A program made the position numbers and the translations under genes. The notes under the pieces are model-generated. The model worked only from the letters and a program-made list of their open reading frames with translations, made no database searches and had not been told where the DNA came from. Shown one piece after another: positions 1-64,000 of a stretch of DNA of 64,000 bases. How positions within the stretch are numbered: position 1 is the first letter of the stretch; each line of letters opens with the position of its first letter. The stretch is from Halalkalibacter oceani (GTDB lineage Bacteria; Bacillota; Bacilli; Bacillales; Bacillaceae_D). The stretch spans positions 248,001 to 312,000 of the forward strand of contig NZ_JAMBOL010000003.1 of NCBI RefSeq assembly GCF_023715605.1, read 5' to 3'.

Positions 1-1
1 G

Positions 2-754
2 GTGCAATCGTACGGATCACGCTGCGTCAAGCCGCCGATCATTTATGGCAATGTCGCGTACATGGGACCAATGACTGTCGAGGAAACCGTCTATGCGCAG
101 TCGCTCACCTCTGCTCCGGTGAAAGGAATGCTGACAGGTCCGGTGACGATTTTGAACTGGTCATTTGTTCGAAATGACATCCCGAAGCAGGAGGTCGCTT
201 TTCAAATTGCCGCGGCGCTGCTGCAAGAGGTCCAGGCATTGGAGCAGGCCGGTATTACGATGATTCAGGTCGATGAACCGGCATTGCGCGAAGGGCTTCC
301 GCTCAAAAAAGCGAAGCGGAATGACTACTTGCACTGGGCGGTCGAAGCGTTCCGCCGAAGCACATCGGCGATTGCCGACACGACACAAATTCATACCCAT
401 ATGTGCTACAGCGATTTCGCCGACATCATCGAGGCGATCGACGCGCTTGATGCTGACGTGATCTCGATTGAGACATCGCGCAGCCATGCGGAATTAATTT
501 CTGCTTTTGAACATAACGTGTATGACAAAGGAATCGGCCTTGGCGTCTACGATATTCACAGCCCGCAAATACCCGAAGTAGGCGAAATGCTGGCGCTGAT
601 TGAGCGCGCCCTCACCGTTCTCCCACCATCGCTGTTCTGGGTCAATCCTGACTGCGGCTTAAAAACGCGCACAGAAGCCGAAACGGTCGCCGCTCTGACA
701 AACATGGTGAAGGCCGCAAAAGCAGCCCGTGCCAAAATGCTTTCGACTAGATGA
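2..754 (+). CDS. metE: Methionine synthase, cobalamin-independent (C-terminal part)
   Basis: C-terminal catalytic barrel of MetE, which moves the methyl group from 5-methyltetrahydropteroyltri-glutamate to homocysteine in the last step of methionine synthesis. The 5' part lies outside the window, so only about 250 residues are visible. The zinc and homocysteine site can be seen: the His-x-Cys in HTHMCYS, the Glu in SIETSRS and the late Cys in NPDCGLKTR. The VDEPALRE motif is also typical. The reading frame runs to a TGA at 752-754 with no disruption. It overlaps the ribosome-binding region of the next small gene. No upstream leader is available, so regulation cannot be judged. Confidence 0.96.
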
Positions 755-770
755 GAAGGAGTTGATTGAA

Positions 771-944
771 GTGAGGTACGAACTTGTCCACTTCCTGCAG
801 CATACAAATGATGAACAGCTGATGCTGGCCTTCATGAAAAACATGGATGGAAAAAGCTTGTCGACATTGTTTCACTATCTTTCTCTCACAGACGACATTA
901 CGAAAAAGCGCTGGCTCACCATTTATGAAAACCTCATCCCATAA
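771..944 (+). CDS. Small hypothetical protein (57 aa)
   Basis: Not recognised. A GTG start at 771 is chosen because an AAGGAG ribosome-binding site sits at 756-761; a longer in-frame ATG start at 729 would lie inside metE with no such site. The product is soluble, acidic in the middle, with no signal peptide or membrane segment, and probably helical. It follows metE by 16 bases on the same strand and may be co-transcribed with it. Its 3' end overlaps the start of a duplicated intergenic repeat. Function unknown. Confidence 0.6.
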   Translation: MRYELVHFLQHTNDEQLMLAFMKNMDGKSLSTLFHYLSLTDDITKKRWLTIYENLIP

Positions 945-986
945 GGAGGCCACTGAAAAACTTCCTTTTTCGTAACTCGAAGAAGA

Positions 987-1073
987 GTAATGGCTCCGCG
1001 CGTTGCGCGCCTTGCTTCGAGAAACCCACTCGTAGCAAGGCTTTTCAAATCAGGCAACGGCTACGCTCATTAC
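987..1073 (+). repeat. Structured quasi-palindromic repeat, copy 1
   Basis: Outer stem GTAATG/CATTAC (987-992, 1068-1073). A symmetric internal loop follows with GCTCCGCG on the left and GCTACGCT on the right, then a middle stem CGTTGC/GCAACG (1001-1006, 1054-1059). The inner stem is GCCTTGCT/AGCAAGGC extended by CGAG/CTCG, with a loop containing AACCCA. A 12-base bulge lies on the 3' side of the inner stem. The same plan with different stem sequences occurs at 16946, 17047 and 44104. Confidence 0.7.
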
Positions 1074-1079
1074 GAAAGA

Positions 1080-1116
1080 GCTGCTAAAAAAGTATAAATC
1101 GTACTTTTTCAGCAGC
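1080..1116. repeat. Hairpin related to the one at 19785
   Basis: An imperfect 15-base-pair stem, GCTGCTAAAAAAGTA paired with TACTTTTTCAGCAGC. The loop is AAATCG-like and nearly identical to a hairpin at 19785-19821. It lies between convergent genes and has no strong T tract, so a terminator role is possible but not shown. Confidence 0.55.
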
Positions 1117-1203
1117 TTCTCCCATAAGGAGGCCATTAAAACCTTCCTTTTTCGTAACTCGAAGAAGAATAACGGCTTCGCGCGTTGCGCGCCTGAACAA
1201 AGA

Positions 1204-1243
1204 GGGTGCGGCAAAAGGATTATTTTCTCCTTTGCCACACCCC
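1204..1243 (-). terminator. Putative terminator of resDE
   Basis: A long stem GGGTGTGGCAAAGGA paired with TCCTTTTGCCGCACCC on the minus strand, 11 bases past the resE stop. It is followed by a weak T-rich stretch. The AAAGG/CCTTTT upper stem is shared by many terminators in this window. Confidence 0.6.
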
Positions 1244-1253
1244 TACTTTCACT

Positions 1254-3032
1254 TTATTCATTCTGCTCCTTCGTCGGAATAAAGAAAGAGAATGTCGTCC
1301 CTTCATTCACCTTGCTGTGAACCGAAATCTGGCCTTGATGGGCCTCGATAATGTTTTTAGCGATCGCCAGACCAAGTCCTGTGCCGCTCCGCCCTCTCGT
1401 TCTTGCTTTATCCGCCTTATAGAAACGTTCAAACACGTAAGGAAGATCGGCCTCCGGGATGCCTGAACCATTGTCTTGGACATCGACCTTTAATCCCTCC
1501 GCAAACTGACGGACAATCAAGGTGACGTTACCGCCTTTTTCTGTGTGGCGGATCGCATTATGAAGCAGATTGGTCAGCACCTGTTCAATCCGGTCAGGAT
1601 CGCACATAATCGTCGTCACATCGGCCGTTTCCAACTCCAGCACAACATCCTGCTCCCGGGCCAGTCCCTGGAACTTGCGGACGATCCGTTCGACAAACGG
1701 CTGCACCTCGGTCGGCTCAATCTTCAGCTCGACATGTCCCGCTTCCATCCGCGCCAAGTCAAGCAGCTCATTGACAAGCCGGCCCATCCGCAGCGATTCC
1801 TCATAAATTATTTTCGCAATTTCTTTCTTTTCCTCATCGGAACCGGCGATATCGTCAATGATCGCTTCACTGTAGCCTTGCAGCATTGAAATCGGCGTGC
1901 GCAGCTCATGAGAGACATTGGCAATAAAATCTTTACGCAGCTTATCATGACGGCGCTCCTCTGTCATGTCGCGAAAGACGGCGACCGCCCCGCGAATATC
2001 ATGATCATCATAGAGCGGCGTCATCAAGATCGTCCAGCTCCGCCCTTGCATCTCATACTCAATAAACTGTTCCTTCTCCAGCGCCACGACGCGCTGGAAT
2101 AATGATTGCAACGCTTCGGGCAGCGCCTTATCCTGTTCATTCACCATTCCCTGTTCATAATACCAGGATTGGATAAAACGGTCGGCAGGCGGATTTGTCA
2201 GCACGACGTCCCCTTTTTTATTTAAGGTGATAACGCCATCCGCCATGCTGACCAAAATGCGCGAAAGCTGTTCTTTTTCCTGATTTAACGCGTGAATATT
2301 ATTGTTCAATTCACGCCCCATCCGGTTAAAGGCAATCGCCAGCTGGCCAATTTCATCATGAGTTAAAATCGGAACCTTCGTTTTGAATTTCCCTTCGGCG
2401 ACCTCAAGTGCGACCTGTCTCATTTTCCGAAGCGGCGCGGTAATCCGCGATGACAAGAAGAAAGCAAAGATCGTGGTAAGAATAATGGCAATTCCGGCCG
2501 AAAAATAAATGATCTGCTTCGTTTCATTGGATGTCTCTTCAATCGCCGACAGCGACTGATAGAGAAAAACCGCACTGTCTTCCAGCTCCGTTGGCTGAAG
2601 CGGCACACCGACAATCATGATTTCCGAATGGCTCTCTTCCCCTTCGCTTAAAAAAGGAAAATCGCCCTCTGTCGTGACGACTTTCTCCCCGGAAAATACT
2701 TGGGACAGCGCCTGATCGGTAAACAGGATGTCAAGCGCCTCCCGCTGCAATTGATCACTGCTCCATACGTTTTCTCCTTCAACGAAAATGATAATATCGG
2801 ATTGAAAAGCAGCGCCGTACTGCGAGATATTTTGCAACGCATCTTCCTTTGATTCATAGCTTTCATACATCGAAGCAATCATATTCGCATGGTTGACGAG
2901 CTGCGATTCTGCCTCACTTACATTAAACTGCTCAAACGATTGCAGCAGCAGAACCATCAGAATCGTCAGGACGACCGAAACAAGAAACAAAATCGTCAGC
3001 CATAGCTTTCCAACTACACTGCGCCAGAGCAT
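1254..3032 (-). CDS. resE: Sensor histidine kinase ResE
   Basis: Membrane histidine kinase that phosphorylates ResD to control aerobic and anaerobic respiration genes. Membrane segments lie near residues 11-31 and 172-192 and enclose an extracytoplasmic sensor region. HAMP, PAS and HisKA domains follow, with the phospho-acceptor His in FIANVSHELRTP near residue 373, then an ATPase domain with N, G1 (DNGSGIP) and G2 (GTGLGLAI) boxes. The length of 592 aa is normal for the family. It overlaps the resD stop by one base, which indicates translational coupling. The assignment to ResE rather than another PhoR-like kinase rests mainly on its place after resABC and resD. Confidence 0.93.
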   Translation of the reverse strand: MLWRSVVGKLWLTILFLVSVVLTILMVLLLQSFEQFNVSEAESQLVNHANMIASMYESYESKEDALQNISQYGAAFQSDIIIFVEGENVWSSDQLQREALDILFTDQALSQVFSGEKVVTTEGDFPFLSEGEESHSEIMIVGVPLQPTELEDSAVFLYQSLSAIEETSNETKQIIYFSAGIAIILTTIFAFFLSSRITAPLRKMRQVALEVAEGKFKTKVPILTHDEIGQLAIAFNRMGRELNNNIHALNQEKEQLSRILVSMADGVITLNKKGDVVLTNPPADRFIQSWYYEQGMVNEQDKALPEALQSLFQRVVALEKEQFIEYEMQGRSWTILMTPLYDDHDIRGAVAVFRDMTEERRHDKLRKDFIANVSHELRTPISMLQGYSEAIIDDIAGSDEEKKEIAKIIYEESLRMGRLVNELLDLARMEAGHVELKIEPTEVQPFVERIVRKFQGLAREQDVVLELETADVTTIMCDPDRIEQVLTNLLHNAIRHTEKGGNVTLIVRQFAEGLKVDVQDNGSGIPEADLPYVFERFYKADKARTRGRSGTGLGLAIAKNIIEAHQGQISVHSKVNEGTTFSFFIPTKEQNE

Positions 3033-3748
3033 TACTCCTTCACAGCCTCAAATTTATAGCCGATGCCCCAGACCGTCGAAATTAAAGCCGCGGCTTCAGG
3101 AGAAATTTTGTTAAGCTTTTCCCGCAATCGCTTAATATGCGTGTCAACCGTTCGTAAATCACCGAAGAAATCATAATTCCAGACATCCTTTAGCAGCTGC
3201 TCACGCGAAAACACTTTATCCGGAGATTGAGCAAGATAATGAAGCAGCTCATACTCCTTCGGGGTCAAATTGATTTCTTCACCGGAAACGGTGACGCGGT
3301 GCGCATCATTGTCAATCGTTAAATGTTGAAAAACGAGGACATCCTTCGTCTGCGTATCCGTTTGCAAGAACTTTGTCGAAGAAGAACGGCGGAGTAACGC
3401 CTTGACCCGCAGCACGACTTCGCGCGGACTGAACGGTTTGACGATATAATCGTCTGTCCCCACTTCAAATCCTTGTACGCGGTTCGTTTCCTCGCCTTTT
3501 GCCGTCAGCATCATGACCGGTGTTGCCTTGGACTTTCTCAGCTCCTGACAGACTTCGATCCCGTCCTTGCCCGGCATCATAATATCGAGCAAAATCAAAT
3601 CATATTCCTCATTTAACGCCATCTCTAACGCTTGTTCGCCATTCTCGGCTTCTTCGATTTCATAATTTTCTCTTTCTAAATACATTTTTAATAAGCGTCT
3701 AATGCGATCTTCGTCATCGACAACTAAAATCCGTGCTTCTTTTTCCAT
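3032..3748 (-). CDS. resD: Response regulator ResD
   Basis: OmpR/PhoB-type response regulator, 238 aa. The receiver domain has the acidic pair near residues 11-12, the phosphorylated Asp55 in LLDIMMPG and the Lys in MLTAKGE. A winged-helix DNA-binding domain follows. The ATG at 3748 is preferred over an upstream in-frame start because GAGGAGG lies just upstream and the family begins at this point (MEKEARILVVDDE). In B. subtilis ResD activates resA, ctaA and fermentation or nitrate genes under oxygen limitation. A hairpin separates it from resC, so resDE may have its own promoter. Confidence 0.95.
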   Translation of the reverse strand: MEKEARILVVDDEDRIRRLLKMYLERENYEIEEAENGEQALEMALNEEYDLILLDIMMPGKDGIEVCQELRKSKATPVMMLTAKGEETNRVQGFEVGTDDYIVKPFSPREVVLRVKALLRRSSSTKFLQTDTQTKDVLVFQHLTIDNDAHRVTVSGEEINLTPKEYELLHYLAQSPDKVFSREQLLKDVWNYDFFGDLRTVDTHIKRLREKLNKISPEAAALISTVWGIGYKFEAVKE

Positions 3749-3842
3749 TGACCTTTTCCTCCTCGCTATGTTTAACAGTAGTGTACCATTGTCCTCCCGG
3801 CGAAAAAAGCGTAACAAAAGCCGGTAAAATGAAAGCTGCTTA

Positions 3843-3888
3843 GGGGATGTCTCAAAAAGGGAAACCACACCCCCTTTAAGACATCCCC
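3843..3888 (-). terminator. Hairpin between resC and resD
   Basis: GGGGATGTCT and AGACATCCCC form a perfect 10-base-pair base with an AAAGGG/CCCTTT upper part. It lies between the resC stop and the resD start. It lacks a long T tract, so it may be a partial terminator that lowers resDE expression from the resABC promoter. Confidence 0.6.
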
Positions 3889-3912
3889 ATCTTCACTTTA
3901 TTCCTTCACCTA

Positions 3913-5100
3913 TTATGCATACGAGTGTAAGCCGGCAATGACAAGGTTGACAAAAACGAGATTGAACATAATAATCCCGAAGCCGATCACACACAACCAA
4001 GCCGAACGCTCTCCATGCCAGCCTTTTGATAAGCGCAAGTGCAAATAAGCCGCATAGAACAAGAACGTAATTAACGCCCATACTTCCTTAGGATCCCAGC
4101 CCCAGAATCTCGTCCACGCATATTGCGCCCAAATCATCGCAAACACGAGCCCGCCTAATGTAAATACCGGGAAGCCAATCGCAATGGCCCGATAGCTGAT
4201 CTCGTCAACAGCCTGCAGGCTGACGCGTCTTAACAACGGCTGTAGGATCGCCCCCACCTTTTTGCGGAAAATCAACCGAAGCAGGAAATATAAAACCAAG
4301 CCGGTCAGCATCGACCAGATGACCGTGTTCAAATCGTTCGCCCGAATAATCGCCGGGGCGTTAATGGCCGGTGACAAAGCACCTTCCGTCAGTAGCGTCC
4401 CTTCATTCGGACCGACAAAAGCCGGCATCGGATAGACCATCGTCGCTTCCTCGGCATTTTCGTTAATATAGCTGAAGGATGCCTCGTACCCTGCTGCATT
4501 AAAGATCGAACCGATCAAAATATAGCCGACAAGACTGAGCATCGCATAGAGCGTGATCTCCATCGCGATCGTCTGCTTACTTGTTTTCGTAAAATCAATC
4601 GACCGGATTAAGTAAATCAGCCCGGCGGCCATCCCGATTGTAAGAATGCCCTGTCCCAAGGCGACGGTGATAACATGAATCGTCAGCCAATTACTTTGCA
4701 ATGCCGGAATCAGTGGAGAAATTTCTCCAGGGAACATCGAAGCATACGCAATAATGAGCATCACAATCGGCATCGTAAACATCCCTAAATAATTCGAGCG
4801 GTAAATCGCAAACAAAATGACAAAGGCAATTCCGATCGCAATTCCAAAGAATGTCATATACTCGTACATATTACTGACCGGCGCGTGTCCCGCTACTGAC
4901 CAGCGTGTCAGAAAATAGCCAATCGAAAACAGGGAACCGAGAATCGCAAAAATATAGCCGATCACTCCCCATTTGTTTCCACTCATCTCACCTTGACGAT
5001 TGCGCCACTTTCGGCCGGTTACGGAAACAGAAAACGTAATCGTGGCGCCTAAATATAAGAAAAAGGCAATTTGTAGTAAATTCCCACTCAATTCTGCCAT
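3913..5100 (-). CDS. resC: Cytochrome c biogenesis protein ResC (CcsA/CcsB family)
   Basis: Multi-spanning membrane protein, 395 aa, that together with ResB exports heme and attaches it to apocytochrome c (system II). The tryptophan-rich heme-binding signature WGWDPKEVWALI is present near the C terminus, among many hydrophobic helices. The ATG at 5100 is chosen because an AGGAGG site precedes it by 9 bases, and the ORF upstream of that point is hydrophilic and unlike the family. The gene follows resB by 60 bases on the same strand, consistent with a resABC operon. Confidence 0.95.
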   Translation of the reverse strand: MAELSGNLLQIAFFLYLGATITFSVSVTGRKWRNRQGEMSGNKWGVIGYIFAILGSLFSIGYFLTRWSVAGHAPVSNMYEYMTFFGIAIGIAFVILFAIYRSNYLGMFTMPIVMLIIAYASMFPGEISPLIPALQSNWLTIHVITVALGQGILTIGMAAGLIYLIRSIDFTKTSKQTIAMEITLYAMLSLVGYILIGSIFNAAGYEASFSYINENAEEATMVYPMPAFVGPNEGTLLTEGALSPAINAPAIIRANDLNTVIWSMLTGLVLYFLLRLIFRKKVGAILQPLLRRVSLQAVDEISYRAIAIGFPVFTLGGLVFAMIWAQYAWTRFWGWDPKEVWALITFLFYAAYLHLRLSKGWHGERSAWLCVIGFGIIMFNLVFVNLVIAGLHSYA

Positions 5101-5160
5101 TTGAAACCCTCCTAAAAGGAAGTGTGAAACGTTTCTTCCACGCTTCCTTTTTTTCATTCC

Positions 5161-6801
5161 TTATTCATGTTTACTGTTTTGCGATGAATTTTCCGCCTCT
5201 TCCAGCTGATCTACCGGTGTTGCGATCCCGCTGTCGGCGATGACATAGTCAATATCCTTCCGCAATCCTAAATAGTTTTTATTCGTGTGACCGGCAATCC
5301 AGATTTCACCATTAATCCGTTGCAGCCAAATCCGGCGGTGGGCCCAGTAAGAGCCTTGGACGAGGCCGAACATGAAAATAGCCCCACCGACAATTAAGAA
5401 CGGTAATGTTTTATCCTTTCTGACGGTCAGTCCCGTTACATGCTTCGTCTCGACATCAACAAATGTCATTTTATATTCGTTTTCCCCGAGAGGCTCCAGA
5501 TTCTGTCTAATACCGACCAGGCTCGTTTCCCCTTCAGGTGTATCAGGTGTGTACATCGTAAAAATGAACACCGGATTGTTCGGTACACTTGATTGGGTCG
5601 CCGGCTCATTGTTCGCATCGAGATGGAAGTCAGGAAAATATTGGCCTACGACGACGCGATACCCGTCACCAAGATCATATTCCGGCTCCGGATCGAGCAG
5701 GTTAATATCCATCCGCCCGAACGTTTCCCCCGTTTCCTTGTTCTCAAGGGTAAAGCTCATCGTACTTAATTCATTAAGCCGGTAGCTGACTTGATACAAT
5801 GAAAAATCATCAAAGCTCAGCGGTTCATTCACGCGGATATAATGCTCGTCCACCTGCACAAGCTCGCCTTCCCCGACAACGCCGGTATCCTCCTGCTCAT
5901 AAAGAATCGCATCTGTTTGATACGTTTTAACAACAGGGCCGCCGTTACGCTGGATCGCCTCTGAGTACATCTCATCATCTTCATCATAAAGCTCAATGAT
6001 AAACTGTTCATTTTTCACATGGTAACGTCCTTCTGTTCCCGGGACGACAACCGTGTCACCTTCGCGAATCCACATATTATCGTCAATATACATCCCGGGA
6101 AAATAGCGGAGCATACAGCCAATAAGAAAAATAATAAGACCAATATGGTTGACGTAGGGACCCCAGCGGGCAAAACGGTTTTTTTCCGCTACCAGGTTGC
6201 CGTTTTCCTCTGACACGCGGTATTTCTTATCCTTCAGCTTTTCTTTCACTTGCGTAAAAGCCGCGTCCGGATCTTCGACCTTCGACGTCCCGAAAACGCG
6301 CTGGCGTTTCATAAAGCTTTGATGCCTTGTCACACGCTGTGTTTTCAATGCCCGGTAGAGCGGGACAAAGCGGTCAAGGCTGGCAATCAAAATCGAAATT
6401 CCGAGCGCCGCCAAAAGCAGCATATACCACCATGAGCCGTATAAATTGTGAAAGCCGAGCTGATAATAGAGTTGCCCGGTAATGCCATATTCAGCGGCAT
6501 AGTGTTCGGCCGGATTGACTGTAGGCGGAATGTACATCTCCTGCGGATAAATCGTTCCGAGTGCGGAAGCTACGAGCAGGAGGACAATAATCCAGATCCC
6601 TACCTTAACAGACGAAAAAAACATCCATATCTTATCGATAAATGTTGTCGTGTACGTTTGTGAGCGGCGGGCCACCCCTTCATAGCGCATGTTCAGCAGG
6701 GTCTTTTGATCCTCGCCCTCCTGCAGCGGCTTGCCACAGGACTCACAGACGAGCGTGCCATGAGGGTTGTCGTGCCCACATTCACATTTTATTTTGTTCA
6801 C
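5161..6801 (-). CDS. resB: Cytochrome c biogenesis protein ResB
   Basis: Membrane partner of ResC in system II cytochrome c maturation, 546 aa. An N-terminal zinc ribbon is visible as CECGH with a second pair CESCG. Three membrane segments follow near residues 60-80, 120-140 and 210-230. A large extracytoplasmic domain comes next, then a last membrane helix before the cytoplasmic tail. The GTG at 6801 is chosen because GAGG lies 8-11 bases upstream; another GTG at 6810 is possible. The gene starts just past the resA stop codon, so the two are probably translated together. Confidence 0.94.
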   Translation of the reverse strand: MNKIKCECGHDNPHGTLVCESCGKPLQEGEDQKTLLNMRYEGVARRSQTYTTTFIDKIWMFFSSVKVGIWIIVLLLVASALGTIYPQEMYIPPTVNPAEHYAAEYGITGQLYYQLGFHNLYGSWWYMLLLAALGISILIASLDRFVPLYRALKTQRVTRHQSFMKRQRVFGTSKVEDPDAAFTQVKEKLKDKKYRVSEENGNLVAEKNRFARWGPYVNHIGLIIFLIGCMLRYFPGMYIDDNMWIREGDTVVVPGTEGRYHVKNEQFIIELYDEDDEMYSEAIQRNGGPVVKTYQTDAILYEQEDTGVVGEGELVQVDEHYIRVNEPLSFDDFSLYQVSYRLNELSTMSFTLENKETGETFGRMDINLLDPEPEYDLGDGYRVVVGQYFPDFHLDANNEPATQSSVPNNPVFIFTMYTPDTPEGETSLVGIRQNLEPLGENEYKMTFVDVETKHVTGLTVRKDKTLPFLIVGGAIFMFGLVQGSYWAHRRIWLQRINGEIWIAGHTNKNYLGLRKDIDYVIADSGIATPVDQLEEAENSSQNSKHE

Positions 6802-6815
6802 TCTACACACCTCAA

Positions 6816-7343
6816 TTATGTTGCCGGTTTAATTCTCTCCATAAATTCTCTGACCATTTCTTCCGTCATTCCTCCTTGATGGACATGCACGATCGTGCCA
6901 TGCTCATCAATCAATACCGTTGTTGGTAATGGAGAAATCCCGTACGCATCAATCACATTGCGGCCTTTATCAATTACGATCGGAAATGTGAGCGAATAGC
7001 GGTCAACGAAGCGCTGCACTGTCAGCTCCGGTTCGGCAGCGTTGACGGCAAGAATCTCGACGCCTTGCGCGCGATACTCATTATACAGCTCCTCCATCAC
7101 GGGCATTTCCTTCACACAAGGAGGACAGTATGTACCCCAGAAGTTCAAAAACACACCTTTTCCTTTCCAATCTTCGAGCTCAATCCGTTCCCCATTCAAA
7201 TCGGTTAGCACAAAATTAACAGAGCCTTCGCCCGCTTTGGCGACACTGCGATCGGCAAAGAAATTCGAATAAAACGTATAAGCAAGGGCGATGGCAATAA
7301 TGGCCAGAATGCTTGTACGCATCACAAGTCTTTTCCGTTTCAA
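6816..7343 (-). CDS. resA: Thiol-disulfide oxidoreductase ResA
   Basis: Membrane-anchored thioredoxin-like protein, 175 aa, that reduces the CXXCH cysteines of apocytochrome c outside the membrane before heme attachment. An N-terminal membrane anchor covers residues 8-28. The active site is WGTYCPPC with Cys73 and Cys76; B. subtilis ResA has CEPC, so this copy carries Pro in place of Glu at the second position. A cis-proline region ISPLPTTVLID is present. It heads the resABC set, with rluB 132 bases upstream. Confidence 0.95.
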   Translation of the reverse strand: MKRKRLVMRTSILAIIAIALAYTFYSNFFADRSVAKAGEGSVNFVLTDLNGERIELEDWKGKGVFLNFWGTYCPPCVKEMPVMEELYNEYRAQGVEILAVNAAEPELTVQRFVDRYSLTFPIVIDKGRNVIDAYGISPLPTTVLIDEHGTIVHVHQGGMTEEMVREFMERIKPAT

Positions 7344-7475
7344 TCCTCAAACCTCCTTACTGCCTCTATTCTCTTTAACCGCTTCCCGCCCGGAATGCAA
7401 AGTGGGCTTATACGGTGATATGCAGATTAGATTAATTCCATTATAACGTTGAAAATGTTCGCAATGGATTTTCCT

Positions 7476-8204
7476 TTATGACGGTTTCGTGACAGCTAGT
7501 TCGCGCAGATGCTTGACCTCAATCGGCTTCAGCGGCCTCACATCGCCCGGGTTCATCCCGCGCAGATTAAGAAAGCCGTACTCCTCGCGCTTCAGCTTCA
7601 TCACCGGATGACCAATCGCCTCAAACATCCGGCGGACCAGACGATTACGCCCTTCATGAATCGTGATCCGGACAATCGCTGTCTGCTTCTTTTTATCAAT
7701 CGACATCATTTTAACCTTAGCCGGAGCCGTTTTCCCATCATCGAGCCGGATTCCCTGCTGCAGCCGTTTCAACGCCTCCCGCGATGGAATTCCCTTTACT
7801 TTTGCCACATAAACCTTATCAATCTTAAATTTCGGATGCATAAGGTAATTGGCAAACTCCCCGTCATTTGTTAAAAGCAAAAGACCGGACGTATCATAAT
7901 CGAGGCGGCCTACCGGAAAAACCCGTTGCTCGACCTCCAGAAAATCAGTTACGACTTTCCTCCCCTTCTCATCCTTTACGCTTGAAATGACACCACTTGG
8001 CTTATATAACAAAAAATAAACAGGCTCCTCCCGGTCGATCGGGATGCCTTCGACTTCAATTTGATCTTTATTCGCTGATGCTTTCACACCAAGCTCACGC
8101 ACGACCTCTCCATTTACCTTTACTTTTCCTTCCATAATCAGTTGTTCTGCTTTGCGGCGTGACGCAATGCCGGCCTGAGCAATGATCTTCTGTAACCGTT
8201 CCAT
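7476..8204 (-). CDS. rluB: 23S rRNA pseudouridine synthase RluB
   Basis: RsuA/RluB-family enzyme, 242 aa, expected to make a pseudouridine in helix 89-93 of 23S rRNA. An S4 RNA-binding domain fills residues 1-60 (LQKIIAQAGIASRRKAEQLI). The catalytic Asp lies in GRLDYDTSGLLLLTNDGE. The ARTRANG-like substrate loop is seen as HEGRNRLVRRMFEAIGHPV. It sits between spmB and resA, exactly as in B. subtilis, where it is called ypuL. Confidence 0.95.
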   Translation of the reverse strand: MERLQKIIAQAGIASRRKAEQLIMEGKVKVNGEVVRELGVKASANKDQIEVEGIPIDREEPVYFLLYKPSGVISSVKDEKGRKVVTDFLEVEQRVFPVGRLDYDTSGLLLLTNDGEFANYLMHPKFKIDKVYVAKVKGIPSREALKRLQQGIRLDDGKTAPAKVKMMSIDKKKQTAIVRITIHEGRNRLVRRMFEAIGHPVMKLKREEYGFLNLRGMNPGDVRPLKPIEVKHLRELAVTKPS

Positions 8205-8264
8205 TTCTTTTTCACCTCATGTTCCATCATACTCTTCCGAACATGAATTCTCAAGCGAAGAACA

Positions 8265-8309
8265 GGAGCCCTGGACAAAAGGCTGTTGTCACCGTTTGTC
8301 CAAGGCTCC
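8265..8309 (-). terminator. Hairpin upstream of rluB
   Basis: GGAGCCTTGGACAAAC pairs with GTTTGTCC-type and GGGCTCC sequence across a short loop, with small mismatches. It lies between spmB and rluB and probably ends spmAB transcription. Its A-rich neighbour lies on the upstream side, so termination would be weak on this strand. Confidence 0.5.
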
Positions 8310-8327
8310 AAAAATTTTATTCCGGTT

Positions 8328-8347
8328 GTAATGGCTCCGCACGTTGC
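8328..8347 (+). repeat. Partial left arm of the structured repeat
   Basis: GTAATGGCTCCGCACGTTGC matches the left arm of copy 1 (987-1006) at 19 of 20 positions, but no matching right arm follows. It looks like a truncated copy. Confidence 0.5.
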
Positions 8348-8352
8348 GTAAA

Positions 8353-8493
8353 GGCTGGACAAAAGGTAACTAGCGTATCGCCAAAGTTCAAGGATGGCTC
8401 TGCCCAGCTTAGACTCCCTCCTTGGAGAAGCTATCAAGAGGAACGAGATTCCGTTAGTTTTCATTCATAGTAGTGTTTTTTTTGATCCAGCCT
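8353..8493 (-). other. spmB terminator arms separated by about 113 bases
   Basis: The 14 bases GGCTGGACAAAAGG at 8353 can pair with the arm ending in TTTTGATCCAGCC at 8493, directly after the spmB stop. Elsewhere in this window such arms lie about 10 bases apart. Here about 113 bases separate them, including an internal dyad AACTAGCG/CGTTAGTT. This suggests an insertion into an ordinary terminator loop. Confidence 0.4.
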
Positions 8494-9030
8494 CTAGTAA
8501 GCAAATACATAGGAGACGATTAAAATGGAGGCGACGACGCCGACAATATCGGCCAGGAGACCAACCTTCAGCGCATCTCCCATCTTTTTGATCCCGACTG
8601 CGCCGAAATATACAGTCAGCACATAAAGGGTCGTATCGGTACTGCCCTGCATCGTGGAAGCGAGGCGGCCAATAAAGGAGTCAGGTCCATAGGTGGCGAT
8701 CAAATCAGTCGTCATTCCTAAAGCCCCTGTCCCTGAAATCGGGCGGATCATCGCCAGCGGGACTATTTCCGGCGGAACACCGACAGCCTGCAGGAAAGGC
8801 TTGACCGCTTCAATTAACGCATCCATCGCCCCGGAAGCGCGGAAGACGGAAATCGCGACAAGCATGCCAACGAGATACGGAATGATCGAAATCGCCAAAT
8901 CGAAGCCTTCTTTCGCGCCTTCCACAAACGTTTCATAAGTCGGCACTTCCTTATAGGTCGCATACATTAAAATAAACGCAATCAGCACAGGAATGAACCA
9001 GATGGAGATCGTCGTGATTGATCCGCTCAT
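8494..9030 (-). CDS. spmB: Spore maturation protein SpmB
   Basis: Membrane protein, 178 aa, of the nucleoside-recognition (Gate) family, with about five hydrophobic helices and the motif RPISGTGALGM. In B. subtilis SpmA and SpmB act in the mother cell or forespore membrane during spore core dehydration, and mutants make less heat-resistant spores. It overlaps spmA by four bases. The order dacB-spmA-spmB is the same as in B. subtilis, where the three genes are one sigma-E operon. Confidence 0.95.
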   Translation of the reverse strand: MSGSITTISIWFIPVLIAFILMYATYKEVPTYETFVEGAKEGFDLAISIIPYLVGMLVAISVFRASGAMDALIEAVKPFLQAVGVPPEIVPLAMIRPISGTGALGMTTDLIATYGPDSFIGRLASTMQGSTDTTLYVLTVYFGAVGIKKMGDALKVGLLADIVGVVASILIVSYVFAY

Positions 9031-9620
9031 TTTGCCCGCCTCCTCATCCGTCGATGGTAAAAATAGCGATCAATCAGAATCGCTCCGATCGTTGAGCAAG
9101 TTGTCGCCAGCAATGTCGTCCCGACGATTTCAGTCGGCGAGACCGAGCCATAGCTCATTCGGATCGAAATGACCGTCGTCGGAATGAGCGTAATGCTTGC
9201 TGTATTGATCGCCAGTAAGGTAATCATCGAGCGGCTTGCTTCTGTCCGGTTTTGGTTCAACAGCTTCAGCTGCTCCATCGCTTTAATTCCCATCGGCGTC
9301 GCGGCATTGCCGAGGCCGAATAAATTCGCCGTCATATTTGATAAAATATAGCCCATTGCCGGATGATCGCGTGGCACTTCCGGAAAAAGCCGGCTGGCAA
9401 TCGGGCTCATGATCCGGCTGAGGGTCCGGAGCAACCCGGCGACCTGGGCGATTTTCATTAACCCGAGCCAAAAAACAAGAATGCTGATTAGCCCTAAACA
9501 AATCGTCACCGCATCTTTAGCGCCGGCAAAGATCGCCTCATTCACTTCGGCCATTCTGCCATTGACCGCGGCAAAGCCGATGCCGATGACGAGCATAGCT
9601 ACCCATATTTTGTTAATCAC
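9027..9620 (-). CDS. spmA: Spore maturation protein SpmA
   Basis: Membrane protein, 197 aa, partner of SpmB. Helices and the conserved NMTANLFGLGNAATPMGI segment near residues 95-112 identify the family. It starts eight bases inside the end of dacB and overlaps spmB by four bases, so all three are translationally coupled. The molecular activity is not known; it is needed for full spore core dehydration in B. subtilis. Confidence 0.95.
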   Translation of the reverse strand: MINKIWVAMLVIGIGFAAVNGRMAEVNEAIFAGAKDAVTICLGLISILVFWLGLMKIAQVAGLLRTLSRIMSPIASRLFPEVPRDHPAMGYILSNMTANLFGLGNAATPMGIKAMEQLKLLNQNRTEASRSMITLLAINTASITLIPTTVISIRMSYGSVSPTEIVGTTLLATTCSTIGAILIDRYFYHRRMRRRAK

Positions 9621-10761
9621 TCGCTCTCACCCCAATGATGAGCGAGAACAGCTCGAAAAAACTCCGCCAAAATCCTTTCTTCTCTTCGACAGGCGGGGAG
9701 TCATAGAAAAGCGGCACCTGCCCGATTCGTTCCTCTCCAAGCGTCAATTCAACTTTCCCGACAGGCTCCGGCGGAACGAACTGCTCCTGACGCTCCTTCG
9801 CCGGCGGTCGATAGACGACGATTTCTTTTTTGACTAGTTCTTCCTCCTCTTCGGATAGCGGATAGGAAAATGTATATGGCGCGAGTAGCCGGTCTTTATA
9901 AAATTCATCCTTAATTTTCGTTTGAATCCCTTCCTCAACTAACGTTTGGATCGTATAGGTGTCAAAAGCCCAATTAAACAGATTCATATGATCATGCCAA
10001 TCGCTCGGCGCATCGAGCGTGACAGCGATCAAATCCATTCCATCCTTTTCTGCCGTCGAAACGAGCGTCCGCCTTGCTCGCTTCGTGAAACCTGTCTTTC
10101 CACCGGTCGACCGCGAATACAGCTCTGTCAGCAGCCGGTTTTTGTTGCGCCAGAACCGTGTCGTTTCCCCTTCAGAACGGTACGACTTCGTACCCGAAAT
10201 CGTGCGATACTGCTCGTTTCCCATCGCGTACTGCGTTAAAACTGCCATATCATAGGCGGTGGAATAGTGATCCTCATGATCGTCGAGCCCATGCGGATTT
10301 TGAAAGCTCGTATTCGTCATCCCTAATTGACTTGCCTTCTCATTCATTAAATACACAAAGCCTTCAAGACTGCCGGCGACGTGCTCGGCAATCGCCACAG
10401 CCGCATCATTTCCGCTGCGCAGCATCAGCCCGTAGACGAGATCCTCGAGTTTAATCTGCTCCCCTGCCTGCAAATAAATCGAAGACCCCTCCGTTCCCTC
10501 TGCCCTGGTCGAAACCTTGACCATTTCATCCATTTTTCCGGATTCGATGGCCAGTAAAGCGGTCATAATCTTTGTAATACTGGCAATGCGCATCGGACTA
10601 TGCTCATTTTTCGCATATAGCACCCGGCCCGACTCTGCTTCCATTAACATCGCCGCTTCGGCGGATACCGAGAAATTCCTTGTCTCAGCCGATCCGTTTA
10701 TTGGACTTGCTGTGATGATGATCATAAGCGATAACACAATCAGCAGCCATTTTTTCACCAT
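9613..10761 (-). CDS. dacB: D-alanyl-D-alanine carboxypeptidase DacB (PBP5*)
   Basis: Low-molecular-weight penicillin-binding protein, 382 aa, that trims peptide side chains and so lowers cross-linking of spore cortex peptidoglycan. A signal peptide is visible (MVKKWLLIVLSLMIIITA). The catalytic motifs are SITK (61-64), SGN (116-118) and KTG (222-224). A C-terminal beta-rich domain and an amphipathic membrane-binding tail follow. ATG at 10761 is preferred because the upstream reading frame has no signal-like features; ATG 10767 is an alternative. It heads the dacB-spmA-spmB unit. Confidence 0.94.
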   Translation of the reverse strand: MVKKWLLIVLSLMIIITASPINGSAETRNFSVSAEAAMLMEAESGRVLYAKNEHSPMRIASITKIMTALLAIESGKMDEMVKVSTRAEGTEGSSIYLQAGEQIKLEDLVYGLMLRSGNDAAVAIAEHVAGSLEGFVYLMNEKASQLGMTNTSFQNPHGLDDHEDHYSTAYDMAVLTQYAMGNEQYRTISGTKSYRSEGETTRFWRNKNRLLTELYSRSTGGKTGFTKRARRTLVSTAEKDGMDLIAVTLDAPSDWHDHMNLFNWAFDTYTIQTLVEEGIQTKIKDEFYKDRLLAPYTFSYPLSEEEEELVKKEIVVYRPPAKERQEQFVPPEPVGKVELTLGEERIGQVPLFYDSPPVEEKKGFWRSFFELFSLIIGVRASD

Positions 10762-11069
10762 TCCCATCCCCGTCCTATCTATCAATGTCATCAGCACCTG
10801 AACGTTCCTGTTTAAAAAGGTCGCCCAGGCGCGATTTCCTCTGCCGGACGACCGCGAAGCACTGGAAGCCACTGCTTTCGTTTACTCGTTTACAGGCGAG
10901 CAGCGTGCTGCCTTATTGCTCCTTCGTACGATTTATGAGACAACCCCTTTATTAGCCAAGTCTATGCGAGACAACCCGTGTTATGACAAAGAGGTGTAAA
11001 TTTATGAAAATGGGAAAGAATAACAATCCAAACACCAATTGTCCGAAACCGGAAAGGAGGCAGATCAGG
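10762..11069. other. Intergenic region between dacB and a DUF421 gene
   Basis: No gene is supported here. The region holds the divergent start sites of dacB (minus) and the DUF421 gene (plus). On the minus strand CATAGACT (10959-10966) with TCATAA 14 bases upstream resembles a sigma-E promoter with mismatches. That would fit the known sigma-E control of B. subtilis dacB, but the match is weak and the leader would be about 190 bases. Confidence 0.3.
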
Positions 11070-11789
11070 ATGACGCTGCTGACGGAATTAGCTCTCATCT
11101 CCGGAAGAATCGTAACCATTCTTCCTTTGCTTTTAGCGACTACGCTTTTGATGGGAAAGCGTTCAATCGGCGAGGTTCCTATTTTTGATTTTCTGATTAT
11201 TATTACGCTTGCTTCCGTTACCGGAGCTGATATTGCTGATCCGACCGTCAGCCATCTTCATACTGCTTTTGCAATTGTCGCGATCGGATTTTTCCAAAAG
11301 ATTGTCGCCCGGCTTGTGATCAAAAAACGGAAATTCGGAAAGTGGATCACCTTTGAACCGACCGTTGTGATCAAGGACGGCAAAATCATATTTGGAAACC
11401 TTGAATCGATCCGCTATTCAATTGACAATGTTTTACAAATGCTCAGACAAAAGAACATCTTCGCGATCGAAGATGTTGATATTGCTATTATTGAAGCCAA
11501 TGGGCAAATCAGTGTTAAGCAACGGCCTGAACGGACAAGTCCGACGATGGATGATCTAGGGTTGCAAACGACCAAAAACAGGATCTCTTATCCGGTAATT
11601 ATTGAAGGCATCATGCAAGGGGAGGTGCTAAAAGATCTCCAGATCACCGAGGAAGAACTACGCCAGGAGCTGCAAAAGAAAGGCGTGTTTCGCCTCGAGT
11701 CCGTTTTTCTTTGCACGATGAATCAAGCGAAAGAGCTGCATCTTGCCTATACGGAGCGAGACGAACGAATCGAACGTATCCAGCATTAA
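11070..11789 (+). CDS. DUF421 (YetF-family) membrane protein
   Basis: YetF/YrbG-like protein, 239 aa. Three membrane helices fill residues 1-85, and a soluble DUF421 beta-alpha domain follows (motifs GKRSIGEVPIFDF, VVIKDGKI, LRQKNIF). The ATG at 11070 is chosen for the GGAAAGGAGG site nine bases upstream; an in-frame ATG at 11004 with AGAGGTG is possible and would add 22 hydrophilic residues. It converges with the DUF421-DUF1657 gene of the spoVA2 operon, the stops being adjacent (11789/11790). Biochemical function unknown. Related B. subtilis proteins are membrane proteins, some of them sporulation-associated. Confidence 0.88.
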   Translation: MTLLTELALISGRIVTILPLLLATTLLMGKRSIGEVPIFDFLIIITLASVTGADIADPTVSHLHTAFAIVAIGFFQKIVARLVIKKRKFGKWITFEPTVVIKDGKIIFGNLESIRYSIDNVLQMLRQKNIFAIEDVDIAIIEANGQISVKQRPERTSPTMDDLGLQTTKNRISYPVIIEGIMQGEVLKDLQITEEELRQELQKKGVFRLESVFLCTMNQAKELHLAYTERDERIERIQH

Positions 11790-12647
11790 TTATTTTACAA
11801 AAGGAGAAACCCGTTGATGAACCTCATCCATCTGCTGCGCGCACCATGAATAAATTTGTTTCGCCTGGCTGTTATCAGTATCGAGCGCATATAGCGAAAG
11901 ATCAGCCTGAACCTTTTTCAGACCGGCTTCAAGCAACGGCAGTTCGCTTGGCTTCGGTACTTGAATGACATCATCAAATAAGTCGATGGTTACTTGGCCG
12001 TATTCGTCAATTTGCGCCAGGAAGACGTTTTCGACGATCGCGTTCATTTTCTCCAACTCCAGTTCGAGCCATTCACGGCTAAATCCTCTTGTCGCTAACG
12101 GTTCATCCAAAATTTTTCCGTCGATAATCACCGTTTCCGGCTCCTTGATCGGAGCGACCTGCTTGTTAACCTCTTTTGCCGTCAACGGCTGTTTGTCTTT
12201 CTTCACCAATACATTTAATTCACCGTTTCCTTCGAGTACGGCAAATTCAACATCGGCGACCTGAAAAACCTGCTTGCTGCGCAGCTTTCTTAACAGTTCG
12301 TCCGCGGAAATATGCTGCTTCTTCATATTATCCTCGAGGATTTTTCCATCCTTCATTAACGGAATCCCTTTTCCATAGATGATCGAACGAAACGCTTTGC
12401 TTTTCATACTGAGCAGGCCGATGAGCAGCGCACCTCCGGCCCAAATAAGCAGAGCGATGAAAAGAAAAGCAGGGGGAATGGCAAGCTGGACTGACCCAAG
12501 TGCGAGCACAATCGCGATCGTCGCCACCATCCCGAATTCCAATGGAGATGCCTCCCCAAGCGGCTTGCGGACGAACAGTCGTGATATGCCAACCAACAGA
12601 ATCAGTCCAATCATGCTTCGCAATGCGACTTCAATCCATCCAGGCAT
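11790..12647 (-). CDS. DUF421 membrane protein with C-terminal DUF1657-like domain
   Basis: 285 aa. Three N-terminal helices (to about residue 75) and a DUF421 domain (to about 230) are followed by an extra 50-residue helical segment. This segment (GLKKVQADLSLYALDTDNSQ and on) aligns by eye with the free-standing DUF1657 protein encoded at 15293-15496 (GLKSAQASLETFALETENQQ), so the gene is a DUF421-DUF1657 fusion. It is the last gene of the spoVA2-type operon. In Tn1546-borne spoVA2mob operons of other Bacillus species the last gene has the same fusion. Role unknown; a structural or channel function at the spore inner membrane is inferred from context. Confidence 0.88.
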   Translation of the reverse strand: MPGWIEVALRSMIGLILLVGISRLFVRKPLGEASPLEFGMVATIAIVLALGSVQLAIPPAFLFIALLIWAGGALLIGLLSMKSKAFRSIIYGKGIPLMKDGKILEDNMKKQHISADELLRKLRSKQVFQVADVEFAVLEGNGELNVLVKKDKQPLTAKEVNKQVAPIKEPETVIIDGKILDEPLATRGFSREWLELELEKMNAIVENVFLAQIDEYGQVTIDLFDDVIQVPKPSELPLLEAGLKKVQADLSLYALDTDNSQAKQIYSWCAQQMDEVHQRVSPFVK

Positions 12648-12662
12648 CGTACTCCTCCTTTC

Positions 12663-12869
12663 TTATGTTTGCTGGTACTGCGGTTCTTCGTTTTCCACCT
12701 GATGCACTCGTTTCGCTAGCTCGTGAATAACCGTTCTTGTTTTTAGCGCTCCTTGATGAAACGCTTCTCTCGCCTCTTGTTCCTCTGTTTTTTGTGCCAA
12801 TGTTGATAATGTCGCTTCGATGGAGCGCAATGATGCTAGCGTGCCGTGAAGCTGGCTTCCGACTGTCAT
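12663..12869 (-). CDS. DUF1657 small helical protein
   Basis: 68 aa, a single DUF1657 domain: two predicted helices and the typical end EEPQYQQ. It starts with MTVGSQLHGTLASLRS and has no signal or membrane segment. It sits between spoVAEb and the DUF421-DUF1657 fusion, which is the usual sixth position of spoVA2-type operons. A second DUF1657 gene opens the operon at 15496. DUF1657 proteins are known almost only from spore formers; no activity is established. Confidence 0.85.
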   Translation of the reverse strand: MTVGSQLHGTLASLRSIEATLSTLAQKTEEQEAREAFHQGALKTRTVIHELAKRVHQVENEEPQYQQT

Positions 12870-12881
12870 CCTTTCTCCCTC

Positions 12882-13232
12882 CTATCCTTTCGGTTTAAAG
12901 ACGAGCGATGCCAAAAAGCCGAAAATAATCGCCGCCGAAATCCCGGCACTCGTCACTTCAAAAATACCGGTAATAATCCCGATCAAACCTGTTTGCTCCG
13001 CCTCAGCCATCGCCCCGTGAACGAGCGAATTACCAAAGCTGGTAATCGGCACGGTCGCTCCCGCTCCGGCAAAATCAATCAACGGTTCGTACAAGCCGAA
13101 ACCGTCCAGTAAAGCACCGGCGACGACGAGCGTGCTCATCGTATGAGCCGGAGTCAGCTTCATGACATCCATCAGAATTTGCCCAACGACGCAAATCAAT
13201 CCTCCGACAATAAATGCGGTCACGAATATCAT
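12882..13232 (-). CDS. spoVAEb: Stage V sporulation protein AEb
   Basis: 116-aa membrane protein with three to four helices and the SpoVAC/SpoVAEb signature [19 protein letters not shown]. With SpoVAC and SpoVAD it forms the inner-membrane channel that moves calcium-dipicolinate into the forespore and out on germination. It overlaps spoVAD by four bases. Its similarity to SpoVAC in the glycine-rich segment is visible and expected for the family. Confidence 0.95.
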
Positions 13233-14245
13233 CCTTGCTCACCTCCAGCCTCTATCGATACCGCATGGGCAATGCAGGGAATCGTTTCCTGCTGTTGATA
13301 GGAAAGGGGCGACAGCAATGCTCCAGTAGCAACGATCAACATTCGTTTTATTTCGCCCCGCTTCATTCGGTTTAGTAAATGACCATAGGTAACGGCAGCA
13401 GAGCACCCTGCACCGCTTGCCCCGGCCTGAACCGGCTGGCCGTCCCGATAAATCATCAGCCCGCAGTCTTGAAAGACATCGCTCTTTAACGGAAGTCCTT
13501 TCAGTTCCAGCATCTCCAAGGCGATTGAGCGCCCGATCCGGCCGAGATCGCCGGTCGCGACGAGATCGTAATAATCTGCAGGCAGGCCGCGGTCACGAAA
13601 ATGAGCAATAATTGTATCGACCGCAGCCGGTGCCATCGCCCCTCCCATATTAAAGGGATCAGACAAGCCCATATCGATCACCTTGCCGATTGTTGCCGAC
13701 GTGATCTGCGGGCCGTTTCCTTGTTTCGCTACAACTGCCGCCCCTGCCGCCGTTACGGTCCATTGGGCAGTCGGCGGCTTTTGCCCGCCATATTCTGTTG
13801 GATAACGGAATTGCTTTTCCGTCGCCGCATTATGGCTTGAAGCAGCTGCCACAATATGATGCGCTCCCCCGCCATTGACGATAAAAGCCGCTAACGCCAG
13901 CCCTTCCATTGAGGTGGAGCAAGCCCCGAACAAGCCGAAATAAGGGATCGCGAGTGTGCGGCCGGCAAAGCTTGACGGGGTGATTTGATTGATTAAATCG
14001 CCGGCAAACATAAATTGAATATCGCCATTTTGCAGTTGCGCTTTTTCAAGCGAGCGCGTAATCGCTTCTTCGAGCAAAACCTTTTGCGCTTTTTCGTACG
14101 AATCCTGGCCGAGCCACAAGTCGTCATGCAGCAAATCGAAATCCTGTGCCAGCTGACCGTTCGCTTCAAATGGTCCGCCAACCGTTCCCGTCGAGGTGAT
14201 GACCGGCTTCTGCTCAAATTGCCATGTTTGATGTCCTGTCAGCAT
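13229..14245 (-). CDS. spoVAD: Stage V sporulation protein AD
   Basis: 338 aa, thiolase-fold SpoVAD that binds dipicolinic acid on the outer face of the spore inner membrane. Visible family features include [17 protein letters not shown] near the middle, [13 protein letters not shown], and [22 protein letters not shown] near residue 280. It begins one base after the spoVAC stop and overlaps spoVAEb, so the three genes form one translational unit. Confidence 0.96.
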
Positions 14246-14246
14246 C

Positions 14247-14726
14247 TTACAGTCCTCCCCATTGGGTGAGAATTGTTTTGATCAGACCGATAATAAAAGC
14301 TGCCACCGTTCCATAGACGATGACTGAACCGGCAAGCTTAAACATATTGCCGCCGACGCCAAGCACATACCCTTCCGTCCGGTGCTCAATCGCCGCCGAC
14401 GCGATCGAATTGGCAAAGCCGGTAACAGGGACGGCCGTGCCGGCACCTGAAAATTGAGCAAAGCGATCATATACACCGAACCCGGTCAGCAGGACAGCGA
14501 TAAAAATTAACGTCGCCACTGTCGGGTTACCGGCCGTCCGCTCGGTAAAATCGAAAAACGTATAATACATCACTTGAAGCCCCTGGCCAAACAAGCAAAT
14601 CAACCCGCCTACGAAGAAAGCCCGGATGCAGTTTTTCACAACAGGACGTTTGATCTCATGCTTTTGCGCGAGCTGTTGATAAGAATCCTGAGCCGGTGTG
14701 ACATTTTTCTTTTTACTTGAAGACAT
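14247..14726 (-). CDS. spoVAC: Stage V sporulation protein AC
   Basis: 159-aa membrane protein with a basic N-terminal tail and about four helices. The signature GAGTAVPVTGFANSIASAA is clear. SpoVAC of B. subtilis behaves as a mechanosensitive channel for dipicolinate release. This gene belongs to the spoVA2-type set (C-D-Eb) and not to the canonical spoVAA-AF operon, because spoVAA, AB, AEa and AF are absent here. Confidence 0.96.
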   Translation of the reverse strand: MSSSKKKNVTPAQDSYQQLAQKHEIKRPVVKNCIRAFFVGGLICLFGQGLQVMYYTFFDFTERTAGNPTVATLIFIAVLLTGFGVYDRFAQFSGAGTAVPVTGFANSIASAAIEHRTEGYVLGVGGNMFKLAGSVIVYGTVAAFIIGLIKTILTQWGGL

Positions 14727-14741
14727 CGTTTTCCTCCTTTC

Positions 14742-15176
14742 CTACCCCTTCATCTTATCTTCCAGTTTTGTCAGCTCGTCTGTAAGCCGCTTTTCGCTTA
14801 TCTTTTTCTCCTTTAATTCCTGCTCCAGTCTGCCAAGCTCCAAAAAGATTTTTTTGTCGGTGGAAACATGGACATTTGCTTCTGGATAGCGCTTCTTCAC
14901 TCTATCATGACTCTGCTTTCGAATTTCCTTTAGCCGAAAGCGGTCGAAATGCTTTACTTCCGGGGCAAGATAAATATTATCTTCTCCATCGTTTACCCCT
15001 TTTACTTCGACGATTTCTTCCATCGACAAAAGAATTCGCTTAGCCTCATCGGCCTGCTGCTGCTCAATCACAGCCTGGTCTTCCAAGGAAAGAGGCTGAA
15101 TATCAGGGGGATTGGCGACAGACTGGCAGCCGGCAAGCAACAGACAGAGAACGAGTCCATTTCGGACATGCTTCAT
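14742..15176 (-). CDS. YhcN/YlaJ-family sporulation lipoprotein
   Basis: 144 aa with a lipoprotein signal (MKHVRNGLVLCLLLAGC, lipobox LLAGC) and a YhcN/YlaJ-like domain, followed by a charged C-terminal coiled coil (about residues 100-144). The ATG at 15176 is chosen because AAGGAG lies 8 bases upstream; the ATG six bases earlier is too close to it. YhcN/YlaJ lipoproteins are found in the inner spore membrane and affect germination or outgrowth. Its place as second gene matches the known spoVA2mob operon. Confidence 0.82.
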   Translation of the reverse strand: MKHVRNGLVLCLLLAGCQSVANPPDIQPLSLEDQAVIEQQQADEAKRILLSMEEIVEVKGVNDGEDNIYLAPEVKHFDRFRLKEIRKQSHDRVKKRYPEANVHVSTDKKIFLELGRLEQELKEKKISEKRLTDELTKLEDKMKG

Positions 15177-15292
15177 ACACATCTCTCCTTTTGTTCTATA
15201 TGTAAGATCAGCCTCCATACGCTGGCCCGCCAGCGGGAGTCGAGCTGCGCCCGGTTTCTGTATCCAGGCGCAGACAACCACTCGCTATGACG

Positions 15293-15496
15293 TTATTGCT
15301 TGTATTGAGGCTCCTCTTGTTCAATCTCCTGCAGACGAGGTTCAAGCCCATCAACAATCGATTGCGTTTGCGTAGCCATCTGCTGGAAGAGCTGCTTCGC
15401 CTGCTGATTTTCTGTTTCCAGCGCGAAGGTTTCCAAACTGGCTTGCGCACTTTTCAACCCGGCCACAGTTTGTTTCATTTTAGCTGCAACTGTCAT
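15293..15496 (-). CDS. DUF1657 small helical protein, first gene of the spoVA2-type operon
   Basis: 67 aa, starting MTVAAKMKQTVAGLKSAQAS and ending EEPQYKQ, a full DUF1657 domain of two helices. A GGGGGG-rich ribosome-binding region precedes the ATG. It leads the operon that continues with the YhcN-like lipoprotein and spoVAC-D-Eb. About 70-90 bases upstream, AATCCTA with TCATA 18 bases before it is a weak match to a sigma-G promoter (one mismatch in each box). Forespore expression is therefore an inference from gene content. Confidence 0.85.
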   Translation of the reverse strand: MTVAAKMKQTVAGLKSAQASLETFALETENQQAKQLFQQMATQTQSIVDGLEPRLQEIEQEEPQYKQ

Positions 15497-15639
15497 TTTC
15501 TTTCCCCCCTTCGTTCACTCAGTTGAAGATGATTACCTTCCTCTTTAGGATTGAAATATTGGATCAATTTATGAGATACAATTTTTGTAAATTGCCTTTG
15601 TGGTACACTTAAGAAAAAACAAGCACGGAGGAAAAACCG

Positions 15640-16164
15640 ATGACCCTCGCTTACAGCATCCTGCTTTTTTGTACTCTCTTGCTGACTGTGATCAGCCTGC
15701 TGATTTATGTTCAGCAAAAAAAACTAAAAGCAGCCATTCTCACGCTGACAGACAGCCTGAAGGAAGCGGAGCGCACGGCGGCAACAGATGCCGAAACTGC
15801 CCTGAAAGAAGAACGGCGCGCCCACCTCCTTCTGCTCTGCTACCGCTTACGGGAAGCTGTCGCGAAACAGCAGTTTGATATTCACGCCCATTTAATCAGT
15901 GATACGCCGACAAGTCACGGCTTGTCTGAAGCCAACCTCGCTGAGCTGTTTTCCGCCGAGGCTGCCCTCGTCATCCAGCGGTACTGGTCAGCCTACAGGC
16001 ACTACCTTGAAGCCCACTGGCTTGATCAGAACGGAGCGGTCAAAACAGTCTTTCGCGGCAAAGCTGAGCTCGCTGATACGGAGCTTGGCCGGCTTCACCT
16101 CGCCTCAAAGGAGCTGGTAAAACAGTTTGACAAGTGGCTTATTCAACTGGAGAAGGCTACATAA
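15640..16164 (+). CDS. Hypothetical membrane-anchored coiled-coil protein
   Basis: Not recognised. 174 aa with one N-terminal membrane helix (residues 4-24), a basic segment (QQKKLKAA), a charged helical stretch up to about residue 70 likely to be a coiled coil, and a mixed C-terminal domain with a possible helical bundle. A GGAGG site precedes the ATG by 9 bases. It is divergent from the spoVA2-type operon and is followed 61 bases later by another DUF421 gene, so a role in the same spore-membrane island is possible but unproven. Confidence 0.75.
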   Translation: MTLAYSILLFCTLLLTVISLLIYVQQKKLKAAILTLTDSLKEAERTAATDAETALKEERRAHLLLLCYRLREAVAKQQFDIHAHLISDTPTSHGLSEANLAELFSAEAALVIQRYWSAYRHYLEAHWLDQNGAVKTVFRGKAELADTELGRLHLASKELVKQFDKWLIQLEKAT

Positions 16165-16225
16165 AATCCGTTAAGCTGTGCACACTATTCTAAGTAAACC
16201 AACTTCACAAAAGGAGCCATATAGT

Positions 16226-16906
16226 GTGAACACCAATTTTCTCTCCTTAACGGCAGAGCTATTCGTCGGATTTTTTGCCTTGCTCATTATGACGAAAATC
16301 CTTGGCAAGAATCAAATCACCCAGTTAACGCCATTTGATTTTATCTCGGCCTTAGTGCTTGGAGAGCTTGTCGGTAATGCGATCTATGATAAAGATATCG
16401 GACTCCAGTATGTCCTTTATGCGATTGCGGTATGGGGGGCATTAATTTATTTCATCGAGATGCTGACGCAAAAGTTCCGAGCGTCACGAAGTATTTTGGA
16501 AGGCAGTCCCTCCCTGATCATCAGCAATGGAAAAATTCAATATAACGAACTGAAAAAAAACAAGCTTGATTTAAACCAGCTCCATCATCTTCTACGGGAA
16601 AAAGGGGTTTTTTCCGTTCGCGAAGTACAATTTGGCATCCTCGAAACGAACGGCTCTGTCAATGTGATGCGAAAAAAGAAATTCGATACGCCGGTAAACG
16701 AAGATTTAGGAATACCGGCAAAATCAGTTCACCTGCCGATTTTCCTGATCTTAGACGGGGAAATTGTCGAGGAAAGCCTGACAGTACTTAAAAAAGAACC
16801 AGAATGGCTCATCCAGGAGCTGCAACAGCGAGGAATACCAGGCCCCTCATCCGTCCTCTTCGCCGAATGGCTCGAAGGAGACGGCTTCGAAATCCAAACT
16901 TATTGA
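16226..16906 (+). CDS. DUF421 (YetF-family) membrane protein
   Basis: 226 aa, third DUF421 gene of the island. Three N-terminal helices are followed by the DUF421 domain with GSPSLIISNGKIQYNELKKN, LLREKGVFSVREVQFGILE and the second half LILDGEIVEESL. A GTG start at 16226 is chosen because AAAGGAG lies 8-14 bases upstream and the residues that follow match the family start. It has no DUF1657 extension. A strong hairpin follows the stop at once. Function unknown. Confidence 0.88.
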   Translation: MNTNFLSLTAELFVGFFALLIMTKILGKNQITQLTPFDFISALVLGELVGNAIYDKDIGLQYVLYAIAVWGALIYFIEMLTQKFRASRSILEGSPSLIISNGKIQYNELKKNKLDLNQLHHLLREKGVFSVREVQFGILETNGSVNVMRKKKFDTPVNEDLGIPAKSVHLPIFLILDGEIVEESLTVLKKEPEWLIQELQQRGIPGPSSVLFAEWLEGDGFEIQTY

Positions 16907-16943
16907 GACCTACCAAAAGGTGGTTTTCCTTTTGGTAGGTCTC
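16905..16943 (+). terminator. Terminator of the DUF421 gene
   Basis: A perfect 16-base-pair stem, GAGACCTACCAAAAGG paired with CCTTTTGGTAGGTCTC, around a 7-base loop. It overlaps the stop codon of the upstream gene. There is no long T tract. Confidence 0.7.
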
Positions 16944-16945
16944 TG

Positions 16946-17030
16946 AAGCTAATGCGGAGCCGCTACCATTCTTTTAAAGCGCAGAGAGGAACGAGGTTTT
17001 TCCTCTCTGCGCGCGTAGCGAGCGGAGCTT
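16946..17030 (-). repeat. Structured quasi-palindromic repeat, copy 3
   Basis: Read on the minus strand. The outer stem is AAGCT/AGCTT, with CCGCT on the left and GCTCCGC on the right forming the internal loop. The middle stem is CGCTAC/GTAGCG (17020-17015, 16966-16961). The inner stem is a perfect 12-base-pair GCGCAGAGAGGA/TCCTCTCTGCGC with loop AAAACCTCGT. A 12-base 3' bulge starts TTTAAAAG. Confidence 0.7.
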
Positions 17031-17046
17031 GGCCAGCATCCTTGAA

Positions 17047-17132
17047 GCAGCGTGCGGAGTCTGCACATGGGTTTTAAATGGATCAGGAAGCGGGGTTCTT
17101 CCTGATCCATTTGGGCAGAACGGAGCGGCTGC
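17047..17132 (-). repeat. Structured quasi-palindromic repeat, copy 4
   Basis: Read on the minus strand. The outer stem is GCAGC/GCTGC, the internal loop has CGCTCCG and CTCCGCAC, and the middle stem is TCTGC/GCAGA. The inner stem is a perfect 15-base-pair AAATGGATCAGGAAG/CTTCCTGATCCATTT with loop AACCCCG. An 11-base 3' bulge starts AAAACCC. It directly follows copy 3 in the same orientation. Confidence 0.7.
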
Positions 17133-17161
17133 CTTTTCCTTTTAGTAGGTCTCTTTAACAG

Positions 17162-17213
17162 AAAAACGAGCATGGAAGCGATTGCAGTCTTGCTCGCTTC
17201 CATGCCCGTTTTT
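17162..17213 (-). terminator. Terminator of the superoxide dismutase gene
   Basis: ACGGGCATGGAAGCG pairs with CGCTTCCATGCTCGT across a 16-base loop, followed on the minus strand by a T tract. It begins at the sodF stop codon. Confidence 0.8.
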
Positions 17214-18107
17214 TTAAAAAGGTTCCCATCTTAGTTCCTGCGCTTTCCGGTAGCGCGCCTCGACAGCCGGCCAGTTTACGACGTTCCACCAGTTTTCAAT
17301 ATACGGCTGGCGCTCGTTTTTATACTGGAGATAGTAAGCATGCTCCCACACGTCAAGGACGAGCAGCGGAATCATATCCTGCTGGCTCAAATTTTGATGC
17401 TTTTCCGCTTGGAGAATTTCGAGCCGCTGGGCACGTGGGGACCAAACAAGAAAAGCCCATCCGCCGCCTTCGACTTCATTCGCCGCGGCGGAGAAATGCT
17501 CCTTCATCTTCCTGAAGCTGCCAAAGTCGTGACGGATTTGCGCGGCCAATTCACCACCAGGCTCTCCGCCACCGTTCGGACTCATAATCTCCCAAAAGAT
17601 CGTGTGTAAGTAATGCCCCGCGCCATGAAAGGCCGCTTCGCGCTCCCAATGCTTAATCAGCTCGTAATCATTGCGCCTGCGCGCCTTCTGCATTTCCCGC
17701 TCAGCTTTATTCAAGCCGTCGACGTAGCTCTGGTGATGCTTATCATGATGCAGTCTCATAATTTCTTCAGCAATGTAAGGCTCAAGCGCATTGTAAGCAT
17801 AAGGCAAAGGAGGAAGTGTATGCCCGCCAATCGGTACCGGTGAGCGGCTGACCTCCCCTCCATCCTGACGGAAAGCGATAAGATTGTTCCAATTACCCAA
17901 CACCTGTTCAGCAAGCTCTTCAAGCTCCTCGCTTTGCCCATACCGATACTCTTCCGAATTTTCGCATTGATGCAAAAGCTCCAGCAAGGAACTCATAAAC
18001 GGCTTAATCGTTTGGTAAGGGACCTGCGCTTCAATCGTGCTTCCATAGCGATTCCACAGCGATTTCATTTCTAATGCCCATTCATACATATCCTGTGAGG
18101 TACTCAC
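17214..18107 (-). CDS. sodF: Superoxide dismutase (Fe/Mn type) with N-terminal extension, SodF-like
   Basis: 297 aa. The C-terminal 200 residues are a Fe/Mn superoxide dismutase, with metal ligands in HHDKHHQSYV, HGAGHYLHTIFW and DVWEHAYYLQYKN. The N-terminal 95 residues form a helical extension ahead of the catalytic domain (LPPLPYAYNALEPYI), as in B. subtilis SodF. GTG at 18107 is chosen for the GGGGAG site eight bases upstream; a longer start at 18125 is possible. It detoxifies superoxide. Its position between the spore-membrane island and scpB replaces ypuI of B. subtilis. Confidence 0.9.
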   Translation of the reverse strand: MSTSQDMYEWALEMKSLWNRYGSTIEAQVPYQTIKPFMSSLLELLHQCENSEEYRYGQSEELEELAEQVLGNWNNLIAFRQDGGEVSRSPVPIGGHTLPPLPYAYNALEPYIAEEIMRLHHDKHHQSYVDGLNKAEREMQKARRRNDYELIKHWEREAAFHGAGHYLHTIFWEIMSPNGGGEPGGELAAQIRHDFGSFRKMKEHFSAAANEVEGGGWAFLVWSPRAQRLEILQAEKHQNLSQQDMIPLLVLDVWEHAYYLQYKNERQPYIENWWNVVNWPAVEARYRKAQELRWEPF

Positions 18108-18323
18108 ACCGATCACTCCCCGCATGTCAATGATTGTTTAGTATATGACACGCATCATGGGTTGTTGTTTGTCTCCAATGAAAACAGAAAAATTATTCAG
18201 CCTGTCGACAAAGTCTTGCAAAAGCGATTCAGTCGAAAGGCTTTTTTGGTATTAGTATACCCCACAGGGCGTAGCCCAAGAAGGCTCAGGTTTATCATTG
18301 GAGGATTTTGTCTACGGTCTGAG

Positions 18324-18914
18324 TTATTCTCCTGTTTCCAATTCTTCTTCGAACTTTTTAAAGAAAAGATCGGCTTCCTCGGCAATTTCCTGCTCCTCGA
18401 CATCTTCAGGCAGCGGTGGCAGGTCCTCCAGCCCATTTAAGCCAAAATGATCGAGAAAAAAAGCAGTCGTTCCATATAAAATCGGCCGGCCGGCTCCCGG
18501 TGCTCGTCCAACTTCTTTAATAAGCAGCTTCGAGGTGAGCGTTTGAATCGCCTTTTCCGATTTGACTCCGCGGACATCTTCAATTTCCATTCTCGTCAAC
18601 GGCTGACGGTAGGCAATAATCGCCAACGTTTCAAGCGCAGCCTGGGAAAGTGCTGAATGAAGCGGAGATGCGGCCATTTTTTTTATGTATCTGGCATGCT
18701 CCGGCTTCGTTGTAAAGCGGTAGCCCCCGGCGACCTCAACAATTTGCATGCCGCGCTGCTGTTCTTCATACTTCATTTGCAAGGCGAAAAGGGCCTCTTT
18801 GACTGTTTCCGGCTCCAATTCCATAATATTTGCAAGCTGCTCAATCGATAACCCCTCATCGCCGACAACAAAGAGAAGGCCTTCCATAATCGATTGTATT
18901 TCTTCTAGCTTCAT
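18324..18914 (-). CDS. scpB: Segregation and condensation protein B
   Basis: 196 aa, the winged-helix kleisin-associated subunit that with ScpA and SMC forms the bacterial condensin. Family segments are visible: EGLLFVVGDEGLSIEQL, LETLAIIAYRQPLTRMEIE and APGAGRPILYGTT. It overlaps scpA by four bases (ATGA type). The C-terminal tail is acidic, as usual. Confidence 0.96.
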   Translation of the reverse strand: MKLEEIQSIMEGLLFVVGDEGLSIEQLANIMELEPETVKEALFALQMKYEEQQRGMQIVEVAGGYRFTTKPEHARYIKKMAASPLHSALSQAALETLAIIAYRQPLTRMEIEDVRGVKSEKAIQTLTSKLLIKEVGRAPGAGRPILYGTTAFFLDHFGLNGLEDLPPLPEDVEEQEIAEEADLFFKKFEEELETGE

Positions 18915-19672
18915 CCCTGCTCGCCCCCTTCTATGCTGTAGATCATGATGTCCTGAAAATTATCGCTTTGTTCGCATCTGATTGATTTTGTTTTCATCAG
19001 CTCAAGAATCGCCAAAAACGTGACGACGATATGGGGACGCTCCATTCTTGTGAATAGCTGATCAAAACGGCATTGACCATGAAAGCGGCCGAGTCTTTCC
19101 ATCACTTCCTGAATGCGCTCTTCAATCGAATATTCCTGGCTTTTTACCGTTGACGTTCTTGGTGCCTGCAATTGCTTGCGCTTGATCAGCTTTTGATAGG
19201 CGCTCAGCATATCAAAAAGCGTAACTCCTTTGATCGCAATCTCCCGTTTTTCTTCATCTGATATAAAGGGATCAAGATCTTCAGGCGGCTTCGTATGGAT
19301 TAAAGAACGGTACTGCTCCTTTTCCTTTAGCTCCGCCGCAACCTCTTTATATTTACGGTATTCAATTAAACGAAACATCAGCTCTTCCCGCGGATCTTCC
19401 TCCTCCTCCGCCCATTCATCCTCAAACAGTTCTTCTTCGTGCTTTGGCAGAAGCATTTTGCTCTTAATCATCAGCAGCGTTGCCGCCATCACGAGATATT
19501 CGCTGGCAACATCAAGCTCTAATTCCTGCATCGCATGAATATACTCTAAATATTGGTCGGTAATCGCCGCAACAGGAATATCATAAATATCCACTTCTGC
19601 TTGATTAATAAGGTGAAGAAGAAGATCGAGCGGACCTTCGAATGTTTCAAGTTTTACACTATATGGATTCAT
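18911..19672 (-). CDS. scpA: Segregation and condensation protein A (kleisin)
   Basis: 253 aa, kleisin bridging the SMC heads. The N-terminal motif KLETFEGPLDLLLHLI and the downstream VASEYLVMAATLLMIKSKMLLP identify it. An acidic linker (EEELFEDEWAEEEED) and a C-terminal winged helix follow. It forms an operon with scpB. The divergent gene at 19863 is the ypuF homologue, as in B. subtilis. Confidence 0.96.
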   Translation of the reverse strand: MNPYSVKLETFEGPLDLLLHLINQAEVDIYDIPVAAITDQYLEYIHAMQELELDVASEYLVMAATLLMIKSKMLLPKHEEELFEDEWAEEEEDPREELMFRLIEYRKYKEVAAELKEKEQYRSLIHTKPPEDLDPFISDEEKREIAIKGVTLFDMLSAYQKLIKRKQLQAPRTSTVKSQEYSIEERIQEVMERLGRFHGQCRFDQLFTRMERPHIVVTFLAILELMKTKSIRCEQSDNFQDIMIYSIEGGEQG

Positions 19673-19784
19673 TTGACCACCATAGGCTTCTAGTTTATAT
19701 GCTAGAGCAGATTATAACATACTTCTCTGTAGCGGGGAACATGCCTTCGTCTCATGATCTATGATAAACTGGAACACATAGAAG

Positions 19785-19821
19785 GCTGCTGAAAAAGTGA
19801 AAATCGTACTTTTTCAGTAGC
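19785..19821. repeat. Hairpin related to the one at 1080
   Basis: GCTGCTGAAAAAGT pairs with ACTTTTTCAGTAGC around a loop GAAAATCGT that is nearly the same as in the hairpin at 1080-1116. It lies in the 190-base region between the divergent scpA and ypuF genes, upstream of both, so a simple terminator role is unlikely. Confidence 0.5.
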
Positions 19822-19862
19822 TTCAACAATAGAGGAGTCTTAAAATGGGGAGTTTTTGAACA

Positions 19863-20393
19863 ATGTATCCGACACCATATCTTGATTACTTAATTGAATT
19901 CCATGTCAGGCGCGATTATTTTGAATGTCATGAACTGCTTGAGGAGTATTGGAAAGAACAGCCGCGTGAGCAGCGCCATCACTACTGGGTTGCCCTCATT
20001 CAGCTTGCCGTCGGGCTCTACCACCACCGCCGCAGCAACATAGCGGGTGCTGAGCGAATGTATCAAAAAGCAGCTGCCAAAATCGCCGCTCAGCCCGATC
20101 CATTTCGGAAGCTCGGGCTTAACCCGGCAGATTTGCACGATCAGCTAAACAAGCAGCTTCAATTCCTTACTCACACTCCGCCTGTTTTTCAAGACATGAC
20201 GCTCTCACTTTCACCTGACTTGCAAAAAGCATGCGATCAGCGCTGCAAGGAGCTCGGCCTCAGCTGGAGGACAGACGATCCGGCTACCGAAGAGTTTATT
20301 ATTCATAAGCATCTTCTTCGCGACCGTAAAGAGGTCATTGCTGAACGGGAGCGCCAGTGGGTGATCAGACGACAAGAAAAAGGACTGCCTTAA
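19863..20393 (+). CDS. ypuF: DUF309 protein YpuF
   Basis: 176 aa. The DUF309 signature, His-rich and helical, is clear: FHVRRDYFECHELLEEYWKE and ALIQLAVGLYHHRRSN near residues 14-60. Function is not established in B. subtilis either. It is divergent from scpA and convergent with ribT, 70 bases apart. The context ribT-ypuF-scpAB matches B. subtilis closely. Confidence 0.9.
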   Translation: MYPTPYLDYLIEFHVRRDYFECHELLEEYWKEQPREQRHHYWVALIQLAVGLYHHRRSNIAGAERMYQKAAAKIAAQPDPFRKLGLNPADLHDQLNKQLQFLTHTPPVFQDMTLSLSPDLQKACDQRCKELGLSWRTDDPATEEFIIHKHLLRDRKEVIAERERQWVIRRQEKGLP

Positions 20394-20463
20394 AGGTTGA
20401 TCCTTTTTCTGGCAGCCCCGCAGACAACGCTCATAAAAACAGATGGCAGAATGCCACAGCTTA

Positions 20464-20826
20464 TCAGCTTTTGCGGGTTTCAGCTTCCTTTTCTTCACAA
20501 GCTGAAACAAACGTTTTTGTATACTTTGTCGGTTTTACTTCACATGGCAGCAGCTTCTTTAAGGCCGCCAGCATTTTTGTGCCTATCCCCTCTTCACGAA
20601 ACGAAGGATTGACGCAAATGTGCCGGACCTTCGCTTCGCTTCCTTCGATCGACACACCGATCACACCGATAAAATCATCTTCCTTCCACAAGTAAAGCTT
20701 CCAGTCAGGATCCTTCTCATACTGTTCCATCGTCTTCAGCAGTCTTTTGACGTCCTTTTCCTTCCGCATAAAAGAGAGCAAACCCATCGCGATTTTCCGA
20801 TTCGCTGTATTGTAAGGTACTAGCAT
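20464..20826 (-). CDS. ribT: GNAT-family acetyltransferase RibT
   Basis: 120 aa, GNAT fold, with the acetyl-CoA-binding loop in VNPSFREEGIGTKMLAALKK. B. subtilis ribT is the last gene of the rib operon and encodes an acetyltransferase of uncertain substrate. Here it is cut off from ribH by a four-gene ger operon on the same strand. An AGAGGG site precedes the ATG. A possible -10 (TAGAAT) lies in its 125-base upstream gap, so it may have its own promoter. Confidence 0.85.
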   Translation of the reverse strand: MLVPYNTANRKIAMGLLSFMRKEKDVKRLLKTMEQYEKDPDWKLYLWKEDDFIGVIGVSIEGSEAKVRHICVNPSFREEGIGTKMLAALKKLLPCEVKPTKYTKTFVSACEEKEAETRKS

Positions 20827-20951
20827 ACGAACCCTCTCATTTTTTTTAATCTCGTCATTCCCCTATACTTTCTGCTTATTCTACCACAAACAAATTGGGA
20901 ACTAAATAAGAGAAAAAAATGGTTCTTTTTTTCGTAACAGCTGCTTGCTCT

Positions 20952-22490
20952 TTACGGCTGCGTCTGTCTTTCCTTCGTTTTCGGCTCCTTCGTTCTCATT
21001 TTCAATAGCGATACCGGTGCGCGAATGACCAGGTCGAGCCAGTCTTTCGAGTTGAATGGCGCATAAGGCGAAAGATAATAGCTTCCAAAGCTTCTTAAGC
21101 CTACGAGGTGGATATTGATTAAAATATAGCTAATGACAATTCCATACAAGCCGAACAGCGCCGCAGCAATCATCACGGCAAACCTTAAAATCCGGAAGGT
21201 GATCGCGACATTGTAGGAAGGAAACGTAAAGGAGGAGATCGCGGTCAAAGCGACGACAATCACCATGATCGGACTGACGATCCCGGCACGGACGGCGGCA
21301 TCGCCGATAATAATCCCGCCAACAATCCCAACCGTTTGCCCAATCGGCCGCGGCAGGCGGTTCCCGGCTTCCCGCAGCAATTCAAACGTGGCTTCCATCA
21401 GCATCGCCTCGGCAAAGATCGGAAAGGGCACCCCTTCCCTTGATCCGGCTATTGAGAGCGCCAATGTCGTCGGCACCATCCCTTGATGAAACGAGACGAT
21501 CGCGATATAAATCGACGGCAAAAAAACGGTAAAAAAGGCGGCTACATAGCGAAGAAAACGGATCAAGCTCCCAATCAGCCAACGATCATAATAATCCTCA
21601 GGCGATTTAAACAGCTGATGAAACGTAATCGGCGCAACGAGAGAAAAAGGAGTCCCGTCAACTAAAATGACAACCTGGCCATTAAGCAGATGAGCCGCTG
21701 TTTTATCCGGTCTCTCGGTATGGGAAATTTGCGGGAAGGGAGAAAGCACATTATCCTCGATAAACTGCTCCAGCACTCCGGTTTCCGCGATGTCATCCGT
21801 TTCGATACTGGCAATCCGGTACGTCACTTCATCGATGACATTCTGTGTGACAAGATCTTTCAAATAAAGAATCGCGACCTTCCGCTTGGAACGGAGACCA
21901 AGTGATGTCGTTTGCACTTTGAAGCTGACATCGCGAACTCTTTGGCGGATCAGAACAATATTCGTTTGAATGTTTTCCGTAAACCCGTCGCGCGGCCCGC
22001 GAATGACCACCTCACTTTGCGGTTCCTCAACAGAGCGGCCTTTTGCTTTCTTACTGGCAATGATGATTAAGCTCGGCAAGCCGTCAATGATCAGCAGGCT
22101 TTCCCCGGCAAGCAGCTGAGGAATCGCTTCATCAAAGCTTTGGAAGGTGTGACTGCCTTCAAGTGCTAAATACTGCTCCTGCAGAAGAGCTACGAAGTCG
22201 GTTTCTTTATCCTCAAGTTCCAGCAGCTCTTCTTCCTTCATCGCCATTAAAGTCCGGCTGACCTGCTCCACTTTTTTGGAGTCCACTAATCCTTCCACAT
22301 AATACAAAGCGGCCTTTCTCTTCTTGCCGATCAGAAGAGGACGGACAATAAAATCATCACTACCTTCAAAAAGTTCCTCGATTGTTTTGGAGAGTTCACT
22401 TATCTCTGACGACAGCTTTAACTGATTCGCCGGTTGAGTGTTGGCTTCAGCCTGTGCCGCCCGCAGCCGCTTGTACACTTTGTTAAACAA
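20952..22490 (-). CDS. Spore germination receptor subunit A (GerAA family)
   Basis: 512 aa. A large N-terminal cytosolic domain has two beta-alpha modules (residues 40-270) with RGPRDGFTENIQTN near 185. About five membrane helices follow, with PSIYIAIVSFHQGMVPT and SREGVPFPIFAEAMLMEATFE, both typical of GerAA. It is the A subunit of a nutrient germinant receptor in the inner spore membrane. It is the last gene of the operon, not the first as in most ger operons. Confidence 0.94.
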   Translation of the reverse strand: MFNKVYKRLRAAQAEANTQPANQLKLSSEISELSKTIEELFEGSDDFIVRPLLIGKKRKAALYYVEGLVDSKKVEQVSRTLMAMKEEELLELEDKETDFVALLQEQYLALEGSHTFQSFDEAIPQLLAGESLLIIDGLPSLIIIASKKAKGRSVEEPQSEVVIRGPRDGFTENIQTNIVLIRQRVRDVSFKVQTTSLGLRSKRKVAILYLKDLVTQNVIDEVTYRIASIETDDIAETGVLEQFIEDNVLSPFPQISHTERPDKTAAHLLNGQVVILVDGTPFSLVAPITFHQLFKSPEDYYDRWLIGSLIRFLRYVAAFFTVFLPSIYIAIVSFHQGMVPTTLALSIAGSREGVPFPIFAEAMLMEATFELLREAGNRLPRPIGQTVGIVGGIIIGDAAVRAGIVSPIMVIVVALTAISSFTFPSYNVAITFRILRFAVMIAAALFGLYGIVISYILINIHLVGLRSFGSYYLSPYAPFNSKDWLDLVIRAPVSLLKMRTKEPKTKERQTQP

Positions 22491-22502
22491 CAGATCCCCT
22501 CC

Positions 22503-23699
22503 TTACTTTAATTTTTCCTCCGTCATATAATTGCGAACTTTTACAGATACATTTGTATGGACAATTGCGTCTTTAAACAAGCCATCCTCTCCGTCCCATC
22601 TGTCCTTGATTTCTTCCCAATATTTAGGATCCTTCCGATTAATCTTCATGCCAAAGCGAAAGATATCCAGGCTGTATTCATTCTGCATTTTCTCGACGAT
22701 TTGGTTGATTTCCGCCTTGATTTTCTCCTCGACTGCCTGCTGCAGCTTTATATTCGTCTCAATATCGGCTACATCGATCCCTTCAATCCACTTTTCAGCA
22801 AAGGATCCTTCCGTTTTCACATCAATGGTAAACACATTTTGCTCGCCTCTCCGTTCAAAATCTAAGGATGTTTTTGCCGAAAACGATTCATAGACAAAGA
22901 CTCCCTTATCCTCATAGTTCACCTCAAGCACGCCATTTTCGGCATCTCCAACGACCCAGTTATATCCTTCTGTTTCCGCTTCACCGAGCCAGCCGACCAT
23001 TTTATTTTCCTGACCGTCAAAGACCGCTGCCCCTGCGACTTTTATATCGGTTTTTCCACTGACAATCCGCGGGATGATATAGCTGTACTGATTAATGATA
23101 AAGCTCGTTACATCACCCATCTCGACATATTTCGGCATCTGTAATGTCTTTTCATAATTTTCCAGTACTTCTCGGATATAAAGCGCCGGCATTTTTTCCA
23201 ATGGAACTTTAACATCAAAATTGGCTTTTGCCTCTCCTTTCGATATTAAGACAAGCACCCTTCTTCTCATTTCATGGTCGCGCAAATAGAAATCGGCGAG
23301 ATGCTCAAGCATCCCGTTTCTGACAAGCTCTTCGTTAATAATCAGCACCTTTAAATGCTCACTGTTTAACGCCCGGCTGCTTCTTGTTGCCAAATTGCGC
23401 GCCACTTTAAAATTTGTTAAGCCGATCGACGTTAAATTAAAATGAGATTGAATGTCTTCTCCGCTCTGCGAATCCTGTGGGACAGCAATCTGATACGTTT
23501 TTCGGAAAAAACGCTCATGAGCCTCACTGTCGCCAATGGCCTCGCCGAGCTCCTCCTCTATATGGTCTTCATGCCTTTCCTCTTCTTTGACGGGATCAAA
23601 GGCAATTCCTAAGACAAAGCCAAGCTCTTCAATATCCCTGCTGTCCCAGCAGCCTGTTAGAATGAAAAGAATCAAGATAGTTGAGATAGCGCGCTTCAT
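22503..23699 (-). CDS. Spore germination receptor subunit C (GerAC lipoprotein)
   Basis: 398-aa lipoprotein with signal MKRAISTILILFILTGCW (lipobox LTGC) and the family motif GCWDSRDIEELGFVLGIAFD. The ATG at 23699 is chosen because AGGAGG lies just upstream and the signal peptide begins here. It overlaps the end of the B subunit by four bases. C subunits sit on the outer face of the inner spore membrane and are needed for receptor function. Confidence 0.93.
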   Translation of the reverse strand: MKRAISTILILFILTGCWDSRDIEELGFVLGIAFDPVKEEERHEDHIEEELGEAIGDSEAHERFFRKTYQIAVPQDSQSGEDIQSHFNLTSIGLTNFKVARNLATRSSRALNSEHLKVLIINEELVRNGMLEHLADFYLRDHEMRRRVLVLISKGEAKANFDVKVPLEKMPALYIREVLENYEKTLQMPKYVEMGDVTSFIINQYSYIIPRIVSGKTDIKVAGAAVFDGQENKMVGWLGEAETEGYNWVVGDAENGVLEVNYEDKGVFVYESFSAKTSLDFERRGEQNVFTIDVKTEGSFAEKWIEGIDVADIETNIKLQQAVEEKIKAEINQIVEKMQNEYSLDIFRFGMKINRKDPKYWEEIKDRWDGEDGLFKDAIVHTNVSVKVRNYMTEEKLK

Positions 23700-24808
23700 C
23701 TTGCTCCTCCTTGTTGCTTTTTCTTCCTTATCGCAATCCATGTCGCACAGATGAGCCCAATAACAATTAAACCAATTCCGCCATAGCCGACGATTGTCCC
23801 GAACAGAAAAGCCTCTGAGATCGACCGCGGGGCGAAGGCAATGATAAGCGTTGCTAACGTAATCCAGCTTGGCAGTATTCGCGAATGCTTCTTAATATCC
23901 AGCGTTTCGCGAATAATCTTCGTTGTCAGAAAGTGGGCAACTGACATTGTATTAAAAATACTCATCATCCAAATCGTGATCATCAGCGCTTCCACCCGTT
24001 CAAACACGCCGCCGGGTATTTCAATTTCTTTTACCAGCTCTACGGTCGGAAATGTCAGCACCTCGGTCGTTTCCACACTAAAGATCGCAAAGCTGATTAA
24101 CGTGATTCCTAAATATAAAATAAAAATAATCACAATACTGGCAACCATCGGTCCTGCTTTTAAATCTTCCTTTTTCATCGCCGCCAAAAAGAAAAAAACA
24201 ATCTCTACCCCGAGCAGGGAAAGGGTCGTTTCCTTCACTCCCTGAAAGATTGAGTTACTGTCTCCCATCGTCAAAGGAAGCAATTGTTCAAATTCAAATT
24301 CCGGCAGCACGACAACCATCATCGCAATTAAAAAGAAAACGGTAATCGGGACGAACATCAAATTTAAATGGATAATCCCTTGAAGTCCTTTTGTGACCGC
24401 ATATGTTGTCGTCAAAAGAATAACAGCGGCGACGACTTCGGCCGGTGTGTCAATCAGCAAATAGATTCTGACGACAATCGAAAGAATTCTTGTTTCATAC
24501 GCCAACAGCAGAAGAAAATAGCAGGCAAAGGCTAATCCGAGAACCTTCGCCAGCCAGGAGCCCGCCTTTGTATGAGTAAGTGCTTCAAGCAACGTTTCAC
24601 CGGGAAAACTGCGTTGTAGCTTTGTGTAAATGACGATGAAGAGAATCGTAAGCAGGCTGCCGATCAAAATCGACAACAGAGCGACGACCGACCCGCCTGC
24701 CGCGGCAAGACTTCTCGGCAACGTTAAAATTCCGATTCCGACAATAATGCCAATCAGCGTCATGCTTATTTCAACCGGAACTATTTTATATGATGTCGTA
24801 TTACTCAT
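23696..24808 (-). CDS. Spore germination receptor subunit B (GerAB family)
   Basis: 370-aa membrane protein of the APC transporter superfamily with about ten helices (IGIIVGIGILTLPRSLAAAGG at the first helix). The B subunit is thought to bind the germinant amino acid or nucleoside. It is the first large gene of the operon and precedes C. The substrate cannot be read from the sequence. Confidence 0.93.
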   Translation of the reverse strand: MSNTTSYKIVPVEISMTLIGIIVGIGILTLPRSLAAAGGSVVALLSILIGSLLTILFIVIYTKLQRSFPGETLLEALTHTKAGSWLAKVLGLAFACYFLLLLAYETRILSIVVRIYLLIDTPAEVVAAVILLTTTYAVTKGLQGIIHLNLMFVPITVFFLIAMMVVVLPEFEFEQLLPLTMGDSNSIFQGVKETTLSLLGVEIVFFFLAAMKKEDLKAGPMVASIVIIFILYLGITLISFAIFSVETTEVLTFPTVELVKEIEIPGGVFERVEALMITIWMMSIFNTMSVAHFLTTKIIRETLDIKKHSRILPSWITLATLIIAFAPRSISEAFLFGTIVGYGGIGLIVIGLICATWIAIRKKKQQGGAR

Positions 24809-24830
24809 AGTACGAACTCCTTTTTATGAG

Positions 24831-25019
24831 CTACTCTTGTTTTTTGAGCTTATCCCGTATATGCTCATTCTCCTTCTTCATCCAAGGAAGACTCGTGACT
24901 CTCTCAAACCAGTCGGTCAGATGCTGGACGATCCAGATAAGAAAAAATGAGATAACGGCAACGATCATTACTGAAAAATTCGGCATAAAGCCTAGCACTT
25001 CATGCAAAAGTTGGGACAT
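24831..25019 (-). CDS. Small membrane protein heading the ger operon (possible D subunit)
   Basis: 62 aa with one hydrophobic helix (residues 16-35) and a charged C-terminal tail ending KLKKQE. A GGGGGG-rich ribosome-binding site precedes the ATG. It lies 22 bases upstream of the B subunit on the same strand. Small membrane D subunits with usually two helices accompany several ger operons; this one has only one clear helix, so the assignment is tentative. Confidence 0.65.
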   Translation of the reverse strand: MSQLLHEVLGFMPNFSVMIVAVISFFLIWIVQHLTDWFERVTSLPWMKKENEHIRDKLKKQE

Positions 25020-25111
25020 CTTCTTCCCCCCATGGTTTCATTCCTTTCTTTTCCTTAGCTTTCACGTCTTTCAAAAATTTTATTTATCGTTTAGAAAAGC
25101 GACAAAAAAAA

Positions 25112-25161
25112 GAGAGGCTGGACCAAAAGGTGCAAAAAACAACCTTTTGGTCCAGCCTCTC
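25112..25161 (-). terminator. Rho-independent terminator of the rib operon
   Basis: A perfect 20-base-pair stem, GAGAGGCTGGACCAAAAGGT paired with its complement, around a 10-base loop. On the minus strand it is followed by eight T residues. It lies 12 bases past the ribH stop, so the ger genes downstream need their own promoter. Confidence 0.93.
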
Positions 25162-25173
25162 TGCGTACTCTCT

Positions 25174-25644
25174 TTACTGTTCAATGCTTCGGCTTAAATT
25201 TGCCATCTCAATCGCCGCTGTCGCCGCGTCCCAGCCTTTATTACCCGCCTTCGTGCCGGCGCGCTCCACCGCCTGCTCAATGGTATCGGTCGTTAACACA
25301 CCGAAAATGACAGGCTTGCCGCTGGAAAGCGCTAATGAGCCGACGCCCTTTGCCACTTCATTACACACGTAATCGAAATGCGGTGTCGCCCCGCGGATCA
25401 CCGTGCCCAACGTAATGACTGCATCATACTTTCCTGTATCAAGCAGTTTTTTCGCCGCGAACGGAATTTCAAACGCGCCCGGCACCCAAGCGATGTCAAT
25501 ATCCTTTTCATCAACCCCGTGACGTTTTAACGCATCCTCTGCTCCGCCTAACAGCTTACTCGTAATAAATTCATTGAACCGTCCGACAACGATTCCCACC
25601 TTTAACCCTGTTGCTACTAATTGTCCTTCAAACACTTGTCCCAT
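25174..25644 (-). CDS. ribH: 6,7-dimethyl-8-ribityllumazine synthase
   Basis: 156 aa, lumazine synthase, which joins 3,4-dihydroxybutanone 4-phosphate to the ribitylaminopyrimidine. Substrate-binding motifs [31 protein letters not shown] and [17 protein letters not shown] are present. It follows ribAB by 57 bases and ends the riboswitch-controlled rib operon at a strong terminator. Confidence 0.97.
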
Positions 25645-25701
25645 GTAAGTTCCTCCTTGATTATCTCAATCATTTTTTCTATCTGCTGCCGTAACTGCTC
25701 A

Positions 25702-26922
25702 TTAAAGGTGGAGCATATGGCCCAGTTTTTCTACTTTTGTTCTTAAATATTTTTCATTGTCCTTCGTTGAAGGAAGCTGCAACGGAACCCGGTCAACGAC
25801 CTCCAGCCCGTACCCGCTCAATCCGGTGATTTTACGCGGATTGTTCGTTAGCAGTCGCATTTTGGTCACACCAAGCTCTCTTAAAATTTGCGCCCCGATC
25901 CCGTAATCACGCAAGTCAGCGGCAAAGCCGAGCTTCTCATTCGCTTCAACGGTATCATAGCCTTCCTCCTGCAGCTTATAAGCGCGAAGCTTATTCATCA
26001 GCCCAATTCCTCTGCCTTCCTGGCGCATGTAGAGCAACACGCCGTTTCCGGCTTTTTCAATTTGCGTCAAAGCGGCATGCAATTGCGGGCCACAATCACA
26101 GCGATGTGAGCCAAAGACATCGCCAGTCAGGCATTCCGAGTGAACGCGAACGAGCGTCGGCTCCCCTTCAAGAATCTGTCCTTTGACAAGAGCGATGCTT
26201 TCTTTCTGATCGACGACATCGGTGAAGCCGATCACGCGGAACTCGCCGAAATCGGTCGGCAAATTAATCTCAACCTCTTTTTTCACAAGCGTATCCTTGC
26301 GGTGACGGTAGCGAATCAAATCCTTGATCGTAATCATTTTCAAGTCGTGTTCGTCGGCAATCTTGCGCAGCTCCGGTACGCGCGCCATCGTCCCGTCAGC
26401 ATTCATCACTTCACAAATGACTCCGGCCGGCTTCGCCCCGGATAAACGCGCCAAATCCACAGCCGCCTCGGTATGTCCCGCTCTCCGCAGCACACCGCCA
26501 TTTTTGGCGATCAGCGGAAAAATATGCCCAGGCCGTTTAAAATGCCCCTTCTTCGTTTCTTCATCAACTAACGCACGGATCGTGTCTGCGCGTTCGTGAG
26601 CGGAAATTCCCGTCGTCGATGTATGGTGATCGATGCTGACGGTAAACGCCGTCCCATGAGGGTCCGTATTATGATCAACCATTGGCACAAGATCAAGCTC
26701 CCTGGCCCGTTCCTCCGTAATCGGAGCGCAAACGAGGCCCCGGCCATGTGTCACCATGAAGTTAATGACCTCAGGGGTCGCTTTTTCGGCAATCGCCAAA
26801 AAGTCACCCTCATTTTCACGATCCTCATCATCACAAACGATGACGATATGACCTTGCATTAATTCATAAATCGCCTCTTCAATCGGATCAAACATGCTTG
26901 CTTCTTTTTTACTTTCACTCAT
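25702..26922 (-). CDS. ribAB: Bifunctional DHBP synthase / GTP cyclohydrolase II
   Basis: 406 aa. The N-terminal 200 residues are 3,4-dihydroxy-2-butanone-4-phosphate synthase ([26 protein letters not shown]). The C-terminal half is GTP cyclohydrolase II with the zinc cysteines in [18 protein letters not shown] and the [13 protein letters not shown] loop. It makes both precursors of riboflavin. It lies 75 bases downstream of ribE. Confidence 0.97.
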
Positions 26923-26997
26923 ATCGGTTCACCACCCTATCCCTTCTTTTTGTTTAAAAGGAGCTGTCGTTCCTGTCTGTTTTACTCCTTATATCTC

Positions 26998-27657
26998 TTA
27001 TTTAAAGCCATGCTTTTCTAAAAAAGCTCCGCTTAACGACTCAGTCGACCGTTCCGCCGAGGCATCAAAACGCTTGCGGATAAATTGCTCAATATACTTG
27101 CCGACCATATCACATTCAATATTCACTTTGTCTCCAACCGTTTTTGCGCCAATAATCGTTTCTGTTAAAGTATGTGGAATAATCGAGATCGTAAAGCTGT
27201 GATCATCGACAGAAAAAATTGTCAGGCTTGTGCCATCCACAGCAACTGATCCTTTTTCAACCATATAATGGCGCAGCTCCGGCGATACGGCAATTTGATA
27301 ATAAACAGCATTATGCTCCGGCTTCTTGGCGATAATCGTTCCGATTCCATCGACATGCCCTGAAACAAAATGGCCGCCAAAGCGCCCGCCGGCACTCATC
27401 GCCCGTTCGAGATTGACCTTTGCCCCTCTTCCTAATCCTTGCAGGCTCGTCGCCCGCACCGTCTCCGGCATGATGTCGACGGTGAAGCTTCCCGCGGTGA
27501 AGGAGGTTACCGTGAGGCAGACGCCGTTTACCGCGATGCTATCGCCAAGCTTAACATCGGCTAAAATCCGCTTTGCCGCCAGCTTCATCACCATCGCATC
27601 ACCGCTTTGCCGCACGTCTTCTATCGTGCCGATTTCTTCAATGATTCCAGTAAACAT
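26998..27657 (-). CDS. ribE: Riboflavin synthase alpha chain
   Basis: 219 aa with two lumazine-binding barrel repeats: MFTGIIEEIGTIEDV at the start, SIAVNGVCLTVTSF in the first repeat and SVAVDGTSLTIFSV in the second. It dismutates two lumazines to riboflavin. The gene starts one base before the ribD stop region ends, so the two are tightly coupled. Confidence 0.97.
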   Translation of the reverse strand: MFTGIIEEIGTIEDVRQSGDAMVMKLAAKRILADVKLGDSIAVNGVCLTVTSFTAGSFTVDIMPETVRATSLQGLGRGAKVNLERAMSAGGRFGGHFVSGHVDGIGTIIAKKPEHNAVYYQIAVSPELRHYMVEKGSVAVDGTSLTIFSVDDHSFTISIIPHTLTETIIGAKTVGDKVNIECDMVGKYIEQFIRKRFDASAERSTESLSGAFLEKHGFK

Positions 27658-28740
27658 TTACTCACCTTCCTTCACAGCTCTTATTTTTATATCGGGGCCA
27701 ACTGTCGTGACCTCGACAATGTTCAATTCAGGCGCATCGGCTACTTCCGCAATGCCCTCTCCGCCGATCGCCGACGGAGCCGCTGAGCCGCCAAACACTT
27801 TTGGCGCCAAGTAGATGATCATCTGATCAATCGCCTTCTCGACGAGAAAGCTGCCATTGACCTCAGCCCCTCCCTCCACAAAAAGGGAGGTCACCCCTTC
27901 GCGCCCGAGAAGCGTCAGAAGATCCCGAATCGTCAATTCCTTCAACCGCATTACCTTTACACCTAATTGATGAAGCTCCGCTTCCTTCTGCGCCGAGGCT
28001 TCCTCCGTCGTAATCAGCCAGGTCGGCGCGAGCTGATCCTGAACAATTTTCGCTTCAAGCGGCGTCCGCAGCCGGCGGTCAAGCACGATCCGGATCGGAT
28101 TTTTCCCGCCGTTTTCCAGCCTTGCCGTCAAGGAAGGATCGTCAGCCAACACGGTGTTCACACCGACTAAAATCGCATCATGCGTATGACGGTAGTAATG
28201 GGCGTCTGCACGCGCCTCGGCACTCGTGATCCATTTGCTTTTCCCGGCTACGGTCGCTGTTTTCCCATCAAGCGTCGTCGCTGATTTCAGCGTGACATAA
28301 GGCCGCCGATGCTTCATAAAATGAAAGAACACCCGATTAAGTTCATCGGCCTCCTTCTGACAAACGCCAAATTCTACCGCAATGCCCGCCTTCCGTAATT
28401 TTTCTAGCCCTCGTCCGGCTACTTCCGGATTAGGGTCCCCGGTGGCAATCACAGCCCGTTTTATGCCGCTTTTCACAATAAGGTCCGCACAAGGAGGTGT
28501 TTTCCCATAATGACTGCACGGCTCAAGCGTGACATAAATCGTCGCTCCCTTAGCCTTTTCCCCGGCCATCGTTAAGGCGTGCACTTCGGCATGCGCCTCG
28601 CCTGCCTTTAAGTGAGCCCCGAAGCCGACGATCGCTCCGTCTTTAACGACGACTGAGCCGACGACTGGATTCGGCGCCGTCTGGCCCGCGGTGCTTTCAG
28701 CCAGCTTCAGCGCCAGCTTCATATACTCGTAATCGTTCAT
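27658..28740 (-). CDS. ribD: Bifunctional pyrimidine deaminase / reductase RibD
   Basis: 360 aa. The N-terminal deaminase domain has the zinc motif GEAHAEVHAL and EPCSHYGKTPPCADLI. The C-terminal reductase domain has KSATTLDGKTA and SLFVEGGAEVNGSF. ATG 28740 is favoured by the GGAGG about 10 bases upstream; a GTG at 28758 is in frame. It is the first gene after the FMN riboswitch. Confidence 0.96.
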   Translation of the reverse strand: MNDYEYMKLALKLAESTAGQTAPNPVVGSVVVKDGAIVGFGAHLKAGEAHAEVHALTMAGEKAKGATIYVTLEPCSHYGKTPPCADLIVKSGIKRAVIATGDPNPEVAGRGLEKLRKAGIAVEFGVCQKEADELNRVFFHFMKHRRPYVTLKSATTLDGKTATVAGKSKWITSAEARADAHYYRHTHDAILVGVNTVLADDPSLTARLENGGKNPIRIVLDRRLRTPLEAKIVQDQLAPTWLITTEEASAQKEAELHQLGVKVMRLKELTIRDLLTLLGREGVTSLFVEGGAEVNGSFLVEKAIDQMIIYLAPKVFGGSAAPSAIGGEGIAEVADAPELNIVEVTTVGPDIKIRAVKEGE

Positions 28741-28791
28741 CCTTTCTACCGCCTCCACTCATCTTCGGTTCATCTAGGGCTTATTATGTAC

Positions 28792-28830
28792 AACAAAAAA
28801 ACCGCCCTTGATCGATTTCAGGGCGGTTTT
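28792..28830 (-). terminator. Riboswitch-linked terminator upstream of ribD
   Basis: AAAACCGCCCTGAAAT pairs with ATCAAGGGCGGTTTT on the minus strand, followed by T residues. It lies between the FMN aptamer and ribD and is the expected expression platform. Confidence 0.9.
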
Positions 28831-28970
28831 GAGATAACGAAATAAACGTACAATTGTCATAAATTGCCGTCATGTCATGTGCAGCAGCTAAAAAAAGACA
28901 CACTTCTCCCGTGATCATAAGCTCTTATTTTAAAAAAGCTTACACGGCCTGCCTGTGGCAGCACACGTTC

Positions 28971-29119
28971 GTTCCTTCTCCCATCCAGACTTTCACTGTC
29001 GGTCCCGGAGTTTCACCAGGTCCACCGCATCCGAAATTCTCACAGATACGGGTCACGGACTAAGAGGCAGCTTCTGCGCCTCATCACCGCCGGTCGGGAT
29101 TTTCACCCGGCCCCGAAGG
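28971..29119 (-). promoter_or_regulatory. FMN riboswitch (RFN element)
   Basis: Read on the minus strand, the conserved RFN blocks appear in order: CTTCGGGGC, GGGTGAAAATCCC, ACCGGCGGT, AGTCCGTGACCCG, GGTGGACCTGGTGAAACTCC, GGGACCGACAGTGAAAGTC and GGATGGGAGAAGGA. Binding of FMN is expected to allow the terminator at 28792-28830 to form and switch off ribD-ribE-ribAB-ribH. This fills most of the long gap upstream of ribD. Confidence 0.96.
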
Positions 29120-29260
29120 ATAAAATATAAGATTGTTTGGTTTCGTAAATTTTCTTAATTCACCTAAAACAAACCCTTTAAAATCAACTTTCCCATGCTG
29201 ATAAAAACCTACCGAAAACCTATTAAAAAACCTTCCGGCATGTAGCCGTTGATTGAAGTT

Positions 29261-29289
29261 ATATTATCACTTGAAAAATAAAAAAGCAA
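29261..29289 (-). promoter_or_regulatory. Putative sigma-A promoter of the rib operon
   Basis: On the minus strand, TTGCTT (29289-29284) and TAATAT (29266-29261) are 17 bases apart. The start would be near 29254, about 135 bases upstream of the riboswitch. The -35 box shares bases with a terminator hairpin. Confidence 0.5.
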
Positions 29290-29307
29290 GGATTATACTC
29301 CTTGCTT
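29284..29307 (-). terminator. Terminator upstream of the rib promoter
   Basis: AAGCAAGG/CCTTGCTT stem followed on the minus strand by a T-rich tail. It would end transcription coming from the decayed gene at 29375-29556. Confidence 0.7.
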
Positions 29308-29374
29308 CAGTCTGTCGACAGGCTTTTTATATAATATGGATGAGGAAGGAACCGTTGATTTCCGCTACAATCAA

Positions 29375-29556
29375 CTAGGTTTTGACTTCATCATTTGAAC
29401 TTGTAAAATCAGAAAGAAAGGCAGAGATGAACGATACATGGTCCCCAATAGTGATCCACTCGCTACCAGCATCATCTTTAATAGTTTCCCGCAAAATTAA
29501 TCTCCCACATTTTTTCTTGTATTAAATCTATTTCGCTTTTGAATATTGAATTCCAT
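29375..29556 (-). pseudogene. Decayed small reading frame
   Basis: Minus strand. AGGAG lies 7 bases before an ATG at 29556, but that frame stops after 19 codons. Two other frames continue the coding-like signal (EIDLIQEKMWEINFAGN, then TIKDDAGSEWITIGDHVSF) to a stop at 29375, and a terminator follows at 29284. This looks like a small gene broken by frameshifts. The family is not recognised. The rest of 29120-29710 shows nothing else. Confidence 0.3.
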
Positions 29557-29710
29557 TAAAATATCTCCTGTCGCTTTTTGATCGAAATGCACATTAATTG
29601 ATTAACATTCCAAACAGGTTCTCAAAAATAGCAATCGAGAAGAAATCCAAAAGCATTTTATTTGATTTACTAGAAATAGTACTTAATCAAAACCTAAGGA
29701 GGAATAATCA

Positions 29711-30127
29711 ATGACCTTAAAACTTACCCCTTATTTAACTATGAAAGGAAACGCCAGAGAGGCTGTTCATTTTTACGAAAAGTCATTTGATGCTGAAATC
29801 CTCGAATTTATTACTTACGGAGAAATGCCAGAAATGCCCAATACGTTCACTGATGATCTGAAAAATTATGTGGCACACGCAAAGTTGAAAGTTGGAGAAA
29901 CTGAACTCATGATTTCTGACGCTCCTAGCAATTCCCCTGTGCCGGTTGGTAAACAAATGACAATTTGCATTACAACAAACGACGTGGATAAATCAAAACG
30001 AATTTTTGATGCCTTACAACAAGATGGTCAGGTCAATATGCCGTTTGAAGAAACTGAATTTAGCCCAGCTTTTGGTGATGTAACAGACAAATTCGGTATT
30101 ACCTTTCAAATTTATACTGAAAGCTAA
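29711..30127 (+). CDS. VOC-family (glyoxalase/PhnB-like) protein
   Basis: 138 aa, two beta-alpha-beta-beta-beta modules of the vicinal oxygen chelate fold. It resembles the YjdN/PhnB-type proteins (TPYLTMKGNAREAVHFYEKSF, EMPEMPNTF, GVTFQIY-like end). AAGGAGG precedes the ATG by about 7 bases. Members of this subgroup have no firm role; some act as antibiotic or thiol-reagent binding proteins. Base composition is more A+T-rich than the neighbours, which may mean later acquisition. Confidence 0.85.
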   Translation: MTLKLTPYLTMKGNAREAVHFYEKSFDAEILEFITYGEMPEMPNTFTDDLKNYVAHAKLKVGETELMISDAPSNSPVPVGKQMTICITTNDVDKSKRIFDALQQDGQVNMPFEETEFSPAFGDVTDKFGITFQIYTES

Positions 30128-30277
30128 TACTATATAGAGAGAGATTAAAGTTGCTGCGAATGTTGGAGCAACTTTTCTTGTTGCGCATTATCACTCTGTA
30201 ATGAACGTGGCCGTGTTGTGTAATAAAAAATGTGTTTTTGTCAAGTATAGTTCGTCCAGCCATATTTACATGAATCA

Positions 30278-30287
30278 GCATAATGTA
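30278..30287 (+). promoter_or_regulatory. Candidate -10 element for a mother-cell sigma factor
   Basis: GCATAATGTA fits the sigma-K -10 pattern gCATAnnnTA and lies 34 bases before the yjcZ start. No good -35 AC motif is seen at the expected spacing, so this is tentative. Confidence 0.35.
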
Positions 30288-30320
30288 TACTGACCTTGAA
30301 AATAAGGTGGTGAAAATTTC

Positions 30321-30440
30321 ATGAGCGAATATGGGTACCAAGATTATGGGCACAAAAAAGATAACAATTTTGTGTTAATCGTTGTCCTGTTTATTTTATT
30401 GATTATTGTTGGTGCAAACTTCATGAAGCGCGATTACTAA
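30321..30440 (+). CDS. YjcZ-family sporulation membrane peptide
   Basis: 39 aa: a Tyr/Gly-rich polar N terminus (MSEYGYQDYGHKKDNN) and one hydrophobic helix (FVLIVVLFILLIIVGANF), ending KRDY. This is the plan of the YjcZ/tiny membrane peptide family of Bacillus spores. AAGGTGGTG lies 8 bases before the ATG. It stands alone between a VOC gene and a terminator at 30451. Function unknown. Confidence 0.85.
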   Translation: MSEYGYQDYGHKKDNNFVLIVVLFILLIIVGANFMKRDY

Positions 30441-30450
30441 AATCATTGTT

Positions 30451-30484
30451 AGCACGAGAGTTGTTAAAGCTCTTGTGCTTTTCT
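30451..30484 (+). terminator. Terminator after the YjcZ peptide
   Basis: AGCACGAGAG pairs with CTCTTGTGCT around a 9-base loop and is followed by TTTT. The remaining 30485-30695 region shows no gene. Confidence 0.75.
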
Positions 30485-30698
30485 TCTTTTCTTGTACAGT
30501 TTCACACTATATTCGACTAACGTTTGTTATTCATTTCTCCAGGAGTAACGATTAAAAGGAGATTAAAATCAGGGAATAAACAAACTGGAAAAGTATCTTT
30601 CAACTAACAAATATCCCATGAAGTCTTTATTTTCTTTAGTTTTACTCCCTTTTCCTACCAAAGTCCATACCAAACTCACTTACAGGAACAAACAAAAA

Positions 30699-30732
30699 AG
30701 CCTGAACCTTTATATCTCAAGGTGTCCAGGCT
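30699..30732 (-). terminator. Terminator of the yycC unit
   Basis: Minus-strand stem of GAGCCTGGACACCTT with AAGGTTCAGGCTT and a T tail, 19 bases past the yycC stop. Confidence 0.75.
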
Positions 30733-30750
30733 CTTATCATCTATAGTATG

Positions 30751-30903
30751 TTAATCCTGCTGCTCTTTATCTTTCTCCTTCTCCAGCTCGGCCAGCTTGG
30801 CCAGTAAAATGTGCTGGGGCATGTGCATAATCTGCTCAAGTGGAACATGTAAAGATTTTGCCAGCTTTTGCGCCGTTTCTGCTGAAATTTGCAATGGTCT
30901 CAT
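30751..30903 (-). CDS. yycC: YycC-like small protein
   Basis: 50 aa beginning MRPLQISAETAQKLAKSLHV, with HMPQHILLAKLAEL in the middle and a charged tail. This matches the YycC family of Bacilli, whose function is unknown. AAGGAGGG precedes the ATG by 9 bases. Its ATG overlaps the TGA of the upstream SUKH gene (ATGA), so the two are translated together. Confidence 0.75.
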   Translation of the reverse strand: MRPLQISAETAQKLAKSLHVPLEQIMHMPQHILLAKLAELEKEKDKEQQD

Positions 30904-31406
30904 TCGGCTGTCCCTCCTTTCTTTTCCTCTTTTAATGGCGAGCGCCGAAACAGCTTGGCGGTGAACTCCTCAAAATTCGGGGCAAGCCGGTATTCCTTCC
31001 ATTGAGCTGAGACGAGATCTCCCTCATTTGTAAGATAAATCACTTCCGGCTCTGTTTGTTGCCGGTAATCGAGCGCGAGCCAGGAATCAAAATCTCCCGT
31101 TAGCAGGACGAGTCCTGCCGGCAGCCCGAATTGTTCGAGGAATAGCGGCGACATCCCGACTCCGCTCGCTGTGTCCATTTCGTACAAATATGGAATAATC
31201 GCTGCCTCCCCATCCTCAAACAATACATAGCGATAAGCCAGCTCGCCGCCATTTTGCTCAAGCATATAGCGGAGGTAGGCTTTTGGCAGGGATACTCCAA
31301 GGAGCTGTTCAACCTCGGTGATCCGCTGATCCGTCAATGGAACGCCCGGTTTATATTCAGATGGGACCTTCCAAAACGACCCCCCCTGATAAAAATCTAA
31401 GCTCAT
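30900..31406 (-). CDS. SMI1/KNR4 (SUKH) family protein
   Basis: 168 aa. The SUKH fold is suggested by the N-terminal block LTDQRITEVEQLLGVSLPKAYLRYMLEQNGG and the later FLEQFGLPAGLVLLTGDFDSWLALDYR. SUKH proteins often act as immunity proteins for secreted toxins, but many housekeeping members exist in Bacillus. No toxin gene is next to it; instead it is coupled to yycC. The immunity role is therefore not supported here. Confidence 0.8.
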   Translation of the reverse strand: MSLDFYQGGSFWKVPSEYKPGVPLTDQRITEVEQLLGVSLPKAYLRYMLEQNGGELAYRYVLFEDGEAAIIPYLYEMDTASGVGMSPLFLEQFGLPAGLVLLTGDFDSWLALDYRQQTEPEVIYLTNEGDLVSAQWKEYRLAPNFEEFTAKLFRRSPLKEEKKGGTAE

Positions 31407-31461
31407 CTAAACGCTCCTTTCTTACTCTTCCTTTAGTATAGCGGAAAAGGCAAGAACTGCG

Positions 31462-32193
31462 CTATTCTTTCTCCCGATTTGTCTGCTCTTCTTGCCGGAT
31501 CTCCTCAATGAGATGATTGATGCCAATCACCCGTTCCACATCGAGAATGAAGGCGATCCCTTTGCCGGATTGATTGAGTTCAACCCCCGTTTCAATTGCT
31601 TCAGCAACGTGCTTCGTTAGCTGATGGTGAATTAATGTCAGCACAATTTCCTTTTCTGGCTCAATTTGAATGTTGAACAGCTTTGCCTTCTCGTGAATGC
31701 CGGAGCCCCGTCCGGACAGCACCGTCGCTCCTTCGGCCCCGGCTGCCAGCGAGGCGTCAACCACTTTGCTGGCATCGCCGCGGTTTACAATTGTCACTAT
31801 CAGGTCAAATTTTTTTGCTGGATCTGACATTATTTGCTCCTCCTCGTCTCGTTTCTCAACCTTACTCCCCGGCGCAAGAGTGACAATACCCAATACGTTT
31901 TCCAAATTGATGACCATGCCAATTCCTTTTCCGGACTGATTCAATTGGACTTTCTCCGTCACAGAGTTAGCAATTTTCTTCATCACCTGGCCTGGAGCAA
32001 TCGTTAAGACGACTTCTTTTTCATAACTTAGCGGAATCCCGAGAAAGCTTTTTTTCTCATGAATGCCACTTCCCTTCGCTAATAAAACGGTCGCTCCTCG
32101 TGCGCCCGCCTCTTTAGCAGCACGTACAACGAGCTTCGCCTCACTTTTTTTGACGATTGTTAATAATAATTTATGAGCCTGACTCGGCTTCAT
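31462..32193 (-). CDS. Tandem PII-like (GlnB-fold) regulatory protein
   Basis: 243 aa made of two PII-like domains joined by an acidic linker (EKRDEEEQIMSDP). Each has the same landmarks: a strand with LLLTIVKKS or LIVTIVNRG, a T-loop-like ATVL-x3-GSGIHEK segment, a strand VVLTI or IVLTL, and the end LNQSGKGIxxxx-x-VENVLGI type. ATG 32193 is chosen, 24 bases inside the upstream gene's end, where an AGGCAGGG site precedes it. PII-like proteins bind nucleotides and gate transporters. The two upstream DUF1538 genes are the likely targets. Confidence 0.85.
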   Translation of the reverse strand: MKPSQAHKLLLTIVKKSEAKLVVRAAKEAGARGATVLLAKGSGIHEKKSFLGIPLSYEKEVVLTIAPGQVMKKIANSVTEKVQLNQSGKGIGMVINLENVLGIVTLAPGSKVEKRDEEEQIMSDPAKKFDLIVTIVNRGDASKVVDASLAAGAEGATVLSGRGSGIHEKAKLFNIQIEPEKEIVLTLIHHQLTKHVAEAIETGVELNQSGKGIAFILDVERVIGINHLIEEIRQEEQTNREKE

Positions 32194-32917
32194 CTTTATC
32201 CCTGCCTTTCCGTTCATAAAGTATTCCTAATAACAGCACTGACAAAATAGGCGCTAATGCGACCAGCGCGATCATACCGAAGCCGTCCATTAACGGATCT
32301 CTGCCTTCAATGACGGAAGCGACCCCGACGGCAATCGCCAAAATAAAAGTGACCGTCATCGGACCGGTAGCGACGCCGCCTGAATCAAAGGCGATTGCAA
32401 TAAACGTTTTTGATACGAGCAGCATCAGAATCAGCACAAGCCCATAACCTGGAATGAGGTAATACCATAATGAAAAACCGAGAAGAATGCGCAGCATCGC
32501 TAAAGCAATCGATACACCAACGCCAATTGACAATGTATAAAGCATCACTTTCTCTGAAATGTAACCGCCTGAAACCTGTTCTACCTGCTCGTTCATAATC
32601 CGAACCGCAGGCTCTGCAAAAGTCGCGACAAAACCAAGGACAAAGCCGATGGGAATAAGCACCCAGTTAAAGGGAAGCTCACCAAGCTTCTCTCCCATTA
32701 CCTCTCCCGCCGGAAAAAAGCCGACATGCACACCCTGCAGAAAGAGCGACAATCCGAGAAAGGAAAGCATCATCCCGATTAAAATATGCAAGATCCGCTT
32801 TTTTTCCAGCTTCAGAAAAAATACCTGAAACACAACAAAAAAGATTAACAGCGGCAATAACGCAAATGTCACCTCAAGCAGCACCTCATGAAACCCTTCG
32901 AAAATGGTGACGCTCAT
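32171..32917 (-). CDS. DUF1538 membrane protein, second of a pair
   Basis: 248 aa with about seven hydrophobic helices. Conserved DUF1538 segments are GVHVGFFPAGEVMG, GFVLGFVATFAEPAVRIMNEQ and FDSGGVATGPMTVTFILAIA. It is homologous to the gene upstream, which it overlaps by four bases, and overlaps the PII gene at its end. The C-terminal tail (GRDKDEAESGS) is charged and cytosolic. The transported substrate is unknown. Confidence 0.85.
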   Translation of the reverse strand: MSVTIFEGFHEVLLEVTFALLPLLIFFVVFQVFFLKLEKKRILHILIGMMLSFLGLSLFLQGVHVGFFPAGEVMGEKLGELPFNWVLIPIGFVLGFVATFAEPAVRIMNEQVEQVSGGYISEKVMLYTLSIGVGVSIALAMLRILLGFSLWYYLIPGYGLVLILMLLVSKTFIAIAFDSGGVATGPMTVTFILAIAVGVASVIEGRDPLMDGFGMIALVALAPILSVLLLGILYERKGRDKDEAESGS

Positions 32918-33606
32918 CCATAAATCACCCCTAACACAAGAACAGCCAATATCGGTCCAATCGAGGCCAGCGCCACGAGTCCAAAGCTATCGCTCGAAGA
33001 ACTTTTCCCACGTAATACCGAGGCAACACCTACCCCGAGTGCTAAAATAAACGGGACGGTCATCGGCCCTGTTGTCACCCCACCTGCATCAAAGGAAATA
33101 GGAACAAAATCGCTCGCAGTAAATGCAGACAGTATAAAAACCGCCGCATATCCGCCAAACAGGAGCCACTTTAGCTCAATCCCGAAAATGATCCGCAGCA
33201 TCGCCAGAGCGACAAAAATCGCCACGCCGAGCGCAACAGCATAGATTAGGACCATTTGCGAAATATTACCGCTGGACACATCCTCAATCTGACTGGAGAG
33301 CACCCGGACATCCGGCTCGGCTACCGTAACAACGAAGCCGAGAATAAAACCGACTAGGACAATCAGCCACACTTTATTTGTTTTTGGCAAAGTTGAGCCA
33401 ATCATCTCGCCAATCGGCAGCAGACCGATATGTACGCCGATTAAAAACAAAAACAAACCAGTGCTGACAAGGACAACGCCGACTAGAAACTGAAGAAAGA
33501 CATCCAGCGGCAGACCGATTAACGTAAACTGCAGCAGAATGATCACGGCGGTTATCGGAATTATCGCCAACACCACTTCTTTAAACGTATCCTTTATATC
33601 TTGCAT
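32914..33606 (-). CDS. DUF1538 membrane protein, first of a pair
   Basis: 230 aa, seven or so helices, with GVHIGLLPIGEMIG, GFILGFVVTVAEPDVRVLSSQ and FDAGGVTTGPMTVPFILALG matching the partner gene position by position. ATG 33606 is chosen because GGAGGGGG lies just upstream; an upstream in-frame start would add a basic, unlike-family stretch. Two half-size homologues in one operon suggest a heterodimeric transporter. Confidence 0.85.
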   Translation of the reverse strand: MQDIKDTFKEVVLAIIPITAVIILLQFTLIGLPLDVFLQFLVGVVLVSTGLFLFLIGVHIGLLPIGEMIGSTLPKTNKVWLIVLVGFILGFVVTVAEPDVRVLSSQIEDVSSGNISQMVLIYAVALGVAIFVALAMLRIIFGIELKWLLFGGYAAVFILSAFTASDFVPISFDAGGVTTGPMTVPFILALGVGVASVLRGKSSSSDSFGLVALASIGPILAVLVLGVIYG

Positions 33607-33756
33607 CGTTTTCCCCCTCCCGGCCTTTTTAGCCTTTTCTCTCTTCATTCCCATTGGGCAGCCTGTTTGAAACAAATTCATATTCAAACCATGACAAAAA
33701 GAAGAGGCGCCCGAAAGCCTGAGCTTCTGAAACACCTCTTCTGCCTAGCAGTCTTA

Positions 33757-34527
33757 TCATTGTTTTTCGGCCATAAGCATCATTTCATCAATCGTCACCG
33801 CGTGAATGTTTCCGCCTTCCTGCTTCACTTGATAATAGGACTTGCACGCGGGATCAGCAGTTTCAATATAGCGAGTGACTTCTTTTACCTGCTCTATGTT
33901 TTCCGTCGTTCTTTTCACCCAAACAGGATAGTCATACGTTTTCTTCTTCAGCTCTTTGCGCGTAACAGCGAGCTGCGCGCTGTCAATCAAGCTGCCCCAT
34001 TCCTTGACAGACAAGCAGCGGACATGGCTATTGTCCCGTTTTTTTTCGAATGTGTTCATGAAGGTTGCCAATTGGTCATCTTCCGGGACAACATTGTCAA
34101 TAAGCAGAAAGCGACCGCCCGGCTTCAGCACGCGAGCCGCCTCTCTCACAAAGGCTTCCGGATCCGGGAAATGGTGCGGAGCGATGCGGCATGTAACAAT
34201 GTCAAAGCTCCGTTCCAAAAACGGCAACGCTTCGGCATCGGCCAACACGTAGAAAATATTCCCAATCTCCTGTAAATGCTGCCTCGTATTGGCGAGCATC
34301 GCCTCTGTCAAATCAGTGGCGACAACCTGCTTCACTGTCGTCGCCAGCTTTTTCGCCACATGACCGCCACCTGTTGCAATATCCAATGCGATCGCCGTGC
34401 CGTCTGGCTTGAGCCAATCGAGCAGCTGCTCAAGATCACTGCTTTGGGCGTGTGACTGGCTTTTTACATATTCATTCGCATTTCGGCTGAATTGTTGCTT
34501 CACCAGTCTTTTTGCTTCTTCACTCAT
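33757..34527 (-). CDS. Class I SAM-dependent methyltransferase (YcgJ/UbiE-like)
   Basis: 256 aa, Rossmann methyltransferase with motif I IALDIATGGGHVAKKL near residue 45, motif post-I TDLTEAML, and motif III VLKPGGRFLLIDNVVPEDD. ATG 34527 is chosen because AAAGGGTGG lies 5-8 bases upstream. The nearest recognisable type is the B. subtilis YcgJ group; the substrate is unknown. It lies downstream of a broken aldo/keto reductase on the same strand. Confidence 0.85.
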   Translation of the reverse strand: MSEEAKRLVKQQFSRNANEYVKSQSHAQSSDLEQLLDWLKPDGTAIALDIATGGGHVAKKLATTVKQVVATDLTEAMLANTRQHLQEIGNIFYVLADAEALPFLERSFDIVTCRIAPHHFPDPEAFVREAARVLKPGGRFLLIDNVVPEDDQLATFMNTFEKKRDNSHVRCLSVKEWGSLIDSAQLAVTRKELKKKTYDYPVWVKRTTENIEQVKEVTRYIETADPACKSYYQVKQEGGNIHAVTIDEMMLMAEKQ

Positions 34528-34605
34528 CGTTACCACCCTTTCTTCGTAACAAGCCGTTTGCTATCATATATATGTAAATAACCTGAAAAACAGTAAGAAC
34601 GGGAT

Positions 34606-34893
34606 GAAGACCGGCGAGATTCCCCTGTTTACCGCGCGATTTTTTTCAAGAAAACGCTGCGAATACTCACTCGGCACCCGGCTGACTTCATCGAGCTTCT
34701 GCCACTATTCATGGGTGAGCCGCCAGCCGATACTGCCGATATTTTCTTCAACCTGTTCATGGCTTGTCGCCCCGAAAATAGGTGATGTGATCGCTTCCTT
34801 TTGCAACCGGCAGTTGAGCGCAACCTGGACCGGCGTTTTATCGACCTCTTCCGCTACATCGCAAACCGCTCTCGCCTTTTCCTTCCAGTACAT
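34606..34893 (-). pseudogene. Aldo/keto reductase remnant
   Basis: Only the C-terminal part of an aldo/keto reductase remains: KTPVQVALNCRLQKEAITSP, then GATSHEQVEENIGSIGWRLT. It is broken by an in-frame TAG (34705-34707) before QKLDEVSRVPSEYS continues the family sequence. The N-terminal two thirds, with the catalytic Tyr and Lys, are absent. Confidence 0.75.
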
Positions 34894-34941
34894 TCCTTTC
34901 TAGCATAGTTGATTTTTCTTACTAGTGCATCTATTTTCTCT

Positions 34942-36045
34942 CTATAGCTGCTCAAGGTCGACCTTCATGACATAATCATCAGCATCTTGCGGGTTGCCTC
35001 TTCCATCACGATTATTCGTCATAAAATAGAGCGACTGCCCGTCAACAAAGAGATCACGAATTCTCCCATAGCCTTCAAGCCATGTCGTAAACTCGGCCGT
35101 CTCCAGGTTGAGCGCGTAAATTCCTTCCCCGCGGAGTCCGGCTACATACAGGACATCTCCGGCAATAGCCACTCCCGAAGGAGCCCATGTGTCTTCGCCG
35201 GAATGAATTAGAGGAGCGCTCAAGCCTTCTTCCGTCTCATCACCTCTGACGATCGGCCAGCCGTAATTGGCGCCCGGTTCGATCAGGTTGATTTCATCAT
35301 GCGCGTTTGAGCCGTGCTCGCTGCTGTAAAGCGTCCCGGCTCCATCCCAGGCCAGCCCTTGCGGATTGCGATGACCATAGGAATAGACGTAGGAATCTTC
35401 CCAAGGATTGTCTTCAGGAACCGTTCCATCAAGCTCAAGTCGGAGAATCGTTCCCGCCATCGCCTCGCGTTCCTGCGCCAGCTCCTCTATCCCGGCATCC
35501 CCTGTTGTCGCGTACAGCTTTTCATCCGGTCCAAGCGCCAGCCGACCGCCATTGTGAATAGTTCCGCCTGGAATCCCGGCAAGCAGCTCTTCTTCCTCTA
35601 TCCACTGTCCATCCTCTGACTGGCTGATGACCGCAATTCGATTCAAGATTTCATTATCTTCCTCATACGTATGATAAACAAAAGCACGGCCATCCTCGGC
35701 ATAATCCGGCGACAGCACAAAGCCAAGCAGACCACCTTCTCCTTCTGCCAGCACTTCATGCTCAAGCACGACATCCGCTCTTTCTTCTTGTCCCTCTTCA
35801 ATCGTAACAATGCTTCCATTACGCTCGGTTACAAAGATCGTCTCTCCTGATTTTGCAATCGCCCACGGCACCTCCAGCTGCTCGGCGATCACTTCAACCG
35901 GCTCACCCTCTTCTACCTGCTCAGTCTCCCCGCCATTTGCTTCAGCCGCGTCCTCTTGCATCGGTTCGCTGCCACTTTCCTCAGGTCCGGTGCTTGAACA
36001 CGCCACGCTTACGGCAATCAGCACCATTATTAACAAATATTTCAT
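34942..36045 (-). CDS. PQQ-dependent sugar (glucose/sorbosone) dehydrogenase-like lipoprotein
   Basis: 367 aa. A lipoprotein signal (MKYLLIMVLIAVSVACS) and an acidic Glu/Gln-rich linker precede a six-bladed propeller of the GSDH family. Motifs are AEGEGGLLGFVLSPDY, IHNGGRLALGPDEKLY with the catalytic His, SYGHRNPQGLAWD and INLIEPGANYGWP. It would oxidise an aldose at the outer face of the membrane. No PQQ biosynthesis genes are in the window. ATG 36045 has GGAGG upstream. Confidence 0.85.
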   Translation of the reverse strand: MKYLLIMVLIAVSVACSSTGPEESGSEPMQEDAAEANGGETEQVEEGEPVEVIAEQLEVPWAIAKSGETIFVTERNGSIVTIEEGQEERADVVLEHEVLAEGEGGLLGFVLSPDYAEDGRAFVYHTYEEDNEILNRIAVISQSEDGQWIEEEELLAGIPGGTIHNGGRLALGPDEKLYATTGDAGIEELAQEREAMAGTILRLELDGTVPEDNPWEDSYVYSYGHRNPQGLAWDGAGTLYSSEHGSNAHDEINLIEPGANYGWPIVRGDETEEGLSAPLIHSGEDTWAPSGVAIAGDVLYVAGLRGEGIYALNLETAEFTTWLEGYGRIRDLFVDGQSLYFMTNNRDGRGNPQDADDYVMKVDLEQL

Positions 36046-36175
36046 CCAAAACACCTCCATTAACGCTTATTCACCGCCAACAGGCTTGTTAAACGTCTTT
36101 TACGGGTTTATCGCAACAAGGCACCGGACTGTTCCCTCTCCGTAAGCAACATCGGATTGCCCTCTTAGAAAAAAA

Positions 36176-36232
36176 GCGCCCGAAAGGCTGTTCCTAAAAG
36201 GTTCATCTCCCTTTTGAAACAGCCCCGGCGCT
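36176..36232 (-). terminator. Terminator of the ylmB-thiY unit
   Basis: Minus-strand stem based on GCGCCGGGGCTGTTTC pairing with an arm ending GGGCGC, with AAAAGG/CCTTTT near the loop, followed by a T tract. It lies 28 bases past the thiY stop. Confidence 0.8.
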
Positions 36233-36259
36233 TGTCCATGGTCCGTTAAACTCCCGGCA

Positions 36260-37300
36260 TCACTCTTCTGCCAGATTTACATAGATATCAGCAAGCTCTG
36301 GAGCCTGTTCAATCAACTCATAATCGAGCATCCAGTCAATCGTTTCCTGCCATGCGGCTTCGTCCTGGCTGCCGAAGCCTGAGTCAGAGGCCATTTTCGG
36401 TAAAAGAATGTCGAGGCTTTCCTGCTCGACTTCCTCAATTAAAGGAAAATTCGCTTCATCCTGTTCTGCGAAGAGAATCGCTAACGCTTCCTCCGGCTGC
36501 TCGGTCATATATTGATACCCTTTTGTTGCGGCGCGCCAGAAAGCAGCAATATCCGCCTCACGCTCCTGCCAAGTCTGATCGTTCGTGACGACGACAAGCT
36601 CATAATAGCTTGGCACTCCGTAGTCGACCGGATTAAAATAGCGGGTTTCATAGCCATTATGCCGCAGCACCGGCACTTCATGATTGATGTACGCCCCAAG
36701 CACGGCATCCACCTGGCCGCTTACAATCGATGACCCTAATTCAAATCCGACATCAATCATTTGCACATCATCAGGATTTCCACCATCGTGCTGGACAATT
36801 GTTTTTAAAATCGACTCATTCAACGGAATGCCCGGATAGCCAACCTGCTTTCCTTCTAAATCCTTCGGTGATTGAATGCTGCTATCCTCCAAAAAGACAG
36901 CATGGTTAAGCGGCGAGCGGACAATCGCCGCCACAGCCTTGACCGGAACGTCCTGCGTTGCGCGGGCGACAACAACATCCGGCTGGTAGGTGATGCCAAG
37001 CGTCATTTGCCCGGCAGCGGCTAAATTGATCGGATCGGTCGGGTTCGTTGGAAAATGAATCTCCACATCAAGTCCTTCCTCCTCAAAGAATCCCTGATCC
37101 TGGGCGACATAGAGGAAGCTGTGCACCGCATTCGGGTACCAGTCAAGCATAATATCAATTTTGGCCAGCTCAGCTTCCTGCCCGGCTTCCGGACTTTGCC
37201 CTTCTGCCGCCTCTTCAGTTGGCGCCTGCTCCTCTCCTCCGCACGCTGCCAGCAACATCATACTTGCTGTCATCAAACTCGCTATGATCCATTTTTTCAT
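36260..37300 (-). CDS. thiY: Thiamin-pyrimidine precursor-binding protein ThiY
   Basis: 346-aa lipoprotein (signal MKKWIIASLMTASMMLLAAC) of the NMT1/THI5-like family. The substrate domain motif KIDIMLDWYPNAVHSFLYVA is near residue 50, and further family signs are AAGQMTLGITYQPDVVVA and SGQVDAVLGAYINHE. It binds N-formyl-4-amino-5-aminomethyl-2-methylpyrimidine for import. It is in one unit with ylmB under a TPP riboswitch. The usual membrane (ThiX) and ATPase (ThiZ) partners are not in this window. Confidence 0.88.
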   Translation of the reverse strand: MKKWIIASLMTASMMLLAACGGEEQAPTEEAAEGQSPEAGQEAELAKIDIMLDWYPNAVHSFLYVAQDQGFFEEEGLDVEIHFPTNPTDPINLAAAGQMTLGITYQPDVVVARATQDVPVKAVAAIVRSPLNHAVFLEDSSIQSPKDLEGKQVGYPGIPLNESILKTIVQHDGGNPDDVQMIDVGFELGSSIVSGQVDAVLGAYINHEVPVLRHNGYETRYFNPVDYGVPSYYELVVVTNDQTWQEREADIAAFWRAATKGYQYMTEQPEEALAILFAEQDEANFPLIEEVEQESLDILLPKMASDSGFGSQDEAAWQETIDWMLDYELIEQAPELADIYVNLAEE

Positions 37301-37321
37301 CGTTTTCTCTCCACTCCTTGT

Positions 37322-38593
37322 CTACTTCTTCTCGTGCGTCCATTGATAGATAAATTGCAATAAAACCTTCGTGTAGTCGACGAGCTGCTCCACCGCGACG
37401 CTTTCGTTAACAGCGTGCGCATTCATCAAATCTCCCGGCCCATAAATAACAGTCGGAATTCCCGCCTCACCAAGCCAGCCGCCATCGGTCACTGTCGGGC
37501 TGACATCGATTTCCGCTTCACGGCCAATAACCGTTTGATGCGACGCCGCGAGCAACCGGACGCCCGGGTCAGCCGGATCAATTTCAAGCGAAGGGAAAAT
37601 TTCGCCACGATCTTCGATCATTGAGCTGCCGCCCCACGAAAAAGTCGGCGGATTGTCGCGCAGCCAGACATCGCCGCTTGCGACCTTTACCAGATGCTCT
37701 TCAATCTCACGCGCCACCTCTTCATGCGTTTCATCTGGATAGAAATGCACCGTAATCCAGAGCCGGCATTCATCGGCAATAAAAGCGGCATGCCGGCCCC
37801 CTTCGATCACAGCCGGATTAATCGTATTTGCGCCTGGCGCGAAGCCGGGATAGCTTTTCGTAATCGCCCAATGGCGCTCCAGCTCCTGTAAACCGCTAAT
37901 GAGCTTCATCATCTTCTCAATTGCACTCGCGGCAACAACCTGGCCGCCGGCATGAATCATTTGCCGTCGCGTCGCATCATGGTAGGTCTTTTCACTTTTC
38001 ACCGTAATCCATCCGGTAATCACGCCGCCCTGCCCTTGAATATGGAGGTCGCTCGTGTCGACAACAACCGCAAAATCCGCCGTGCTGCCTCGCTTACAGC
38101 ATTCCAGTGTCCCGGCCTCGCCAACCTCTTCACCGATCACCGACTGAAAAATCAAGTCGCCCGGCAAGGCGATTCCAGCCTGATCAAGCAACGAGACGGC
38201 AAACAACGCCCCGGCCAGACCGCCCTTCATATCTGCCGCACCCCGGCCATATAACCGTCCGTTGCGTACAAATGGCCTGAACGGATCAAGCTCCCATTTT
38301 TCATCCGGGCTGATTTCGGCGACATCAATATGACCGTTCACAATTAAGCTCTTATGCGCCTCCGCTTCTGTTCCTTTTCGAATGCCGATGACATTTGGAT
38401 CGCCTGGATAGACGTCCCACATCTCAATCGAAAAGCCGTGTTCTTCCAAAAAACGGGCAACAAAAGCCTGCGCCTCTTTCGTATTCCGCGCCGGTGGTGC
38501 AGGCGTTTCAAAGGAAATGAGCGTTTTGGCCAGCTCAATCAGTTCCTCCCGCCGCTCCTCTACTTTCGAAAGCAATTCAGCGATCGTCGTCAC
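37322..38593 (-). CDS. ylmB: Formylaminopyrimidine deformylase YlmB (M20 family)
   Basis: 423 aa, M20/ArgE-like zinc hydrolase that removes the formyl group from imported formylaminopyrimidine in thiamin salvage. Metal ligands are visible in VNGHIDVAEISPDEKWELD, GRGAADMKGGLA and GEEVGEAGTLECC. A GTG at 38593 is chosen for the GGAGGGA site 8 bases upstream; an ATG at 38626 would lie in the terminator. The TPP riboswitch upstream and ThiY downstream support YlmB over a generic acetylornithine deacetylase. Confidence 0.88.
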   Translation of the reverse strand: MTTIAELLSKVEERREELIELAKTLISFETPAPPARNTKEAQAFVARFLEEHGFSIEMWDVYPGDPNVIGIRKGTEAEAHKSLIVNGHIDVAEISPDEKWELDPFRPFVRNGRLYGRGAADMKGGLAGALFAVSLLDQAGIALPGDLIFQSVIGEEVGEAGTLECCKRGSTADFAVVVDTSDLHIQGQGGVITGWITVKSEKTYHDATRRQMIHAGGQVVAASAIEKMMKLISGLQELERHWAITKSYPGFAPGANTINPAVIEGGRHAAFIADECRLWITVHFYPDETHEEVAREIEEHLVKVASGDVWLRDNPPTFSWGGSSMIEDRGEIFPSLEIDPADPGVRLLAASHQTVIGREAEIDVSPTVTDGGWLGEAGIPTVIYGPGDLMNAHAVNESVAVEQLVDYTKVLLQFIYQWTHEKK

Positions 38594-38624
38594 ATCATTC
38601 CCTCCTCTCTTATTTAGACAAAAC

Positions 38625-38655
38625 AAAAAACCACCCCTGACAAGAGAAGTGGTTC
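38625..38655 (-). terminator. TPP riboswitch terminator
   Basis: AACCACTTCTC pairs with CAGGGGTGGTT on the minus strand, followed by TTTTTT, between the TPP aptamer and ylmB. Confidence 0.85.
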
Positions 38656-38701
38656 ACGTCTATCACAAACAGATCAATTCTGTCCAAAGAACTCGTTCCA
38701 C

Positions 38702-38787
38702 ACTTCTTCCCTCCGCTAGTACGAACTAGATCAGGTTATAAGGGTTAAGACAGCCGTCTCTCTCAGCTTTTAACAAAAGCACCCCTA
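38702..38787 (-). promoter_or_regulatory. TPP riboswitch (THI element)
   Basis: Minus strand shows the THI-box order: TAGGGGTGCTTTTG, GCTGAGAGAGAC, AACCCTTATAACCTGATCTA, GTTCGTACTAGCGGAGGGAA. It lies upstream of a terminator and ylmB-thiY and should turn them off when thiamin pyrophosphate is plentiful. Confidence 0.96.
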
Positions 38788-38875
38788 GTAGTGATGATCA
38801 ATATAATTATTTTGTCTACAAGTAGTTGTACCACACCGCAATAAAAAAGGCAATCAGAAAATTCCAACAGCTCGG

Positions 38876-39961
38876 CTAGCTGTCCTCAGCTGAAAACGCC
38901 TGTAGCTCTTCTCTGTTTCGTTTCTCTGCTTTGCGCGCCATCCGCTCCAGCTCTTCCAAGACATCATGAATCGAGAGAATCACATACAGCAAAATCGTCT
39001 CCGCAGAAAAATGATGATGAAAAGCCTTTGCCAAAGGGACGGCCGCTTCATGTTTTGAATACCAAAAATGCTGATCAAGCTGCTCGATCAGCTCATAATG
39101 CTCTGCAGGAATATAGTGATTCTTCGTCCGCAAAATAGCGGCGGTTGAGTCGATCGTCTGCAGCAAAAGCTGCTTTTTCTCCGGCGAAAAAGCCAGATTG
39201 CCAAGCGGAAGGGAGAGGACATTTGCCAGATGAAACTGAATTTGCTGGAGATGTTCCAGCTTGCGATATTCATGAAAAAAAATTCGCAGCTCCCCTGTTT
39301 TATAACGATGAAATTTCCATTCTTCGCGTTGATACTGGCATAGCTGAAATGATTTGCCCAATTGGCTTGTTAGCTGACGGTGCATCTTCTGACTGTCTTT
39401 TGATGAACTTCGCTGCTTGTCAATCACTTCTTTACAGCGCAGCTCGAAAAGCTTAGCTGTTTCATCAAACAGTTTGTCATTGCGTACTTTAATTTCTGTA
39501 ATATAATTCGCCGGCAGAATGAGAAAATTAACGAGCGTCGACACCGTCAACCCAATCGTCGTCGTCCCCGCCCGCTCAAAAAAGGCAAGCAAGTAATGAT
39601 CCTGAGTAATCGGAATCATTGCGATCGCTGTTACAGTCGCAATCAACGTACCGGCCTGCAGCCTTAATTTATGGCAAACAAAAATCGTGCTGACCGTTGC
39701 CAACGTATAGGTAACCGGGCTATAGCCGAAAAAATAGACAAAGGTCATCGCCAGGCTCGCCCCGATCAGAGCTGCCGGAAGCCGAACGATTCCTTTTTTT
39801 ATCGAAGCCGACACCGTCGGCTCAATGGTGACAATCGCAATGATGACGGCAAAAACAGCCGACAGTCCGAAAAGCTGGCACAGGCTCGCGGCGGCAAACA
39901 CCGCGATTCCGGTTTTGATCAACCTTCCACCAATAAACTTAAATCGTCTTAGTTGCTTCAT
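38876..39961 (-). CDS. Aromatic acid exporter family (ArAE/DUF939) membrane protein
   Basis: 361 aa. An N-terminal half has about six helices (GRLIKTGIAVFAAASLCQLF, IIAIVTIEPTVSASIKKGI, RLPAALIGASLAMTFVYFFG), and a long cytosolic helical C-terminal domain of about 200 residues follows. This matches the ArAE_1 (YqjA-like) group of Bacilli. The substrate is unknown. A TTGCAA/TACAAT promoter lies just upstream. Confidence 0.85.
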   Translation of the reverse strand: MKQLRRFKFIGGRLIKTGIAVFAAASLCQLFGLSAVFAVIIAIVTIEPTVSASIKKGIVRLPAALIGASLAMTFVYFFGYSPVTYTLATVSTIFVCHKLRLQAGTLIATVTAIAMIPITQDHYLLAFFERAGTTTIGLTVSTLVNFLILPANYITEIKVRNDKLFDETAKLFELRCKEVIDKQRSSSKDSQKMHRQLTSQLGKSFQLCQYQREEWKFHRYKTGELRIFFHEYRKLEHLQQIQFHLANVLSLPLGNLAFSPEKKQLLLQTIDSTAAILRTKNHYIPAEHYELIEQLDQHFWYSKHEAAVPLAKAFHHHFSAETILLYVILSIHDVLEELERMARKAEKRNREELQAFSAEDS

Positions 39962-40020
39962 AACTGATCACTGTCTTTCTTGATGACATCACAATTGAGT
40001 CAGTCAGAGACTCCGTTTCT

Positions 40021-40048
40021 ATTGTAAATCAATTCAAACTATTTGCAA
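40021..40048 (-). promoter_or_regulatory. Putative sigma-A promoter of the ArAE gene
   Basis: On the minus strand TTGCAA (40048-40043) and TACAAT (40026-40021) are 16 bases apart, about 60 bases before the start codon. Confidence 0.5.
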
Positions 40049-40138
40049 GCAGGCTCTTGCTTCAAATAAGCCCAAATTGAAGCTGAATCTTCCAAGCTGT
40101 GAAAGCAAGCCGAGCGTTTCAACGTTTCAGCGATGCAA

Positions 40139-41242
40139 TTAAAAAGTTCGGCGGTAATCCTTTAAAAGCTCCCAGTTAAATTCCACCCCTGTTCCAGCGA
40201 TGTCAGGTGCAACGGCCCGACCGTCCTTCATCACGAGTGGCCTTGTTGTATACTGGTCAATCGGGAAGCTGTGGACCTCCATATAGGAAGCGTGCGGAAT
40301 CGCTGCCATTAAGCTGACATGCAGCTCCTGCATCCCATGGGTACAGACGGGCAAATTATGAGCATAGGCGAGATTGGCCACCTTCAACCAGCCTGTAATT
40401 CCGCCAATATTCGACGCATCCGGCTGCGGAAAATCAATCTTCCCTCTCGCGATCATATTCTGAAACTCATAAACGGTATGAAGATTTTCACCGGCGGCGA
40501 TGGCGAGCTCTCCTTCGCGGGAAATTCGTTTATAGCCTTCATAATCATCCGGAATCGTTGGTTCTTCCAGCCAGAGCAGGTTATACTTAGCAAGCTCTTT
40601 TGTCGCTTTTATCGCTTTCTCAACGGACCATTTCATATTCGCATCAACCATAAAATCAATGTTCGGTCCGATTAATTCCCGGACAGCCGCCACCCTGTCG
40701 ATGTCCTCGGCCAATGTCGGTTGCCCCAATTTTATTTTCACCGCCGTAAAGCCCTGGCTTAAGTAGCTTTTTATATTTTCTAACAGCCGCTCCTTTGTGA
40801 AATTCAGGTCGATCGCCCCGGCGTAGCAATTGGTGCTGTCGGAATGTCCCCCCAACAGCTTATAGAGCGGCATGCCTGCCCGCTTTGCCCGGATGTCCCA
40901 CAGCGCGATATCAACTGCGGAAATCGCGAATGAGGCAATTCCGCCCCGGCCGACGTAATGAATATGCCAGTTCATTTCTTCCCATATTTTCTCGACACAG
41001 CTTGCGTCCCGACCGATAAGAAATGGACGTAAATCATGCTCAATCATCGCGCAGATCGCCCGTCCGCCAACGCCACCTGTATATGTATAACCGACACCTT
41101 CGTATCCGTCCTCAAGCTTAATTTTGACGACCGGAAGCTCGAAATGAGTATGAATTCCGTGCGTCGCATCGCCAAGCGGCTCCGCTAATGGCACTTGATA
41201 ATATTCTGTGATCACATCGACAATTTTCGTGAAGTATGTCAC
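40139..41242 (-). CDS. Mandelate racemase / muconate lactonizing enzyme family protein
   Basis: 367 aa, enolase superfamily. Lys bases are in AVKIKLGQPTLAED (K-x-K near residue 165). The metal ligands are in DANMKWSVE, LEEPTIPDD and AAGENLHT, and the His is in CTHGMQELH. The first domain has the capping motif EGVGYTYTGGVGG. GTG 41242 follows GAGGGG. It is an acid-sugar dehydratase or epimerase type enzyme, substrate unknown. The SDR gene upstream on the same strand ends at a terminator, so the two are probably separate units. Confidence 0.85.
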   Translation of the reverse strand: MTYFTKIVDVITEYYQVPLAEPLGDATHGIHTHFELPVVKIKLEDGYEGVGYTYTGGVGGRAICAMIEHDLRPFLIGRDASCVEKIWEEMNWHIHYVGRGGIASFAISAVDIALWDIRAKRAGMPLYKLLGGHSDSTNCYAGAIDLNFTKERLLENIKSYLSQGFTAVKIKLGQPTLAEDIDRVAAVRELIGPNIDFMVDANMKWSVEKAIKATKELAKYNLLWLEEPTIPDDYEGYKRISREGELAIAAGENLHTVYEFQNMIARGKIDFPQPDASNIGGITGWLKVANLAYAHNLPVCTHGMQELHVSLMAAIPHASYMEVHSFPIDQYTTRPLVMKDGRAVAPDIAGTGVEFNWELLKDYRRTF

Positions 41243-41477
41243 CGCTATCCCCTCGATTCTTTTCTTTCATTGTATATGGACGGTTTTCCAGCGTCAATTT
41301 CATTTTGATTACGCTTTCATAAATCACCCTTCTGTTTCTTGCATCTTTTTGTCGAGTGCCCGTTACTATGATGCTATGGAGAAAGCGTCCCCTCCGGAAC
41401 CGGATGCCGTTATTCGGTCATTTTTATTAATAAGACGAACGAGATTCCACACTTAATTGACAGTTTAAAAGTGTAAA

Positions 41478-41522
41478 AAGCCTGTGACAAAAAGGTTGAT
41501 TTCCCCCTTTTATCACAGGCTT
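41478..41522 (-). terminator. Terminator of the SDR gene
   Basis: AAGCCTGTGATAAAAGG pairs with CCTTTTTGTCACAGGCTT with one mismatch around a 10-base loop, followed on the minus strand by TTTACAC. Confidence 0.75.
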
Positions 41523-41540
41523 GAACGAAAAGCATTTGAT

Positions 41541-42305
41541 TTAATCCATTAATTGTCCGCCGTTCACTTCAACCATCTCTCCCAGCACATAAGAGCTTAA
41601 TGGTGACACAAGATAAAGCGCGGCATCGGCGACCTCCAACGGGTCTCCTTCTCTGCCAAGCGGGATCACTTTTCTGAAATTCTCACGCGCTTCGGCACTT
41701 GTAAAGCGGTCATGGAATGGTGTTGTAATGACACCAGGCGCGATGCCGTTTACTAAAATGCCATCATCGCACAGCTCCTTCGCCAGCCCTTTTGTAAATG
41801 TACTGACAGCGCCCTTCGCCGTCGCATACATTACAGCACCGCCTCCACCGCCATTGCGAGCGGCAACGGAAGATACATTGACAATACGCCCGTACTGTTT
41901 CTCTTTCATTAGCGGAATCACGTATTTTGTGACAAGGAAAACGCTCTTCACATTAACATTGATGATCCGCTCCCACAGCTCCGTTGACATCTCGGCTACC
42001 GGACAGCGTTCAATCAGCGACCCGGCATTATTGATCAAAATATCAATCCCGCCACATTCAGCGCCAATCTTTGCAATCATCTCCTTTACCTGTGCTTCAT
42101 CCGTTACATCGCATTGATAGGCGGTCGCCGTGCCTCCTTTTCCGTTGATGTCAGCGACAACCGCCTCCGCCGCTTCCTTACTGCTGTTATAGTTGACGAT
42201 AACCTTTGCTCCCGCTTCCGCTAAACGCAGGGCAATCGCTTTGCCAATTCCCGTCCCTGCTCCCGTAACAAGCGCAACCTGATTTTCAAGATTAATTGTG
42301 ATCAT
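41541..42305 (-). CDS. Short-chain dehydrogenase/reductase
   Basis: 254 aa, classical SDR: cofactor motif TGAGTGIGKA (residues 15-24), NNAG near 90, catalytic Ser in VSSVAARNG and YATAK with the Tyr and Lys. It carries a Gly-rich stretch GGGGGAVMYA before the Tyr. Likely a sugar or 3-oxoacyl-type dehydrogenase; the substrate cannot be set. A cre-like site lies about 47 bases upstream of the start. Confidence 0.88.
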   Translation of the reverse strand: MITINLENQVALVTGAGTGIGKAIALRLAEAGAKVIVNYNSSKEAAEAVVADINGKGGTATAYQCDVTDEAQVKEMIAKIGAECGGIDILINNAGSLIERCPVAEMSTELWERIINVNVKSVFLVTKYVIPLMKEKQYGRIVNVSSVAARNGGGGGAVMYATAKGAVSTFTKGLAKELCDDGILVNGIAPGVITTPFHDRFTSAEARENFRKVIPLGREGDPLEVADAALYLVSPLSSYVLGEMVEVNGGQLMD

Positions 42306-42351
42306 TTTTTTCAGCTCCTTTTATGTATGAACCTCCCTCACTCCCAACCTA

Positions 42352-42365
42352 AGAAAGCGCTATCA
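42352..42365 (-). promoter_or_regulatory. Candidate CcpA (cre) site
   Basis: TGATAGCGCTTTCT on the minus strand differs from the cre consensus TGWAARCGYTWNCW at one position. It lies upstream of the SDR gene. Confidence 0.5.
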
Positions 42366-42458
42366 TTTTTGCGAAAAATAGATTGGAAATGATTCCTAAT
42401 TATAAATTCATCCTCGTCGTTCGTCAATGAAGATGTGGCAATTTTCGCATTTCTTCAG

Positions 42459-42494
42459 ACGTGCCAAAAGGTCCCGCTTCCTTTTGGCACGTCA
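42459..42494 (-). terminator. Terminator of the luciferase-like gene
   Basis: A perfect 14-base-pair stem GACGTGCCAAAAGG/CCTTTTGGCACGTC with an 8-base loop, four bases past the stop codon. Confidence 0.75.
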
Positions 42495-42498
42495 CCCA

Positions 42499-43494
42499 CT
42501 ATATTTTTAACGCTTCGGCAATTAGCTGATAGGACTTCAGCCGATCCTCGAGCCTGTAAGTAATCGTATTGATCATCACTTCCTCAGTTTCGTAAAGCTC
42601 CGTCAGTCCATACAGCCTGTCTCTTACCTCAAGTGGATTGCCAATAATCATTTTTTCTTTCATCTGCGCTATTCTTGCCCTGTCCTCTGCAGAATAGGGG
42701 TAGCAGCTGACCTGTGAAGGCGAGGGAATGGCTTCACTCCTGCCTTTTTCCTGCAAAAGGCGCCACAACAGCTGGCTTTCGGCCATCTCCTCTGCCGCGG
42801 CGGTCGTTTCGGCACAGACAACAGCGACCGCCACCAGCGTATGTGCTTCCGCCCGCTGATTGATTCGGTTTTGCTCCTTGCGGTACGTTGCCAGCAAGGC
42901 CCTGCCGTCCTTATCGCTCATGAAATGGCCAAACGCATAGCTCATCCCCATTTCTGCCGCGAGACAAGCGCTTTTTTCACTCGTTCCAAGCAGCCAAAGC
43001 TGGGGCGGAACCGCCGGGACAGGGGCAGCGTCGAGATTTCTGTAAAGATGATCGTCCGGGAATGTTTTCCGCAAAAAATGAAGCAGCTCTTCCAGCTTAT
43101 CCGGCAGCTTGCGCACCTGCTCTAAATAATTTCCGGACAAAGCAATAGCGGCCTCCGCTGCCCCTCCTGGCGCTCTTCCAATGCCGAGATCAATCCGATC
43201 AGGGTATAAGGTCGCAAGCAAATGAAATGTTTCAGCCACTTTATATGGTCGGTAATGCGGCAGCAGAATCGCGCCGGCGCCAAGACGAATGCGGCGTGTA
43301 TGGGCGCCGATCGCGCTCAACATGATTTCGGGCGCGGGACACGCTAGCCCAGGAAAATCATGGTGTTCGGCGATCCAATAGCGCGTATAGCCAAGCGCTT
43401 CACCATGCTGCGCTAATCTAATCGCATCGTCTAACGCTTCCTTCGCCGTTTCCCCCGCCCTCATTGGTGCTTGATCAAGAATACTGACTTTCAC
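42499..43494 (-). CDS. LLM-class flavin-dependent oxidoreductase
   Basis: 331 aa, bacterial luciferase-like barrel of the MsnO8 type. Motifs are YTRYWIAEHHDFPGLACPAP near residue 38, RIRLGAGAILLPHYRPYKVAE, YPDRIDLGIGRAPGG and MIGNPLEVRDRL near the end. It would use reduced FMN to oxidise an unknown substrate. FMN reductase genes lie 1.5 kb away on the same strand, which may supply FMNH2, but they form a separate unit. Confidence 0.88.
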   Translation of the reverse strand: MKVSILDQAPMRAGETAKEALDDAIRLAQHGEALGYTRYWIAEHHDFPGLACPAPEIMLSAIGAHTRRIRLGAGAILLPHYRPYKVAETFHLLATLYPDRIDLGIGRAPGGAAEAAIALSGNYLEQVRKLPDKLEELLHFLRKTFPDDHLYRNLDAAPVPAVPPQLWLLGTSEKSACLAAEMGMSYAFGHFMSDKDGRALLATYRKEQNRINQRAEAHTLVAVAVVCAETTAAAEEMAESQLLWRLLQEKGRSEAIPSPSQVSCYPYSAEDRARIAQMKEKMIIGNPLEVRDRLYGLTELYETEEVMINTITYRLEDRLKSYQLIAEALKI

Positions 43495-43578
43495 GTTCGT
43501 CCACTCCTTTTCAAGAACAGCATACCACTCGCCTGCCCGTAATGCTACTGACTGCGTCTGTTATGACCATATGTAAGC

Positions 43579-43607
43579 GGATATTCTCTGCTCTTCCTGC
43601 CATACTA
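43579..43607 (+). promoter_or_regulatory. Candidate sigma-G promoter
   Basis: GGATA (43579-43583), 17 bases, then CATACTA (43601-43607). The -10 fits CATNHTA exactly and the -35 fits GHATR with one mismatch. The start point would lie about 15 bases before the ATG of the small SASP-like gene. Confidence 0.55.
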
Positions 43608-43628
43608 GTGAAAAAAGGAGGGTATACA

Positions 43629-43769
43629 ATGGAAAAGCGCAGAAAAACAACGATAGCCGGTACAGACATCGAGGAAGTGAAACGCCTCAATGCCCGTTCC
43701 GGCTTGACCTACAATGAAGCCAAACTAGTACTGGCCCAGTCTTATCGCGAAAAGACGAGAACGAAATAA
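43629..43769 (+). CDS. Small SASP-like peptide
   Basis: 46 aa, basic: MEKRRKTTIAGTDIEEVKRL, then NARSGLTYNEAKLVLAQ, ending EKTRTK. The GTDIEEVKRLNARS segment resembles the repeat unit of gamma-type small acid-soluble spore proteins (Gln-Val-Arg/Lys-x-Gln-Asn pattern), but there is only one unit. AAAAAAGGAGG precedes the ATG. The sigma-G-like promoter supports forespore expression. The family is not certain. Confidence 0.6.
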   Translation: MEKRRKTTIAGTDIEEVKRLNARSGLTYNEAKLVLAQSYREKTRTK

Positions 43770-43856
43770 CGGCAAAAGCCTTTTATGGACAAGCCAGACT
43801 TTAGGTTTGTGGGCAACGTCCTTTTTTCCTTTGCGCACAAACCTTTTTACTGGCGA

Positions 43857-44072
43857 CTACTCCTTTGAAAAGCTGTTTGCATCGATCAGTAAATACGTTG
43901 AAAAGCGCTTATCAAGTCCTGGATGATCGAGCTCCTTTTTGACCAGATAAAGTCCTTCATACACATGCTTCACACCAAGAGAATAAAATAACGGTCTTAG
44001 ACTGTGCTCGATCACAATAAACTGGGCAAGGCTTCCGCCGATGACAAGCGGGATAACCACCTTTCCTTCCAA
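43857..44072 (-). pseudogene. Truncated NADPH-dependent FMN reductase
   Basis: 71 codons matching the C-terminal half of the FMN reductase at 44446-45006 (GKVVIPLVIGGSLAQFIVIE against NKIVFPLVLGGSVAHLLTIE). The flavodoxin-like N-terminal half is missing. Its upstream edge abuts structured repeat copy 2, so the break may be linked to the insertion. Confidence 0.75.
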
Positions 44073-44103
44073 TGAAAAGGAAAGAACTAGTTAACATGGA
44101 GTA

Positions 44104-44182
44104 GCAATGGCTACACTCGCCACAAGCCCGTTGAACCCACTCACAACGGGCTTTAAAAGATCGTGGCGGTTCCGCTCATTGC
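44104..44182 (+). repeat. Structured quasi-palindromic repeat, copy 2
   Basis: Outer stem GCAATG/CATTGC (44104-44109, 44177-44182). The internal loop has GCTACACT on the left and GTTCCGCT on the right. The middle stem is CGCCAC/GTGGCG, and the inner stem is a perfect 10-base-pair AAGCCCGTTG/CAACGGGCTT with loop AACCCACTCA. The 3' bulge is TAAAAGATC. Read together with copy 1, all stems differ by paired changes. Confidence 0.7.
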
Positions 44183-44185
44183 TTA

Positions 44186-44229
44186 GGGGCTGGGAAAAAG
44201 TGAAAAAACAACCTTTTGCCCCAGCCCCT
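44186..44229 (-). terminator. Terminator of the FMN reductase unit
   Basis: GGGGCTGGGGCAAAAG pairs with CTTTTTCCCAGCCCC on the minus strand, abutting the stop of the 71-aa gene. The loop is nearly the same as in the hairpins at 25112 and 47204. Confidence 0.7.
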
Positions 44230-44445
44230 TCACCTCCGATACGTCTCTTCCGGCTCTGAAATCATGACAACCATAATCGAAGCTTCTTTTAAAGCGCTGC
44301 TTTTCTCTTCCTCGACAAAAGCCGGCTTCATGACTAATTCGTCGATTTTGAGCGCTGATTTAAAAGCTTCTTTCATAATCGTCTGTAGTCGGTCAAGATG
44401 CTTCCCTTCCAACCTCCTCCCGGCAACGACCGCTTTTTTTTTCAT
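44230..44445 (-). CDS. Hypothetical 71-aa protein after the FMN reductase
   Basis: Not recognised. Soluble, mixed charge, MKKKAVVAGRRLEGKHLDRL at the start and SISEPEET-like end. GGAGGGATAA precedes the ATG, whose first base abuts the stop of the FMN reductase, so it is co-translated. No membrane segment or known motif. Confidence 0.65.
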   Translation of the reverse strand: MKKKAVVAGRRLEGKHLDRLQTIMKEAFKSALKIDELVMKPAFVEEEKSSALKEASIMVVMISEPEETYRR

Positions 44446-45006
44446 TTATCCCTCCAGTGCTTTTCCGCCAGCCAGCCGCAGTTGAATCTCGTGTTTGAGA
44501 CGGTCAAGTGCCCGGACAAGACGATCTTCCGTCGCCTGATCAAACTCCACTTTACCGGCTTGCCCCCAGCTGATCCCACTGTCAACAAGATAGGCCCCAG
44601 AAAGAACCACATCAGCGCCAAGCACGGTTAAAACCGGCTTAAAGCTGTATTCGATTGTCAGCAAATGGGCGACTGATCCACCGAGCACAAGAGGGAAAAC
44701 AATTTTGTTTTCGAAAGCTTTTTGCGGCAGCAAATCGAGATAGGTTTTCAGTACACCTGTAAAGGACGCCTTATAAACCTGACTGGAAACAATAATGACG
44801 TCTGCTTCCTCTACCTTTTTATTTGCTGCTAAAATCGCCTCGCTTTGGAACTTGGCAAAAATTAAGTCCTCCGGCGGCAAATCAATAACAGACAGTACCT
44901 CTACCTCGAAATCCTCCGACTGCAAATAGTCGCCGGCATATTGAAGTACCCCGTTTAATCTTGATTGACTCGTCGGGCTTCCTGAAATCAACAGAACCTT
45001 TGTCAT
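44446..45006 (-). CDS. NADPH-dependent FMN reductase (SsuE-like)
   Basis: 186 aa, flavodoxin fold: phosphate-binding loop LLISGSPTSQSRLNGVL near residue 5, then ADVIIVSSQVYKASFTGVLK near 73 and FPLVLGGSVAHLLTIEYSFKPVL. ATG 45006 with AAAGGAG is chosen. SsuE-type enzymes supply FMNH2 to sulfonate monooxygenases or to other flavin enzymes. The ssuD gene is not here; an LLM oxidoreductase is nearby. The wrecked sulfate operon lies 0.8 kb away, so a sulfur role is possible. Confidence 0.85.
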   Translation of the reverse strand: MTKVLLISGSPTSQSRLNGVLQYAGDYLQSEDFEVEVLSVIDLPPEDLIFAKFQSEAILAANKKVEEADVIIVSSQVYKASFTGVLKTYLDLLPQKAFENKIVFPLVLGGSVAHLLTIEYSFKPVLTVLGADVVLSGAYLVDSGISWGQAGKVEFDQATEDRLVRALDRLKHEIQLRLAGGKALEG

Positions 45007-45301
45007 GATGTAACACTCCTTTACTTCGAATGAATAAGCTGAATCGATTGCCTCTTCAGTCGGACAATCTTTTATCTTCGTCTGTGATCTTACCAATAAA
45101 AGCAGGAACCAGTCCAGCGATCCTTCCTGAACGACTAATCGGTATTCCTGACTAAAGTTTACCCGTTCCGGTCAAAATCCTTTCTTCCCTTTCTCAAACT
45201 AAAATTAGTTGTTTAATCGTAATTATAACTTCATGTTACAGAAATGCTGCCACTCATGCCAAATATCTTCGCATGTGCCGTTTTGACGTTTGCCAACCGT
45301 T

Positions 45302-45577
45302 TCACGCTTTTAATGACTGTTCAATATAAGCCCAGGAACGTTTTGCAAAATAAACAGGAATCTTTTGATTTGCGGCCTGCTTCTTTATTGAATACAGCAT
45401 ATTGTGATTTACATAATCGGTTAGAATCAAGATGGAGTTTGTCTCATATGGAATTTGCTTTTTGACCATTTTCGTTTTCCTGCCGGAAATATGATTGACC
45501 TTTGTATATCCGAACGCCCTTAGTTTTTCTGGAATCACCCCTAAACGGTCTCCGCCGACGATAAGGATAGAAGACAT
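45302..45577 (-). CDS. DUF2325 protein
   Basis: 91 aa with MSSILIVGGDRLGVIPEKLR at the start and ILILTDYVNHNMLYSIKKQA in the middle, the DUF2325 Rossmann-like pattern. GGAGGGGG precedes the ATG at 45577. Function unknown. A hairpin leader lies upstream. The gap 45007-45301 shows no gene. Confidence 0.75.
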   Translation of the reverse strand: MSSILIVGGDRLGVIPEKLRAFGYTKVNHISGRKTKMVKKQIPYETNSILILTDYVNHNMLYSIKKQAANQKIPVYFAKRSWAYIEQSLKA

Positions 45578-45625
45578 ATCAATTCCCCCCTCCTTCAAAT
45601 TTTCATGATGGCCATAAAGTAAAGA

Positions 45626-45662
45626 AAGGCCCTCACCTTCCTTTTCAGAAGATAAGAGCCTC
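45626..45662 (-). promoter_or_regulatory. Hairpin leader upstream of the DUF2325 gene
   Basis: AGGCTCTTATC and GGTGAGGGCCT can pair (with G-T pairs) on the minus strand, followed by TTTC. It lies 49-85 bases before the start codon and may be an attenuator or the end of an upstream transcript. The rest of 45663-45760 shows nothing. Confidence 0.35.
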
Positions 45663-45765
45663 TAGAGGTCTAGTCGGACTACATGTTTTCAATTGCTTAT
45701 TCATATTTTACCATCATAAATATAAGTTTTCAAGTGTGTTTAATTGGTTTTTTACAAAAACTAAG

Positions 45766-45794
45766 TTGACATATAAATCTTATCGTCATACTAT
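45766..45794 (+). promoter_or_regulatory. Sigma-A promoter of the yezD-sbp-cysA unit
   Basis: TTGACA (45766-45771), 17 bases, TACTAT (45789-45794). A strong match to the vegetative consensus. Confidence 0.7.
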
Positions 45795-45817
45795 ACTATT
45801 AATCTAAAAAGTAACAT

Positions 45818-45850
45818 GATCTTGTTGATCGGTCGACCGAAAACAAGATC
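45818..45850 (+). promoter_or_regulatory. Inverted repeat just after the promoter (operator or leader hairpin)
   Basis: GATCTTGTT and AACAAGATC (45818-45826, 45842-45850) enclose a loop holding the palindrome GGTCGACC. It begins about 17 bases after the predicted start of transcription. It could be a repressor site or an RNA hairpin controlling yezD. Confidence 0.5.
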
Positions 45851-45949
45851 AAGGAAAAGGAGGAGATCGTCAAACAGACTGGTATTGCGTCTTTCCAATA
45901 GGAAAGTTAAACGTCCACCCATTCCATTCCAATAAGGGAGGTATTCGGC

Positions 45950-46117
45950 ATGAGCTATCTTGAAGCTGAAAAGTTGGAAAAAATCAAAAATGCCCTGGAA
46001 AGAATTAAATTTGGTTCCGTTCTGCTTACGATCCACGATGGTCAATTAACGCAAATTGATGCTACCGAAAAAGTCCGCTTCCCGCAAAAGAAAAGCAGTC
46101 AACCAAAGAAATATTGA
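45950..46117 (+). CDS. yezD: YezD-family (DUF2292) small protein
   Basis: 55 aa: MSYLEAEKLEKIKNALERIK, then FGSVLLTIHDGQLTQIDATEK, ending in a basic tail. It matches DUF2292/YezD, small proteins often found next to sulfur-assimilation genes. GGGAGG lies just upstream. Here it heads the sulfate transport operon, which is otherwise broken. Confidence 0.82.
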   Translation: MSYLEAEKLEKIKNALERIKFGSVLLTIHDGQLTQIDATEKVRFPQKKSSQPKKY

Positions 46118-46137
46118 AGTCTATCGGACAACCGAAG

Positions 46138-46178
46138 ACTTCTCATTCACCACGTAAGGTGAGATGGGAAGTTTTTTT
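46138..46178 (+). terminator. Terminator or attenuator between yezD and sbp
   Basis: ACTTCTCATTCACC pairs with GGTGAGATGGGAAGT around a 6-base loop, followed by seven T residues. Confidence 0.75.
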
Positions 46179-46204
46179 TATTGCCAATAGAAGGAGTGAG
46201 AAGA

Positions 46205-46614
46205 ATGACGAAAAAAAGAACAGCCGTCAAGCACATCACAGCGGCGGCGGTCGTCCTGTTTGTATTAAGCGCCTGCGGTGGAAACACATCTACTACTGAT
46301 CAGGCAGAGGAGCCTTCCGAACGCGGAGGCCCGATTGAATTGCTGAATGTTTCCTATGACCCGACGCGTGAACTGTATCAGGATTTCAACAAAGAATTTG
46401 CCTCTTTTTGGGAAGAAGAGACCGGAGAAACCGTCACCTTCCAGCAATCTCACGGAGGCTCCGGCAGTCAGGCCAGGTCGATTGTTGACGGGCTTGAAGC
46501 CGATGTCGCCACGCTGGCGCTCGCCTATGACATCGACATGCTTCATGAAACACGGCAGCTGATTCCGGCAGATTGGCAGCAACGCTTACCGGATAACTCG
46601 ACACCTTATACGTC
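46205..46614 (+). pseudogene. sbp: Sulfate-binding lipoprotein, N-terminal remnant
   Basis: About 137 codons of a sulfate ABC transporter binding protein. They include the lipoprotein signal (lipobox LSAC), [40 protein letters not shown] and [12 protein letters not shown]. The sequence stays family-like to [10 protein letters not shown] and then changes at once into the ATPase gene in another frame, at about 46614. The protein would be cut to well under half length and stop at 46631-46633. Confidence 0.88.
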
Positions 46615-47190
46615 GCATTGGACGCCAAAGTAAGAAAGGATTTGCGCAGATGGCTGCGAAACCTTCATAATGAGTTTCCGATCACGAGTGTTTTCGTCAC
46701 CCATGATCAGGAGGAAGCACTCGATGTAGCCGACCGGATCGTCGTGATGCACCAAGGGAAAATCGAGCAAGTCGGTACGCCGGAGGAAGTTTATGAGCAG
46801 CCGAGAAGTCCTTTCGTTTATGATTTTTTAGGAAATGTCAATGTATTTAAAGGACGGCTCCAGCAAGGGGTCATTCATCTCGACAAGCATCAAATTGCCG
46901 CCCCGGCATACTCCGGCAGCGATGACACAGAAGCCGTTGCTTACGCCCGCCCGCATCATATGGACATTACGCGCGAAAAAAGCGGGCACGCGATTCCTGC
47001 CACCGTCCATCATATTCACGCCGTCGGACCGCTCGTATTCATCGAATTAAAATGGAAAAACAATACGGAGCTGCTGCAAATTGAATTATCGAAAGAGCGG
47101 TTTGAAGAGCTTCGCCTGACGTTAAACGAACAGGTTTATGTCTCCCCCAACCATGTCACGGTTTTCCTCCCTGAGGAATTTTCAATTTGA
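46615..47190 (+). pseudogene. cysA: Sulfate/thiosulfate ABC transporter ATPase CysA, C-terminal remnant
   Basis: Begins at [15 protein letters not shown] just after the D-loop of CysA and runs to the natural end, with the H-loop [19 protein letters not shown] and the C-terminal TOBE region. Walker A, Q-loop, signature and Walker B motifs are missing. No cysT or cysW is present between the sbp and cysA parts. Confidence 0.88.
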
Positions 47191-47203
47191 TCCCCACTCC
47201 ATG

Positions 47204-47252
47204 AGACTGGGTAAAAGGTAAAAAAACAACCTTTGATCCCGGTCCCTTTTTT
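47204..47252 (+). terminator. Terminator of the sulfate operon
   Basis: GACTGGGTAAAAGGT pairs with ACCTTTGATCCCGGTC with mismatches, then CCTTTTTTC follows. The loop is nearly the same as at 25112 and 44186. Confidence 0.75.
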
Positions 47253-47292
47253 CTCCACTTTTAGACGAAATCCTCTAAAAATATCTATATTT

Positions 47293-47318
47293 TGAAACAT
47301 TCTTCCCTTTCGCCCGTA
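47293..47318 (+). promoter_or_regulatory. Sigma-W promoter of the flotillin gene
   Basis: TGAAAC (47293-47298), 16 bases, CGTA (47315-47318), an exact match to the sigma-W consensus. B. subtilis floT is likewise in the sigma-W regulon. Confidence 0.85.
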
Positions 47319-47374
47319 TAAATAGGTGAGCAAGAAAATAATCTTGCTACACCACTACATAGGAGCGTGAAAAG

Positions 47375-48904
47375 ATGACATCGATTATTTGGTTTATCGT
47401 ACTTGGGGTTTTATTTTTCTTACTATTAATTGGCAGCGCGATCGGCTTCTTTATTTTTAAAAGAAGATACCGGACGGCAAGCTCGAATGAAGCCTTAATT
47501 ATTACCGGTCCTAATTTAGGAAATCCCGAAGACGATCAGCGGATTTTCAATGATGAAAACGGAAGAAGCTTAAAAATTATTCGCGGGGGCGGCGTTCGCC
47601 TCAAGTTCTTTCAAACATGCACTCCCGTCGATCTTAATTCCTTTCAAATTAAATTGACAACGCCAAAAGTGTACACAGTTCAGGGGGTTCCGGTAATCGC
47701 TGACGCCGTCACCTCAGTCAAAATTTCCGATTCCTTAATTGGAATTGCCAACTATGCCGAACAATTTCTTGGTAAAAAGCAGTCAGAAATTGAAGAAGAA
47801 GTATCCAAAGTACTCGGCACCAACCTGCGGGCGATTTTATCAAAGCTGACTGTCGAGGAAATCAATAATGACCGCGAATCCTTTAATCACCAGGTCCAAG
47901 ATATCGCTCAAAAAGAATTGGATAATATGGGCTTCAAAATTACGTCATTCGGTTTGGATGATTTACGGGATGCCGACGAGGAAAATGGCTATTTAGATAA
48001 TCTCGGGCGTCCACGTATCGCCGAAATTCGCAAAAAAGCGGAAATGGCAGAATCCGACGCTGAGAAGGAAACGAGAATGTATCGTGCGCGAAATGATCAG
48101 GAAGCGCAGGATGAAGAAAATATCCGCTTAAGTGCAATTGCCGAATCGCGCAAGGAAAAAGATATTAAAGAAGCGCAGATCAAAGAAGAAACGGAACGGG
48201 CCCGCGCCAAATCAGAACAGGCCTACGAGCTCGAGAAAGCACGTCTCGCCCAACAGGTGAAGGAAGAAGAAATGAAAATCCAATATATTGAGCGCCAACG
48301 CCAGGTTGAGCTTGAACTGGAGGAGCAAAAGCGCCGAAAAGCCCAGGCTGACGCCGATGCTTATGATATTAAAGCTCGCTCGGAAGCAGAGGCAGAGAAA
48401 TACCGGATTGACGGGGAAGCAAAAGCAGCCGTTGAACGCGAAAAAGGACTTGCCGAAGCTTCCGTCATCCGCGAACGGGGAACGGCTGAGGCAGAAGCGA
48501 AACGGCAAATGGCTGAGGCGATGGAGAAATACGGAGAAGCCGCTGTTCTTGAAATGTTTATCAATATGCTTCCGAAATACGCCCACGAAATTGCCCAGCC
48601 GCTTTCCAAAATCGAGCAAATGAAAGTGATTGATATGGGAGGCGCCGATTCAGCGGGCGGAGCTTCGAAAATTACAAACAATGTCACGAGAACGATGCTC
48701 GGCCTCCAGGAAAGCCTGAAGGAAAGTACCGGGATGGATTTAAAAGCGATGCTGGAAAGCTATGTTTCACGAGGCAAAGCCAATCACTTTGGCCAAATGC
48801 AGGAAACCGCTTCAACAGCAGAACAGGCGGAGCCTGAACAAAATCCGGAACCATCTCCTCTCCAGGAAACAAGTGAAGAGGACGAACAGCAAGAGGAGAA
48901 GTAA
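47375..48904 (+). CDS. floT: Flotillin-like protein FloT
   Basis: 509 aa. One N-terminal membrane helix (residues 4-28) leads to a PHB/SPFH domain (about 35-220, VYTVQGVPVIADAVTSVKIS). A long Ala/Glu-rich coiled coil follows (220-400), then a C-terminal oligomerisation part and an acidic tail rich in Glu and Gln. Flotillins organise membrane microdomains and respond to envelope stress. B. subtilis floT is preceded by the NfeD-like yuaF; no such gene is here, and the sigma-W promoter lies directly before floT. Confidence 0.95.
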   Translation: MTSIIWFIVLGVLFFLLLIGSAIGFFIFKRRYRTASSNEALIITGPNLGNPEDDQRIFNDENGRSLKIIRGGGVRLKFFQTCTPVDLNSFQIKLTTPKVYTVQGVPVIADAVTSVKISDSLIGIANYAEQFLGKKQSEIEEEVSKVLGTNLRAILSKLTVEEINNDRESFNHQVQDIAQKELDNMGFKITSFGLDDLRDADEENGYLDNLGRPRIAEIRKKAEMAESDAEKETRMYRARNDQEAQDEENIRLSAIAESRKEKDIKEAQIKEETERARAKSEQAYELEKARLAQQVKEEEMKIQYIERQRQVELELEEQKRRKAQADADAYDIKARSEAEAEKYRIDGEAKAAVEREKGLAEASVIRERGTAEAEAKRQMAEAMEKYGEAAVLEMFINMLPKYAHEIAQPLSKIEQMKVIDMGGADSAGGASKITNNVTRTMLGLQESLKESTGMDLKAMLESYVSRGKANHFGQMQETASTAEQAEPEQNPEPSPLQETSEEDEQQEEK

Positions 48905-48948
48905 GCCGCCTGAAAAAAGCGGAATCTAGTCTGCCCATCATAGCAAAC

Positions 48949-48977
48949 GTGAGCAGGGAAGCAGTTTCCCTGCTCAC
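48949..48977 (+). terminator. Hairpin after floT
   Basis: GTGAGCAGGGAA pairs with TTCCCTGCTCAC around GCAGT. There is no T tract, so termination is probable but not certain. Confidence 0.55.
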
Positions 48978-49062
48978 TTAGTGCTGCCCGGAAGCGTCTC
49001 TTCACTTATGAACCTTTCTTCGCTTCCTGAAGCAACCCGTTTTTTCACTACATACCCCCGTA

Positions 49063-49091
49063 TTAACACCCTCCCCCTCACATGCTATAAT
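49063..49091 (+). promoter_or_regulatory. Sigma-A promoter of the coiled-coil peptide gene
   Basis: TTAACA (49063-49068), 17 bases, TATAAT (49086-49091), 31 bases before the ATG. Confidence 0.7.
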
Positions 49092-49121
49092 AGAACAAAA
49101 AGAATAGAGAGGAGCACTACT

Positions 49122-49361
49122 ATGGAAAGCATGGAGTTAATTTTAAAAGAACTACAAACCTTAAACGAGCGGGTGCAAAAGCTAGAACAAAATATGGCTA
49201 CCAAAGACGATATTCATCAATTAAATAATAAGCTCGATGCCATTACGACCCAAGTTACCCTTCATCTTAACCAAGATAGAACCTTGAACGATCTTTCCCA
49301 AAAAGTAAATGACCATGAAATGGATATCCGCTTACTGAAACGAATGATAGCAACGAATTAA
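49122..49361 (+). CDS. Small coiled-coil protein
   Basis: 79 aa: MESMELILKELQTLNERVQKL and further heptads, with MATKDDIHQLNNKLDAI, to DIRLLKRMIATN. It is almost wholly helical and charged, a coiled coil without membrane segment. AGAGGAG precedes the ATG. Similar short proteins of unknown role are common in Bacillaceae. The next 257 bases (49362-49618) show no gene. Confidence 0.8.
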   Translation: MESMELILKELQTLNERVQKLEQNMATKDDIHQLNNKLDAITTQVTLHLNQDRTLNDLSQKVNDHEMDIRLLKRMIATN

Positions 49362-49618
49362 TTTTTTTCAAAGTAACATGCCCGACTCTCAAAGCCTCTT
49401 CGTTTTTTTCTTCTGCCATCCGTTTCTTCAACCGAATTCACCCGACGCTGCTTCTTCAATTTCATCTTCATAAAACGTCCTTTCGATTTTCTTATTTAAT
49501 TCAGCCCTGTCTAGCTATCTGGCAAAACATTGTTCAGGTGATAGAAATAGAATTTCACTATTATTCATGATACGATGTCGAATAGAAAGATAAAGACAGG
49601 AATGGAGACGGAGATTGA

Positions 49619-50725
49619 ATGAAACGAAGGGCGCTTGTATCGCTATTATTGTTTTTACTTGTCTATAGTGGCTTAGTCATTTATATCGGCTGGAACGGCT
49701 GGATTTGGCTGCAATCCGTTTTTCAGCTTGAAAACGGTCTCGTTTACACAGCGGCCGTCACCCTCGCCGCATACTCTTATTTTATTAGCCGGATAAGCTC
49801 GCTTTCTCTTTTTAGAATCATCGGCGCGTACTGGCTTGGTATTTTTCAATATGCGCTTTTGCTCATCCCTCTGGCCAATCTCGCTTATGCGATTCTTTCC
49901 TTGTTTCCGGTTGATCAACAGATGCTGCTCTTTTGGATTGGGTTGATTGTCATTATAGCCGTGGCCACGATTATCGTCTATGGCTCCTTTCAGGCATACA
50001 GCCCTGTGATCCGCCCCTATCAGCTACACATCGCCAAAAAAGCGGACAATCACAAAAACCTTCGGATCGCGGTCGCTTCTGATATGCATTTTGGAACATT
50101 ATCAGGAAAAGCTCACGCCCGGCGGCTCGCCGCTTTCATTAATAAGATCAAACCAGACCTTATTTTATTACCGGGCGACATCGTTGATGACGATCCCGAT
50201 GTTTTCAAAAAGAAAAAAATGGGCGAGGAAATGAGCCGGCTCAAAGCCCCTCTCGGCGTTTATGCCGTATTAGGCAATCATGAATACTACGGTAAAAAAA
50301 TCCCGGAGTTTATCGAAGAAATGGCAGAAAGCGGCGTAACCGTCCTGCTCGATGAAACAGTGGAGGTTGACGGCAGCTTTTACCTGATTGGCCGCAAAGA
50401 TCGAACCGATCACACGCGGGCTTCTGTAGCGGAGCTGGCCCAATCACTCGACAAGGCAAAGCCTGTGCTAATGCTCGACCATCAGCCATATGAATTGGAA
50501 AAAGCCGAAAAAGCAGGTGTCGACCTACTGCTTTCCGGTCATACCCATCGCGGCCAGCTTGCCCCGAACCACCTGTTTACAAAAAGGCTCTTTGAGATTG
50601 ATTGGGGATACCACCGGAGAAATACCCTCCAGACGATTGTCTCATCCGGCTTCGGCTTTTGGGGGCCGCCCCTTCGAATCGGCAGCCGTTCGGAAATCGT
50701 GCAAATTGATTTGACGTTTGAGTAA
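49619..50725 (+). CDS. Membrane-anchored metallophosphoesterase (YkuE/YpbG-like)
   Basis: 368 aa. About four hydrophobic helices fill residues 1-135, and a calcineurin-like phosphoesterase domain follows. The metal-binding motifs DMHFGTL, LLPGDIVDDD, LGNHEYYG and LSGHTHRGQL are all present in order. The enzyme domain probably faces the cytosol or membrane surface; the substrate is unknown (related proteins hydrolyse UDP-diacylglucosamine or nucleotides). Confidence 0.88.
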   Translation: MKRRALVSLLLFLLVYSGLVIYIGWNGWIWLQSVFQLENGLVYTAAVTLAAYSYFISRISSLSLFRIIGAYWLGIFQYALLLIPLANLAYAILSLFPVDQQMLLFWIGLIVIIAVATIIVYGSFQAYSPVIRPYQLHIAKKADNHKNLRIAVASDMHFGTLSGKAHARRLAAFINKIKPDLILLPGDIVDDDPDVFKKKKMGEEMSRLKAPLGVYAVLGNHEYYGKKIPEFIEEMAESGVTVLLDETVEVDGSFYLIGRKDRTDHTRASVAELAQSLDKAKPVLMLDHQPYELEKAEKAGVDLLLSGHTHRGQLAPNHLFTKRLFEIDWGYHRRNTLQTIVSSGFGFWGPPLRIGSRSEIVQIDLTFE

Positions 50726-50810
50726 TCACAAAAAAAGTCGATGGAATGAAGCAGTACTCAAGAAAGTGAAGTAGCCGCGCTATTTGTTAAAACGTCCTCC
50801 TTCACCACCA

Positions 50811-50842
50811 AAAAAGCCGCCTCCACGCTGAGGCAGCTTTTT
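50811..50842. terminator. Bidirectional terminator
   Basis: AAAAAAGCCGCCTC pairs with GAGGCAGCTTTTTTT, with A and T tracts on both sides, between the convergent phosphoesterase and acetamidase genes. Confidence 0.8.
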
Positions 50843-50847
50843 TTATC

Positions 50848-51789
50848 TCAAGAAGGTTCGGTAAAAATGGCTAATGGTAATAGTGCACTGACGACATATT
50901 GACCTGCATCGACAATTTCCGAGATTTTCAGGTCGACGCAAAGGCTTGATAAAAGGTAGGCGTCCACTTTCGGAAGCTTGTACGTTTCTGCCAGATAATC
51001 GACCATTGAACGAATCGCGTCCTGAGCGGCTGTCATTAGATCAGGGCCGACACCTGTTGTGCCATAAAAGCCTTTGTCATTCACTTTAGGGGTGAGCGGG
51101 CCGTTCGTCTGAAATTGCGGGGAAGGAATCGACTTCCCTTTTAGCACGGTGAATTTCAGGCTTGAATACATCGGGCATTCCAGCGCCGATACACAAACCT
51201 CCCCATCCCCCTGCGCCGCATGCCCGTCTCCGCAGCTGAACAGCGCGCCTTTTTCCTGAATCGGCAAATACAACGTGGTCCCGATCGTCAGCTGTCTTGT
51301 ATCCATATTGCCGCCAAACGTTCCGGGCGGCATAACCGGACTTCCGTCTGCGTCTTTTGGACAGACGCCCATCGTCCCGAGAAACGGTTCAATCGGCACT
51401 TTAATATCTTCTCTGAAATGAATGTACGCGCCATCCGCTAAATCAAATGTGCGTAAATAAGCATCGGGAAAATCGTCCGGTAGAAGTCCAAGTCCCGGTA
51501 AAACAGCTGTCCAGCCCCAGCCCTTCGGCTTTAAATCAAGAATCTCAATCGCCAGCGTATCACCAGGCTCTGCTTCATTGATGTAGACAGGGCCGGCAAG
51601 CGGGTATACACGATTCCAGTCAAGACTGGCAATCGCCTCAGTCGTCGATTCAAGCGAAAATTGATTATCGGTTACTTCCCGTGTTTCAAATATGACCGTG
51701 TCCCCGCTGTCAATCGTTAAAACAGGCTGATGCTGCTTGTCCCAAGTAAAATGAACAACATCGTTTGGAAAGAAGTGCGTTTTAGCCAT
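50848..51789 (-). CDS. Acetamidase/formamidase family protein
   Basis: 313 aa, FmdA/AmdA family. Motifs are VYPLAGPVYINEAEPGDTLA, VMPPGTFGGNMDTRQLTIGT and FSCGDGHAAQGDGEVCVSAL with the catalytic Cys region. ATG 51789 has GGAGG nearby; the ORF upstream is unlike the family. It hydrolyses formamide or acetamide to ammonia and the acid. It stands alone, divergent from an alcohol dehydrogenase. Confidence 0.92.
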   Translation of the reverse strand: MAKTHFFPNDVVHFTWDKQHQPVLTIDSGDTVIFETREVTDNQFSLESTTEAIASLDWNRVYPLAGPVYINEAEPGDTLAIEILDLKPKGWGWTAVLPGLGLLPDDFPDAYLRTFDLADGAYIHFREDIKVPIEPFLGTMGVCPKDADGSPVMPPGTFGGNMDTRQLTIGTTLYLPIQEKGALFSCGDGHAAQGDGEVCVSALECPMYSSLKFTVLKGKSIPSPQFQTNGPLTPKVNDKGFYGTTGVGPDLMTAAQDAIRSMVDYLAETYKLPKVDAYLLSSLCVDLKISEIVDAGQYVVSALLPLAIFTEPS

Positions 51790-52019
51790 ATGAAACCTCC
51801 TTTGCTTGATTACATTCACTATAGCAAATTGAGCGAATATTTCAAAGAAAAACCACTCTTTCCTTTCTGCGTATGCGCCCCTCCTTCCCACGCATACTAC
51901 TGCTAAGGAGCCAAGCAATTTTCTAGTCAATGCAAACAAAATTTGCTATATTTTGTGATGAGACTAGGCCAAAAACACTGGCTATTTTTGCTCAATTTCA
52001 ACTTAGGGAGTGCGAAAAA

Positions 52020-53108
52020 ATGAAAATCAAAGCTGCTGTAACTCATGAGCAAGGACAGGATTTTAAAATTGAAGAGGTGGAGCTGCACGAACCTCGCCTT
52101 GATGAAGTACTAATCAAAATTGTGGCCTCTGGTGTTTGCCACACTGATGCGGTCGCTCGCGATATAGGGCTTTCACCGTTTCCAGCCGTGTTCGGGCACG
52201 AAGGAGCCGGGATCGTCGAGAAGGTCGGTGAAGGCGTCCAGAATATAGCACCAGGGGATCATGTTGTTCTTTCCTATGCGTATTGCGGAAGCTGTGAAAA
52301 CTGCTTGAGCGGTCATTCCTCCACATGTGAGAATTTTAACGATTTGAATTTTGGCGGTGAAATGAGTGACGGTACTCACCGTCTTCATCAGCATGACCAG
52401 CCTGTGTCGACTTTCTTCGGACAATCTTCCTTCGGTACTTACGCCGTGGCGAACCAGCGGAATGTCGTCAAGGTTGACAAAGACGTTGATCTTGCTCTGC
52501 TTGGACCATTAGGATGCGGGATTCAAACGGGTAGCGGAACGGTCCTGAATAAGCTTAAGCCCGCTTTTGGTTCTTCCATCGCCATTTATGGGGCTGGAGC
52601 GGTCGGCTTAAGTGCTGTAATGGCCGCTAAAATCGCCGGCTGCAAGCACATCATTGCCGTCGATATTCACGATAACCGCCTTGAACTGGCTAAGGAACTC
52701 GGTGCCACCCATGTCTTAAATGGCCAAAAAAGCGATGTCGTAAAAGAAATTAAAGCCATTACCGGAAGTGGAACTCACTACGCGATCGAGACGACGGGTG
52801 TTCCTCCTGTGGTAAAACAATCTGTTCACGCGCTTCGTCCGCTAGGAGCGGTGGCGATTGTCGGCGTGACGCCAGCGATCGAATTTGACGTTCACAACGA
52901 TATTATGGCGGAAGGAAAAACGATTATGGGCGTCATCGAAGGAGACGCGGTGCCACAATTGTTTATCCCTGAATTGGTTGAGTATTATAAAAAAGGATTA
53001 TTTCCTTTCGACAAGCTCGTCCAGTTTTATGAATTTGATCAAATTAACCAGGCATTTGAGGATTCAAAAACAGGAAAAACAATCAAGCCGATTTTAAAAA
53101 TCAGCTAA
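52020..53108 (+). CDS. Zinc-dependent alcohol dehydrogenase
   Basis: 362 aa, medium-chain dehydrogenase. The catalytic zinc site is in GVCHTDAVARD and GHEGAGIVEKVGEG. The structural zinc loop is CGSCENCLSGHSSTC, and the nucleotide motif is YGAGAVGLSAVMAAKIAG near residue 190. The closest type by eye is benzyl-alcohol (aryl-alcohol) dehydrogenase. ATG 52020 is chosen for the AGGGAG site. The region 51790-52019 is otherwise empty. Confidence 0.92.
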   Translation: MKIKAAVTHEQGQDFKIEEVELHEPRLDEVLIKIVASGVCHTDAVARDIGLSPFPAVFGHEGAGIVEKVGEGVQNIAPGDHVVLSYAYCGSCENCLSGHSSTCENFNDLNFGGEMSDGTHRLHQHDQPVSTFFGQSSFGTYAVANQRNVVKVDKDVDLALLGPLGCGIQTGSGTVLNKLKPAFGSSIAIYGAGAVGLSAVMAAKIAGCKHIIAVDIHDNRLELAKELGATHVLNGQKSDVVKEIKAITGSGTHYAIETTGVPPVVKQSVHALRPLGAVAIVGVTPAIEFDVHNDIMAEGKTIMGVIEGDAVPQLFIPELVEYYKKGLFPFDKLVQFYEFDQINQAFEDSKTGKTIKPILKIS

Positions 53109-53140
53109 TCGATGCGGGGCATCAAGGCGGGACGACCTCC

Positions 53141-53551
53141 TTATGCCCCCTCTTCCTTACCGCTATCCTGCCCGGAAAAAGTGAACCAATCGCCACTGCT
53201 TATTTCAGCATCGAGATTCTGTAATGGTTTTCCCGCTATATAGACGTAGGCCTGATGCTGGCGTTTACCAAATACCGTTTGGCGAATCCGCTCGTATAAA
53301 TTATTGTCGCCATTTACGACATAATCCTCAAGCTCATCAATTTTTGCTAATATCTTCGCATCCACGACATACAGCTCACCGACTACGCGTTTCTTCGGAT
53401 GCCGCTTCAGTGCTGGGTAGCCATCGCCCGTATCATGGAGCTCACCGGCTGTCCAGCAGCTCCGCTCGACACAGACGGCCCGCTCCAAATAATGATCATT
53501 TTCCCCTCCAGAGCGTAATGTTCCATAAACAAAAAGTAAATCAGTTACCAT
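53141..53551 (-). CDS. Gamma-glutamylcyclotransferase-fold (AIG2-like) protein
   Basis: 136 aa, beginning LLFVYGTLRSGGENDHYLER (the YGTLR phosphate-binding motif) with GELYVVDAKILAKIDELEDY including the catalytic Glu position. It belongs to the YtfP/YkqA group with the GGCT fold. The substrate is unknown. It is convergent with the alcohol dehydrogenase and lies 98 bases downstream of the sugar operon's last gene. Confidence 0.85.
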   Translation of the reverse strand: MVTDLLFVYGTLRSGGENDHYLERAVCVERSCWTAGELHDTGDGYPALKRHPKKRVVGELYVVDAKILAKIDELEDYVVNGDNNLYERIRQTVFGKRQHQAYVYIAGKPLQNLDAEISSGDWFTFSGQDSGKEEGA

Positions 53552-53648
53552 TGTTCTGTTCCCACCTCATTCGTTTCTGCTGCGAGGAAAATAGTAAAAT
53601 GGACAAAAGGACAGACAGCTCGCAAACTGCCTCTCCTCTTTATTCGTC

Positions 53649-54521
53649 CTATCCTTTAAATGAATAAGACGGCGTTCCTTTCACTCCCGGTTTAATGTGG
53701 AAGACCCCACCTGAATGCGGGAAGCGCTGTAATTCTTCTTCACTAAGCCCTCTTCTCGCCGTCGTAATAAACAATTCGTCAAGCTGTTCACCGCCAAAGC
53801 AGCAGGATGTCACTTGCTTCGCCGGGACAGCAACTTCACCAATTCTCTCCCCTGTTCGCGGGTTCCAGCGTGACACCTTATAGCCGCCCCATTGCGCCAC
53901 CCAAAGCATGTCATCCTGATCGATTGTCATCCCGTCCGGAATCCCCTCACCTTCCGGAATCGTGACAACAACGCGCTTGTTCGTGATTTCTCCTGTTGCC
54001 AGCTCGTAATCAAAAGCGACGACCTGCTTCGTCGGAGAATCAATATAATACATCGTTTTACGATCGCTTGACCAGGCCAGCCCGTTTGAAATCGTAATAT
54101 CGCTCAGCTTTTGCTCGACTGTCCGGTCCGGATGAAGAACATAGAGAGAGCCGCTCGGCTTCTGCTCATCAATGTCCATCGTCCCCGCCCAAAAACGGCC
54201 CGCCGGATCACATTTTCCATCATTGAAGCGGTTGTCAGCCAATTCAGGTTCCGGATTGCTGATCAGCTCAGCTTCACCGGTCGCTTCATCAAGCGTATAA
54301 AAACCGGTTTGAGTGGCGACGAGCAGGCCGCCCTGTTCCCGGACGACGACCGCTCCGACAAGATCCCCAACCTCAGTCACTTCAGTTGTCTCCGTCTCCG
54401 GCTGAAAGCAATGAACAGTTTTCCCCAGTATATCGACCCAGTAAAAACGCTGAGATTTGCCGTCCCAGCATGGGCCCTCTCCAAGCAGTGATTTGGCATC
54501 AATTCGTAGCGTCGCTTTCAT
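53649..54521 (-). CDS. SMP-30/gluconolactonase-like protein
   Basis: 290 aa, six-bladed propeller. Metal ligands are in LLGEGPCWDGKSQRFYWVDI, ADNRFNDGKCDPAGRFWAGT, SNGLAWSSDRKTMYYIDSPT and IPDGMTIDQDDMLWVAQWGG. It would hydrolyse a sugar lactone made by an aldose dehydrogenase. It is the last gene of the importer operon, 26 bases after the dehydrogenase. Confidence 0.9.
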   Translation of the reverse strand: MKATLRIDAKSLLGEGPCWDGKSQRFYWVDILGKTVHCFQPETETTEVTEVGDLVGAVVVREQGGLLVATQTGFYTLDEATGEAELISNPEPELADNRFNDGKCDPAGRFWAGTMDIDEQKPSGSLYVLHPDRTVEQKLSDITISNGLAWSSDRKTMYYIDSPTKQVVAFDYELATGEITNKRVVVTIPEGEGIPDGMTIDQDDMLWVAQWGGYKVSRWNPRTGERIGEVAVPAKQVTSCCFGGEQLDELFITTARRGLSEEELQRFPHSGGVFHIKPGVKGTPSYSFKG

Positions 54522-54547
54522 TTTTTTCTTCCTCCTTTAGTTCTTTT

Positions 54548-55597
54548 TCAGCAAACGTGGATGACAATTTTAATAATCTCCGGATCCTTGCGCTCCATTA
54601 AGGAAAAAGCCTGTTCTAATTCATGCAGCGAAAAGCGGTGCGTCACGAGACCCGCAGTGTCCAGCTTCTTCGTTTCAAGTAATTCGACGACACTCTGCCA
54701 AACTCCTGGGCTTCCTAAGGAACCGCAAATGTCGAGATCACTTGTGACAATCGTATCGAGATCAATCTTCGCCCGTTTCCCTCCGCATAAGCCGAGCAGG
54801 ACGATGCGGCTGCCGGCCGCGGCGATTTGCGTCATGCTTTCGACTGCTGCCGGACTCCCGCTCGCTTCGATAATCCGACTGAACATTTCACCATTGGTAA
54901 GGGCGGCTGCCCGTTCAATGAGATCATCGCGGGAGAGATCAATGATTTCATCAGAACCAAGCTCAAGCCCTTGCCGGAGTCGCGTCTCTCTCATATCAAT
55001 CAGGACGACCTGTTTCGCACCATAGGCTTTTGCTGCTTGAACAGCCAACAGTCCGACCGGTCCTGCTCCGATGATCGCTACGCTGTCCTCAGGCGTAACC
55101 TCCAGTCGTTTGATACCGCGCAAGGAAACCGCCGCCGGTTCAAGCAGGCAGGCTTGCTCATAGGAAATTGACGGATCGAACACGTGGAGCGCATGTGCCG
55201 GGTAAACCATATATTCTGCGCAGGCACCATCTTTTCCGAGCACCCCATTCTCGACCCGGTTCGGACAGAGATTATAGCTGCCAGCAAGGCATGTGCGGCA
55301 CGTTCCACAGGAAATCGTCGTTTCCCCGACAACGCGGTCGCCAACCTTGACCCGTGTAACGTCGCGGCCGATGTCAACCACTTCACCCGACCACTCATGA
55401 CCTGGAATAATCGGGTATGTCGCCTGGCCGTTAAGAAAATAGATCATTTCGCCCTGGTAAATCTCTAAATCCGTCGCGCAGACGCCGACACAATGCACTT
55501 TGACGATGACCTCATTCTCTTTGCAGACCGGCCGCTCAACTTCCTGATAGCGTAGTGATCGCGCCCCGGTCAGCTGCATTGCCTTCATCGTTTTCAT
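54548..55597 (-). CDS. Zinc-binding sugar/polyol dehydrogenase (sorbitol/threonine dehydrogenase-like)
   Basis: 349 aa, medium-chain dehydrogenase: catalytic zinc CVGVCATDLEIYQGE and GHEWSGEVVDIG, structural zinc CGTCRTCLAGSYNLC, nucleotide motif IGAGPVGLLAVQAAKAYG near residue 175. It would oxidise a polyol or sugar imported by the adjacent transporter. It overlaps the Gfo/Idh/MocA gene by four bases, so translation is coupled. Confidence 0.9.
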   Translation of the reverse strand: MKTMKAMQLTGARSLRYQEVERPVCKENEVIVKVHCVGVCATDLEIYQGEMIYFLNGQATYPIIPGHEWSGEVVDIGRDVTRVKVGDRVVGETTISCGTCRTCLAGSYNLCPNRVENGVLGKDGACAEYMVYPAHALHVFDPSISYEQACLLEPAAVSLRGIKRLEVTPEDSVAIIGAGPVGLLAVQAAKAYGAKQVVLIDMRETRLRQGLELGSDEIIDLSRDDLIERAAALTNGEMFSRIIEASGSPAAVESMTQIAAAGSRIVLLGLCGGKRAKIDLDTIVTSDLDICGSLGSPGVWQSVVELLETKKLDTAGLVTHRFSLHELEQAFSLMERKDPEIIKIVIHVC

Positions 55598-56589
55598 CTG
55601 CTGCCGTCACGCTCCTTTTGAGTAACCTGATAAGAAACAAATGACGTTCCTTGATGCTGCTCGGCAAGCTCAACCAGCTCCTGCACCGCTTTCGCGTCTG
55701 CCAGAGTAGAAAGCGGCGGCTTCCCGGCAGCAATACATTCCTCTATAACATACTTCGCCTCAAAATAGAATAAATCCTCGTAGCGCGGGTACGCTTTATT
55801 CAATGTTCCAAGCGACCGCTCATAGACGACATCCTGCCAATTATGGACCGCTCCACCGTTTGAGCCGAGAATTTTCACCATATACGTCCATGGATTCGTC
55901 GTTTTGTCATCGCAGGCAAAGCTGGAAAAGAGCACAACCTGCGCCCCGTTTTCCATTCCAAGAATGATAATCGACTGATCCTCCTGATCCAGCTCGTCAT
56001 AATGCAATTTCGTCGTATGACAGCCAATCGTTTTCGGCAGACCGAGAAGATAGAGCGTCGTATAAAGATGATGGGTCATGATCTGGCGGTTGACCCCTGG
56101 ATAATGGGACGCCAGCTCCTCGCTGTGAAAGAGATTAAACGTCATCCAGACGCTGCAAATTTGGCCGAACACTCCTTCTTCAATATGTCGGCGGAAACGA
56201 ATGATTTCCGGATGATAAATATAATTATGAGCGGGAAAGCACACCTTGCCGGCTTTCTTTGCCGCTTGCTCCAATTTTTCGATCTCGGCAACATTCATCG
56301 CAACTGGCTTTTCGACAAGAACATGCTTTCCGGACTCAAGCGCCCTTGTCGCATGTTCGACATGGAGCTCGACCGGCGAAAGCACATAAATCAGCTCGAT
56401 CTCCTTTTGCTCTAGCAATTCAGTCAAAGTTGGATAAGAGACCGCTCCCCATTCCTGCGCGCGCTTTACCGCCAATTGCCCGTTCGGTTCGTAAAATCCG
56501 ACTACCTCAGCTGCTTCAATTTGCTGCAACGCCTGGTAATGCACTTCAGAGATCGCTCCTGCTCCGATAAAACCAATTTTCATTGTCAT
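55594..56589 (-). CDS. Gfo/Idh/MocA-family oxidoreductase
   Basis: 331 aa. The N-terminal Rossmann domain starts KIGFIGAGAISEVHYQALQQ. The EKPVAMNVAEI motif near residue 90 is the family landmark, followed by a C-terminal domain with HNYIYHPEIIRFRR. ATG 56589 is chosen because GGAGG lies 5 bases before it; ATG 56583 is possible. Likely an NAD(P)-dependent sugar or inositol-type dehydrogenase. It follows the permease by 17 bases. Confidence 0.9.
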   Translation of the reverse strand: MTMKIGFIGAGAISEVHYQALQQIEAAEVVGFYEPNGQLAVKRAQEWGAVSYPTLTELLEQKEIELIYVLSPVELHVEHATRALESGKHVLVEKPVAMNVAEIEKLEQAAKKAGKVCFPAHNYIYHPEIIRFRRHIEEGVFGQICSVWMTFNLFHSEELASHYPGVNRQIMTHHLYTTLYLLGLPKTIGCHTTKLHYDELDQEDQSIIILGMENGAQVVLFSSFACDDKTTNPWTYMVKILGSNGGAVHNWQDVVYERSLGTLNKAYPRYEDLFYFEAKYVIEECIAAGKPPLSTLADAKAVQELVELAEQHQGTSFVSYQVTQKERDGSR

Positions 56590-56605
56590 CCAAGCCTCCA
56601 TTTTT

Positions 56606-57637
56606 TTAACGTTTGATCGAACTCATCACATTCGCCGCAACGGCGATGAGCAGCACGAGTCCGATCGCCAGATTTTGTCCGTCCGAGCCGATTCCAAGCA
56701 AATTCAGCCCATTGACGAGTACACCCATCAGAAACACGCCGACCAATGTCCGCCACATACTGCCGGACCCGCCAAACAGCGCGGTGCCCCCAAGAATGAC
56801 AGCGGCAATCGGCGGCAGCATCAGTCCAACACCTGCGGTGACTTGCGCGCTGCCGACACGGCCGAGCATCATGATCCCGGCGAGAGCCGCGCAGCCGCCG
56901 CTGATCATCAGCACAATGATCTTATGCTTCGCCACATGAATGCCGGACATTTTCGCCGCTTCCTTATTGCCGCCAATCGCGTATAAATTTCGCCCAAATA
57001 CGGTTTTGCTTAAAATGATGTGGCTAATCATAAAGACGAACGCGAAGACGAGGATGATCACCGGAATGCCGAACAACGTGCCTGAGCCGAACCATTGCAG
57101 GCTGTCGGGAATGCCGTATAACGGCTGTGCCCCCGATAAGAATAAATAAGCCCCTTCGGCGATATACATCATCGCCAATGTCGCCATAAAAGACGGAACC
57201 ATCAGCTTCGCGTTGAAAAAACCGGCAATCGCGCCAATCCCCGCGCCGGCGAGAATCGTCACAATAAAGGCGAGCCAGACCGGAAGCTGAAAGCCGATGT
57301 CATACCCTCCCGTTGCCAGCGCCCCGGCCAACAGGCCACATAACGTCATAATGTGGGCAATACTTAAATCGATCTCGGCCGAAATAATGACGAAGGTGAC
57401 GCCCACCGCCATAACACCGATGATTGAAACCTGACGCAATATATTAATGATGTTGCCGTATGTTAAAAAGTGAGGCGATAAAATCGAAAAGACGATAATC
57501 GCCAAAATCAAGCCGACGATCGGCCCGACGACGGCGTAGTTGACATTCCTCAGCTTAGCTTTCCATTGGGCTTTTCCACTTTCTTCATCGAGCACGGACC
57601 CTGTTTGCGGCTCGAGCGGACTGTTTTGTTGCGTCAT
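56606..57637 (-). CDS. Sugar ABC transporter permease (RbsC family)
   Basis: 343 aa, about ten helices, with VGVTFVIISAEIDLSIAHIM (the family EIDLS motif) near residue 85 and GSGSMWRTLVGVFLMGVLVN late. It is the membrane part of a ribose/autoinducer-2/galactitol-type importer. ATG 57637 has AGAGGAG. The ATPase gene ends just upstream of it on the same strand. Confidence 0.92.
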   Translation of the reverse strand: MTQQNSPLEPQTGSVLDEESGKAQWKAKLRNVNYAVVGPIVGLILAIIVFSILSPHFLTYGNIINILRQVSIIGVMAVGVTFVIISAEIDLSIAHIMTLCGLLAGALATGGYDIGFQLPVWLAFIVTILAGAGIGAIAGFFNAKLMVPSFMATLAMMYIAEGAYLFLSGAQPLYGIPDSLQWFGSGTLFGIPVIILVFAFVFMISHIILSKTVFGRNLYAIGGNKEAAKMSGIHVAKHKIIVLMISGGCAALAGIMMLGRVGSAQVTAGVGLMLPPIAAVILGGTALFGGSGSMWRTLVGVFLMGVLVNGLNLLGIGSDGQNLAIGLVLLIAVAANVMSSIKR

Positions 57638-57642
57638 CGGAA

Positions 57643-59172
57643 TCACTCCTCTTGATTTTCAAAAATACTGCTCATAATTTTCTCTTTCGTTACCTCGCCT
57701 TCCCTAAGCTCCTTGACAATTCGTCCTTCGTGCATCACAAGACAGCGATTGGACAGACCGATCAACTCCGGAAATTCTGAAGAAATAAACAAAATCGCCG
57801 CTCCTTGGTCGGCCATCGCCTTCATGATCCGGTAAATTTCCGACTTGGCATTGACGTCTACGCCCCTCGTCGGCTCATCAAAGATCAGCACGCGTCCCTT
57901 TGCCGCTAGCCACTTTGCCAGCACGACCTTTTGCTGATTGCCACCGCTCAAATGAAGAATGAGCGCATCCTCAGACGGGGTTTTCACATTGAGCATCTCA
58001 ATATATGTCCGCGCCTTTAGACGCTCAAGCTTGTCACTGATCAGCCCTCTTCTGACCGTATCCTTCACCGTCGTCAGGTTAATGTTTTCCTTGACGCCGA
58101 GCGTGCCAACAAAGCCTTCCTTTTTGCGATCCTCTGTGATCAGTCCGATGCCGTGCCTGATCGCCTGGGCCGGACTTTTAACTTCAATTTCCTTCCCGCC
58201 GAGCAGCAGCCGGCCGCCATCCTTTGGGTCGGCGCCAAAAATCGCCCGTGCCAGCTCCGTCCTGCCTGCGCCCTTCAAACCGGCCAGGCCGACAATTTCA
58301 CCACTTCTAATTTGCAAAGAAATATTCGCGAAGCGACCGGCCGAGCTGAAATGTTCGACCTCAAGCAGCACCTCGCCAAACGAGTCCGCCTTTGGCGGAT
58401 AAAGCTCGGTCAGCTCATCCTGATCCGTCCCCGTCATCAAGGAAATGAAAACCTTTTCCAATTCGTCCTTCTTTCCATTTACGCTCATCGTGTCAATCAG
58501 CTCACCGTCACGCAACACAGTCAGCCGGTCAGAAATCGCAAAGATCTCTTCGAATTTATGCGTGATAAAAATGATCGCCTTCTCCTGCTGTTTCAGCTTG
58601 CGAATCGTCGCAAACAGCCGCTGAACCTCACTTTCACTGAGCGCCGAGGTCGGCTCATCAAGTAAAATCATCTCGGCATTCTGGCTCAGCACTTTCGCAA
58701 TTTCAATCATTTGCTGGTCGGCAATACTCAACTGACCAACAAGCTGGTGCGGAGACACCGTCATTTCAAGCTCCGCTAAAATCTGTCTGCTGTCACGAAT
58801 CAGCTTCTTTCGATTAACGAAGCCCGCTTTATTACGCGGCAGACGTCCGAGATAAATATTTTCCGCCACACTCAGCTCCGGAACGAGGCTCAGCTCCTGA
58901 TGAACCATACCGATTCCAAGCTTTCTCGCCTCTTCGGTATTACCCGGCTTCACCAGCTCGCCATGAAGATAAAGCTCTCCATCATAATCGGTATGAATGC
59001 CGTCGATAATTTTGATTAAGGTGCTTTTCCCGGCTCCGTTCGCCCCGAGCAGCGTATGGACTTCGCCTTTGCGGAATGTGATCGAAATATCGCGCAAAAC
59101 CGGAATGCCGCCGAACTGCTTGCCTATGTTTTTCGCAGTCAAAATCGGGATTTCAGCGGAAGTCATCATCAT
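57643..59172 (-). CDS. Sugar ABC transporter ATPase (RbsA family, two nucleotide-binding domains)
   Basis: 509 aa with two ATPase modules. The first has Walker A LLGANGAGKSTLIK, signature LSIADQQMIEIAKVL and Walker B ILLDEPTSAL. The second has a degenerate Walker A GLKGAGRTELAR, signature LSGGNQQKVVLAKW and Walker B LIFDEPTRGVD. This is the usual plan of carbohydrate importer class 2. The substrate is not set by the sequence. Confidence 0.94.
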   Translation of the reverse strand: MMMTSAEIPILTAKNIGKQFGGIPVLRDISITFRKGEVHTLLGANGAGKSTLIKIIDGIHTDYDGELYLHGELVKPGNTEEARKLGIGMVHQELSLVPELSVAENIYLGRLPRNKAGFVNRKKLIRDSRQILAELEMTVSPHQLVGQLSIADQQMIEIAKVLSQNAEMILLDEPTSALSESEVQRLFATIRKLKQQEKAIIFITHKFEEIFAISDRLTVLRDGELIDTMSVNGKKDELEKVFISLMTGTDQDELTELYPPKADSFGEVLLEVEHFSSAGRFANISLQIRSGEIVGLAGLKGAGRTELARAIFGADPKDGGRLLLGGKEIEVKSPAQAIRHGIGLITEDRKKEGFVGTLGVKENINLTTVKDTVRRGLISDKLERLKARTYIEMLNVKTPSEDALILHLSGGNQQKVVLAKWLAAKGRVLIFDEPTRGVDVNAKSEIYRIMKAMADQGAAILFISSEFPELIGLSNRCLVMHEGRIVKELREGEVTKEKIMSSIFENQEE

Positions 59173-59241
59173 CCTTCCCTCCTTGCGTTTCTATCTTTTG
59201 AAAAAGCGGCGAGCGACATTTGCTTCACTCGCCGCTATCCG

Positions 59242-60246
59242 TTACCACGCTTTCGTTTCAAGCATTTCTTCCGCATTTTCTTGATAAATAAGCTCTGTCG
59301 GCACCCACACATTCTCCTCGACTTCTTCCCCGTTTAAATGAGCAAGCGCCGCCTTCATCCCGTCACCAAGCATGCTCGGCAGCTGCAGCGACGTTCCGTA
59401 AATTTCGCCCGTGATAATCTTTTCCACCGTCGAAACCTGACCATCCATCCCGAACAGAACAAGGTCTTCCGCCCGACCGGCCGCATTTGCCGCCTGGAGT
59501 GCGCCTTCGATCATCATGTCGTTATGAGAAATGAAGCCATGGAGCTCGGAATTCGCCGTTAAAATATCCTCCGCGACCCCGAGTGCCACCGTTGAGGAAA
59601 ATTCGCCGGTGAGGCTTGTGACGATTTCAACCCGTTCATCCGCTTCCAGCACATTATGAATCCCTCTTCCCCGTTCGATTGCCGCTGATGAGCCCGGCGT
59701 TCCTTCCAGCTCAGCAACCTTCCACGTTTCGGCGTCCGGATGCTTTTCTTCGAGCCCTTCAAGAAACTTCTTCGCCGCACTTTCCCCCATTTCAACATGG
59801 TTCGTGCCGATATGGGCGACAATATCGACGCTGTCTCCCTCAACCGAGCGGTCGACTGTAAAAACAGGAATGCCCTGCTCATTTGCATGGCGGATCGCCG
59901 GAATCACGCCTTCTGTCGTGATCGGAATAATAACGAGCGCATCGACTCCTCTGGTCACCATGTCTTCAATATCCTGATTTTGTTTCGATTGATTATCCTC
60001 AGCGTTGAAAAATAACGCTTCTACTCCTAACTCTTCAGCTGTCGCTTCCCATGACTTTTGCGCAGCAACAAAAAAGGTAAATTCTAATGAAGGAACAGAT
60101 GTACCAATGACAATGTTATCGCTTTCATTATTAGCCTCGCCATTATCCGTGCCGCCTACTGCCTCTGAGCCTGTATCCTGTGAGCACGCCGCCAGTACAC
60201 AGCAAAAAATGATCATCATCCCAAGACATAATTGCCATTTTCTCAT
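59242..60246 (-). CDS. Sugar-binding lipoprotein (RbsB/Peripla_BP_4 family)
   Basis: 334 aa. The signal MRKWQLCLGMMIIFCCVLAAC with lipobox LAAC precedes an acidic linker, then a periplasmic-binding-protein fold (NQSKQNQDIEDMVTRGVDAL, PVFTVDRSVEGDSVDIVAHI, GFISHNDMMIEGALQAANAA). It heads the importer operon, 69 bases upstream of the ATPase gene, and lies divergent from the AraC regulator. Confidence 0.93.
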   Translation of the reverse strand: MRKWQLCLGMMIIFCCVLAACSQDTGSEAVGGTDNGEANNESDNIVIGTSVPSLEFTFFVAAQKSWEATAEELGVEALFFNAEDNQSKQNQDIEDMVTRGVDALVIIPITTEGVIPAIRHANEQGIPVFTVDRSVEGDSVDIVAHIGTNHVEMGESAAKKFLEGLEEKHPDAETWKVAELEGTPGSSAAIERGRGIHNVLEADERVEIVTSLTGEFSSTVALGVAEDILTANSELHGFISHNDMMIEGALQAANAAGRAEDLVLFGMDGQVSTVEKIITGEIYGTSLQLPSMLGDGMKAALAHLNGEEVEENVWVPTELIYQENAEEMLETKAW

Positions 60247-60480
60247 TTTTCTTCCTCCTTTTGTCTCTCGTACTCTCTTTGACCCCTTGTCAATCTGACT
60301 CTTCTTGCTTTGTCTCTTTCTTCCATTTGAAGAAAGTTATTGTATTATATACTGGCAATCGCTTGGATAGTCGTACAATATCATGCACATATTGGTCATC
60401 TTCTCAGCTTTCTTACTAATTTTCTGTGAAAATCCTCATAGAATAAGAGCAGGACAACATGCAGGAAAAGGAGGATCAAC

Positions 60481-61362
60481 ATGGTTCAGCTTTCTTTCGA
60501 TGCTACCCGGTCTGCCGGAGACGAATTTTCGTTTGAAAAAACACCCGGTCTATGCTACGTCGGCCTGTTAGAGAATCAGCCAAACTGGTATTTTCCGAGC
60601 CATAAACATAATGACCTAAGTGAAGTGATCTATATTGCCGGGGGAGAAGGAATATTTAAGATTAACAATCAGACCTATAAAGGGGAAAAAGGAGACATTC
60701 TCATTTATAACAAAGGCGTGATCCATGAGGAATTTTCCAAGCCGGACGCTCCGGTCAAGCTCTACTTTCTCGGAATTGGCAACGTGGCGATTTCCGGTTT
60801 GGCAGAAGGAGATATCATCCCCGCAACGGTTGAGCCTGTTTTGAAAAGAAACGAATGCTCACCTTATATCGAGGCATGTATGAAGAAAATATTTCAGGAA
60901 AATCAGGACAAGCAGCCCGGCTTTGCCGCCGTCTGCCAGCAGTTGACACTCATCATTTTGACGATCATTCAGCGGATCACAGCCGTGCAAAAAGAGCCGG
61001 TACACACCGGTCGCGCGCCATCGTTAAGCTTGCGGATGAAAACGTATATTGAAGAAAATTATATGGAAAATATTACGCTGCAACAGATCGCCGATCATTT
61101 TTTTATCAGTCCGAGCTATGTCTGTCATATTTTCAAAAAAGATATCGGCTATTCCCCGATGCATTATTTGCTTCGCTGCCGGATCGGTGAAGCAAAGCGG
61201 CTGCTTCTCACGACCGATTTACGCATTTACGAGATTGCCAGACTCGTCGGCTATGATAACCCGAACTACTTTACGATGATGTTCAAGGAGATGACAAGGG
61301 AAACGCCAACACAGTTCAGACGTAACAATACAACGATAAAAGGACTTGCCGCGGAAGGTTGA
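60481..61362 (+). CDS. AraC-family transcriptional regulator
   Basis: 293 aa. An N-terminal cupin sensor domain (FPSHKHNDLSEVIYIAGGEG) leads to two helix-turn-helix motifs at the C terminus (ITLQQIADHFFISPSYVCHI and IYEIARLVGYDNPNYFTMMF). AAAGGAGG precedes the ATG. It is divergent from the importer operon with a 234-base gap and is the likely activator of it in response to the imported sugar. No clear cre site was seen in the gap. Confidence 0.9.
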   Translation: MVQLSFDATRSAGDEFSFEKTPGLCYVGLLENQPNWYFPSHKHNDLSEVIYIAGGEGIFKINNQTYKGEKGDILIYNKGVIHEEFSKPDAPVKLYFLGIGNVAISGLAEGDIIPATVEPVLKRNECSPYIEACMKKIFQENQDKQPGFAAVCQQLTLIILTIIQRITAVQKEPVHTGRAPSLSLRMKTYIEENYMENITLQQIADHFFISPSYVCHIFKKDIGYSPMHYLLRCRIGEAKRLLLTTDLRIYEIARLVGYDNPNYFTMMFKEMTRETPTQFRRNNTTIKGLAAEG

Positions 61363-61389
61363 TCTTTCACCTTTCCACGGACAAGTCCT
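61341..61389. terminator. Terminator between the AraC and ybaK genes
   Basis: AGGACTTG and CAAGTCCT enclose a CGCGGAAAGG/CCTTTCCACGG-type stem with mismatches. It lies at the 3' end of the AraC gene and before the convergent ybaK gene, so it may serve both. Confidence 0.6.
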
Positions 61390-61434
61390 AAGCAATATCG
61401 AACAGTTGCGGGCAAAGCTTGGCTATCTGCAAGT

Positions 61435-61905
61435 TCACTTCGTCAGCTCGATAAAAGCCGCCCCGGTCAGCTGCTGTAAATCGTTCGTTTGCAGCTCAAG
61501 CTGGAGACCGATCCTTCCGGCACTGACAATCAAGGACGGCAGCCTCTGTGCGCTGCTGTCAATAAAAGTCGGGAAACGCTTTTTCATCGCAATCGGCGAA
61601 CAGCCGCCACGGACATAGCCGGTAACGCCAAGTAAATCCTTGACCGCAAGCATTTCCACCTTTTTTTCCTGACAGGCTTTTGCCGCCTTTTTCAAATCGA
61701 GCTCCTGCGCCACCGGAATTAGAAAAACATAATAAGCGTTTTTCGCTCCCTGTGCGACGAGCGTTTTGTAAACTGTCTCTGCGTCCTTGCCGATTTTGGC
61801 CGCAACGGAGACGCCGTCGATTTTTCCGTCATTCGTTTCATAGCTGATCATTTGATAATCAACCCGCTCTTTATCCAACAGTCTCATCGCATTTGTTTTT
61901 TTCAT
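61435..61905 (-). CDS. ybaK: YbaK/EbsC-family Cys-tRNA(Pro) deacylase
   Basis: 156 aa, starting MKKTNAMRLLDKERVDYQMI. The conserved KTLVAQ region, LDLKKAAKA and GYVRGGCSPIAMKK with the catalytic-loop Gly-Gly-x-Ser-Pro are seen. It removes Cys mis-attached to tRNA-Pro. ATG 61905 with GAGGAATC is chosen over the longer ORF, which overlaps the exporter gene. It follows the exporter by seven bases, so they are probably co-transcribed. Confidence 0.9.
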   Translation of the reverse strand: MKKTNAMRLLDKERVDYQMISYETNDGKIDGVSVAAKIGKDAETVYKTLVAQGAKNAYYVFLIPVAQELDLKKAAKACQEKKVEMLAVKDLLGVTGYVRGGCSPIAMKKRFPTFIDSSAQRLPSLIVSAGRIGLQLELQTNDLQQLTGAAFIELTK

Positions 61906-61912
61906 CGATTCC

Positions 61913-63142
61913 TCACATAACCTTTTTTGTTTGAAGTGTTTTTGCCGCGATCGTCTTTCGCAAGCCAAATTGATACACGAACAAGGCCGCCGCACTGCAC
62001 AGCAAAATAATCAATCCCATCGGCAATGCCGTAGCCCCGGCAATTCCAACTAACGGAGCCATCGCCCCGCCAATGCTGAATTGCACAAGCCCGAGTAAAG
62101 CTGAAGCACTTCCGGCATGACTCCCTTGGCTCTTCATCGCCAGAGAGACTCCGCTCGGGTTAATGAAGCCGATGCTGGAAACCGTGAGAAATAGCGCGAC
62201 TAAAAGCGCGAGTAAGCCGGCCTCCATAAACACGACAACCGAGAGGATCACCCCTCCGCTAACTAGAAGCAATAGACCGATGAATAGAAATCGAATCTCC
62301 GGAACCCGGTCGGCGAAGCGGCCCGTTACTTGTGAAGCAATAATCAATCCGAGTGCATTCACCCCGAAAATGATGCTGTACATTTGCGGTGACACCCGAA
62401 AAAGGTCCTGCAGTACAAATGGTGATCCTGAAATGTAGGCAAACATCCCGCCAGACGCAAGTCCGACAATCAGAGCATAGCTCATAAACAAGCGGTCCTT
62501 CAGCAATCGTTTAAATACCGCCAGCGTTTCGCCGATCCCGCCAGTTGAACGGCTCTCTTCACCTAACGTTTCAGGTAAACGCCATGTAATAAGAAGAAGC
62601 ATCACAGCCCCCAGAACACTAAGAGCGACGAATATTCCGCGCCACGAAACATATTGCAGCAAAAAACCGCCTAAAACCGGCGCAAAAATCGGCGCGACTC
62701 CCATAATGAGGACAAGCAGCGAAAATATCTTCGTCATCTCTGAACCAGAATAGCGATCACGGACACACGCCCGGGAAATGACCATTCCCGCCGCCCCGGC
62801 AGCACCTTGCACAAAGCGCAGCAGCACGAGCAGCCAGATTGACGGCGCAAACGCACATAAAAGTGAAGCGACAGCGTACACAGTTAAAGCGATGATCAAT
62901 GGTTTGCGGCGCCCATGAATATCGCTTAGCGGTCCGACAACCATCTGGCCAACCGCCAGCCCAAGCAAACATGCCGTTAAGCTAAGTTGAATCGTTGAGG
63001 CCGGCGTTTGGAGATGTTCAGCCATTGCCGGAAAGGCAGGCAAATACATATCGATCGTTAATGGACCAAATGCTGATAACGCCCCTAACATCACAATAAA
63101 CATTCCCCTGCTCATTCGGCTTGCAGCAGCTTCTTTTTCCAT
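61913..63142 (-). CDS. Bcr/CflA-family multidrug exporter
   Basis: 409 aa, major facilitator with twelve helices. Family signs are FGPLTIDMYLPAFPAMAEHL near residue 25, VGPLSDIHGRRKPLII (the A-motif loop) near 65, and RACVRDRYSGSEMTKIFSLL. Members pump bicyclomycin, sulfonamides, chloramphenicol or cysteine. The substrate here is unknown. The short basic C-terminal tail is cytosolic. Confidence 0.92.
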   Translation of the reverse strand: MEKEAAASRMSRGMFIVMLGALSAFGPLTIDMYLPAFPAMAEHLQTPASTIQLSLTACLLGLAVGQMVVGPLSDIHGRRKPLIIALTVYAVASLLCAFAPSIWLLVLLRFVQGAAGAAGMVISRACVRDRYSGSEMTKIFSLLVLIMGVAPIFAPVLGGFLLQYVSWRGIFVALSVLGAVMLLLITWRLPETLGEESRSTGGIGETLAVFKRLLKDRLFMSYALIVGLASGGMFAYISGSPFVLQDLFRVSPQMYSIIFGVNALGLIIASQVTGRFADRVPEIRFLFIGLLLLVSGGVILSVVVFMEAGLLALLVALFLTVSSIGFINPSGVSLAMKSQGSHAGSASALLGLVQFSIGGAMAPLVGIAGATALPMGLIILLCSAAALFVYQFGLRKTIAAKTLQTKKVM

Positions 63143-63300
63143 TCTTTACAATCCCCTCTCTTATGACCCTTTGATTGTAAACAGGTTTCCAATGAGAGGT
63201 CAAGAGAAGAGATCGGAAAGCGCAAGACGGTGGATTACGGTATCGCAAAAAATAGAGTCCGCCTTCAGTTCTTTCTTCCGTTTTCTTTTAAACGTGCAAC

Positions 63301-63331
63301 AAAAAAACTCCGGCGTATTATTTGCCGGAGA
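63301..63331 (-). terminator. Terminator of the MinD-like gene
   Basis: CTCCGGC pairs with GCCGGAG around a loop of about 13 bases, followed on the minus strand by TTTTTTT. It starts 16 bases past the stop. Confidence 0.85.
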
Positions 63332-63346
63332 AATCGCTACCGTCTT

Positions 63347-64000
63347 CTAACGAGCCATGCCTCTAACAAAATGGTCGTTTTTGCTACGCTTGTGCTTCAT
63401 CAGCTTTAAAGGAAGCGGAATTAAATGTGCCTGCTTCTTCATGCTTTTAGTTGGTTCGTACGCTTTCGTTTCCTGCTTTATTATATTTCTGCCTATTTGG
63501 CGAAATCTCATTCCTGCTTCCAACTCCGGTTGCAGCGTAATCACTTTACCCCGTTGAACTGAAGTAATAATCGCTTCATCTTCCAAAATCGTGCCAAGTA
63601 ACGGAATCGCCAACGTTTGCACGACATCATCAATACTCAGCCTTCCATCTTTTTCATTGTACCAATTGATCACTAAGGAAGAAGAGAATCGAATGGTTTC
63701 TTCAAGAATACCGATTACTCTGTCAGCATCACGCAAAGCGATTAAGTCCGGAGTCGTGACGACAATCGCTTCATCTGAAGATTGAATGACCGTGTCGAAC
63801 CCTTTTTCAATGCCGGAAGGTGAATCAATCAACACGTAATCAAATTGTCCGCTTTCTCGAATCTCGGAGATTACTTGGTGAAGTAAGACAGGATCATGCT
63901 CAACAAACGAGCCTTTTTTATTCCCAGGAAGCAAATAAAAATTTGGTATATATTTATCCTTTACTAACACGCTTTTCAATGAAAGAGAGGTGTGATTGAA
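63347..64000 (-). CDS. MinD-like septum-site ATPase (C-terminal part)
   Basis: The 5' end lies outside the window; 217 codons are visible, still open at the edge. The segment VLVKDKYIPNFYLLPGNKKG, the Walker-B-like DYVLIDSPSGIEKGFDT and VVTTPDLIALRDADRVIGIL match MinD. The Walker A is off-window. The C-terminal end (KLMKHKRSKNDHFVRGMAR) is basic and longer than the usual short amphipathic MinD tail, so membrane targeting may differ. No minC is next to it downstream. Confidence 0.82.
   Translation of the reverse strand, partial: FNHTSLSLKSVLVKDKYIPNFYLLPGNKKGSFVEHDPVLLHQVISEIRESGQFDYVLIDSPSGIEKGFDTVIQSSDEAIVVTTPDLIALRDADRVIGILEETIRFSSSLVINWYNEKDGRLSIDDVVQTLAIPLLGTILEDEAIITSVQRGKVITLQPELEAGMRFRQIGRNIIKQETKAYEPTKSMKKQAHLIPLPLKLMKHKRSKNDHFVRGMAR

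Follow-up and report, generated by a model that had tools for sequence, protein, structure and literature searches.

A germinant receptor operon between ribH and ribT of Halalkalibacter oceani and its small leading gene, a candidate detached helix of the A subunit

The window analyzed here, a stretch of 64,000 nt from Halalkalibacter oceani, contains a spore germinant receptor operon that lies between two riboflavin genes, is led by a small membrane gene and has its subunit genes in the order B-C-A. This raises the questions whether the order is a peculiarity of the site and what the small gene encodes. Judging from the sequence comparisons described below, the locus quite probably encodes a nutrient germinant receptor of the GerA type, located in the spore inner membrane, the small product being the N-terminal helix of a Paenibacillus-type A subunit in detached form.

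Layout of the operon

The receptor operon spans 25019-20952 on the minus strand. The minus-strand open reading frames and their domain families confirmed both the order small membrane gene, B, C, A on one strand and the placement between ribH and ribT that a first-pass annotation had given. In the direction of transcription the features are:

25174..25644, minus strand: ribH, upstream neighbour, outside the receptor (open reading frame and domain match)
25103..25162, minus strand: terminator-like hairpin (stem-loop 25162-25111, then eight T), a copy of a dispersed repeat (folding, repeat search)
24831..25019, minus strand: small gene, 62 aa, one membrane helix, predicted D-like fourth component (open reading frame, alignment, profile searches, AlphaFold2)
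23696..24808, minus strand: B subunit, spore permease, 370 aa (PF03845/TIGR00912)
22503..23699, minus strand: C subunit, lipoprotein (PF25198 and PF05504/TIGR02887; the open reading frame opens at 23741)
20952..22490, minus strand: A subunit, 512 aa, TTG start, without N-terminal helix (PF03323)
20464..20826, minus strand: GNAT protein at the ribT position, downstream neighbour, outside the receptor (open reading frame and domain match)

Beyond the GNAT gene lie a DUF309 gene and two further genes at the scpA and scpB positions; we take these two to be scpA and scpB, and the GNAT gene to be ribT, from gene position. For C the ATG at 23699 is more likely to be the start than the opening of the frame at 23741, since it has AAGGAGG ahead and yields a lipoprotein signal ending in an LTGC lipobox. 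The locus thus shows what defines the GerA type: PF03323 in A, PF03845 in B, PF05504 with a lipobox in C, and a single operon. The A protein matches the solved A N-terminal domains 6o59 and 9prb (GerIA) and is 93% identical to that of Halalkalibacter oceani P106, the closest named record. When 25 upstream regions were scanned with a simple consensus, no sigma-G-like promoter stood clearly above shuffled sequences. Ten A genes of the GerA type, in operons of four or more different orders, are present in the genome (4.47 Mb; loci L143-L151), and in its A-C-B locus (L143) a two-helix ORF of 71 aa lies between C and B (3613-3825).

The small one-helix protein and its relatives fused to A

In all 14 loci of the receptor clade that were found with A as query, a small gene precedes B. 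The 14 stand-alone products have a GFxP motif close to the N-terminus, followed by a single hydrophobic helix and then LPWMKxEN. Five positions of their alignment A1 never vary: F at 10, P at 12, P at 44, W at 45 and N at 50 (14 rows, the first of which lacks its initial Met). In the AlphaFold2 model of the small protein (mean pLDDT 76), a short helix leads into a turn at the conserved proline, which is followed by a helix of 28 residues (15-42) and by a C-terminal helix. A Pfam scan of the 14 proteins gave no fitting family, returning weak unrelated names with a best E of 0.0002 in one member, and the NCBIfam match of the window's protein to FliQ (E 0.0098, far below the cut-off) was treated as chance. 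A single hydrophobic segment was found in 45 of 46 stand-alone members, including the window's, and these genes stand beside ger genes; the earlier suggestion that the leading gene encodes a D-like subunit with one helix is thereby supported as a reading. Near 6383-6508 of locus L203 a one-helix match with an internal stop lies directly before a B gene, with no A or C nearby.

Next, we looked for the helix in other positions. A model of the 14 before-B members also picked up small genes that follow C in A-B-C operons (Brevibacillus, Oceanobacillus and one Halalkalibacter), gave weak matches before A in Paenibacillus and others, and matched the first ~40 residues of A itself in several Paenibacillus and Bacillus relatives; in A proteins of the Paenibacillus type the first ~40-60 residues match the small protein. 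Across 397 genomes of the order, 26 of the 28 matches to the A1 model lie at ger genes and two (L211, L212) away from them. For a wider search we used model A6, made from the 14 stand-alone proteins only, against 398 Bacilli genomes, with 15 first-look candidates scored per genome. This yielded at least 98 matches in at least 85 of the 398 genomes; the window, whose small protein is part of the model, is among them, and 8 of the matches listed carry an internal stop. Flanking DNA was taken for all matches listed and the best model match in each stretch was assigned to one of four categories: (i) stand-alone genes on the ger strand, at most about 130 bases from a ger match, with at least 57 cases (at least 31 after C, 18 before A, 5 before B and 3 elsewhere); (ii) stand-alone genes divergent from A on the opposite strand, with at least two cases (L306 and L312, from two genomes of one genus); (iii) matches in the same open frame as A and N-terminal to it, with at least 37 cases (frames of 550-644 aa); (iv) matches away from ger genes, with two cases among the matches listed (L314, L316), which are unrelated membrane proteins resembling each other. 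Free and fused states are both present in four families.

We further counted both states locus by locus. Among 47 clade loci, with A as query, 26 have the free helix and 18 the fused one, none has both and three have neither by the model (L029, L069 and L052, the last of which has a fitting upstream ORF by eye). The weakest fused matches in this count have E values of 0.06 and 0.09, and L049 was set to fused by eye because an over-long start hid the match; L188 and L189 (duplicates), L197 and L201 (split A), L203 (no A) and L211 and L212 (no ger genes) are omitted, as are the loci left out of the A tree described below. The same model found neither a free nor a fused helix in 21 loci outside the clade. 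Fisher's test on the free and fused states gives p 3e-10 with relatedness ignored, while the tree provides only two independent pairs on well-supported (starred) branches, so that a tree-aware test is without power. The mutual exclusion of the two states is a pattern clustered on the tree and not tree-corrected.

How far do these data separate the detached helix from other readings of the small gene? One of them takes the small protein for a shortened version of the two-helix D subunits GerUD and GerKD, its likeness to the N-terminus of A being secondary. The small gene does have the same genomic habit as GerUD and GerKD, and one GerUD helix suffices for function according to the GerUD experiments in PMC4661057. 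However, eight clostridial two-helix proteins encoded upstream of A score 1%, which is shuffle level, and a joint model has no match at E 0.05 to the two-helix ORF of L216. The clostridial proteins are consequently not supported as relatives, and we consider a shortened D subunit unlikely.

More doubtful is a receptor of the usual three subunits whose genes have merely been reordered, the small ORF then being a leader or coupling peptide without any role in the receptor. As such a leader would, the ORF overlaps or shortly precedes B in the clade, and its product evolves faster than the subunits (dN/dS 0.16 compared to 0.05-0.08 for A, B and C, window against H. oceani, with 36 synonymous sites). 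Against this, it is the protein that is conserved and not just its place, as the five invariant residues in 14 rows indicate; its relatives also stand behind C, ahead of A or divergent from A, positions from which coupling to B is impossible; and at least 37 matches are fused to A. We therefore give the leader little credit.

The free and the fused helices could finally be alike by convergence, any lone helix near ger genes then looking similar. The profiles are short, hydrophobic and shallow, and one block shuffle reached a probability of 65% from the coarse hydrophobic layout alone. Comparing the profiles gave 97.5% for before-B to after-C, 95.5% for after-C to before-A and 42% for before-B to before-A, comparisons which are not fully independent since the before-B model and gene position helped to select the after-C and before-A sets; in each of the three, none of 100 block shuffles reached the real score. 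The positions of P-x-W at the turn and of I/V-P are shared as well, and at least 37 of at least 98 matches fall exactly on the N-terminus of A, compared to two off ger among the matches listed. A pair of plasmid-borne loci also argues against convergence: the end of the free gene lies within a few bases of where A starts in two Priestia records, whereas Cytobacillus solani has the helix as part of A, with a ribosome-binding sequence ahead that is like that of the Priestia free gene. Taken together, convergence appears very improbable. In the PLSDB gene table, which is incomplete, the free gene is unlisted in two Priestia plasmids and the A gene of C. solani is annotated from an internal start, which drops the helix. 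An AlphaFold2 model of a fused A (L035; pTM 0.50, low confidence) has helices at 2-9 and 14-41, the same pattern as in the small protein, and no docking site is readable from it.

Gene order, rib location and the hairpin after ribH

The order small-B-C-A was found in 25 of 25 distinct loci of the receptor clade, of which 14 were obtained with the A query and 11 with the small protein as query, the latter hence not being independent for the small gene. Two of the 25 (L191, L192) have tandem B genes (small-B-B-C-A). Within Halalkalibacter, seven of 13 genomes hold eight loci of the clade, all in this order, which is also present in Alkalihalophilus, Anaerobacillus, Bacillus sp. EB106 and further genomes of the order. 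In quick trees with SH-aLRT support the small-B-C-A loci form one side of a branch, starred in each tree, with support of 100 for A (13 rows), 99 for B (13 rows) and 98 for C (12 rows). For this comparison loci with split or extra genes were scored as A-B-C and L112 as B-C-A; the A tree omits the duplicates L108 and L021, the partial A genes of L065, L066 and L068 and the split A of L114, and the B and C trees omit L033, L117 and L029, L112 (broken). Because all 25 loci share the order and those included in the three trees form one clade, it is normal for this branch of receptors. The first-pass annotation had regarded it as an anomaly and had allowed that relatives might prove to share it; they do, and the anomaly falls. 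The premise that A-B-C is the usual order of ger operons does not hold in the window's own genome either, where the other nine ger loci are A-B-C in four cases, B-A-C in two and A-C-B in one, with A alone recognised in two. The small-B-C-A order would have had a single origin at the base of the clade. Some clade operons look split or decayed, with C in three pieces (L112), A in two (L114, L197) or B in two (L197).

Unlike the gene order, the rib location is local. A survey of rib-locus synteny, which the first annotation had proposed, detected the operon at this site in two of 13 Halalkalibacter genomes, the window's own and that of H. oceani (G007), in the latter across a contig break: one contig ends in ribH and another starts with the small gene, with ribT after A. 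The insertion looks common to the two genomes, and in each of the other 11 ribH and ribT are on one contig with no ger genes between them. We suggest that the operon moved into the ribH-ribT gap later, in the H. oceani lineage. That insertion at the rib locus produced the order, as its presence there in two of 13 genomes might suggest, is effectively ruled out by the clade-wide order, since 23 of the 25 same-order loci lie elsewhere or have no rib genes in their annotated flanks (rib genes being searched in the 14 A-query loci) and small-B-C-A loci form one clade in three trees. The gap is variable in Halalkalibacter (L124, L125, L126, L132): three genomes have a 309-aa protein in it, with DHH/DHHA2 in the one scanned, and in one genome it is occupied by a transposase of the IS1595 type together with a DUF2691 protein.

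The hairpin after ribH has a folding energy of -41.7 kcal/mol (z -8.6; none of 200 shuffles was as stable). It was not listed by a consensus terminator scan because of the limits of that scan in stem and loop size. From its fold and T8 tail it is predicted to be a strong terminator that ends the ribH transcript. The earlier claim of a terminator separating the operon from the rib genes stands to this extent, but we reject a special insulator: the hairpin belongs to a dispersed repeat family with 47 genome matches at up to two mismatches, compared to two for a backward control. The repeat centres on GAGGCTGG(A/G)CCAAAAGG, and two copies often lie close together in inverted orientation. In H. 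oceani, too, ribH is followed by a similar hairpin (L107).

Proposed role of the helix and comparison with known systems

We propose that the small product is the separate-chain form of the N-terminal helix that A carries in Paenibacillus-type receptors, and that it acts like a one-helix D subunit. Its likely partner is A, because many relatives carry the same helix fused to A. The helix would pack against A, with its C-terminal tail probably towards the spore core and near the N-terminal domain of A; there it may steady or tether A within the A-B-C complex and thereby tune assembly or sensitivity, like the two-helix GerUD. The basic residues bear on the orientation: within 12 positions of the helix, 94 lie on its C-terminal and 56 on its N-terminal side in total, the C-terminal side being favoured in 29 of the 46 stand-alone proteins and in 16 of the 19 fused ones. 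This excess modestly fits a C-terminal side that faces the spore core, the side on which the A N-terminal domain is placed by work cited in PMC13170314.

On a broader scale, we lean slightly towards a large GerA-type branch across Bacilli in which each receptor has one copy of an overlooked helix, free or on A, that repeated fission and fusion have moved and that docks as a D-like subunit on A beside the predicted channel. That one helix exists in nature both free and fused points to A as the partner and makes direct tests possible, by splitting or by fusing. The contact partner of D subunits is named as a key objective in PMC4661057, and PMC13170314 (2026) offers an AlphaFold 3 placement for GerID only. 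Genes of 40-75 codons, such as that of the free helix, are easily missed in annotation, and in the open-licence literature we found no report of the one-helix family or of its fusion to A. The GerA-type receptor itself is known; what appears to be new is the one-helix family and its fusion to A, with a function deduced from sequence.

Known GerA-type receptors (GerA of B. subtilis, GerI of B. cereus, GerU of B. megaterium) have the same Pfam families for A, B and C and likewise a single operon. The operon in the window differs in its order small-B-C-A and in having a one-helix fourth protein where these systems have none or a two-helix D. The D subunits (GerUD of B. megaterium, GerKD, and GerID of B. 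cereus) are small membrane proteins from receptor operons, as is the product described here. According to the account of GerUD in PMC4661057, that protein consists of two helices and a connecting loop. Without it, glucose and proline had a higher apparent Km, and a single helix, whichever of the two and in whichever orientation, was enough for function, the partner of GerUD being left open. The two joined helices are absent from the window's family, which has one helix, often fused to A in relatives, and for which no link was detected to the clostridial proteins or to the L216 ORF, GerUD and GerKD being compared by description. Eight clostridial relatives (L036, L037, L045, L047, L050, L055, L056, L059) have a two-helix ORF of ~68-80 aa before A, with F, D, K and D invariant (alignment A4), apparently a separate D-like family. 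Closer in form is GerX(x) from the gerACxBBB cluster of C. botulinum Group III, which has 74 residues and a single membrane region in a ger cluster and which PMC5083711 reports to be without homology outside Group III; we liken it to the window's protein by description. The A subunits of the Paenibacillus type carry the same helix as the window's small protein, but there it is part of one polypeptide rather than two, and the gene order is A-B-C.

Follow-up and report, generated by a model that had tools for sequence, protein, structure and literature searches.

Paired DUF1538 genes with a near-obligatory PII-like partner in Halalkalibacter oceani and other bacteria and archaea suggest a regulated cation/proton antiporter

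What does a gene with two PII-like domains do when it is joined to a pair of genes for DUF1538 membrane proteins? The question is raised by three genes on the minus strand of a 64,000-nucleotide stretch of Halalkalibacter oceani DNA (contig NZ_JAMBOL010000003.1, positions 248,001 to 312,000), which we refer to as the window. A first-pass annotation, made from the sequence alone, had described these genes as two homologous DUF1538 half-transporters overlapping by four bases, the second of which overlaps a gene with two PII-like domains. The features, with positions in the window, are:

33606 to 32914, minus strand: DUF1538 gene A, 230 aa from an ATG start, Ump-type membrane protein, first half-transporter
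32917 to 32171, minus strand: DUF1538 gene B, 248 aa, second half-transporter with a hydrophilic C-terminal tail
32217 to 31462 (251 aa) or 32193 to 31462 (243 aa), minus strand: tandem PII-like gene, from two PF00543 matches and homologous operons
31840 to 32187 (approximate), minus strand: N-type PII domain, from the alignment and domain tree
31490 to 31830 (approximate), minus strand: C-type PII domain, from the signature GRG(S/T)GIHE...IEPEKE and invariant alignment columns
33680 to 33750 (approximate), minus strand: terminator-like hairpin, AGAAGAGGTG...CGCCTCTTCT followed by a T run, read by eye

Both parts of the earlier description hold. Genes A and B each match Pfam PF07556 (DUF1538) above its curated cut-off of 22.6 bits (E 8.2e-80 and 267.5 bits for A, E 4.9e-79 and 265 bits for B), share 44% identity across 228 aa and overlap by exactly 4 bases, and thus form a pair of homologous genes in overlapping frames of the UmpAB type. 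A strong Shine-Dalgarno sequence, GGGAGGGG, lies 5’ of the gene A ATG at 33606, and gene A shares 52-78% identity with its counterparts at the head of split homologous operons in Bacillales; the homologues do not back a longer frame starting with GTG at 33735. The PII-like gene overlaps gene B by 47 bases if it starts at 32217 or by 23 bases if it starts at 32193, and PF00543 matches its product over two stretches (E 1.1e-14, 55 bits against a cut-off of 25). The terminator-like hairpin, whose loop exceeds the size limit of the hairpin scan and which was found by eye instead, separates the operon from an upstream methyltransferase gene. Directly 3’ of the PII gene, on the same strand and outside the conserved operon, is a SUKH/SMI1-family gene (30900-31406). 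An Rfam scan of the window returned only two ordinary riboswitches, both away from the operon: an FMN riboswitch (28969-29124) 5’ of riboflavin genes and a TPP riboswitch (38691-38796) 5’ of a probable thiamine-precursor salvage cluster. Across the genome (4.47 Mb, 99.95% complete) there is no further DUF1538 gene beyond A and B and no PF00543 match besides the tandem PII-like gene, so that canonical GlnB/GlnK, judged by these matches, appears to be absent.

The linkage of the PII-like gene to the DUF1538 pair extends far beyond this organism. Across 644 genomes from three phyla we found DUF1538 in 140, the PII-like family in 140 and both in 139. Among the 299 Bacillota genomes, where the PII-like family was identified with a profile of 22 relatives (E up to 1e-10), the counts are 101, 101 and 100, respectively (Fisher p ~4e-78; this and all other co-occurrence statistics count related genomes and ignore shared ancestry). 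Two Bacillota genomes depart from the pattern: G205, where DUF1538 matches only weakly, and G198, whose PII is a truncated fragment (locus L177). In the phylum of a Pseudodesulfovibrio genome (G445), the Desulfobacterota, both families occur in the same 7 of 148 genomes, and in that of Methanomethylovorans (G447) both exceed their cut-offs in the same 32 of 197, one extra genome there having a DUF1538 match under the cut-off. The genes are also adjacent. We collected 132 loci, of which 125 have enough flanking DNA to be informative, and in 120 of these 125 the PII-like gene lies directly downstream of DUF1538 on the same strand. The same gene order, DUF1538 and then PII-like, is found on plasmids of Alphaproteobacteria; the plasmid searches returned Alphaproteobacteria and Clostridia only, and Pseudomonadota were sampled through plasmids. 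Five loci in Sutcliffiella and Metabacillus lacus (L005, L092, L093, L094 and L097) keep the DUF1538 pair without an adjacent PII gene, so the PII protein appears to be dispensable in this one clade, to which the clear losses are confined. A single PII gene of the DUF1538-linked family in one genome (G594, L175:4833-5147) has no DUF1538 neighbor; its neighbors include a nitroreductase and a sigma-54 activator. The first-pass annotation had proposed that its coupling idea be given up if PII genes and DUF1538 pairs proved usually unlinked; the linkage is instead near-obligatory. The PII-like gene and the DUF1538 pair belong together, beyond what chance would give.

The PII-like protein has the expected fold. 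Its two domains are 44% identical over 119 aa, and AlphaFold2 models the tandem protein (pLDDT 85.4, pTM 0.80) as two ferredoxin-like domains. A Foldseek search of solved structures with this model finds GlnK1 (E 4.4e-6); the C domain superposes on GlnZ, PII and GlnK1 structures with Z of about 8 and rmsd of 2.1-2.4. When 221 domains of the family were compared residue by residue with E. coli GlnK, the canonical ATP contacts K90 and R101 were present in none, being replaced by I/L/V and G, R103 was rare, Q39 was mostly H, Y51 was mostly I or V, and the T-loop was shorter by about 5 residues. T29, G35 and K58 are retained in nearly all C-type and single domains, and the C-type loop round the pocket that normally takes the ligand belongs to the best conserved regions of the protein. 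The family signature GRGTGIHExxKLxGIxIEPEKE is the same in single-PII relatives, from archaea to Bacillota. The N-type domain evolves faster, and its T-loop is degenerate in many relatives. Members are labeled automatically as ‘P-II family nitrogen regulator’; in NCBIfam, no model fits the family and the P-II models match poorly. By its residues, then, the PII family linked to DUF1538 is distinct from canonical PII. Without the residues by which canonical PII contacts ATP and 2-oxoglutarate, ordinary ATP binding should not be assumed, and the ligand or the mode of binding would differ from that of GlnB/GlnK; canonical ATP/2-oxoglutarate binding by this family is unlikely. The earlier annotation thus fares unevenly on this point: the fold whose absence it had named as evidence against its proposal is present, and the canonical nucleotide-binding residues are gone.

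At 26-35 bits, the PII-family profile also picks up the closest PII-like proteins from outside the family, and these adjoin Na+/H+ exchangers of PF00999 (CPA2) in 8 of 8 loci. These proteins of ~120 aa (L181-L188, in the Bacillota genomes G150, G369, G352, G214, G192, G272 and G154) form a separate clade in the domain tree with a support of 95, and the one that was compared with GlnK residue by residue (L188) also lacks K90 and R101, with leucine and glycine in their place. A ninth, weaker profile match (L189) is a true GlnK adjoining amt. Like the DUF1538-linked proteins, these nearest relatives sit beside a cation/proton antiporter; they differ in having PF00999 rather than DUF1538 as partner and in being single-domain proteins of a separate clade. 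It is possible, and we put it forward tentatively, that PII-like proteins of a branch lacking the canonical nucleotide residues act quite generally, in bacteria as well as archaea, as regulators of monovalent cation/proton antiporters from two transporter families, DUF1538 and CPA2. In the DUF1538 line they would form an asymmetric N-type/C-type hetero-ring, built from chains of one, two or three domains, and would sense a ligand new to PII.

The number of PII domains varies with the locus. Split A and B genes are accompanied by a tandem PII in 49 loci, by two separate PII genes in 17, by one PII domain in 22 (one of them near a contig edge) and by no PII in 5; fused A-B genes of ~500 aa are accompanied by a tandem PII in 29 loci and by two PII genes in 3. 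In two archaeal genomes (G692 and G702) both forms coexist on different contigs: a split pair beside one PII domain and a fused gene beside a tandem PII. Triple-PII proteins of 369-381 aa occur in two Desulfobacterota genomes (L173:2324-3433 and L174:2388-3533), where their genes adjoin a fused DUF1538 of ~710 aa with a long inserted region. A fused DUF1538 therefore goes with two PII domains in 32 of 32 loci and with three in these two further loci, an association not separable from ancestry because the gene switches between fused and split forms only 3 times on the tree. The suggestion that two fused PII domains match the two halves of a heterodimeric channel was considered as a rule and is not borne out, given one, two or three PII domains per chain and the 22/17/49/5 variants of the split pair. 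A PII trimeric ring is made of three domains, and a two-domain chain hence does not close one ring neatly. In the domain tree, which is based on a short alignment and leaves many forks unresolved, all first-position PII domains (the tandem N domains and the first of the separate genes) form one group of 32 apart from the second-position and single domains (support 94, not starred). This suggests that the N-type/C-type split is an old hetero-pair of PII paralogues, produced by one old duplication that was followed by repeated fusion or splitting.

What the DUF1538 proteins transport had been treated as unknown, a statement that is out of date. UmpA and UmpB of Halomonas zhaodongensis, also DUF1538 proteins, pair up as a heterodimer that carries out Na+(Li+,K+)/H+ antiport from pH 6.5 to 9.5 and an optimum at pH 9.0; a subclone with umpA and umpB only is active, and UmpAB raises salt and alkali tolerance in E. 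coli (PMC5484666, the one study of DUF1538 antiport, carried out in E. coli). The A and B proteins score 125-131 bits against the NCBIfam equivalog models for UmpA and UmpB (NF041627 and NF041628), for which the cut-offs are 490 and 500; we therefore do not file them as UmpA and UmpB but place them in the same wider family, and their substrate is assigned at the level of the family. A PII gene also accompanies Desulfobacterota loci nearer to UmpAB (316-360 bits), which extends the linkage across the family. A machine-learning study of optimal growth pH has DUF1538 among its 20 most informative Pfams (PMC13255231), and UmpAB homologues track salinity in cable bacteria (PMC10030654). The window also holds, at 34942-36060, a glucose/sorbosone dehydrogenase-like lipoprotein gene of PF07995, a family on the same top-20 pH list (PMC13255231); its nearness to the DUF1538 genes is probably coincidence.

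Seven helices each for A and B would agree with the published 7-TM UmpA and UmpB (PMC5484666) and with the helices modeled for a fused homologue (L132:1429-2937). The AlphaFold2 model of this homologue (pLDDT 88.4, pTM 0.87) has two like halves, in each of which helices are interrupted round conserved EP and FD(S/A)GGVxTGP motifs; the underlying alignment consists of fused and A rows only, since split B proteins aligned onto the first half of the fused proteins. In the model these motifs are likely to mark the ion site. In the alignment of homologues, two acidic positions, E97 and D173, never vary among the A and B proteins. Searches of solved structures with the model gave nothing convincing (best Foldseek E 0.018, best VIA Z 5.9), and no sequence relative of DUF1538 was found in the PDB; judged by the model, DUF1538 is possibly an unsolved transporter fold. 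At the C terminus, the fused DUF1538 proteins of gut Clostridia (L125-L140) share a conserved acidic stretch (DxEIIEL or similar) on which the PII protein may dock.

Taken with the published antiport, our observations of gene linkage, co-occurrence, a PII fold, loss of the canonical residues and sister PII-like genes beside Na+/H+ exchangers make it probable that the three genes encode an Ump-type cation/proton antiporter together with a dedicated PII-like allosteric regulator that has a non-canonical ligand. By analogy with UmpAB, A and B would themselves carry out antiport, forming a heterodimer that swaps Na+ (Li+, K+) for H+. The PII-like protein would bind physically at the cytosolic face of this antiporter, with the conserved C-type T-loop as the likely docking contact, and a small ligand bound at the domain interfaces would change antiport activity. 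The N-type domain may act as a helper that sets the geometry, and the PII-like protein would be a dedicated regulator with no general role in nitrogen metabolism. The earlier proposal that a PII-like gene is coupled to a DUF1538 transporter stands for the gene linkage, which is near-obligatory, and is qualified as regards ordinary nucleotide binding, for which the canonical residues are missing.

This arrangement resembles several known systems. With UmpAB it shares two homologous DUF1538 genes of ~7 TM in overlapping frames, the same Pfam and an expected heterodimer; in contrast, the UmpAB paper reports no PII gene, and the cloned 4.2-kb fragment has no further intact gene after umpB (PMC5484666). 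As in SbtA-SbtB, where SbtA is the cyanobacterial bicarbonate transporter, a PII-like protein is dedicated to one membrane carrier, but the transporter and the signature are different and the DUF1538-linked PII can be tandem or triple. The window PII lies beside DUF1538 genes rather than sbtA, and its 251 aa contain no cysteine, so it lacks the C-terminal redox R-loop of SbtB. GlnK-AmtB shares the PII fold and a PII gene beside a transporter gene, and its trimer docking serves as model for the proposed mechanism, whereas the window family lacks the canonical ATP/2-oxoglutarate residues and the uridylylation tyrosine, has another transporter as partner and includes tandem domains. PII-NG, described beside the CzcABC cation/proton efflux genes (Sant’Anna 2009, as cited in PMC7726332), likewise ties a branch of PII to cation/proton antiport; going by that description rather than by sequence, it differs in its partner, a heavy-metal pump, in its occurrence in Proteobacteria and in its PII branch, and no czc genes lie next to the window PII. 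PstA of Bacillota is also a modified PII with a short T’-loop and an altered ligand, but its motif TKLXXXGGFLXXGNTT (PMC4316997) is not in the window PII, which has TVLLAKGSGIHEKKSF and TVLSGRGSGIHEKAKL, and no PstA-DUF1538 linkage was seen among the loci examined.

Other readings of the locus can be weighed against this evidence. That the PII-like protein is an ordinary nitrogen regulator that merely neighbors a transporter, as its automatic label and PF00543 match would have it, is scarcely credible: Q39, Y51, K90 and R101 are missing, the NCBIfam P-II models fit poorly, no amt or gln genes adjoin, and it is DUF1538, not nitrogen genes, with which the family is linked. A role as structural subunit or assembly factor, with no regulatory ligand bound, would account for the loss of K90 and R101 in all 221 domains, for the decayed T-loops of many N-type domains and for the almost obligatory linkage. 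This is nevertheless quite improbable, given the high conservation of the C-type loop at the usual ligand pocket, the retention in almost every C-type and single domain of K58, which lies close to where 2-oxoglutarate normally binds, and the five DUF1538 loci without PII; and because UmpAB worked in E. coli from umpA and umpB alone, without a PII protein (PMC5484666), we infer a regulator rather than a required subunit.

The same partnership might instead serve another substrate, such as an anion, a metabolite or another ion, the activity of UmpAB in E. coli being a side effect of over-expression. The scores of A and B far under the UmpA/UmpB cut-offs leave room for this, as do the frequency of DUF1538 in gut Clostridia from places neither salty nor alkaline, the known control of ammonium and bicarbonate carriers by PII proteins, and a transport site that is visible in no solved structure by structure and PDB sequence searches. 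We regard it as unlikely, since DUF1538 is associated with pH (PMC13255231) and UmpAB with salinity (PMC10030654), sister PII-like genes adjoin Na+/H+ exchangers, and E97 and D173 are invariant, as expected of a cation/proton site. A further proposal, compatible with a regulated antiporter, takes c-di-AMP as the ligand of the PII-like protein, on the model of the PII-like receptor PstA (PMC4316997); this would tie the antiporter to the second messenger of K+ and Na+ carriers in Bacillota. Diadenylate cyclases occur in 20 of the 21 DUF1538-bearing genomes tested, an overlap that is weak and uninformative because they are also common in controls (11 of 14). The one DUF1538-bearing genome without a cyclase match and the TIxxGRGTGIHE stretch that the family has in place of the PstA motif make this unlikely. 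Alphaproteobacteria are not usually known to have diadenylate cyclases, and the presence of the operon there counts against c-di-AMP as well. The antiporter with a dedicated regulator of non-canonical ligand remains our preferred reading.

PII-type control of carriers is already known from GlnK-AmtB, SbtB-SbtA and PII-NG beside Czc pumps. What appears new here is a separate PII family, tied in bacteria as well as archaea to a family of cation/proton antiporters and made of chains with one, two or three domains. We found no description of the pairing of DUF1538/UmpAB with PII in the literature searched; subscription papers and preprints were outside its scope, and an earlier mention is possible. 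The family would offer PII proteins with a probably non-canonical ligand, and its natural one-, two- and three-domain versions are a ready series for the study of PII ring assembly on a transporter. A large set of proteins now labeled ‘nitrogen regulator’ would leave nitrogen metabolism. Growth at high pH and salt depends centrally on the balance of Na+ and protons, and little is known of how such antiporters are switched; a PII partner that is near-obligatory in several bacterial phyla and in archaea would make the control of a whole antiporter family testable. The pairing suggests that the PII-like protein is a switch on a transporter for salt and pH control rather than a regulator of nitrogen.
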